Below, piece by piece: positions 1-64,000 of a DNA stretch of 64,000 nt. The translations under genes and the position numbers were made by a program. Source of the stretch: Urechis unicinctus (taxonomy: Eukaryota > Annelida > Polychaeta > Xenopneusta > Urechidae); NCBI GenBank assembly GCA_034190875.2, contig CM067355.1, positions 31,700,684-31,764,683 of the forward strand, written 5' to 3'. The number at the start of each line of letters is the position of its first letter. Positions within the stretch are counted from its first letter, which is position 1. The notes under the pieces were generated by a model that saw nothing but the letters and a program-made list of their open reading frames with translations, did not search any database and was not told where the DNA came from.

Positions 1-760
1 TGGACATATCTGTGCCTATATTAGCGGTGGAGGAATCACTTTTCTGGCAAGCCTTACCTGATGGCATCATGACTGTGGTGGTCAGCGACACGGATTATTT
101 GGATATATTTAACCTTCTGTCTCTGTACACGACAGGACAATGGAATGCGTCAATGTCTCCAGGGTATTTTTCTGACAACAGTCGTTATGTGCATATTGCA
201 TCAGTCGAACTCAGCTGTGGCATAAATTCAAATTATTCATCACTTTATTTTACCTCCTGTCATCAAATCGTCTCGACTATTAATTTGCTGTGGTATAGTA
301 AGATTATGCGTAGACTTCCAGTTGTCTACATCTAGTCAGCGGGAGCACATGAGATTGATTGGCCAATTAACCGTAATTTGATAAACGATGTGGCTTATTA
401 TGATAATGTGCATTGTTTTGTCGGCGAGGTTGGGATTCCATGGTAACCGACATTAATGAATGTTAACGATGACCGGATGACGACAGCGAGACGTAGTGGA
501 TATCATAACGTGATGAATATCTTAACAGATTACAGACTAACTTGTCTGCATGTCGTGCATTATGTCGTTCAGGTTTAGTTGCTGTTGATGGTGTTGTCCA
601 TGGCAACGCCGTTCCATTCATGCCTACATGAAGGGGAAACCCAGAATGTGAACAAATACACCAATGAAATACCATCAATTAATTAAGTTGAAAAATATTG
701 TCACATAAATATCGGAGAGCATGAATGTCAAAAAAGCAAACAATCTCCTGAAATGCCTGT
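1..760. other. No gene recognised
   Basis: Unique-looking AT-rich sequence. The only frame of note is an open stretch of about 107 codons from base 12 on the plus strand; I recognise no family in it and see no splice pattern supporting it. Confidence 0.4.
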
Positions 761-761
761 T

Positions 762-1165
<404 letters not shown>

Positions 1166-2324
1166 CTTACTTCGGTCAGTTTCTGCTCAATATATAGCAT
1201 TACGATGTGGCTCTAGTTGCGTGTGCGTATTATAGGGGCGGAAGCGGAGACACACTGAAGCGTTAAACGCTTTGTTTGAAGCAGTTCTATTTACATGCTT
1301 ATTCGCGTGGTTTTATTTTGTACGTGGCAATATACGTGGTTTTTATGTAGATATACGTGTTAAGCACGTGTTCTATGGAGGGGTTATATTTCATATATGG
1401 CAATAAACGTGGTTTATAAGTAGATGGTTAAGCACATGTTGGAGATGGTTATACGCCTTGTGTTATGTACATTGAAGGGGTAATTGGTCGGACGGTGGTA
1501 CACTTATATACTTATATACCCAGACGTCCTGTAGTGCTAGGTTAATTCGTGTGTTTTAAAGCTGCCAATGAATCGCAAGCCATAGTTTTATAGGTGTAAA
1601 AAAAAGGGTTCGGATATGTGACTGATGACAAAGCCTTTCCAATTTCTCTATGGAGATGGTTATACACGTGGTTTTATATACAGAGTAGGCCGGGGGTGGG
1701 CGGAGCAACCGCATATCGTACGTAGTGTATGTCTGTTGATGTTTACTAGCCAGAGAAGCATGTCCAAGAGCTGCTTGGCGTGGACAAATGCTGGGAGAGA
1801 AGAGTCTCATGTCTACATCGTTAACCGCCTATATTCCCATAACAAGGCACCCTTGAGTTGGCTACGTGATGAGGTCTACTTCGTCACCACAACTACCTCT
1901 GATGAGTGCGTCTCCATGTGGCTTAGACACGTGCGTCAGATATTCACAAACAGACCGACTCTCACCGACAGAGAAGTAGTGATTGAGATGGTGTTTCATT
2001 ATTATAAAATCCTGTTAAATGTGAAGATAACATGCCTCCACTCTGCACGTGTTAATACATCCCCATGCACACAGAGGTTCCTTGTTCATCGTCCGGCAAA
2101 CCGTACCTCTGTCTATTGTGCCATACATGATCGCACTGGGACTCTCATGCCGTTCCCATACTCGACGACGTTAGCAACTTCTGGGTGGAACCACTGCTCC
2201 CGTAATCTCTTTCGAGATGGAGAAATCTGCTGTCAACACCACCCCACAATCGGAACTTCTGCCCCACTTACCGCCTATGGCAGCACCGTACGCCATACCT
2301 GTGGCTTAAACGCCCTCTTTAGAG
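1166..2324 (+). other. Unassigned stretch with a 253-codon open frame
   Basis: An open frame runs from 1625 to 2386. Its part near 1850-1975 (containing VYFVTTTTSDE and WLRHVRQIF) reads like folded protein, faintly like the end of a PH domain, but I cannot name a family or find convincing splice sites. The segment around 1500-1550 (ATATACCCAGACGTCCTGTAG) resembles the right half of the short palindromic element at 51178, so part of this area is repeat-derived. Confidence 0.25.
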
Positions 2325-3338
2325 GTGCTCAACTCGGAGGCAAGACCGAAGGAACCTGTCAGGAGACAAGACCCCCCTGCACATAGGCGCCTCGGTGACA
2401 ATGTCGCGCCGACGCCAAAACCACCGCAGCTTACCCCTCATATTCCCGAGTCATCCCAATTTGCCTCACAGGCACAGGCGAGGCTCCCGGGGGACCTAAA
2501 GCAACCACCGCGCTCGCAATCCGGATATTCGGCCGGTGAAGACACCTCCATGGACGCACTCACTCAATGGGGACACCGAAACCATCTTCCCGCTCGGTGC
2601 GGCAGGATTCTCGGCTACAGCCCTCCGACCTACCCAGACTTAACATGCCACTGGCAGACGTTAAGACCCTTCGGGACACGATCAGCACAGACTGAGACGC
2701 CTCATTACCAGTTGATTCCACCCCAGCGCCCCTTCACGACCTCATCAACGGAGCCAGCGAAGACCTCAAACGCCATTAGTACGACAACAACAACACCCTC
2801 ACAAGACGCGCGCCTTTTCTTGGCGTGCGGAGGTAAGCAGGCTCCAAATTCGTTTCATGACAATGTGATTTTGTTGCTGGGGTGCTGTGCCAGCTGAATA
2901 CGGTTGTCCTGCCGGGTTCCGAGGGGATGGTTTTTAGCCAGCCCAAAAATGCAAAACTGGAATCCATTACTCCCCATCAGTGGTGTGAACTGCCGTATTC
3001 TCTACCAATTTATTAAGGATGAGAAATTAAAAAGGCCGGGGGTTGTCAATTATCTAGGCTACACGGTCAAAAATGCACATTTGACAGAGAGGTATGCTTG
3101 GACCTCCGTGCTTCAGTACGACAAGCAATACCGTGAGCTTCAGCCTCACATCAAAATCGACTGGGAAGAAGATTGCACTCCCCTTAACCAGATAGTTTTG
3201 AGGGAGAAAACCCTTACCGCACCTTTTCTGAAGTGTTCCCCCACTTCTATCTACCGTTCCTACCGATCCCGCATCTACGGTGTGCCGCCATTACAAACGG
3301 GAGAAATGTGCAACTTTGGTGCAGGCTACAGCGTATGA
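2325..3338 (+). pseudogene. Retroelement gag-like pseudogene (frameshifted)
   Basis: The stretch is richer in GC than its surroundings. In one frame (about 2893-2985) it reads KNAKLESITPHQW; after a frame change it continues RILYQFIKDEKL, PGVVNYLGYTVK, ERYAWTSVLQYDKQYRELQ and LREKT. From memory this order of motifs occurs in gag-like proteins that precede polymerase or recombinase genes in many marine-invertebrate retroelements. The upstream part is Pro/Thr/Ser-rich, as in a gag N terminus. Because the motifs sit in different frames, the copy is broken. I see no LTRs and no polymerase beside it. The exact class (DIRS-like, Gypsy or other) is not decided. Confidence 0.45.
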
Positions 3339-3483
3339 TGGCATCATGCGGTTACCGTCGTGATTTCTTGATCATAGAAAAGTCTTATTCGGAATGTAAA
3401 AAGCCCAAGTAGCGTAATAGAATAACTGGAATACAAGGTGTGAAATATTAAACCATTTCCTGTCCTAACATGGTTTGTGTATA

Positions 3484-3564
3484 ACATGTAATTGATAGAT
3501 AAGCAGGGATATGACCCTCATTTCAGGGATATGACCCTCATTTTAGGGATATGACCCTCATTTC
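3484..3564. repeat. 21-bp tandem repeat, 3 copies
   Basis: Unit reads AGGGATATGACCCTCATTTC with near-identical copies. Confidence 0.9.
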
Positions 3565-3654
3565 ATCCAAATATACCAAGATCCTCGTCGGTGAAAAGTA
3601 TTCATACTTCACTGTCTATGAAACAGCTCAAACCTAGTTTAGACAACTTTTCTA

Positions 3655-3775
3655 ACAGGTCTACAAATCTCTCATGCGTAGTTAGTTTAAACAAATCTCT
3701 CATGCGTAGTTAGTTTAAACAAATCTCTCACGTAGTTAGTTTAAACAAATCTCTCACGCTAGTTAGTTTCGTGTT
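3655..3775. repeat. 27-29-bp tandem repeat, 4 copies
   Basis: Copies of ACAAATCTCTCATGCGTAG followed by TTAGTTTAA, with small internal deletions in the later units. Confidence 0.9.
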
Positions 3776-4140
3776 GTTGTCGATCCAGCCAACCAGAGAA
3801 AATGCTAATTCCGTTTTGGATTTTGGAATCAATTCGACAATAAAGATTGCATTTATCGGAATCGAATACATTTATTGAACCTCCTGATGCTCGAGAAAAA
3901 ATTCTTTAATTTCTGCTCGGAAAATACATTCAAACTGCTCGGCTGGTGTTCCGCAGATCTCAACTTTCCTATCCATCCTCTGCAAAACATCATCCAGTTG
4001 ATAAGGTCTCGATGTCAGAAGTAGATTTGCCTCTTGAAGCAGGTGTCAAGTTATCAAGCTCGTCATCAACTTGGCCAGACTGGTCGCCATTAGCAGTCAG
4101 GGACTGGATGGAATTCCATCCTGAAATTTTCTTCGTAATA

Positions 4141-4160
4141 TGGGATAGAATTCTATCCCA
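4141..4160. repeat. 20-bp perfect palindrome upstream of the RAG1-like gene
   Basis: The sequence equals its own reverse complement over 20 bases, centred on GAATTC, about 160 bases before the proposed start codon at 4323. Role unknown. The rest of 3776-4322 holds no recognisable gene; an 80-codon frame at 3946-4188 resembles nothing I know. Confidence 0.85.
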
Positions 4161-4322
4161 CCATCAGCAGCGTGGTTACTCAGAATGATAACTACAGTAT
4201 CCCTGTTTTCTTCGACTATTTTATATAATTTGCGTGGATCATAACGATGTTGGTTGATTGATGACGCCTGCGATCGACAAACCGGACTATCGCGCGCTGA
4301 ATTTTATGTAAACAACCCGAAA

Positions 4323-7300
4323 ATGGCGGAAAACAACGAATTCTATGCTCCAAATGGTAAGTTGAAATATGCTATTTTAATCATTTTACAAGCGCGACAT
4401 TGAAGCGAAATAACGTGTTATGTATTTGTGAGTTATCCTAGAGTTTAATGACCAAGATATATATATAATTACACCGACGATCTTTGCAAAATGTAGTGAT
4501 TAGTAGGAGCACCCGTAGTCGGGTTTCTCCCGCCATGAGCCCTTACGGACGGCTTTCGATCCCACGTTTCTCAAATCACTCTCTGTCCAAGAATTCTTGT
4601 GTGAGCTATGTCAAACTGTCAAAAAGAGTTGCATGAATACTGCATTTGTAAATTTAATTTAAAATTTTTAACAAATTACAACTTGTCTTGAGACAATTCT
4701 CAAACACTGATTAAGATTCAACCCAGAAGTAATAATAAATTAATGGCCACCATTCTTTACTAAGGTTACAGGTTCAAGCTTATCTGTAAATGCATTGACA
4801 TTAAGTAACTACTTAAGTGATGAAGGGCATGTTAATTATTCTTAGTTAAGTGCATGATTAATATAAGTGATTTAATGCATGTTAAGCAAGCTCTCTTCTC
4901 TATTTTGTGATTATTTCCTGTAGACATGGTGCATGAACAGTCTTTTTCTCCACAAACATACGAGGACTCTCACAGTGCGGTACTAGCCAAGTTATGCCGG
5001 ATTTGCGCTGAACCTGCCGTGAAATCTCCAGGGTCAAAATTTAGATTTGCTCCACAGTTCAAATCCTTCTTTGGTGTTGAAGTGACATGTGAAGACCCTG
5101 CAATCTTTCCCAATTTGCTATGTGCAAGGCATGTGACATTAATGTATCGAGTCAAAAGAGCCCAAGAAAAAGAGAAAACAATTGCTACTACTACACAGCT
5201 TGCAACATTTGTGGCGCATGACAGTATCTGCCAGCTTTGTAAGAAGTTTTCACATCCTGATATGATTGGGTCGCCAGCAAAGAGACAGAAGACAGAAGCT
5301 ATCACAACATATCGATGGACCCAATATCATGGCAAGTCAGGTTCGATTCTTGAAGAGTGCTCCAAACTTCCCCCTGAGGAAAGGGTCGACCTGATTATTG
5401 GACTGGTTAAGACTTTACCTGAGAATCATCGGGGGAAGCTATACTTTATTCTCGGTGTGTTAGAGAGAGGATCCCTTGATCAAATGATGCACAAGTCGAG
5501 TGATCAATATTCAAGCATTGATCAATTAGTGTCCCGTGTGCCACAAGATATTGTGCACAATGCTGGCTTTGCATATGTCAAGTTTCTCAGAGGACTTTGC
5601 CATATTGAATTTGGTGAACTATTGGTCAACCGAAAAGCCTATCAATTAGGGCTAGTGATGGAGCTTCTGGCAAAACTGAGGAAGGCTAGTTTTATTGGTC
5701 CCTTGTCATTCCCCATCATCATCAACGTTTTTGGAATAACAAACAGTAAACTGGCCATCAACATGATAGGCTCTGTCTCAGCCAGTGGTCAGTATGCAGC
5801 ACTTTCCCAATGGCTTGACTCCCAGGCAACAGAAAAGCCCATCTGCCCTCCTGGTGACTTAATTTGTATGTTTGACAATGAACAAATTATAGGCAAGTCC
5901 TGGAACATTTCTCCTCAAAATAAGGTCAAGGTATCGGTGATTACAACTGTCTCTGTTGTACAGCTCACTGAGACAACTATGTATCAGAATAGGAAGGATT
6001 TACATCCAGGCAAGTGGCTCAAAACCCAAGGCAATGAAGATCTTATATCTGAAATGTGTGAGCATCCAGATGGTGAAGACTCTGAATATGCTGCCTCCAT
6101 GAAAGAAATTCATCACGAACAACTCTATTTATTTGTTCAGGCAGCCATTGAGGAAGTACTGGCTGAGCAACAAGTCAAGGAAGGACAATGCATCGATACC
6201 ATCGATCAGATAGCTGCAAATGTTGATCTGGCAACCAAATTTCGACAATGCCCCTCCTGTCACCAGCAAGTCGAAAAAACAAAACGCAAGTGCACACATT
6301 GCATGGAAAAAATGCATGTTCCTGTAGAAAACAATTCAACGTGCCATATAGCGCCCAAGAAAGCTCCAACTGTAAAACGCTTTGACACTGCCGCTCTTAC
6401 AGCCCCCAAGCAAAAGCCCCGTAAACAAGCTGAGAAGAGCAGATTCGAACATGTTCCTCATGGACACAAAGAGGGCAAGTCTCACCGAACAACTATGCTG
6501 GACCCTGTATTTGTCAATCCAAACTCAGTCGACAACATTGCAAAGGTTTTGAGACATATTGGCAAAGAGGTTGGCATCTCTCGATATGGTGGCCGAGATC
6601 GACATTGGGTGGTTCTCTGCTGCGATGGCTTGCCATATGGGTTAGTGTCACAGTTAGTGAAGGACTACCGTGTCTGCCTTGTTTGTAAAAGAGGATTTAT
6701 GGGAACCAAAGCCTTCCAAAACCATGCCACTTGTGACCATCCTGAGGATGATGTTGGGTTTCTTCTTGAATTTGATTGGGTTCTACTGAAGACAGGAGAC
6801 GGTCACTATGAAATGAACTTGATCAAAACATTTGTGGAATTGAACTGGGAAACGTTCTTCAAAAGGTTGGTTTATCGAATGGGTTGGCGGTCAGACACTG
6901 CTCAACAATGTGCCAAGAAGTGTTATGATCACCATAAATCCTGGCAGTTGTTTTCTGCGTACTACTTTGGAACGCTTCAAGAACTGGTGCAGCCATATGT
7001 CCAACAGTGCTTGTGCTCTGACCAAGAACCAACACCTCAAGCCTTTTATTCATTCTGCAAGAATGTCAACAACCCCAACTTCCTCTTCATGTTCGAGATG
7101 CTGTGCCGCTATGGACAAGCGATTTTCAACTTCAGAATGGGGATAAGGCGCAATAATTGTGACTTGGTCGCATCAGCTCGTTACATGTCGAAGGAACTAT
7201 TCCACGGACGTACTCATCCCAAATACCAGTCCATAGAAATACATGACATGTTCTCCAGAATGGCAATGCCCCAGGAGCTGAGGAACTTCCTACAGAGCCA

Positions 7301-8000
7301 CGAATCTGTTTCGAAAAATGGAGAACCATCTAAAGGTCAAGGATATGACTTTATCCTTGAAGAAGATAATAAGGAAGTGAAAAGATGGATAAGAAGAGGT
7401 GTTGCATCTGACAAAACATGGCTTTCAGTTTGTCGCAACAAAGATAAACTGCAGCAGTTGCGGATGCAAGTGTTCGAAAGTATTGCTCTGACGGACTCTG
7501 ACAGTAGCCAGAGAAATGTGGATCTGTCAAGTGCTATCCTGGATTGGAGGGTTTGTCTGAGACAGACAAAATTCCTCACAGAGCCTTCAGATTCCCAGAC
7601 TTCAATAGATGGCCAAGTATTGGATTCACACCTACTAAACTTCACCTCCCTTGCGACCCGTAAAAGATCCTATCGAGTTTTGAAGTTACTTCTCTCTCAA
7701 GCGCCCCCAGATGATTCCAGTCTGAGTCACCCCATCTATGTGACACCACAAGAAAACCAGTCCTGGAATGCCCTGGAAGCCCAGTCAATTGCCACAATTG
7801 ATAATAGAATTTTAGACCTGATAGATCAAATTCAAGATGACGACGAACAGTCTAAACTACTCGACAGGTTCAGAAAGAACATTCTGGGGAAGAGGAAGGC
7901 CCTCCATATCAATTTCTTGGAAGAAGTTCTGGCCTCTATGACTGCTGACCAATTATTTAACTCAGCCACTGATCAAGTGAGTAGGAATAATCTGGTTTAG
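4323..8000 (+). CDS. RAG1-N-terminus-like, transposase-type protein
   Basis: The uninterrupted frame 4926-8000 has 1,024 codons. A 34-base upstream exon (4323-4356, beginning MAENNEF) ends at G|GTAAGT and joins the acceptor at 4923 in frame, adding 12 residues. Numbering from the Met at 4926, the N terminus has C24xxC27, then FFGVEV, then C66xxH69 and C102xxC105. This follows the RAG1 N-terminal pattern (LCRIC ... F-I-V ... C-H/C ... CxxC). Further on are a zinc ribbon at C442/C445/C456/C459, and D317 (FDNEQ), D567 (CDGLPY), C584xxC587, H600 and H605, and E629 (HYEMN). This is a plausible DDE triad with zinc ligands between the second D and E. The published Aplysia N-RAG-TP transposon, which encodes a RAG1-N-like protein, is the closest relative I can name. 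I see no TIRs, so it may be either a mobile element or a captured host gene. The end may be spliced (see the next entry). Confidence 0.8.
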
Positions 8001-8149
8001 TGGGGTAGAACTTAATGTAGCTCTATGTTTAACCATTTGGTGTGGTGACAGAAAGTAGTGGAACTGATCAAATCATGCATAGGTGGATTTGGTAATTGAC
8101 TTTCCTGATCATGAAATGATTGAACTATAATACTTTGTTTCATATGAAG

Positions 8150-8221
8150 ATGTTACAGTGATCCTGGAAAAGCTGGCTAGTGGTGGTGGTGATCGGTGGA
8201 CTGATAGCGACCAATGCTCAG
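8150..8221 (+). CDS. Possible 3' coding exon of the RAG1-like gene
   Basis: Between an AG at 8149 (or 8158) and a strong donor at 8222 (G|GTAAGT), one frame reads VILEKLASGGGDRW and TDSDQCS. Splicing from a donor at 7981 (GTG A|GTAGG) would join it in frame and replace the last seven codons and stop of the long ORF. Alternatively the ORF simply ends at 8000. A further acceptor near 8396 would add only V-D-H before a stop. Splice-site reading only. Confidence 0.3.
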
Positions 8222-8431
8222 GTAAGTTTACTTGTTGTATAGTGACTCAATACTTATCTGTAAAGGGTGTTGCATGCACTTGGCATGAAATACATATGTT
8301 AATACCTGAACAAGTGTGATAGCATTTACCAGCGTATGAATCAGAAAGACAGTGAAGATTAACTCAATAATTACTGTCTACTGTCTGATTAGTGGATCAC
8401 TAACTCGTTATGTCCTGTGCCATGAAGTCAA

Positions 8432-8822
8432 AGAAGACTCAGTCAAGCCACGCTTTGTCCTGATTCCGTATGATATCTTTCCAACGCTCCAATGTGTTGA
8501 AATCACTTCGCCCATGGTGTCCCAGTAAGAAATCTTTAAGTGCATTCTCTCGTTCTTCAACTCAACGGAGCAGTGTTTGTTTGTACGCGCCTATTTCTTC
8601 TCTGCTGATTGCATGACCAAGTGAACACCCGTGTGAGTCTTTCCAAACACTGGAAAACCGAGAAGTAGCAGCGTCCAAGGGGCTTCCGAACCTTTGAACT
8701 CCAAGAAAATCTGTTAAAGTTTTAATGGAAGTGTTTTCTCTGCTTCGCGCTGATAAGTCTGAAGTCAGTCCTCCTGTGTAACCCCGGTTCTCCGTCCCCA
8801 GTTCCGATTTGGAGAGGAACAT
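8432..8822 (-). pseudogene. Unrecognised coding-like remnant with an internal stop
   Basis: Read leftwards from 8822, an 86-codon frame (starting MFLSKSELG, ending AYKQTLLR) stops at a TGA near 8562 and continues in the same frame as VEERENALKDFLLGHHGR and FNTLERWKDII to about 8432. The protein-like composition on both sides suggests a decayed coding sequence. I recognise no family. Confidence 0.3.
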
Positions 8823-9984
8823 AAATCAATGACTTGTCTAGATTGCGAGGTGGACATTCTTTGGGCAACTGGGGCGACCTATCCAATAGCGTATCATATA
8901 TTTCAGACCGCCCTGTTTCTCCGACCGCTTATACAAACGCTCCGTGTATTTTACACTGAGATAAATGATAATCCCGAATTTCGCGGAAGGCGTTCATATC
9001 TGGCCCGGGTTGGACGTAGAATGTCTTCAGATTTGACTACGCTGATAAGTCATAAAGGCTTTCTTGACAATGTTCTCCACGCTTTCTGTCTCTTGATTGT
9101 TTACTATGGTATGGTCATCGGTCGACTAGTTCACCTCGAGCGACGCTTGCTGACTGCGTAATAGATTGATTTCGATGCTTTATGTTAAATCGGCATTGCG
9201 TAATTACTGCAATTATAATGATGTCATGGGATTTACGGTTCCTGGTATATATCGGTTGAAGATCGTGTGTTTGCTGTTCTCATACCTTGCTCATCATATT
9301 TCAGTCCCTTCTGGGCAAACTAACCGGCAAACATTGAGTCTGCTATCAATGTTTATACTTTGTTTCTGGTAGTATTTGTAAAGCAGTTGTTCTTCAGTTC
9401 ATCAGTGCTATCCTAACTATTTCAATATTGATCTGACGATGACTTTCTAATCTGATGGTGCTGCCATTCCGACTAAATCACCTGGCATGAGGTCCATTGG
9501 TTACGCGGCAGGGCTACAAGGTAATGACGTCATAATTCTCTACACGACCGCCCCGTCAAGTTGTATGTGACCACCTGAAACAACGTTCACAATGTATGCC
9601 GCTAACCGCTGTGCGCCACTCTATGAATCGGTTTTGCTCGGATGGCAGGCTATTAACCTGTTATCTATGTCTCTCTTCCGGGGCCAAAGTGTCTTCCATA
9701 AATATTATAAACACAGTAAACATATGGCTGCATAAAGCAAAAGCTCACCATACCTGCAGCGTGAAACCATATTACAAAGTGTTCAGAGACGAGCAACGTA
9801 TGTCTGATTTTAGCGACGAACAAAGGTTGCTCACGTTTGGACTGTCTTGTCATGAAACACGACCTCTCCGTGGGGACCACATACTGGTGTTCAATCGATA
9901 GAGTGTACATTTGTCAATTCAACATCGCAGAATTCAAGACTCCTTGACATCCGCACACATTGGCTAAACCTATGGCTATGATGG
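8823..9984. other. No gene recognised
   Basis: Several short open frames on both strands (110 codons at 8829-9161, 101 codons at 9596-9901) without recognisable motifs, splice sites or repeat structure. Confidence 0.35.
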
Positions 9985-10250
9985 AACAAAGCAGAAATAG
10001 CTTTTTCCATCGAGTTGTGACCCCACGGAACAGCTTACCATCCAAGATAGTTTAAGTCAGTTCATTGAACTCTTTCAAAAACCAACTCCAAGTGCATTTT
10101 AAGGACAAAGATTTGAAGTAATGTTTTAATCCTATTGTATTTGTTGTGAATCGTTGATGACCATTGGCATGACACCTATGGACGAAAAGAGGTTTTTTTT
10201 GCCCTGTCCACCATTACCACAAGGTCTCTGGTGGCCATCTTTGTAAATCT
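9985..10250 (+). repeat. Dispersed repeat, copy A
   Basis: Shares a long diverged alignment with 34020-34310 in the same orientation: shared blocks include the CGAGTTGTGACC / CGCGTTGTGACC motif, CCAAGATAG, AAGGACAAAG, CACCTATGGAC and GTGGCCATC near the end. No coding capacity; class unknown. Confidence 0.75.
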
Positions 10251-10439
10251 ACGTAAATATATACAAGAGTCAGCCGCCCACTGAGCGCGCTTCTTTATTG
10301 GGCGTCAGTGATATTGGACACAGAATTGTAGCAAACATTTAGTCCATATACATTCATAAAAGAGAAGACCAAAGGTAGTCGACTTTTGTAGATTGCTGAA
10401 GTCACCAAACACGTCACAAGCCAGAGTATGTCAAAATCG

Positions 10440-10508
10440 CCTCCTGCAGAAAATCTATGCAACCCTGCATTTCAAAGCTAACTTCACTATGGACGAATAT
10501 AGTCCCTT

Positions 10509-10541
<33 letters not shown>

Positions 10542-10835
10542 TAATTCATTTTGGGAGCGCAAAATTATATGCATTTCTATGCGCTTGAGAGTTCATGCAC
10601 GTTCCTGTTGGAATAGGTGTGTTTTTAGACTTTTCTTGAATGCTTCGATGGATTGCGCCTGGCGGAGGCTGTCATCAAGATTGTTCCACAGCCGCGGAGC
10701 AGCTGTCCTGAAAGATCTGTCACCATCATCAGAATTACATCCAGGTTCTTATCCATTATGTGTTCACACAGAAACGCAGCTCTACCAGACAATGGTGCAA
10801 TCCCATTTTGCGTCTGCAGTCGAGCTAGTATGCTG
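10440..10835. repeat. Older dispersed repeat split by a LINE insertion
   Basis: The left part (AGAAAATCT ... TTCACTATGGA) and the right part (GCAGCTCTACCAGACAATGG ... CGAGCTAGTA) are contiguous in the related copy at 14778-14916. Here they are separated by the LINE 3' end at 10509-10760. Confidence 0.65.
10509..10760 (-). mobile_element. LINE 3' end (L2/CR1-like) with (ATT)n tail
   Basis: Read on the minus strand, the frame gives GDRSFRTAAPRLWNNL, SLRQAQSIEAFKKSLK and THLFQQERA and then stops at 10593-10595. This is the typical C terminus of L2/CR1-type reverse transcriptase polyproteins. After a short 3' UTR the element ends in about ten ATT units (10509-10540), a usual L2-type tail. It is 5'-truncated. 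Confidence 0.85.
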
Positions 10836-10859
10836 TAAATTCTGAAGCCTACGTTGTCG

Positions 10860-12128
10860 ATCGTTCAAGGTTCAATAACGATTGCCTTTTCAGAATTTGT
10901 TTCATTTATGGATTTTGGTGAACAGGATTCATAATACTTCATATTTGGCCGCTCGGCTACTTTTGAATGGTTATTAAGAACCTAACTGAAGCATTTGATA
11001 AAGGCTGTGAAAATTCAGTACCATCGTGGTGTGTACGAGATGATAAGTACCTGGCTTTTTCAGAGAAATCTATAAACTTTAAATGTTATTCCATTTTGTA
11101 TGAAATCTATTGTTGTCGATGTTGAAGTAGGATGTCATGTCTTACGAGGACTGGAATAAAAATAAATCAATATGAAAACATCAGGGCCAAAACTGAATAT
11201 TACCTGAAATCTCCAACCGTTCATTGAAGTTCACTATTTAATCGTCTTCAAGGCCACAAACATCTTTCAATGCAAACACTTCAATTCAATACCTTGCATG
11301 AGTTGTGAGGTGTCATGAACGGAGTCTTGATCTCGTAGGGGATTTGGGTGGGGTCATAACGGGCATTATGTTTGGGTCATGGCGATAGGGTGAGGTCACT
11401 TTGGGATTAGGGTGAGGTCACAGCGGGGAATATGCCTTCATTAAGAACAAATCTAGGTCATTAATTCTTGCTTCTCAGCCTGCGCATGCTTGTGTAATCC
11501 AATATCTTATAAAGAATAGAGAAGTTACTTTTTCTTATTTATAAATGGTGCATAGGCAAACGTACACAGTTATCAGTACAGCGTACATATTGTTGTCCTT
11601 ATGTCCGCATATAACTGGGCGACGTGTTTCTGTTTATTACTGCACAAACAAAGACATGCGCTTCTAAATGGAATTGTTCACAATAAAATTGCCCAGCAGT
11701 TCTGCCTAAGTAATCAGACGCAAACAAGCAACGTAAAATAATGACACGCTGGACGTTGGGGAATTTAATTTTAATCCACTAGCCTGACTAACAATATTAA
11801 GAATACTCGCTCCTGGTGATTGTTAAGAGTAGACGCTATCGACAATCTGCTGTGTTACCATGGAGGCTAGAACTGGAGCCTCGATCTGGTACTCGGGGTA
11901 TTAGAGGGCTGGGTCGAGAAACCGATACTAGCTGGTGCCCCACAAGTAGCAATAGAGTGAGCAAATCCACTTGAATTCTAATCCCATTTAAATGTGACTG
12001 AAGCAATAATAAAACTACATCCAGGAATCGAGTTCCAACTCAGGGCAGCTCCAATTCAGCATGGTTTTAAGCCTAAGATTCATATATTTAGTCAAATGAA
12101 CAACAAAACTGCATCAGCTCGTTGCGAC
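10860..12128. other. No gene recognised
   Basis: AT-rich sequence. A short imperfect repeat of GGGTGAGGTCAC lies near 11340-11430. No frame over 60 codons resembles a known protein. Confidence 0.4.
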
Positions 12129-13606
12129 CAGGGGCCGTATCCATAAAGAAACTTAAGTCCGCAAACTCAGGTTTTTGAGACGGCAAGCTGAGCTGGCCGT
12201 CTTAACCGTATCCAAAAAGAATCTTAAGTCTCCTAGCTAGCTCAAGCTTCAAAATGGCGGTCCAACGGTAATGTTTCCAGAAAAAGGCTTTTTACAGATC
12301 TAAATAAGATAATGTGTGTTCCTAAAATGAACCAAAACATAATCAGCCGTTCGATTTTATGACACACCAATTTTTATCGGGATATTTGAACTATTTGCGC
12401 AGCAAGTTGTTTTCGTAAAAACGAAGCGGGGAATTCTTCACAAACAAACGGGTCGCTTAGGAGAGCCTGTTATTTCCTGGAAAGCGAGGCAGCTTGCAGT
12501 AGTCTAGCTCCGAATTAGGAGAGTTTTGCGGGATAATCTGAGTGGATGGGAGTTTCCAAGTGAATAGAATATCCATTCACGATTGGTTATGTTACAGATA
12601 AATTTATTAAACTTCATGAATCAAAACAACGGCGCCAAGATTCACATTTCGTATGATTGAATATATGAAAAGCAGGTGCCAAGCCTACAAGTATATAAAT
12701 CCACTTCATGATAAAATGACAGATATTGAAAGTGCCCCCAAAACACAACAACGACAAGGGTTATTTTGCGATGAAAAAAACTCCGCTTTATACGTCAAAG
12801 ACAACGACACGTCATAGACTAATGACGCGCAGTGACCCAGTAACGCGCGAATTCTAACGGACTGTCAAACAACAAAACTCAACAAGGATTGTTTGTATTT
12901 ATCGCGGATTAATAATGTTATTAGTACAAGCATGGTTGATGAAATTATTTCCCAATCGTGTGGATAAGCCGTGATTATATTGCCGATTATAGGACCTTGT
13001 TAGTGTTAATCGTCTCCATAAGAAACAATGGTTCATCGTGCCGTTGGTGTTGTGGTCACGTTCATGGATAACAACTTAAACAAGGCCGTAGATCGGAGTG
13101 CCAAGACTATGTGCTGTTGAAACTCGTGGCCAAGGGTTGCACCGTATATTATACTTGATATCATATAATATTGTACAGTCTGATTGAATAAAGGTGAGTG
13201 ACATATTCATAAACAACCGGTTTTAAGGCTATTGACTTTGTTTTGATAAACGATAACGACGGTAGGTCTAGACTATATGATTATATAAAAGAGTCAGACT
13301 AGACTACTTCATTTCCGTCGTCTAAATCGATCATTCTTCGACATTTTATTCCTTTATCTGTCTAATGAACGCATAATAACATATTGTTCCCTTTTCCTGT
13401 AAGACACAAACTATGATCGCGATGGTACATGTGTACAATTATAGCCACTAATCTTTTTTGGCTGTTTGCCAGCCCTGAGCTGGCGGTCTCAGCTGAGTTC
13501 GCTAACAATTGGCTTTGTGGATACGTCCGAGTTCGCGGACTCAGCTTAGCACGCCGACTCAAGTTAAGACGACTCAAGTTAAGATTCTTTATGGATACGG
13601 CCCCAG
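12129..13606. mobile_element. Non-autonomous DNA transposon, PIF/Harbinger-like ends
   Basis: The left end (GGGCCGTATCCATAAAGAA from 12132) is the reverse complement of the right end (to 13603). CAG directly repeats on both sides (12129-12131 and 13604-13606), giving a 3-bp target duplication. Both ends continue with shorter subterminal repeats of CTTAAG/CTTAACTT and a second TATCC-A-AAAG motif. No transposase frame survives in the interior, so it looks like a ~1.47-kb deletion derivative. The superfamily is inferred from the 3-bp duplication and GGG ends. Confidence 0.75.
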
Positions 13607-14777
13607 AACTCCCGTAAGCAAAGCGAACAAAGTATCCCACCAAAGATGACATCTATTACAACGTAAAATATCAACTGCATTTCGACTGATTGGTCATTAT
13701 GTTAAGACAATATATCATTCTAAGCTATGATACAACTGTAAAAGTAAGGTACCGAAGTTCGCTACCACTCTCCCCTACTCGATGCCATGTGTACTGTATG
13801 TGGATCTGTTAAGTAACGGGCTACTGACCAGTTAATTACAGTTTTCGAGGTATTACTCATAAACAGACCAATTTCCAGGATAATGGACTTGTCCTCGAGC
13901 TCGCGCCTTGACCAGGGTATGGCAAGGACTAGACACAGTCTGTATTAGCTATATAAAGTATTTTAACGTTTGTAGCTTCCCTTTGGCTGGGATACCAAAT
14001 GAAGCTAGTCCATGACGTAGACCATTGGGACGGAGAGAGACTATATAATGAAATAGTGAGCTGAGAAACGACTAGCTCCGGTCGAACGGTAATATGAATA
14101 TATACCGCTCTGCTTCAACATTTGCCGCGCGTCGCAGAAAACGCGTTAGGGTTAAAGTGCTGCATAACGCATCTAGAAAATAACATATATCAAGAGTCTG
14201 TACAACAAAAAGACCTAACGCACCAAAAAACTTACCCCCACTCGACGCTATTCTTCAAGAAATGGCATCGATATATCATTTCTGAAAAATCGCGATACGA
14301 TGACCGCCATTTTGGAAAATATTGGGTCGCGTGATTTCCCGCATTGCCTTAGCATTAGTCGTCGATGGGTCACGTCATTATGAGCATGCGCGATGCACAT
14401 GGTCTTGAACTTGAAAACAAACATGTTGCTGTGCTTCGGACTTTTTACCGCTTCCCAAATTGATCGAACTATAAATAATTACCATGGATGAAATCCCCCG
14501 CCGATAAGGGATAAAATTGTCCGTGAACATCATTGCATTCTAAAACTCCATCACTTAGGTATGTTTGGTGTTTGGTAATTGTCTGAATCGATCTGCAATT
14601 TTTTTACATTGCGTCGGTTCAAGAGAAAGTAAGACAGAAGGCTAGTAAGCCAAAACGACATACTTGGGCTTGTCTGCCCAGCTATTAGTATTAGGAGCTT
14701 CAAACACCCCTCTGCCACCAAAGTCGAACCGACCCAATCGCTAAGACGACTTTCCTTCTTACCGCTTCTTCATTAGA
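13607..14777. other. No gene recognised
   Basis: Contains a diverged relative of the short palindromic element family near 14075-14112 (TAGCTCCGGTCGAACGGTAAT). A 70-codon frame at 14122-14334 is unassigned. Confidence 0.35.
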
Positions 14778-14916
14778 AAATACTAGAACTTGCGGAAAAT
14801 CTGTGCCACCAACCAATTCAAATATAGTTTCACTATGGAGAAATACAGAGTAGCTCTACCAAACAATGGTGTGATCATATTTTGCTTCTGCAATCGAGCC
14901 AGTACGAAGTATTACC
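14778..14916. repeat. Related copy of the 10.4-10.8 kb repeat, without the LINE
   Basis: Aligns with 10440-10505 plus 10768-10835 as one continuous stretch (GGAAAATCTGTGC ... GTAGCTCTACCAAACAATGG ... CGAGCCAGTA), so it shows the pre-insertion arrangement. Confidence 0.65.
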
Positions 14917-14960
14917 GGAAGACTACGTTGCCGATCGAAGGCTGTACATTTCCGCTCCCG

Positions 14961-15065
14961 CCACAGGGATTCGTATCAGAGTTCTATGATCTATCGGGGG
15001 TCATAGATCGATAAATATATATATATTTCTATCTTCAACCTACCTTCTGATACGAATCCCTGTGG
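14961..15065. repeat. Inverted repeat, 20-bp perfect arms
   Basis: Arms 14961-14980 (CCACAGGGATTCGTATCAGA) and 15046-15065 are exact reverse complements around a 65-bp AT-rich spacer. Could be a small foldback element or the ends of a MITE; no target duplication is obvious. Confidence 0.85.
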
Positions 15066-15783
15066 CAGAGATGAAGAGAGAGCTCTCATTTCTCATCAAA
15101 CAACTGCTGACTTCTCGAGAAGACGAACCGAAGGTAAACGAGAAATGATAAAGAGGGATAAAGGGCTTCAACAAGAGAAGAATAGGAAGCCGCGCAGGGG
15201 TATAGAAAGAAAAGAAAGGGGTCTACGTGCCAGGTTGCTGACACTGTGACAGGAGGCCCAGTACTAGGCGGTGCTATATGATGCTGCGGTATCGAACGAA
15301 AATAAAATAACGAAGCTCTAAGAAACATTTATGGTGTCGAACATCGGCGTTCATTGAGCGTGGATTTCTCTCCTGTCTGAATCCACTCGGTAATGAACAG
15401 ACATAGGGACGAAGTCGAAATAAGTTCTACGATGGCTGCAGCAACTCAGGTAAATGTTCATTTATTATATCTGAAAGACTGAAACAGCATGTATGAATTA
15501 AGTCATTATTATTTTTAAAATAACGACTCAAAAAAAACAAGGAAGAAAATGGACCTTAAATGAAATATTGAAGGTTAACGCTGTTTCAGCTGCTATGTTA
15601 ATTATTATTGGGTGAGGCTGCTTGTGATGCCAACGGTCCACACTTGTTGTTCCAGCCCCACTGTTGCCCCATCATCCAAGGAACAATAACTAATGGTTAA
15701 CTGAAAATTGTATATATAAAAATCTGAGCAATGGGGTCTACACCCTAAACAATAATAATAAAAAATTGGGGGAAAAAGTCATT
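15066..15783. other. Intergenic; possible short start exon at 15432-15449
   Basis: A plus-strand ATG in a purine-rich context encodes MAAATQ and meets a donor (CAG|GTAAAT) at 15450. With no downstream exon identified, this is only a candidate. Nothing else is recognisable here. Confidence 0.15.
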
Positions 15784-18127
15784 TTTATTGATGAGATTCA
15801 TGCAGTAAATAAAATGGTGAGAAGCATATATCGCATTAACGAAATCACAGAATAAGAATCATATTTTATAATCGCATCTGGCACCCACCGACACTCAACA
15901 AATAAATCGCTGGCCAGCACTTTTTAATGAAATAAATTCAAGAAAATCTATGGACCGTCGGAATACCATGTCAGCATTTGTTTTCCTTGCAAACAATTAA
16001 ATTTTACCAATCACTGGAAAATGCCTTTGCATTGGTTTGCAACACAAAAAGTACAACTCGGCTGCATCAAAATACTGAAAGAAAAAAATATGGTTTAAAA
16101 TAAACTGTCAACATAAAAAAAACATGTTGGAAAGCACTATACATGTAACCATTCTAACAGTTGACAACCATTGTGAAATCTAATTCAGTTCCATGTAACA
16201 CGAGGGTAAATAAACACTTAATCTCTGTCAGATAAATCAGTTGGGAATACAAAAACAAAACCTGCGATGCAATAACAGCACAATTTAACAAATGTAGATA
16301 AGGGTGAAATCTGAGCAGCGGCAGCAGTGATAACACAATAACAATAAGTTGTTGCATAATTACTAAGCATCATCTGAAGTTTGACATCAAACACTGAACG
16401 ATAGACAACATTTGAAGACGGATTGTGAATTGCAGCACTTTACAGTTTATACAAGAACCTAGACACGGAGAACATTACTTATCATTTTCCTGTTGTATTC
16501 TACAAAAGACCAATTGTAAATCTGGATTTTACCACTCGATAAAAAAAGTAAACAGAAATATGTGTGTTCAAAATTGTTAATATGGTAGTAAAATTCCACA
16601 AGTATTTCCATTGCAGATTAGTACATTAGCAAGTTGGATGGCTTGAACACACTTTAAATCTCAAATGTATGTTAGCAGGTTAAGGATAGATGAGGATGAT
16701 GTTTTTGATGTTAAGTACAATTGACCCAATCACATCAGGATCAGGATGATAAGATGACTGAAAAATGACGAACAACATACAAAATTTGTTCTCTCATGGT
16801 TGATTGCAGTTGAAGTCATTAAGTGCTTTACAGCTGTGGTGCTACACAGCTGAAGTGCTATACAGCTGTAAGAATTTGCCTAAGAAACCGCAATTATTCA
16901 GCTGTTACATAGTTGATGAATAATAAAGTACAATAATGGCACATTAACACAAGTTAATGGCATGCTTGTTATGATGATGCTGTTATACATGCTAATACAT
17001 CAGACAAGCTTTCCAGGTGTTATAAATTACATAAAGTGCTTAACAATATTACAAGGCATGTATTTAATGCAAGTTTGACTCGCAGGCAGACCCATGCTGT
17101 AATCAGTACACAGGGCTAGATTTTTATACGCGTCCAGAGATCTCTGGACGGTTCTGTTTACCTGGAGGGTGTAATTTGTTAACGATTTACTGAATGGTCA
17201 AATGATAAGATAGCTATGCTATTATATATAGCCCCGTCCAGATCTCAATACACCAGTTGAGATTTCAAAACACGGGTTGATATCTAGCTCCGTTGAGAAA
17301 TATAAAAAAATTGTGTAACCGAAGTATTAATGACGACATTGCAAATTAGCACCAATTTACACAGCACAAATAAGTGACAATTATTAATATTTTGATGAGA
17401 GGAATTTCTCAAAGTAGCAACAAGCAATGAAAGCTAATAGGTTAATATTCTCTACAACTTTTCCATTGATTAAAAAGAGGATCATATCTGAAATATATAT
17501 GGCAATGGGTTTCAAATTGGGTTGAAATCAATCGCAAGAACATCAAGGCTTTGCAATTCATTAAAAGCCCATATTTGTTACATAATGGCATAATTTCTGA
17601 TTGGGATATAATCCTCCGGTGTTTATACTTACATGAAAATAGCATCTTTATATATAATACAACATAAGACAATCATCACCACAAGTCACAACTAGACTTG
17701 TCACTACTGACAAGCATAGAAGGCAAAATGTCAGATAATTGATGCAATTATCCATGATTGCAAGATGCATACACCACCTACTGCTTCCACAGTCACCATC
17801 AGCATGTCAGCCGGACTCACTTCAAAGGCTCAATTCTAAATTCCGACTAAAAGCTTCAGTCAAACTTGATCCTTCAAGCTGACTCCACATCATCGTCTGA
17901 TATTATGGTTGACTTGGTCAAAATACTAAAATCAGCTTTAAATATCATGACACCCTTAAATTAATCAATCAATGGCAAAAGTAATTAGAAAAGGGTCTTA
18001 AAGACACAATGATTAGTTTATGGACTCAAACACAACTCAGGTCTTGACACATCAAGAAGCTGCAGGGAGAATCAATCTTCGTAAAACACGCCTCCGTCTC
18101 CAGAAGAATTACATCTTGAAGATTCAT
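15784..18127 (-). terminator. Probable 3' UTR and poly(A) signal of the 18.1-kb membrane-protein gene
   Basis: Left of the stop at 18128 there is 2.3 kb of AT-rich sequence without coding frames. A minus-strand AATAAA lies at 15784-15789. If that signal is used, the transcript has a long 3' UTR. No other gene is seen in this stretch. Confidence 0.35.
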
Positions 18128-18975
18128 CTACTTCTTTGAACGAAGCCACGTCATCAGGAGTAGAGGGAGTTGTGGCCGGCATCTGTACATGAAGAATGCA
18201 CCTGCGTCTTCACAATTTAGATCTCTCCCATTGTCGACGGTAGTACAGGTATCGCCTGACCAATTGCGCGTTCTTACGTTGATCACACACGAGCCTTGCT
18301 CCTCGGCCCTAAGGAAGGCAGAGTGGGATTCGTCGCTACATGAACTGTTGAACTGACCTAGATCCTGCAACCGGCTGCATTTCTGACTAGCAATTGAAAT
18401 AGAACTTTGGAATTCTGGGAATACACCACTGTCTCTTTCACTCTGGTGTGATTGGTGGCGCAGTCGTTGAGATGATGCCGGGTCGCCCCCTATTGAAGAG
18501 AAATCTAATGTATTTTTACAACGAAACCCATCTTCAATCTCTTCATTTTCCTCACTGGCATTTTGCTCTATAACCAACACTGACAGTTCACTTTGGTTGA
18601 CTCTACCATGATTTGTCACTCGGGAGCGAGTTTCACCACGGATATATTCACTGTCGTCGTCGGAAGAATTCTGCTCAAACTCTCTAGGAGCTGGCATCAC
18701 ATGGCCAATAGCAACCTGTTTCGGGATATGCAGAAGCTGCTTCATTTTGTCACCGCAGCAACACACAGTAAAGAGCAGGAGAAATGCTCCTAGAATGGGC
18801 AGAATAATGTAGGCTACATCCATTACTCAATACGGCTCTTCACTTCCATCAATGAGCACCCATGGCGATTCTGCATATTTTTTTCGCTTTTTACTCTTCA
18901 ACTGTATCTTAAAGTGGTCAGGATGAGAGATAACCTTTATGTAGTGCATTACATGACACTTGCATGCATGTCCAC
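18128..18975 (-). CDS. Single-pass membrane protein ORF, preceded in frame by a TGA
   Basis: A 231-codon frame begins at 18823. Residues 3-22 are strongly hydrophobic (AYIILPILGAFLLLFTV), followed by Cys residues and a basic patch (CCCGDKMKQ). Then comes a ~200-residue polar, Ser- and acid-rich tail, presumably cytoplasmic. Two codons before the Met is a TGA, and the same frame stays open above it for about 47 codons (GHACKCHVMHYIKV ... SPWVLIDGSEEPY) to an acceptor (TTGTTTCAG) at 18976. The layout would suit an ectodomain end, stop codon, membrane span and tail. Options are stop readthrough, two cistrons, a pseudogene or a base error. I do not recognise the protein, and upstream exons were not found. 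Confidence 0.5.
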
Positions 18976-18979
18976 CTGA

Positions 18980-19966
18980 AACAAGCATGCAGGAATTAAT
19001 TGACTTTCTGAGGAAAATAATAAGATAAGTAAACTTTGATACGGATTGGTAGTTTCCTTTGAATATTCATCATGTTCTTATGCAATACACAGACTTGATA
19101 ATGGTTGCATATCATTATTACAATATTACATTATTATACAACTCATATGAGATTACTGTGTAGCCACTGGTAAGATGGTTTCATGCTCTAACATGCCTGT
19201 GTTGCTATGTCTTTATGTTATTTAAAATAAGCAGCAGCAGTTGTTTTTTTTTGGGGGGGGGGCGGTGTTTTGGGGGAATTTTGATTCCGAGAGTAAACAA
19301 GCGATAGCCATGAACATATAATTCAGTATTCACAAAAGACCATTTACTGATTTAGTGAGGCAGAAGTCTATCAATATTGATAGCACTTTCTGTGTATACT
19401 ACCAAATGTCTCTGACAGCATCCAGGTCAGGGTAGATATTTGTGCTGTTGAATATTTCACAGGAGGGAGTAGGGTAAATTGCCCATTGGGGTGGAGTTAG
19501 GGTTATCAACACATGGAAAGTTCAATATTTTGACTAACTACAATTATGGATTTGTGCATTGGTTTGAGTGTATTTATATCACGACTTCAGCTTTATATCA
19601 TTACTTCAGAGGGAAGCTCATTAGTTAGGCTATCTGCAGGCCAGGGTTCGAAGAGCTTGACAGGTCATAGCTTTCTGTCCACTCTCCCATGACGCTGCAA
19701 CAAACCCTCCGTTTGCCGACCTGTCCCGGCAGATAAATCAAGTACGCTCCCTAGCAGGCCAATGGATGAGGAGTCTTGCCTAATACAGAACGTGACAATC
19801 GTGCTTTTGATAAAGACCTTCTTCTTCTTCTTCCATTATATGGCCAACTTCAATAGGTTGAAGACTTTTGCCAATTAGGTTGCGCAATGAGAGAGAAAAT
19901 ATAAAGTAAAGAGTAAAAGTGAGAATAATGTACAGTGAAGAGTTTAAAAAGTAGAAAAATTAGGAG
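18980..19966. other. Intergenic or intronic, no gene recognised
   Basis: Contains a poly-T/poly-G run near 19247-19262 and a stretch at 19615-19660 (AGCTCATTAGTTAGGC ... GGGTTCGAA) that faintly resembles a decayed tRNA-derived SINE head. No intact tRNA fold is apparent. Confidence 0.3.
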
Positions 19967-20170
19967 TTAGGGAAAGCAGGTGGCAAGTTGAGTCTGGAAA
20001 GCGTCAACTGTGCCAATAGCCGCGCACGACGGTAATATAAATATATAAAAACGTCGTGCACGGCTACTGTGCCAACTGACACGACGGAGGTATCTAGCAG
20101 ATTCCAGTCTCTGATGGTTCTTGGGAAAAAAGATCGCTTGTGGCATTCTGTTCTGGATGGACCTCCCCCC
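19967..20170 (-). mobile_element. LINE 3' coding end (APE-type), interrupted
   Basis: On the minus strand, SFFPRTIRDWNLL and, after removing an inserted 59 bases, SVGTVDAFQTQLATCFP followed by a stop at 19967-19969. SFFPRT-R-WN-L ... AF is the usual end of Jockey/CR1-group LINE polyproteins. The upstream part is frame-damaged. Confidence 0.75.
20008..20075. mobile_element. 50-bp palindromic mini-element with 9-bp target duplication
   Basis: Element 20017-20066 starts TAGCCGCGCACGACG and ends CGTCGTGCACGGCTA around an AT-rich centre. The 9-bp word CTGTGCCAA flanks it exactly on both sides (20008-20016 and 20067-20075). Removing the element plus one copy restores the LINE reading frame. Far too short to encode anything; it must be mobilised in trans. 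Confidence 0.9.
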
Positions 20171-21659
20171 ACCCACCATGACAACACGTACACACACTGA
20201 CCATAACAGCAAAGAAAGACACATTCGCAGTCGAATGAGACACTTACATCTTCTGACGCGACTGACCCAGATTCACTGCACCCCATACCGACAGCAACGT
20301 TAGATCAGCTGATGTTGTTGGGTGTAAAATTCAAAAGAGGCGAAACAATACACCCTTATTTATCGCTAAAAACACAGGTCCGTCAATATATACAAACACA
20401 TACTCACTTGAGTAGATGTGTGGTTGCGGCTATGTTGCATTTCCCATGTCTTTCTGGTCTCGTACAGTGTTTGTGAATAACAACTGGACGGGACAACTAC
20501 GGTACATCATTAGATCGCCGTATGGTGTCCAACAAAACAAGCTGCACTCCTGCAAAAAGCAGGATTAGGTAGTGCACGTTATGTTAATAAACATACGCTA
20601 TGATCAAACCAAAACGCACTGTCTGCCATCCATACGCCGCACGCTCCACAAAATGTCGGAGTCTTACAACGCCCTTTATATGCATCGCCGTACAATTATA
20701 ATTAGCATAATTACTGCTTGGTCAACCACCTATTGTTTTCAGGATCACTTACAGCTAGCTCTTTTGAACCGAGTTGTAGCTTGCGCTCCCTCTTGCAACA
20801 AGGGAGTACCCGATCGACTTTTGCTGAGTCTTGGTCTGTTGGGCTACATACTAGCCCTACAATACGTCTTAGTATAAATTCATGTTACCGTTACGACCGG
20901 AGCTAGCAGCATACTTAAGCTGTTCGACTTAATTTGTGATCCGGCGATGTGATCTTAAGGAAAGTCGAGGCAGTGAAGACTTGTTCCAGGCTATTCATTT
21001 GTTTATAATGTGATGACAACATCCCACCCCATCCACAAGAGCCAAATCACCCCTACCACTCACTTTCATGAAACCGATACAATTCAGCATTCCTCCATAC
21101 AAGTCCTAGTGACTGAGTCTGTTCACACAATCACACAGCTGTTAAGCAGCCAGAATCACCAGGTTAACACCCTGATATCCAAAGATACCTTCATTGCACA
21201 CAATAACAGACCTATTAAGGAAAAACCACTAACTTTTTCACCATTTCATATGAAAAGGATGTTTAAATTTGTTTAATTTTTATGAATGTAAGGGGTGATA
21301 TGAAACCTTGATTTTAGTAATCTCAGCAACAAATTCATTTATTGTTGTAATATAACAGATTTATTAACATTATGACAATATTATTTTTACAGGTCAACTG
21401 TCCATGAAAAAAAGGCTCCACTTCCATACATTTCATCACACACAGGAAATGATGTAACAGTGAAATGATTATCAAACATATAATATAACAGCGAGCATCA
21501 AGTTGTGAGATTGCAGAATATGAAGAAGGCAGCTGTTCAGACACACCAGACACACATTGGGATAGAAGAAAACTTAAATGGATCTATAAAATACAGTGCA
21601 TACAATTCATCCCAAACAGAAAATAATTATCAAAATACACTGAAGAGAAAATGGATAGG
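20171..21659. other. Intergenic, no gene recognised
   Basis: A minus-strand donor-like site (CTACTCAA|GTGAGTATG) near 20409 could end a 5' non-coding exon of the membrane-protein gene. The open frame at 21010-21276 is unassigned. Repeat copy at 20750-20870 listed separately. Confidence 0.25.
20750..20870 (+). repeat. Dispersed repeat, inverted relative to 27.1 kb
   Basis: TAGCTCTTTTGAACC, AGCTTGCGCTCCCTC and GAGTACCCGATCGACT occur in the same order on the opposite strand of 27090-27195. Confidence 0.8.
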
Positions 21660-21665
21660 TTTATT
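21660..21665 (-). terminator. Candidate poly(A) signal of GMPPA
   Basis: Minus-strand AATAAA about 230 bases past the GMPPA stop codon. Alternative AATAAA words lie at 21360-21365 and 21338-21343. Confidence 0.5.
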
Positions 21666-21894
21666 GGTATGGTATGGTATGATATAGGACGTTGATTTCA
21701 ATGTTTATCTCCATTTCCATGGTAGTGTTGTGAAGAAATCCAAAATCTGAGATGAGTCCAGAAATATCAACATAATAATGACCTTCTAACGACCTTCTAA
21801 TTAACCCCAAACAATATATCAGTTCCTCCCATCAGTTTACATTATGACCCCAATCCAATGACCCTGCTATCACATTGGCATCATCTTCCCAGTG

Positions 21895-24800
21895 TTAGAG
21901 GATGATCTGATTCTTGAAACTCGTTTGTAGTTCCTTGTGCGGCAATACAATAGTGTTGAGGACGACTTTCTCACGGGGAACTTGTACGTTGGAACCTGAA
22001 AGTTACGGAATGAAATTCCACAAGAAGATAGAAAAAGAAGTTAGAAGATCCAAACTGTGGTTTAAATGATCACATCAAAGGAATCACTACTGAACAGCAG
22101 GGTTGGGGGGATGGTTCAATAAGTTACCTAATAATCAAAGTGCAGAAAGGGAAATATGGGTAGGCTGCATAGATAGGTAATGGTAATATTGGGGTATAAC
22201 GTCCCTTTCAACGAGGTGATATCGCAACGGAAGCTGCACAGAACGGGGAGTGATGTTCAGCCAGGAAGATATGGCATCAGGGGGATGAACATGACAAGAG
22301 TGGAATGAAATGACAAGGTGGAATGAAATGACAAGAAGGATGGAATGACATGGGGGAGGGGTATTAAATGACAACAGGTGGAATGAAATGGCAAGTATTG
22401 ACAATGGTGGAATGAAAATGACAGGGGAGAATAAAATAACAAGTGGGGAATGAAATGACAACAGGTGGAGTGAAACAGCCAACACCATCAATACTAAACC
22501 CACCAATGACAGTAATCGAAGGATTCAGTCGGCCATCACTGTTGAACAGGTTACAGATGTCAAGTTTGGCAAATGGTTTGTTAGGGTTGGGGTCATTGGG
22601 TGTTCCCTCCACCCGAGCCCAGCTGCCCACCGTTGTGTTCCAGCCCAGGATACTGTGTAGAATACAAGCATGCTCCTGAAACAATCCCAATCAAAAAGCC
22701 GAGTCAGAAAATCTTGCTCATGGATGCATACATTGCATTTGAATTCAATACGAACCTTGAATTACAGTATCGGTGGTTTCACATTGGTTGTAATGTCAAA
22801 GGTCAAAACGCATTAAAGATGGATGTAATGTCAAAGGTCAAAACACATTGAAGATGGATGTAATGTCAAAGGTCAAAACACATTAAAGACGGGTGGTGGG
22901 GGTGGGGTTATGAAGAATAATACTCAGCATACTAGAGGGATTCATTGATTACACTGGGATCATATAATGATTACACTGGGATCATATAATGATTACACTG
23001 GGATCATATAATGATTACACTGGGATCATATATTGATTACGCTTGGAACATATGATTAAATTTATATGTGAATTTGTTAATATTTATTGTGAAATAATGG
23101 TCAATGAGACATCTGTTGCTAAGCACCCCCTACCTCAACAAATGAGCTCTTTACCCTTAATACACCCAAGTCTCAAAGAGGGTGCCAACTGACTGCAAAC
23201 CATGGGTGCATTAGTGGCCTAATTTTTGCTGACCACAAAATACAGAAGATTTCATTGTAGTACATGGTCTGATCATTCATATGAATCACCGTCACAATAT
23301 GAACTATGACATTAAAAAGAGACATTTAACACTGGTGTTTCATCCATCACCTGTATGACAGATCCCTCCAGCACCATGGATTCCCGTATCCTCACTCCAG
23401 CACAAACCGTGACCCCTTTACTGATTGTCACATTGGGTCCCAGCTGACACACACACAATAATGTTACATCAAGGCAATGGTACATCAAGGCAATGGTACA
23501 TCAAGGCAACACTACATCAAGGCAATGCTAGATCAAGGCAAAGCTATATCAAGTAAAAATTGCAATTCCTCTCTAAAACTGAATCAGCTCTATGATTATC
23601 TTTTTCCAGTTAATATGGATGATTTTACCGTTTAATTCATATAAATATGCGGCAGGGAAAAATTCTCATTGTTGGTGATTTTGTATTAGATCTCATTCTG
23701 ACAGACAATGGTATGGCTCAAAAGTATATTCAACTTAACTCTTCTTCTTTGTTTCATATAATTCTCATTCTAATTACTATAAATGAATGACATTTCTTGT
23801 CTTAAAAACCATGATGTTAATCACCTTAGCTGAGGGGTGTACAGAGGCTGTGGGGTGGATGTAGACATCCCCGATTATCTCCGGTTTGTCGTCGCCACTC
23901 TGAGCCAAACGCTCTGGGTGTGTTCGCCGGTAAATGTTGAGGTAGTGACGATTAGCATAGATGGCAGCACTATAGCAGAGATATCAGCCAATCATTTCTT
24001 ATATCTGATTCTGGCTCTATTTCATATCACAATATGTTGTAATCAGAGAATCACAATGTTGTAATCAGAGAATCACAATGTTGTAATCAGAGAATCACAA
24101 TATGTTGTAATCAGAGAATCACAATGTTGTAATCAGAGAATCACAATATGTTGTAATCAGAGATGCAATGGATGAATATAACTTATTTATAATTCGTCTC
24201 TGTAGATAGCATTCACATCATCTTCCAACTTACTCCCTTGCCTGACTTTACCCCATCATGTTGTACCTAACCTTATCTTTCTGAAAACGTTGAACTGAAT
24301 TAGCACCACTCACCCTGCTGACTTGATTTGACTCCAGAATCTGTTAGTGTGGTAAACGTATAATTTTCCAGACCCAGCAAGCTGCTGTGCAAAGATGTCC
24401 TGCTCCAACCGGATCACTTCCTGGCCAGAGCTTGTTTCATCCGGATCAAAACTAACAATAGATATAACACTTTAAAGATAACCATGACTTTAAAATTCCA
24501 AAAGAGAAATGTTATATATAATGACACACATATAATTAGTTTTATTTGTATTTAAAATATCATGGCCAAAGAAATATCATCAAAAATAATGTTCAGCTTA
24601 AACATTTTCAATACTCAGTCTAGATTCTTTAGTTTGCATTTAATGAACTAGGAATTCAAGACAATGGTGAATAATGGATAATTACACACGTAACGTATTT
24701 TCCCAGATATTTTCTCTGATTTATCAACATAATCCACTAAATAGCACAGCAATTATGTTATCTGTGATACAGTGTCACACTTGGTTTCCACTCACCTAGG

Positions 24801-26851
24801 AGACTCGTGGTTCTGTCTGAAGGCTTCTCCGATGTAATGAAATATCTCAGGGGTAAACAGGTAGATGCCACAGTTAATGGTCGCACTGACAAATGTCTCT
24901 GGTTTCTCCACATAATGCTTCACCTGTAAACAACCAATCATCAATGAGTTCTCAAAAGTATAGGTCAAATGTTGCTTTTCATCTTCTTTGGTTTAATCCA
25001 GTCAGATTACCAAGAAGTTGAATAGCACACCATTTACTGTTTGGGTTACTTTTTGGCATTAAATCATGGCAGATCTGCACTAAAGAACACAGTGGTATTT
25101 TAGTAACTCTGACGTTTAACCATTACTCAAGCATAACCATCTTCACTGGAACAAAAATTAAGGATGTGCTCACCTCAAATGTTGCTTTGTTCTCTGCGAT
25201 ACAACCATAGTTCAGCGACTGTTGTCTGGTGGCCTGAAATAGGAAACAATGACAATATTGAAAACCATGTCATTAACAATGACACCCCAACCGCCAACTG
25301 CCCTGCAACATATCTAGCCAAGCAAGGACCAAGTCATCCAATTTTGAAGAAGCACCGTTCCCTCTTAGAGCAGATTATTCAGTACAAGGGAACCCAGCCA
25401 CCAAGAGTAGGTACAGAGAATCAATTGTATTTGCAGATAAAACTCTGAATGACAAGCATCTTTTATTGACAGACCCTGGGTGGGATGCTGGAGAGTTCTA
25501 CCCTCTTGAAAGCAATGATAACAGAGCATAAGCATTATACCATATTTCCATCAACATATACAGGTTTTCAGGCTTGAAGCAAATTATCAAACAAGCAGTT
25601 AATATATAGAGGTATGGAACTCAAGCACTTATCAGATTTGTCCATGCAGTAAACAGAAGCAAGATAAGAAATATACATGTTTGAGTTTTGAGAAGCCACT
25701 ATCATAAACTTTACTTTAAACATCTTTAGAGGAGATGATCGGGCTTGACAAAACTCAACAACATTATGCTTGCTCCCAAAAAAAGCTATACATTTTTTTT
25801 TACAGATTTGATGACCAATATCGTACCACCTCAGTGCCAAGAATGACAAAAGCTCCATCTTTCGATTTCTGAAATTCAATCATTTCTTGAAGGGGGAAGT
25901 CACAGCAAACGTCTGCATTCATTACAAAGAAGAGCTCAGGATTGCCACTGTTGATCTGGTCTCGAAAATGAAACATCCCCCCTCCTGTTCCCAACGTCAT
26001 GTACTCCTGAAGGTATCTGCAATCGCAAAATCATTAACGAATTTTCATGAAAGCTTAATTGTTAAAATATTCAAAGGACGACAGATCTCATAATTACAGA
26101 CTATATTTTATAATGTTGTTCATAAGGCAATATCAGGGCAACATCATAGATACATGATATGACGCACACACTCATTAAACTTTACAAGAAACTGTGAGTG
26201 AATATATTGATCACCTGATAAGAATCTTGAACTGTTGCTGCATATCATTAAGGAACCGTGTAAGTTGCTCACTGGGCTGATAGCTACCAATAATAATGAT
26301 CTCTTTCATTCCAGCCAACTGAACCAAACACACCAAGTCACATTATACATGTATTACAAAAAATATATGTTCTTGGTGAGTTAACCACCCTGTTATTGTT
26401 GGAGCTTAAGTAGCAATACAGCTAGGGCACACTATTAGTATCACCAGTCATGTTCCCATCCAGTTGTGGTAATGTTTGACCTAGCATTGTAACAGACCTT
26501 GCTAGCAGCTTCTATGTGGTGGTATATCATAGGGAATCCTGCCACTGGAAAAAGAGGCTTGGGGATATCGAGTGATAGCGGCCTGAATCTTGTACCTAAA
26601 TAACATAACGCCGAGTGTTTAATCAATGGAATATTTCGTGATACAGGGATCATCCGACAACAAACCAATAACAATAACATTAACAAGCTGGCAACATTCA
26701 TTCAATAAACAATAGGGCGTAAACAATAACACTGAGCGATATTACAGAACATGTAAACAAAACAATGTTCTGTGGAGAAGCTGAGGAGATAACACATATA
26801 TAAGTACAAACCCTTCGCTGGGCCTCCAATGAGAATAATCGTTTTCAACAT
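21895..26851 (-). CDS. GMPPA: Mannose-1-phosphate guanylyltransferase regulatory subunit alpha
   Basis: Eleven exons, in transcript order: 26851-26812, 26595-26498, 26318-26215, 26016-25830, 25233-25174, 24923-24796, 24451-24314, 23969-23825, 23443-23351, 22675-22504, 21995-21895. All have GT-AG borders, compatible phases and no stops; together 421 codons plus TAA, against about 420 aa in human. The N-terminal nucleotidyltransferase fold shows [45 protein letters not shown] (from residue 90) and NADV (114-117). The C-terminal half has the hexapeptide repeats of a left-handed beta-helix ([29 protein letters not shown]) and the alpha-specific ending KNQIIL. GMPPA is the cytosolic partner of catalytic GMPPB; it senses GDP-mannose and restrains its synthesis, which feeds glycosylation. 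The alpha-type loop and ending argue against GMPPB. Confidence 0.97.
22171..22232 (-). mobile_element. SINE 3'-tail fragment in GMPPA intron 10
   Basis: Matches the tail of the SINE at 31114-31325: GCGATATCACCTCGTTGAAAG and ATACCCCAATATTACCATTA on the minus strand. Confidence 0.7.
22265..22470. repeat. Degenerate GGAATGAAATGACAA tandem repeat
   Basis: About ten imperfect units of GGAATGAAATGACAA with variable spacers in GMPPA intron 10. Confidence 0.8.
22795..22890. repeat. ~36-bp tandem repeat, 3 copies
   Basis: Units of GATGGATGTAATGTCAAAGG followed by TCAAAACACATTGAA in GMPPA intron 9. Confidence 0.88.
22925..23045. repeat. 22-bp tandem repeat
   Basis: Units of GATTACACTGGGATCATATA(AT), about five copies, in GMPPA intron 9. 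Confidence 0.92.
23455..23560. repeat. 15-16-bp tandem repeat
   Basis: Units of ATGGTACATCAAGGCA, about six copies with drift, in GMPPA intron 8. Confidence 0.88.
24025..24165. repeat. 20-22-bp tandem repeat
   Basis: Units of TTGTAATCAGAGAATCACAA with or without an extra AT, about six copies, in GMPPA intron 7. Confidence 0.92.
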
Positions 26852-27089
26852 GTTGACCAAATAGTAATGCAAGTCGAATATCCACGATTGTAAACGATCT
26901 CAACTATGACAGCGGACAGTCGTGGCAAGCAGAGTTATCTTCCGAAATTGTGTTTCTCAGACAGGGAATATTCGTACGATTCAGTTTCGTAATTTGTTGT
27001 ATACTACGTTAAAAAGTTAGGCATAAGTAGCATAAAGTCGGATTTATTATTCACACACTTGTCGTTCGTTTCAAAATTTCTAAGAACTG

Positions 27090-27195
27090 AGAACTAGAAT
27101 CATCTAGCCCAAAAGACCAACAGTCGATCGGGTACTCTTTTGATGAGGGAGCGCAAGCTCCACTTGGTTCAAAAGAGCTAGAATCATCCCCTACA
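27090..27195 (-). repeat. Dispersed repeat, inverted copy of 20.75 kb
   Basis: See 20750-20870. Conserved words TAGCTCTTTTGAACC and GAGTACCCGATCGACT lie on the minus strand. Confidence 0.8.
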
Positions 27196-27703
27196 TGGCA
27201 CATCACATCAGTCTCTAGTATGAGATTTTTCTCACTCTTTTTCTTTGATACACACATACGGACGTTTCGAAGAGGGCACCACTGACTTCCGGTTAAAAAC
27301 GCAATCCGCCATTTTTTTCGAGGTGCACCCAAGCGAGGGTCTATCAAGTGAATGTCGCAATCATGATACGGTTTTCACATACATCGGCCGTGTTAATAGT
27401 TTTATTGCTAGAATCTCAACACAACGGTGAATTGGTGCAACGTAGGCATTTGCAAAAAATCACAATTTGATGAAAAATACTGACGATAACGCCGCATTTT
27501 CAATCATTTGTTGATTTGTTCATGTTGCCCTTACTGTATTACTTAGCTCTGTCCCACTATGTAACTCCTTTACTATCATTTTCTTCTGAGGTTATATATA
27601 ATACAACATACAACAACTGTTGAATCCGTCCGGTTACCTTGTGTATCAGTATTATCTATGTATTATAAGTGATATTATACCTGCCTAATGGTGTACTAGC
27701 CCC

Positions 27704-27765
27704 GACCGGGCGTAGCCGTGCACGACGTTTATTTATATTACCGTCGTTCGCGGCTAGACCGGGCG
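27704..27765. mobile_element. 44-bp palindromic mini-element with 9-bp target duplication
   Basis: Element 27713-27756 starts TAGCCGTGCACGACG and ends CGTCGTTCGCGGCTA. GACCGGGCG repeats exactly on both sides (27704-27712 and 27757-27765). Same family as 20017-20066. Confidence 0.9.
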
Positions 27766-28376
27766 GTGATATACGTACATATATACAGTAGGGCCACCTA
27801 CTGCTGTGTGCATGCCTATTTATCTTATTTATATATGGGGCCCGTCAATTGATTGAAAATCATCTGATGGATAATTTGCATTACATTATGGACATTTTCT
27901 GGTCATTTATAATTATGACGTGTGTTTTGTAATATATATGTAAATAAATGGATTCAAATAAATATATGAAGTGTCATTTTGTTATCTAGATTTTGGTATG
28001 TACAAATACAATGGTAATGTCTTTGAATTTATAGGGACATTTTATCTCTAACACTCCTAGACCATGACAGGACCAAGAGAGGAGACCATCACGGGGAGCA
28101 GCGAGGAAGGGATAGTCCTTAACAATGACAACAATCATTGACACACAAGTCATCATGGTTGACAGAAATCCTTCAATCAGTGTATTGATGCTTGGCCTCT
28201 GGTTAATATTCTTTTGTTAGGTCTATCACTGCAGATGCTCTTTATCAAAGATGGAGCAGTTTGGTTCTGGATGGTGCGAAGAGCAGCATGGACAACTGAT
28301 GCGACTAGCCCTCTGCTCGAACCATAGAAGTGACACGGACTGAAGTCGGGTTATCCTGAACATACAGCACTACCTC

Positions 28377-30589
<2,213 letters not shown>

Positions 30590-30845
30590 GCGGCCCCGGG
30601 GGGGGGGGCACATGGCAGTACATATAAATGTTTTTTTCGGCTTCTTGACTTGTACGACGGGTTTTTTGGCCTCATACTTGTACGACGGGGTATGTTTTGC
30701 TTCAATCTGTACGAGGGGCGCATAATACCTTGTACGACGGGGTATGCTTTTGGCCATTTTGACCTTGTACGACGGGTACGGGTTTTCGAGGTCCAGCGGC
30801 ACACCCCTATCCAGAATAAGGCCAAGTGCCCCCCCCCGGGAACGC
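30590..30845 (-). repeat. Dispersed repeat with internal GTACGACGGG motifs, copy A
   Basis: Five to six spaced GTACGACGGG-like words lie between G-rich (GGCCCCGGGGGGGGG) and C-rich ends (GTGCCCCCCCCCGGGAA). A shorter diverged copy is at 57715-57925. The minus strand stays open for 91 codons (ENPYPSYKVKMAK ...), but the frame mirrors the internal repeats and is not clearly a gene. Confidence 0.7.
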
Positions 30846-31113
30846 GCATGGCATATAAATGTTGCCTTGACAATGCTATGCTAATCCTCGCGGCATATTT
30901 TGTGAAATCAATTACAGGCCCTTAACCGTTTAGTTATGACCCACCACCCACGTAAAGCGAAGCATTCTCACCTTAATTGTGTAGTGCCCATGAACTCATC
31001 AAAGTTGCACCCGAATTAAGAAGCAATCCCTTAGTGCTTTTATCCAATATTTATGAAAAACAAAGTAAATTTTCGATGTGACACAGCTTTAGTTCTTTTA
31101 ATCATTGGTTACG

Positions 31114-31325
31114 TAATGGTAATGGATATATTGGGGTATTTCGTCACTTTCAACAACGAGGTGATATCGCAACAGTGGTCGATGAGGATGATTGTGATGC
31201 TTTGGAAGCACCCCTTAAGTGCCATCGCCAACCTGGCATAAGCCCGATGCTCAGACTGGGCTGTGAAACCTACGCCACTGGGACGAAGGTCCAGCACGGT
31301 ACCACTGAGCTACCAGGTCGGGTGC
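31114..31325 (-). mobile_element. tRNA-derived SINE
   Basis: On the minus strand the head reads CGACCTGGTAGCTCAGTGGTA, a good pol III A box (31300-31312 on plus). A diverged B box (GGTTTCACAGCC) comes about 40 bases later. The 3' part (GCGATATCACCTCGTT ... TACCCCAATATATCCATTA) recurs at 22171-22232. Confidence 0.65.
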
Positions 31326-31836
31326 GTCCGCTTTCAGAGATGGGACTGCCATTTGACGTGATCATCCGAGTCACGGAGAACCAGTCAGGGTTAGACATTC
31401 ACCTCAGGCTCGCCACGATTCCTGCCCAATTACCACCGCAATAGCATTGGCTGTAGAGTCATGCAACAAATTATTAATTACAGTTAAGCATTGGGGGATG
31501 ATGTCATTATTATTAACACAAACGACCCCCAATGTCGACGTCACTATTCGCACGCGGCGGGAGAGTGATAGGCAATGGCTATATATGGCATCAAAGTGTG
31601 ACGTCACATCGCTGATAATAGTTTTCACTGGCTCTTTAACACTTTTCTCTGAAGCATTCTAGTAATATCTGGGAGGAAATATCTGCTACACAGGGCACCA
31701 TGCTGTAGCCACTATAAGCTGCGGAAACCAATACGGACGGAAGCACTGCTATTGCAAGGCAACAATCCTGGACAGGTGTCAACGTCTGGTATGAAACTGT
31801 ATATGTTATATTAAGACCTAACCTAAAAGACCTTGT

Positions 31837-31866
31837 TAATTTCGTATCGCATATGTGGTGTAAAAT
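31837..31866. repeat. 30-bp inverted repeat, left arm
   Basis: Exact reverse complement of 33893-33922, starting TAATTTCGTATCGCATATGT. Similarity stops at the arm edges. Confidence 0.93.
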
Positions 31867-31869
31867 CGG

Positions 31870-33915
31870 CATTGTATAGTTAGAAGTGGTATACCGATCA
31901 CCAAATAGCTCAACTGAAAATTATTATAAACTTAATGAATTGCTGCCATTTGTTGCAGATAGGTAATGTGTGATTGTTGGTGGTTTTAACAATCCGGATA
32001 TGACTGACAAGACCATTCTGCTGGCCCAAAGTCAAAGAGAACCATTTGTATCAGCATGTGACCTGAACCATCTAAAGGAAGGAATATTCTTGACCTCACT
32101 ATTTCGACTGAGGAAGGCTTGGTTAGCATCGTCGACCACAGAGCACCATTAGCGTTCAGTGACTTTGCTGGTGTGGAATTTAATATTGTTTCAAACGTAT
32201 CCCATAAAACATCTGGCGAAAAGGTTCCAGATTTCCGTTGGGCAAAACTTAGTAGTCTTAGTGAATTTATTAGTCAAGATAGGGCGAATATTTTGGAAGA
32301 CAGTGTGTACCAATAGTGAAATGCATTCATTTATAGCTGAAGATGCAACCAGGTAATATAAACCATAGTTTTAATAAGCCTGTATATAGAGGGCTTAATA
32401 ACAAAATTAGCTGTAACAAAGCTGTATGAGAGCAGAATAACAAGATATCATATAATTACAAAAATAGTAACGTATTAGTAAAACACAAGTAAGAAAAACC
32501 AAACAGCCAATTTGAGAACAATATAGAAAATCACAAAAAAACAAACCCAAATGCATTTTACGGCTATGCAAGGTCAAAACTGAAAACTAAAGAAACCACA
32601 AGTCCACTGTAGGATAGTGTCCATAATGTGAGAAGACAAAGAAAGCGAAGATGGACTTAACGGTTTATTTGTATCAGTATTTACTGACGAGATAGCAGGA
32701 CTCCCGGAACCTATTAGATTATTCAACGGTGGTGATGAGGAACAAATAGAGATAATACCTTTTAGCCAGGACAAAGTCCTACAATTGTTAACATCTTTAA
32801 ACCCAAACAAGGCACCTGGTCCAAATAAACTCTAACCGCGGCTTCTAAAGTAATTTACCGAGTAACTAATGCTTCCACTCTTTATCATTTTAAACCAATC
32901 CACCAACGACGGATCTGGAAATGTGCTAACTTTACACCAATATTCAAAAACGGCAATCGTCAACAGCCAGCCAATTATATTGGCCAGTCAGTTTGACATC
33001 CGTGGTTAGCAAAATAATAGAAACACTTGTTAGAGACAAACTCAAAGAAGGCATACTTAAACACAACTTATTGAATAAATCTCAGCATGGTTTTCTGTGT
33101 AAGCGGTATTTCCTTACCAACCATTTTGGAATTTCTTGAGAACGTTTTAAAATGGTAAGCTCTGGGAACCCTGTAGATGAGATTTATTTACACTTTCATA
33201 AGGCATTGATAAAGTTCCCCACCAGCAGTTAGCTAGCAAACTTATGGCCCACGCTATCAGTGGTAATGTATTAGCATGGATACATGAATAGCTCAGTAAT
33301 AGTAGTTAGAGAGTGGTGATACATGGCATTGAATCAGATTGGACGAGGGTTATTAGTGGTGTCCCGCAAGGGTCGGTCCTAGTACCCGTTCTTATATTAA
33401 TCTACATCAATGATATGTGTTAACATAATGTTTTAAAGGCATGTAACTTACAACAAATCTTACATAACTAGATAAACTGGGTTAATGATTGTTAAATGTA
33501 TTTTAACAGAAACAAAAAGGCAAAGTACTTCATATAGGTCAGGAAAATGGCAATTTTTTTTTATACCGAATGGGCGATTTTACTCTAAGAGGATGTGTCA
33601 GAGGACAAGGATATGGGTGTCATAATTGGTCAGTCAATTGAATCCAGCAAACAATGCAGTGCGGCAGCAGTAACGGCCAACATCTCGGGATGATCAGACG
33701 GACGTTTTTATCAAACTTTACAAGGCACTTGTTAGACCCCATGTAGAATATGCAACGCAGGCGTGGTCACCATTCCTTCAACGTGACATATATATATTAG
33801 AAGGAGTTCAAAGGCGCGCTGCTGAGCTCGTAGCCGGTATGTCTGCGCTTGTTAAGACTGACTCTAAAACACGGCGTCTTAACAGGAACCTCATTTTACA
33901 CCACATATGCGATAC
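31870..33915 (+). mobile_element. Decayed APE-type LINE (endonuclease and reverse transcriptase)
   Basis: Successive fragments in shifting frames follow CR1/Jockey-like order. Endonuclease: YRSPNSSTENYYKLNELL, VIVGGFNNPDM (GDFN motif with D changed to G), ILDLTISTEEGLVSIVDHR. Reverse transcriptase: NKAPGPN, FTPIFKNGNRQQPANY, LTSVVSKIIETL, LNKSQHGF, SGVPQGSVL and IYINDM. C-terminal part: LYKALVRPHVEYATQAWSPF and LEGVQRRAAEL. The ADD catalytic segment after IYIND is missing and many stops intervene, so the copy is dead. Confidence 0.9.
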
Positions 33916-33922
33916 GAAATTA
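33893..33922. repeat. 30-bp inverted repeat, right arm
   Basis: Partner of 31837-31866. On the plus strand it overlaps the end of the LINE reading frame (LILHHICDTKL). Confidence 0.93.
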
Positions 33923-34019
33923 CCAGGTAAATAAAATATTCAAGTAATAGGATAATTTAACTGGTGATTGGGGGTTTTTTTTGCGCTGAGAACTTGCGAC
34001 TTCGGGGACATCCATACAA

Positions 34020-34310
34020 TATGACAAAGCCCATGGCTGGTACAGAATTAAGAAGAATCAACTTTTCCAATCGCGTTGTGACCTCATGGTATAGCTAACC
34101 AGCCAAGATAGCTACAGCCAGTTCACTGAACTATTTTCTTGATATATATTTGAAGGACAAAGGCTTTATGTAATGTTCTAACTCGACATAATCAGTAATC
34201 AATAGTAGATGACAATTGACAAGGCACCTATGGACCGAGCAGTCTTACTGCCCAGGTTATCCTTTACCATTAGGCATTGGGTGGCCATCATTGTAAATCA
34301 TTGCAAATCA
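34020..34310 (+). repeat. Dispersed repeat, copy B
   Basis: Diverged same-orientation copy of 9985-10250. Confidence 0.75.
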
Positions 34311-34329
34311 ATGAAGTTGTGCTTTTGAG

Positions 34330-34363
34330 CGATGTGACGTCACATCGATGTGACGTCACATCG
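34330..34363. repeat. Two overlapping 18-bp palindromes with TGACGTCA cores
   Basis: CGATGTGACGTCACATCG occurs at 34330-34347 and 34346-34363. Each is a perfect palindrome containing the CREB/ATF octamer. A related context (GTGACGTCACATCG ... TGGCTCTTT) occurs near 31597-31640, so this is part of a repeat rather than proven regulatory DNA. Confidence 0.8.
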
Positions 34364-35216
34364 ATGAAAACAGCCTTTAATGGCTCTTTTTTCTTCTGCG
34401 CTGCTATCGTGTTTGCGAGGAAAAATATCAGCGGTCATTGATAGTTCGAATAACAAATTTACATCGTCGTTATTAAGAGAATGACTGTAACTATAACATA
34501 CAAATGATTCATGAAGACCAACTTTTTCATCATGTACAGTCAGGCTATATCGCCTCTACCTAGATCCAGCCTTGCAGTTTTCGCACCTGTTATCCTGCGC
34601 AGTGTGAAGTCGGGCAGCTATCTTAGACGGCTGCATGATGTTTACTTGGTAGGATATATTAGTATATTTTTATGCATGCAATGACTAATATGCATACATG
34701 CGTCACTGTTACTGGTGACTAGAAGAGAAGTGGCACTGATCGCCGTCATTTGATCAACAACCAGGTAACGCACGATTGATCATTCGGTCATCATCAATAA
34801 CGACGCGCGACCTCACCATATAACCTACGCGTCTCAGCAGTTAACCATGAGGTGTTGGAATTTCTTATATTTGCTGAAATATTCTCTTAGAAGGAACCTC
34901 AATGATAACCCATGCTTGTTATCTATATTGACAAAACAATTATCGATCATTTTAATGGCAAGGTCGGCGCAGATGTGTCTCAATTAACAATACCACGAAC
35001 ATAGCATGTTAAATTAGCTACGCGTCAGATTGTAGTGCACGCGTCGTCTATAGTGTGACGAGGCGTCTATTACCAGTGACCTTCCATCACAGGGCACACC
35101 TCTACAGTACGGACAATGTGTCCGTACACACGGTTTCCGTTATACACAGGCATTAGCTATTACAGCTTTCACAACCGTCAAAAACAACACACGCTGCAGA
35201 TGTGATTTGAACGTTA
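34364..35216. other. No gene recognised
   Basis: Intergenic sequence left of the UBE2E 3' UTR; no frame or repeat I can identify. Confidence 0.4.
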
Positions 35217-36603
35217 TTTATTTGCACCATGACATTGGTGTATTGTATCCACATTCATTCAGACATCAATGTACCTAGATCATACAGCCAGGCCCCCTTG
35301 GTGTCTTGACATACAGACCCACAGACGGCGAAGAGGCACAGCATGGCCTTACACCATAGTGAAACCACAGCCTTATATCATCCGGGTGGCCGTGGCTTCA
35401 CTACGCGGCGTAATCATAGCCTTACACCATGTAGCAAACACAGCTTTAAACAACAGATCAACTGTGGCGTAAACCACAAGGCAAGCGCAGCCTCATTCAC
35501 TGGTGTAGCCATGGTCTCGCACTTAAGTGGGTCACGGTGTATGCCCTTCATAAACACACATACCTCCATTTCTCATATAATATAAGAGTGAACATTACCA
35601 ATGCAGAGCTGATAGAGATGGGTGGGGGGGGGGGGCGCTACACTGACTCCACCCACTTCCGGATACAACCAACCTTCATCAACGTCATTACGTATTCGAC
35701 AAATTGTTGTCAACCTACAAAAGTGAATAATCCTAATCCATACAAATCCATACATCAATAAATTAAGTGCAAGATGACATGTACATTGATTCTATCTACG
35801 CCTGTAGAAATGGGGTCAATATGCTGTGAGGTCAAGGACACGAGATGCCATCATCAATCTATCAAATTTAATGCTTGAGTTTCACAACAGTAGGCTCTGA
35901 GCTATCATATTTTCAACATCATGAGTAATAGAAAATGAAACCTTCATTATTGAAACCCAGCATTAGCCAGTTAGTATTAGCAGTGAACTTGAAATTAACC
36001 TGAATTGTACCAAGACAAGAGTCTTGAAAACACAGCACCTGTTTTTTCTATGATGACTTGATAAGAGCCAGTCTACCTGATGAAATGATCCATGCAAGAT
36101 AACCCTACAAACCTTCTACACAACCCTCAATTCAAGTAGGCATTAACATGTGGTTGGAATCAGCGACACACTCTCAAAAGGCAGTTGCATTCTTTGTCAA
36201 TAATCAGCCGTAATAAATTAAATCATCAAAATTGAATTGGGCTTCATAGATTGGTTTCCACCATTCTTATAAACTGATAGAGGAGTAAATGGCTGTATAA
36301 ACAAGGCTAGAGGACTACTATATAACTGGGAACAACTCACAACAACTCAGTAAACACATTCATACAAGTTCCACGACAGTACCTCACTCTCAGAAGCTGG
36401 CGATGATATTGAAGTTCCCATGGTAACAGAATGTCGTTGCCATGGCACCATCAACATAGTAACCATGGCGAGACATAAAAATCCAGTTCTACATTCCTCG
36501 TATTCACGATGACCACAAACTTGTTACCATGGCAACACAAACAGGTGTCCTGAATTCCCAGCCGAAACAGAATGGTGGGATGTAGGCATCTGATGGAGGG
36601 GCC
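35217..36603 (-). terminator. UBE2E 3' UTR with candidate poly(A) signal
   Basis: Minus-strand AATAAA at 35217-35222 lies 1.38 kb beyond the UBE2E stop. The interval has no convincing coding frame. A poly-G run lies at 35624-35634. Confidence 0.4.
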
Positions 36604-48990
<12,387 letters not shown>

Positions 48991-50489
48991 TATTTCAGAT
49001 ATTTATAGTACCAAATTTCCTTTCAGAGTAATCCAGATAATCTCTCAGCAATCCTCAGCTTAAAATGGGCGTGACTGGGGTCCTCACTGCAAGAAAACAA
49101 ACATATTTTTACAAGAGACAAAAAAATGAAGTTCAACTGGTGTCTGAGACATATCGACAATGGCTAATGGCTGTTTCCAATGAAGTTCCAACTTGACATG
49201 TGAAGTTTTTTGAGGGTTCTCACAGGCTAATTAATGGGGTAAGACCATTAATATATGTCTGGAAACGATAACGAGATAGCCCGTTAATACATCTATAATA
49301 CAGCAAAAGTTGATTTACAGGCTTGTTAGAAGTAAACGACTAGCTTTATATATGATACAACTATCAGAAGCACTGATCGATCTAAGGAATGACTCGGCTG
49401 CGCTGGTCCGCTCATACCCACACAACCACGCGTGGCTCGAACTTCGATGCGAAATATCTGAATAACAAAAATATGAACCTGGCCGATCTTCGCATCGACC
49501 GAAAGTGTTTTCATTTTGCTAAATATATGTAGCTTTAGTTCTTGACAACCATTCGTAATATCCATAAATTTTACCTTTCAACTGGAGCGAAATTTCCCCG
49601 ACTACAACAGAACAACGCAGCCGTCTACTTCATAGGCTGTTACTTTATCACCCCTCTGTTAATTCCGCGGATTTTTTTTCCCCTCTTTGGCGCATCGAAT
49701 ATGCAGCAAGTAAATGTTTATACCATTGATGTATTGGCTCTTCGATAATTAGCGCTTATTAAATATAATATCCTTAACAACTTTTCGAGCAAGTATGCAA
49801 AAAAAGAAACAAATAATATCCGAAATCAGTTAAAGCTATGGGTATAACTGTCGGATACAACAGCCACTTTACCAAGTAGTCCAACCCCGCGGTGTCAAGT
49901 TTATATATTGTATTGTCTATCACCTCGTCTAGAAAGTGGGCGGATAGCGAAGGCATTAGAAGTGGCCCGCAGTCAATCCGCGGAACCAAAGCGGGTTTTT
50001 TAGGGCTTTGAATGGATATATCCTTTAAACTGTTAAACGGAATGGTTAGCACAACTTGAGTTAATTTCATAACGGGTGTATTTACAATTAAAACTATTGC
50101 GCTTGACATACAGGTCGACAATAAACGAATGTTTTCAGATCTCTACCCAGCAGTTGCATTACGTGTTAGCTCGAATTCTCAGCTCTCCAGCATTTAAAGG
50201 CATGGATTATATCGGGGTTAATGAAACCGACGATGGCCACAAATGAGAATATATCCTCGATGAGGGTTATGATGATTGAGGGTGTCAGTGATGTGGCTGA
50301 TTATGAAGTTTGCAATTAATCCAATAGGATGAAGAGAGCGACCTACATAGCTGCAATTATGCTCCAAGTTGGGACAATGAAAACGAAGGAGACGATGCTT
50401 ATTGTAATGACCATGGTGGTGACTGTGAAGACGAGGATGATTTTGATGATGATGAAATTACATTATCAGTTTGATGTAACAACTAATAA
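48991..50489. other. UBE2E upstream region, no gene recognised
   Basis: Presumed UBE2E 5' UTR and promoter near 48991-49090. Minus frames at 49326-49565 and 49774-50121 are unassigned. Confidence 0.3.
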
Positions 50490-50617
50490 CAATAAATGGT
50501 GATGATGATAGTGATGGTAATGAAAATGAAGATGATAATTATGGTGATAATGACAATGAAGATGATAAAGCTAATAGTGATGATGATAATGTTGATGATG
50601 ATGACGACGACGACGTC

Positions 50618-50672
<55 letters not shown>

Positions 50673-50700
50673 GTAGTGGTAGTGGTGGTGGTGGAAATTT
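50490..50700. repeat. (GAT)n-rich microsatellite
   Basis: Long run of GATGAT units with AT- and GTG-rich edges. Confidence 0.95.
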
Positions 50701-51168
50701 ATATGTTCGATGTGGTGAAAATTTCAAGTGTCAGTAAGGGTGAAAATTGATAGCACGAAGCTCGATTTGCAGGTAGGACACCAAAAATATCGACAAGAAC
50801 ACAAACATGACAGGCCACAGGTACCCGTATGTGATGATTAAATCCTCACCACACGCCACAACCCCACCCCTGCCCGCCCATAGCGTCCACTACATGCCCT
50901 CACCCCACCCTTCCCCTTGTATCCTTCCCAGAGCGTCCCTCGCTGTTAGCGATGTATGAACAATGCTTGCGGAGCACATGACATGCGTAAATTGACACGG
51001 GGTTTTGAGCACGACAGCTGAATGCCAGAACAGATGCACGGGCACTTTAATGTTTCTTATGCGAAAAGCGCGTTCCAGGAAATCGCACTTGAAGCATCGA
51101 AAGGGAAAAGTTGTCCGATACACTCCTGTTAATTTACATAAGTCGATTTAATAATATACGTGCTAATA

Positions 51169-51239
51169 AGATGTGGTTAGCTCCGGTGGAACGGTTATAT
51201 AAATATATACCCAGACGTCTTGTAGGACTAAGATGTGGT
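51169..51239. mobile_element. 53-bp mini-element with 9-bp target duplication
   Basis: Element 51178-51230 starts TAGCTCCGGTGGAACGG, has the TTATATAAATATATAC centre and ends GTAGGACTA. AGATGTGGT flanks it exactly (51169-51177 and 51231-51239). A diverged member of the TAG...CTA family. Confidence 0.85.
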
Positions 51240-51849
51240 TAAACGTGACCAGTGACATAGAAACAAACGCCGGACTTTTGCTATGAAGTTTAAATGCAAT
51301 CAAGACTCTTGCCAATGTTCTTGTTATAATCTGCAGCCAGCAAAACGTGGATGCTCCCACTGTTTCACTGTTATGTGGTTCATAACATGTCTTTGATAAT
51401 TAATTCCCTCTCTCTCCCTATTGTCATCAGACACCCATCCCCATACCCATTCTCACCCCCACCCCACCAACCCCCCACCTACCCATGGCAGGGCAACAGG
51501 AGATAATGTTGGAGTTGGTTTCGTGAGAAATGGGAACCTCTATCGTTCGCAAGATTCTATACGAGCTCAGAGACTGCTTCAATCCAGTGATTCACGGGGA
51601 ACGAGCGTCCGTTGTTCGGTTGGTCCGGTGACCCACACTGACCCACCTCCTGTTGGACCAGCCATGCGAAGTGGCAAAGTCAATATTTCCATAGAAGATA
51701 GATAATTATTAATCACGCTCATTGGATTTCCCCAGAACACCATCGCCTCGTGATAACTAAGAATAAGATTTGTACAAATTGCAATAGCCTCTAAAATAAA
51801 AACAGTCAACAATTGTTAAAGCTGAAAGTAGGATGGTTAATCACTGCCG

Positions 51850-52225
51850 TTTTAGGGAGGAGGGATTAGACGAAATGAGGAGAGGAAAGACGAAATGAGG
51901 AGGGGTATAAGACGAAATGAGGAGGGGTTAGACGAAATGAGGAGGGATTAGACGAAATGAGGAGGGGTATAAGACGAAATGAGGAGGGATTAGACGAAAT
52001 GAAGAGGGATAAGACGAAATGAGGAGGGGTATAAGACGAAATGAGGAGGGGTATAAGACGAAATGATGAGGGGTTAGACGAAATGAGGAGGGTTAAACGA
52101 AATGAGGAGGAGTTAGACGAAATGAGGAGGAGTTAGCCAAAATGAGGCGGGATTGGACGAAATGAGGAGGGATAAACAAAATGAGGAGGGGTAAACGAAA
52201 TGAGGAGGGGTTAGACGAAATGAGT
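51850..52225. repeat. 17-22-bp minisatellite
   Basis: About 19 units of GACGAAATGAGGAGGGGT with optional ATAA. Confidence 0.96.
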
Positions 52226-52342
52226 AAAGAGGCTTGCGCCCTAGTGTGATTGCGGTGTATAGATATTGAGGCTGTAAATCGAGCTGTCGCTTAGTTGATC
52301 CCGGCCATGCGTGTCCCCCCTATCCGTCTGTATATGACTTTG

Positions 52343-52690
52343 TAGGTAGGTAGGTAGGTAGGTAGGTAGGTAGGTAGGTAGGTAGGTAGGTAGGTAGGTA
52401 GGTAGGTAGGTAGGTAGGTAGGTAGGTAGGTAGGTAGGTAGGTAGGTAGGTAGGTAGGTAGGTAGGTAGGTAGGTAGGTAGGTAGGTAGGTAGGTAGGTA
52501 GGTAGGTAGGTAGGTAGGTAGGTAGGTAGGTAGGTAGGACAGGTAGGTAGGTAGGCAGGCAGGCAGGTAGGTAGGTAGGTAGGTAGGTAGGTAGGTAGGT
52601 AGGCAGGCAGGCACAAGGTAGTAGGTAGGTAGTAGGTAGGTGGTAGGTAGGAAACTACAAGGTAGGTAGGTAATCGAGGTAGGTAGTAAG
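52343..52690. repeat. (TAGG)n microsatellite
   Basis: About 50 uninterrupted TAGG units, then decayed TAGG/CAGG units. The Leu-Pro-Thr-Tyr frames on the minus strand are artefacts. Confidence 0.97.
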
Positions 52691-52699
52691 GTAGGTAGT

Positions 52700-53500
52700 A
52701 GGACATTGAACTGCTTGAAACACATATCGAACCAGTAAGGTTAGTGACATTGGTTCACACATATCGAGTTGATAATTGTTCGGGACTTGCACCTTATGAC
52801 CCCTCGACATTTCGAAAGCTACACCAAGTGACAGACCGTGAACTAAGACATGCAAATATCTGCGTATTCATTTGCAAATGATATTAACTGATTGCCGCTG
52901 TCTTAAAGATTTGCCTGTTCTGAAATATTCGGCCTAATTTCCAATCACTCCCGCGTGTTAAGAAACCGCTCGACGGGCTCGCAATATGCGCGACTACTGC
53001 CAATGGGAGCGTGCCGCATGGTTTATCGGTGTGGTTGCTGGCGAGCGTAAAAAAAACATAATCGTTGATGTGAATGAGCCATTAGGAAAGGTTATCGAAG
53101 GGCCAGGGTTGTATGAAGCACGATGTAGGACTGTTACTAAGTCACTACTAAACATGGATAGATTCCCAGGCAGCTGCTGCCATGCGCTTGAGGGGCCGTC
53201 TCAACACCACCCATTCGAGCTGGGCGATATAGATGATGTTGGACACAGCTTCATTGATTGGGGCTGGCGTCGTTAGGATAGCGGTCGGAGCGTGCTGTTG
53301 AGATCCGCAGCTGCATGAAGCTTGCTCACTCTATCGCCATATATATCGCACAGTGTAAGGTACGACGAAGGCGGTACATGCTTGGTGATATCGGGTGATC
53401 ATGTTGATGGTAATGTTAATGCAATCACAATCCTTACGTACATGATTATTCTCATTCACAAATATGGTGACTATGACAGTGATAACGATAGTAATGTGTA
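52700..53500. other. No gene recognised
   Basis: A 96-codon plus frame at 52986-53276 has protein-like composition (FIGVVAGERKK, SFIDWGWRR) but no recognisable family. Confidence 0.25.
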
Positions 53501-53534
53501 GGTATTAATCCACCTTCTGATCGTCACCACCAAT

Positions 53535-53640
53535 ACTCATCATCATCATCATCATCGTCGTCGTCGTCATCATCATCATTTTCATCATCATCGTATTCAT
53601 CCTTATGAACACCATCGCCATTATCATCAATATCATCAAT

Positions 53641-53675
<35 letters not shown>

Positions 53676-53960
53676 AATCGTAATCAATATCACCACTATT
53701 ATCATCATCATATCATAATCATCATCGTCATTTTCAACATCATCAACTTTATAATCGTCGTCGTTGTCACTCCTGGCATTGTGAACAGTTCATTATTGAC
53801 CCAACTTTTTGTCATCATCTTCATTGTTATTATCATCGCAAGCATCTTCAAGCTCGTCAACGCCCTCGTCATAAGCATCATCTTTATCATGGCCTTAAAA
53901 TCAGCAACAGCAGCTTCATCGTCATAGATATCATCATCTGCTGCAGCAGCAGCAGCAGCG
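53535..53960. repeat. (ATC)n/(CAG)n-rich simple repeats
   Basis: ATC/GTC trinucleotide runs dominate 53535-53720, are interrupted to 53930, and end in about eight CAG units (53940-53960). Confidence 0.88.
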
Positions 53961-56240
53961 GGGATCTCGGTGCGTACATGCTTCCCCACAGCAGGCTTTT
54001 GGACAGCTGGCTTCCAGACTCGAGCGCTTGTGGACGCGCTCACATAAGTCAATCTTCCTCGCCCCTCGGCATTTGTCTCTACTATCGCCCCGCATACTCA
54101 ATAAGGATTCGCATATCCACCCGATGCCTTCAGCGTGCGGGGTAAACCTCCTTGACCCGTTATTGGACAGCTGACTGGCTCACATGTAGATGAAAGTCTC
54201 GATGGCAGAAGAGGCTTAATAAAACATTTATAACATTGCAAACATTCTTTCTGCTTCAACAATATTGACTCCATTAGAGCGAAAACCATGAATATGCGTG
54301 ATTCTTATATAACGCTAAAAATATTATCTCCCTTGGTGAGGTTTTGATTCAATGCAAGATCATCTAAAGATAATGTATTCGAGCAATCAATGGGAGTTAG
54401 CGATAATTGTAATTATATAGGACTGTAAGAACCAAAAAAGAATTGAATGTTGTTATCGAATTTCAATACAAATGATTAAACGTATTTGATGGTGTCGGGC
54501 AGTCAATACAGGCCGTGAAATAACAGCCGGCTGCACTTACGGATGGGGGACAAAATAGAAATGGGACTTACTAGTACATCCCTGAGTAGTTAACATTAAT
54601 TCGTCGAAAAGAACCTACCTACGTGTTCAATTCATGTTGGGATTAATTGACCTTGCTGAATAAATTACAAAAATGCTGCGGTTTCTTCCTTCTCTCTAAC
54701 ACACCATCCAAGCATAGATTTATCGATGTAATCATTCCGTAGTGTGACACGGTGGCGCGAGATGGCCATTCGTCATTTTAGTTACTTGCAATGTTAGTTT
54801 TCAGCAAGAATCAATAGGATCGATAGCTATAAAAGGGAACTTGAATATTTTATGCTCCAAGCTTAGTCAACACGTGCACTGCATTATGTGTGAACTAAAG
54901 ATTATTGTGGGGATTTTATATAGAAATAATTGAGTATGAAACCATTTCTATTCATGTATTGGAATGTAGAAAATACCAGTCCAAGCTTTCAAATGTTACG
55001 GCACGAAATTCATATTGTAACAACCGCATCTTCCATTATATGGTTTTGCAAAGAATTTTAACAATTTTCAGGTGAACGTAAGTGATATATGTTCACAACG
55101 GCATAACAATAGTTTGTATTTCATACATTATGTGTAGATTAAGTAACTTCCGTACTGATTGTAAGCCCAGGAATCTAAATGTGCTGGCAGAACCACAGTA
55201 AACAAGGTGGATGTATTCCATTTTCATCAATCTACACACCACATGCAATTTATATCTAAGGTTGTAATTTGATGTGGATAATTGATAAATTGTGAAGCGC
55301 AACATTTATTTTATGAACTATCAACATAAGACCTAGAGTGGCTACTGGGAGTTCAAGCTGCATGTCAATGTTTACATGTGAAACTAATACATGATAGCAT
55401 GCTTCTCGTGTGACCATATTTGCCTTGCAACATTAGACGTTGCAAATTACCTAATGGTATCTTGCTATGGCAAGGTTTGAGTCTTACAACATAATATAAA
55501 ACCACACAATACAAATAATTCATTGAGCATTCAGCACCTTCACAAAGACAAGTCAATTGGTTACACATTGTGTAACTGGCCATATGGAGCGCGGGTGTTT
55601 TTGCTCTACCATAGTCTAATTTTAGCCCGGCTGCAGCGAGATGGCAGAAGCCTACAGCCGATTGATTCGACCTAGTTCAGTACGCGATAGTGTGCTTGAT
55701 ATTGTGGTCGCCAGAGGGAGTTGCTGAAGCAGGAGGGAAACCATTTAGTGTCAAGACTGTTGTCTATGTGCGTCGCATCCAAGCAAAGTTGAATTTTCTT
55801 AATTGTTTAAGGATGGATGGGGATGAAATCGAGGAGTACAGCTGCGTGGAGGTCGAGTTGGACGGGAACGTAAGTTGACACATGAAACAAGCGTAAAAGT
55901 TGCTAAAGGCATCTTCGCCGCTCTTTTACTGGCGGGGTCCATTATCGCAACTCGGTATTGTGACTGCATGGTGGGTGATTATGTAATCATGTGAAATGAT
56001 TAAGGTTTGACTAAGGGACAGAGGCAAACGTGATAAAGCAATACAATGTTATACCAAGACTTTATCTCCAATAGTATGTATTTTTTTTCGAGAGAAAGTT
56101 TGATGTTTCTGAACTTGTGTTAGAGAACATGATCTCCTATACATCGAAATACTCATATTTACAAGTGTATATACTGAAACATGTCGACAGGTTTAATGCA
56201 TAAACATGTCAAACCCCCTCACGCTCTGTATTCTCGATGA
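53961..56240. other. No confident gene
   Basis: AT-rich intergenic DNA. The single candidate exon is listed at 55721-55869. Confidence 0.35.
55721..55869 (+). other. Possible orphan coding exon
   Basis: From the AG at 55714 an open frame reads AEAGGKPFSVKTVVYVRR, LNFLNCLRMDGDEIEEY and VEVELDGN, ending exactly at a strong donor (AAC|GTAAGTTG, 55870). An upstream ATGGCAGAAGCC at 55639 is in a different frame. Partner exons not found; family unknown. Confidence 0.25.
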
Positions 56241-56261
56241 CGCCCAATAAGACACAGACAA

Positions 56262-56265
56262 ACGG

Positions 56266-56303
<38 letters not shown>

Positions 56304-56304
56304 T

Positions 56305-56377
<73 letters not shown>

Positions 56378-56435
56378 ATATATATATTTATATATATGTA
56401 TTATGTGTACATATATATATATATATGTATATATA

Positions 56436-56522
<87 letters not shown>
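56262..56522. repeat. (CA)n-(TA)n compound microsatellite
   Basis: About 40 bases of CA followed by about 210 bases of TA with few interruptions. Confidence 0.97.
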
Positions 56523-56524
<2 letters not shown>

Positions 56525-56939
56525 TAGATAATGACTGAAGTGAAGCCTTAATTGCTACTAAGTAAAAATAAGCATATTTATTGTTTGTATTGTCATTGTT
56601 GTCAGATCAGGTATTATGTTTATTGTGTACTATACTTTGGGAAATGCATCAATTGAAAAATAAAAATGCAATAATGTAACTTTTCAATATCGAGTTCGTG
56701 CAAATATTACAAACTTACACAATTTCTGCACTTCACTGTACATCGAAGGCTCAGAATTTCCTGGCAGTTGTTATGATGATATCTATATGATTCTCCGCTT
56801 ATAATTTGCGCTTACAGCTTAAAATGTTTCAAAATAATCCGCGATTTACCAATGACTTCACTGTCAGAATCACTATGGGATAACAAATAACCGAGGTCAT
56901 CTTAACGATGGCTTGTTGTGGGTGTTGCCTAATTTTTCT

Positions 56940-57078
56940 CTCCCAGTGTGCGTCTGGTTTACATATCCGCAAGATGGCGCTGATATTTAACGCGCGAGGG
57001 ACAAAAGTGTTGTTATAATGTTGATTTAAATGTGTTAAATTTGGACATATTGACTGGGCAGTGCTGAATCCAAACCTA
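56940..57078 (+). promoter_or_regulatory. Possible EZH promoter and 5' non-coding exon
   Basis: GCAAGATGGCGCTGA resembles the YY1/initiator motif of TATA-less animal promoters. About 100 bases later is a strong donor (CCTA|GTAAGTTC, at 57079) that could splice to the acceptor before the EZH start codon. No start codon in the EZH frame occurs here. Confidence 0.3.
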
Positions 57079-59480
57079 GTAAGTTCACTATGACCATGCG
57101 CTACTTTTATGAGTTTTATCCCTTTCTATAATTGTTTATGTGATTGTATACGAAGTCCAGTGAAAGTAATTTTGTTAGACCCCTTTATCGCTCACGGTCC
57201 TTAAAATGATTTTCTCTCCATCCCGGGGTCTTAGTCAGAGACCCGTCTATCCGTCCTTTTCCACTGGACGGGTGATCGTCGATTTGGACGGGCTGGAATT
57301 TTCCCTTAGAGACCGTCCGCGACTCCTAGGCCGGATTCATTACAAGAAATTAACCTAGTCAGTATAAACTAGCCCAACAGACTAGCGTCAGGTTTTATCA
57401 ACTTGTAGCCGCGCACGACGGTAATATAAATATATACCGTCGTGAGTGAGTCGCTGTACGTCGTGCGGCAAGCGTTTTATTTCGAGTGGTCTGCACTTCA
57501 CATCAATGTTGTGTACTTACGTATCTACATATGTCCAGAATTGAGATCAATATCCATTAATAGGCACTATTTTGGTTATCCATTCTCTCGTGAATATTTA
57601 GCAATTGTCACATGAACTTTTAGAATCACAACTTTCATTCATGGCAGCCCCAGTTTTGGAGATATGACGTCACATTATGCAGTTTCAGTTTCACTCGCCT
57701 TGTGGCTGCAGGTCCCCGGGAAGGGGGCACTTAAGTATATAGAGGTAGTATACATGTGTCGGGGTAAGTTTTTTCGGCCTCCTGACAGGTTTTGTTGGGC
57801 CTCATATTTGTAGGATGGGGTATGCTTTTGCCATTTTCACCTTGTATGACGGGTACGGGTTTTTGAGATCCCGGGGCACACCCCTGCTCAGGACAAGGCC
57901 AAGTGCCCCCTCCAGACTGCGGGAATTCATAATTGTTATCTTTTTTTCAATTGTCAATGTGATATCGTTGAATACATATCTCCCTTCTAAGGTAGGTATT
58001 TCTAAAAGATAATCATTGACAAAATGACACTTATACTTAAATAATAAAATTCGGCTGATTTGATGCAAAAGTTCGGCAGAGGACGCAGCCCTCATATACA
58101 AGCCCGACAGACCAACGTCAGGTTTTATTTAAGGGGTGGGAGGATCGGCTAAGTGGTGTTCAGTGAGTGGGTGGGTGGGTGGGGTGGTCGGGGTTGATGA
58201 CTGTATGGAGGTGGCATGTTAGCTGTGATATCCGATACACTTGGATTTATGATCTATGTGTCACCCACCTCTTTCTCCACGTTTTGTATGATGATAATCT
58301 GATAACGATGATCAGTTGTAAAAAAAACATTACCCAAACAGTGATGGACTCCCTAATTTTTAAGTGGTATATTGTGTTTTATATAGACAGTAAAAGTGGT
58401 GTTAATGAACTAGTTAGAAGGACAATTTTCAATTTTATAAGTTGCTCCTACCACCTCCAGCAAGTAGGAAAGAATTGTGAGAGGCACCCAAACAAAAACA
58501 AAACAGGAGTGGGTGTGGGGTCGCAAATAGTTGCAAATACTTACCATTTAGTTAGCTGTGGGTATGTTTAGACATTAAGCAGCCTCCAGGTGAAAACAAG
58601 TCTTCATTTTTTAGAGGCATTCAAACATGAACCACATACTAATTGAACAATTGATTCAGATCATGTTACTGAAGTCTCCTTTGGTAAAATCTTCATCTAG
58701 CATGTCGGTGGACAATGGGATCCAAGTGGTTGACTGGAGCGGTCCTTTTGTGGGCCATATCTGCAATAGTGAAATCAATTAGATTATGACCCACACGCAA
58801 TATCTTCTTTCGAACTTTTTCATTAGGTTCTTCAGACCATTATTATTTTCAATCTTGTCGGCAACTATTGGGGAACTTTTGTTTATGGATATATTCCATC
58901 ACCATGTCTTGAGGATGTAGATAACTAGTCAGTGACACTACCAGGCCACACACAATTGAGGTCAATTGAGGTCACAACCTCAGGTATCCTTAACACCATA
59001 TAATAAGGTAAAAAGTACCATCTGGTGGTTGTTTACATTAACTATGCAATTTTGCAGTTGGCTATATTCTGGTTGTAGCGGTTGATCTACTTATTATCAA
59101 CATCATATATGTATGTTGACAGAAGGTAGAAATCCCCCAACCTTAATCACTGAGGCCACGGATTGTGATATATCTCACAAAATGAATTTCCATTCATCAC
59201 AGACCAGCGAGTTATGGGTGTAGCTGTGATAACCCATACAGTTTTGCAGTACAACCCCCGCAGAGTTAAGCTTATAAGCCCCACCACTGAAATGATGCCA
59301 TGATTATTGTGGTGTTATACACCAGACAATGGTGTCTTATTGGTCAGTTGGTGTCATAAAGGGGAAGTACCTTTTTAAACCATGCTTTCTTGAGTGTGAT
59401 GAAACAACATTGAGGGTATAAACACTTGCCTTACTTTGTTTCGCTGTCTTACATCTTCGTAAATTCTTCAGTCTCTCAGG
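57079..59480. other. Possible EZH first intron, no other gene
   Basis: Contains a diverged palindromic mini-element at 57409-57480 (TAGCCGCGCACGACGG start, right end scrambled) and the repeat copy at 57715-57925. The 134-codon plus frame at 58167-58571 is unassigned. Confidence 0.35.
57715..57925 (-). repeat. Dispersed repeat with GTACGACGGG-like motifs, copy B
   Basis: Shares ACCTTGTATGACGGGTACGG, GGCACACCCCT and CAAGGCCAAGTGCCCCC with 30590-30845; about 50 bases shorter. Confidence 0.75.

Positions 59481-64000
<4,520 letters not shown>

Follow-up and report, generated by a model that had tools for sequence, protein, structure and literature searches.

A probable cut-and-paste transposase of Urechis unicinctus that carries a RAG1 N-terminal-like zinc domain beside a DUF6589-like core

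The 64,000-nucleotide stretch of Urechis unicinctus DNA analysed here (the window) contains a single long frame, which runs on the + strand from an ATG at 4926 to a stop at 8000 (1024 codons, P0001; the stop-free frame around it spans 4911–8000) and which is very probably the transposase gene of a DNA transposon that moves by cut and paste, has 5'-CAG...CTG-3' ends and duplicates 5 bp of its target. Residues 23–106 of the encoded protein (4992..5243, + strand) can be shown by sequence comparison, by way of relatives, to be homologous to the N-terminal zinc region of RAG1. What stands out is that this RAG1-N domain is joined to a DUF6589-type transposase, in an element with 5-bp duplications and near-identical copies. 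The first-pass annotation of this DNA had placed an intact RAG1-N-like gene at 4323–8000. Its 1,024 uninterrupted codons are present, and the Cys and His positions C24xxC27, C66xxH69 and C102xxC105 of the protein are exactly as claimed; the start is not, as 14 stops are met when 4323–8000 is read from its first base, which rules out 4323 as the start of the ORF. Overlooked at that stage were a terminal repeat at 4094–4121, a pair of ATTAG sequences, the fact that the locus is repeated and the match to DUF6589. Chance is excluded as the origin of the frame, 1024 open codons with stretches that recur at 96–99% identity in seven other loci being far beyond what chance would produce.

The window copy of the transposon extends from 4094 to 8387. 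It opens with a 28-bp terminal inverted repeat, CAGTCAGGGACTGGATGGAATTCCATCC (4094..4121, + strand; starting CAGTCAGGGACTGG), which is preceded by the left target-site duplication ATTAG (4089..4093). In DNA alignments with copies that keep their left end, homology begins at 4094 (one alignment begins 4 bases earlier), and the 5' noncoding part of the element (4122..4925, +) lies inside such alignments at 96.9–99.6% identity. Downstream of the gene, the remaining 3' part (8001..8387, +) is homologous to other copies until 8379 and closes with 8 bases ending in CTG, directly followed by the right target-site duplication ATTAG (8388..8392). This CTG matches the final three bases of the terminal repeat, and nothing else of the right repeat is kept. 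CTGATTAG occurs once in the window, and ATTAG alone 65 times. Because homology to other copies ends at 8379, the right end of the window copy has been lost: about 1.84 kb is missing, including the right repeat, and in other copies the left repeat recurs, inverted, about 1.84 kb beyond the position equivalent to 8379. Having kept the whole gene and lost its right end, the window copy is therefore probably no longer able to move itself; its protein, if expressed, could act in trans on other copies. Elsewhere in the window, a long AT/GT simple repeat with self-complementary arms occupies 764–1170.

The window protein was searched against its own genome (1.19 Gb, 926 contigs), as the annotation had proposed for establishing copy number, and gave at least 56 protein matches, a lower bound, 45 of 303 first-look candidates having been scored. 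Eight loci, the window included, contain stretches at ≥96% identity to the window protein, and among these the window copy alone has a full-length uninterrupted gene. A complete copy (C9) measures 6137 bp between its two terminal repeats. With at most 2 mismatches allowed, the terminal-repeat pattern occurs 42 times in the genome, and a reversed control pattern 0 times. Different 5-bp target duplications flank the copies of the window's own family A (C3 ATATA, C11 TTCAC, C5 TTTAA, C9 GTATA and ATTAG in the window), of the L026-like family B (TTCAG, TTAAT) and of the L028-like family D (ATAAA, ACATT), and all three families start with CAG. Such duplications are found in nine of the ten copies from these three families in which both ends could be read, the exception being the family B copy L023, which has damaged ends. 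Copies C3 and C11 have in common an internal deletion equivalent to window positions 6233–7922, and as one and the same deletion is found at two different targets, movement of a deletion derivative is indicated. The family as a whole thus presents inverted repeats, target duplication and internal-deletion derivatives, the features by which cut-and-paste transposition is recognised, and the earlier call of a transposase-type gene is borne out by its copies, terminal repeats and target duplications. Summed over seven copies, changes relative to the window ORF comprise 38 synonymous, 36 nonsynonymous and 3 stop changes, with 25% synonymous expected for random change; the excess of synonymous changes is only a hint of past constraint, because changes shared between copies were counted more than once.

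In one internal-deletion copy (L012:2847-4157) the frame, open from a point shortly past the first CxxC, fuses the N-terminal part to the last residues of the protein, the proposed catalytic residues D567 and E812 (see below) being absent; L014 carries the same deletion with the frame shifted. The KP derivative of the P element is a precedent for repression by an internal-deletion product, and by analogy the L012 product, if translated, could act as a repressor.

The homology of residues 23–106 to RAG1 was assessed with profiles and with Smith-Waterman alignments scored against 1000 shuffles in which every Cys and His was held in place. The case rests on relatives because the window protein alone tests weakly. 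The Pfam model RAG1_imp_bd (PF12560, curated cut-off 23.3 bits), which we take to be the Chapa domain of the literature, scores 20.0 and 20.8 bits against N-terminal pieces of the window protein of 165 and 125 aa, respectively, and has no match at E≤1 in the whole 1024-aa protein. Against the relative L026 it reaches 41.9 bits for the N-terminal piece and 33.7 for the whole protein, and against L040, another genomic ORF, 37.9 bits, over the cut-off. A genome search with this model at E≤0.001 gives six places, of which five belong to the L026 family and one is L040; the window locus is not one of them. The alignments follow the same pattern. The window domain against mouse RAG1 107–224 gives a score of 35, which 253 of the 1000 shuffles reach and which is not significant, while L026 and L040 score 98 and 84 against mouse RAG1-N, and the window scores 101 against L026 and 132 against L040, with 0/1000 shuffles reaching the score in each of these four cases. 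With hhalign, the window alone against RAG1-N yields 33.6%, and the three sequences (window, L026, L040) combined in a joint profile yield 96.9% against human and mouse RAG1-N (E 1.5e-10, score 61.6). The profile check put forward in the annotation favours RAG1-N for the joint profile and the relatives and is weak for the window protein by itself. As in the RAG1 N-terminal region, the order of elements is CR(I/V)C ... (I/V)(D/E/N)(I/V/L) ... P...C ... H....CxxC, with a shorter loop between the first and second cysteine groups (offsets 0, 3, 42, 45, 78, 81 here versus 0, 3, 65, 68, 100, 103 in RAG1-N). A sequence search identified a solved structure of the RAG1 N-terminal region (21wb). The domain in the window protein would bind zinc and may contribute to dimerisation, to DNA binding or to nuclear entry.

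The C-terminal half of the protein contains a match to DUF6589 (PF20231) at residues 758–857 (7197..7496, +; E 6.6e-6, 25.5 bits), 1.5 bits below the curated cut-off of 27. Related core proteins from this genome were collected in an alignment (A1) of 11 members. Among these, L037, L038 and L039 are incomplete, and L027 is a stop-to-stop piece whose start lies beyond the first CxxC. The alignment does not include L022, L023 and L024, whose frames are partial or broken, nor L029, L030, L031 and L034, all near-identical to L028, nor the near-identical copies of the window element. DUF6589 matches at E≤1 are found in 10 of the 11 members (best 9e-7), and the genome gives 70 matches at E≤0.001 among 102 scored of 253 candidates. 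Candidate catalytic residues emerge from the conservation in A1: D317 of FDN(E/N)Q as putative first Asp (5874..5876, +), kept in all nine of the 11 rows that cover it; D567 as putative second Asp (6624..6626, +), invariant in 11/11 rows, as is the CxxC that follows it, C584xxC587 (6675..6686, +); and E812 of ExxN as putative Glu (7359..7361, +), which together with N815 is invariant in all 11. This D...D...CxxC...E layout is likely that of the CACTA/Mirage/Chapaev/Transib group, and D317, D567 and E812 would then make up a DDE-type RNase H-like active site in the style of that group. The mouse RAG1 residues D600, D708, C727/C730 and E962 we take to have the D, D, CxxC and ExxN roles in the same arrangement, which the window core resembles without statistical similarity to the RAG1 core. 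DDE catalysis is what we infer from the layout, because no similarity to the RAG1 core was detected and a search for a solved relative of the window protein found none (best E 0.29). With hhalign, the core (window residues 230–880 with relatives) gave 0.5% against the mouse RAG1 core, a weak test because the RAG1 core recovers even HzTransib at no better than E 0.0036. A search of the genome for the RAG1 core, run without a positive control, gave no match, in line with the non-vertebrate genome that the annotation had thought likely, and 24 pattern matches in each of the IMG/VR and GTDB contig sets yielded 0 confirmed relatives. For the core, the profile comparison suggested by the annotation, which had named Transib profiles beside RAG1-N, turned up neither PF12940 (Transib), for which the Pfam results of the window protein and of the other A1 members were examined, nor, within that weak test, the RAG1 core, its positive outcome being the one for RAG1-N by way of relatives.

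That the N-terminal cysteines and histidines might resemble RAG1-N only as zinc fingers in general do, with no common descent, is a reading to which the window protein alone, with its score inside the shuffle range against mouse RAG1-N, lends some colour. We nevertheless consider it highly improbable. The best of 100 column shuffles of the joint profile with the Cys/His columns fixed scores 25.0 against the 61.6 observed, so the resemblance goes beyond a generic zinc-finger pattern, and PF12560 exceeds its cut-off in L026 and L040; the annotation had named a better match to an unrelated zinc-finger family as grounds for dropping the RAG1-N assignment, and the next family for the L026 piece is zf-AD, at 15 bits against a cut-off of 28. 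Scarcely any probability attaches to a domesticated host gene that has kept the RAG1-N domain. In its favour, the frame is intact, and two other RAG1-N ORFs (L040 and L043) have no DUF6589 match inside the ORF; against it, the window gene is flanked by a terminal repeat of a transposon on one side and a target duplication on the other, and near-identical copies of it are present elsewhere. The multi-copy nature of the element and these copies exclude a domesticated single gene, and the 'domesticated relative' offered as an option in the annotation is not borne out.

A transposon of the Chapaev lineage with unusual ends, in which the RAG1-N domain is the Chapa domain and the core a divergent Chapaev core, is the other reading we have weighed, and we think it unlikely. 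It draws on the report of Kapitonov and Koonin 2015 (PMC4411706) that, among known elements, only Chapaev, Chapaev3 and TransibSU have the Chapa domain, which in TransibSU is a truncated N-terminal part of RAG1. The hallmarks generally given for Chapaev, 3–4 bp duplications and CAC...GTG ends (PMC4079192), speak against it, being 5 bp and CAG...CTG here; the distinction is one drawn from this description rather than from Chapaev sequences. The reading we prefer and retain below is a DUF6589-type cut-and-paste transposon with a RAG1-N domain.

A tree of the 11 core proteins from this genome places families A and B (window, L026 and L027), with support 100/100, on one side, which is the side that carries RAG1-N. 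The N termini of L028, L032, L033, L035 and L036 gave 0.6% against the window/L026/L040 profile and 0.8% against RAG1, that is, no RAG1-N; the L037, L038 and L039 rows lack an N terminus. A second ORF stands tail-to-tail with the transposase in L028, L031, L032, L033, L034, L035 and L036 (second-gene coordinates L031:2708-3736, L032:3226-4482, L033:1695-3587 and L036:6851-7591) and combines a MADS-like N-terminal part with a PHD-like C-terminal part; in L035 the two parts lie in different frames, and L029 and L030 have broken versions. In a Pfam scan of the second ORFs of L031, L032, L033, L035 and L036, the only match over its curated cut-off is SRF-TF in L031 (E 2.5e-8). Matches under cut-off are SRF-TF in L036 (8e-6), L035 (6.6e-4) and L032 (0.0086) and PHD in L036 (7.9e-5), L033 (5.2e-4), L032 (0.0059), L031 (0.013) and L035 (0.11), and the RAG2-type PHD model is not among the matches. 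The L033 ORF is without an SRF-TF match yet aligns to the other MADS-like parts (0/500 shuffles). In families A and B the second-gene place is taken by a same-strand ORF (L012:4846-5448 and L026:9319-9855), in neither case with a Pfam match, and this region is absent from the window copy. Against the MADS-like parts, the family A accessory ORF is equalled by 0 and 2 of 500 shuffles for two relatives and by 12, 14 and 93 of 500 for three others, which is only suggestive of a MADS-like nature; for the family B ORF against five such parts the counts range from 21 to 427 of 500 and are not significant.

The domain also occurs in two shorter ORFs. L040 (C12; L040:1575-2465, − strand) encodes 297 aa, with a RAG1-N domain that exceeds the Pfam cut-off, and has 14 matches in the genome in all, with high identity at its own place alone. 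L043 (C7; L043:192-1532, − strand) encodes 447 aa, in which a RAG1-N-like domain, scoring 21.3 bits and so below the cut-off, is followed by about ten AT-hook-like repeats. A DUF6589 scan limited to these two ORFs gave no match.

Without constituting proof, the element is of interest for the origin of the outer part of RAG1, because here a RAG1-N-like domain is joined to a different catalytic family. The 2015 analysis cited above (PMC4411706) reports the Chapa domain from Chapaev and Transib-type elements alone among transposable elements, and places its fusion with the core in the common ancestor of the two. If DUF6589 is distinct from Chapaev, RAG1-N would be a mobile module that combines with catalytic cores of more than one kind. 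In the literature searched, we found no mention of DUF6589, no account of a transposon with MADS and PHD finger parts and none of a RAG1-N plus DUF6589 element, though the original N-RAG-TP may be one. A wider proposal, which we put forward tentatively and regard as improbable in its entirety, is that DUF6589 elements with CAG ends and 5-bp duplications form a superfamily of their own, often with two genes (transposase and tail-to-tail MADS-PHD partner) and with one clade bearing RAG1-N; that the non-core N terminus of RAG1 was drawn from this pool and not inherited with the Transib core; and that L040 and L043 are independent uses of the domain. The protein of the window copy is intact and lends itself to tests of what the domain does, be it zinc binding, DNA binding or dimerisation. 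Near the last positions of the window, a + strand exon-like frame at 61784–62152 has a PRC2_HTH_1 match over cut-off (E 6.8e-6) and resembles EZH1/2; it probably belongs to an Enhancer-of-zeste-like host gene.

Set beside known systems, the element shares features with several. Transib terminal repeats start with CAC, and those described here with CAG. Transib and RAG transposons have a 5-bp target duplication according to a review (PMC8355894), likewise the length found here. The CMCT group, as described in PMC12730594, has CA...TG ends, a target duplication within 2–5 bp and a CxxC after the second Asp, all of which recur here, with ExxN near the end as in RAG1 E962; for the group's H(3–4)H between the second D and the last E, the candidate here is a proposed HxxxH pair of which H764 is present in 11/11 A1 rows and H760 in 3/11, those of families A and B. 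In RAG1 the N terminus adjoins a Transib core, whereas the RAG1-N-like domain here adjoins DUF6589, and no RING finger is among the Pfam matches of the window protein; the tail-to-tail two-gene arrangement of the relatives recalls the RAG1/RAG2 pair. The nearest precedent is N-RAG-TP of Aplysia californica (Panchin and Moroz 2008), a transposon whose protein resembles the N-terminal part of RAG1 (PMC8355894, PMC2996935) and which, in the review's wording, is made up entirely of RAG1 N-terminal-like sequence (PMC8355894). Compared through these published descriptions, the window element has a DUF6589-like core in addition, together with defined ends and target duplication, and the two may belong to the same family.
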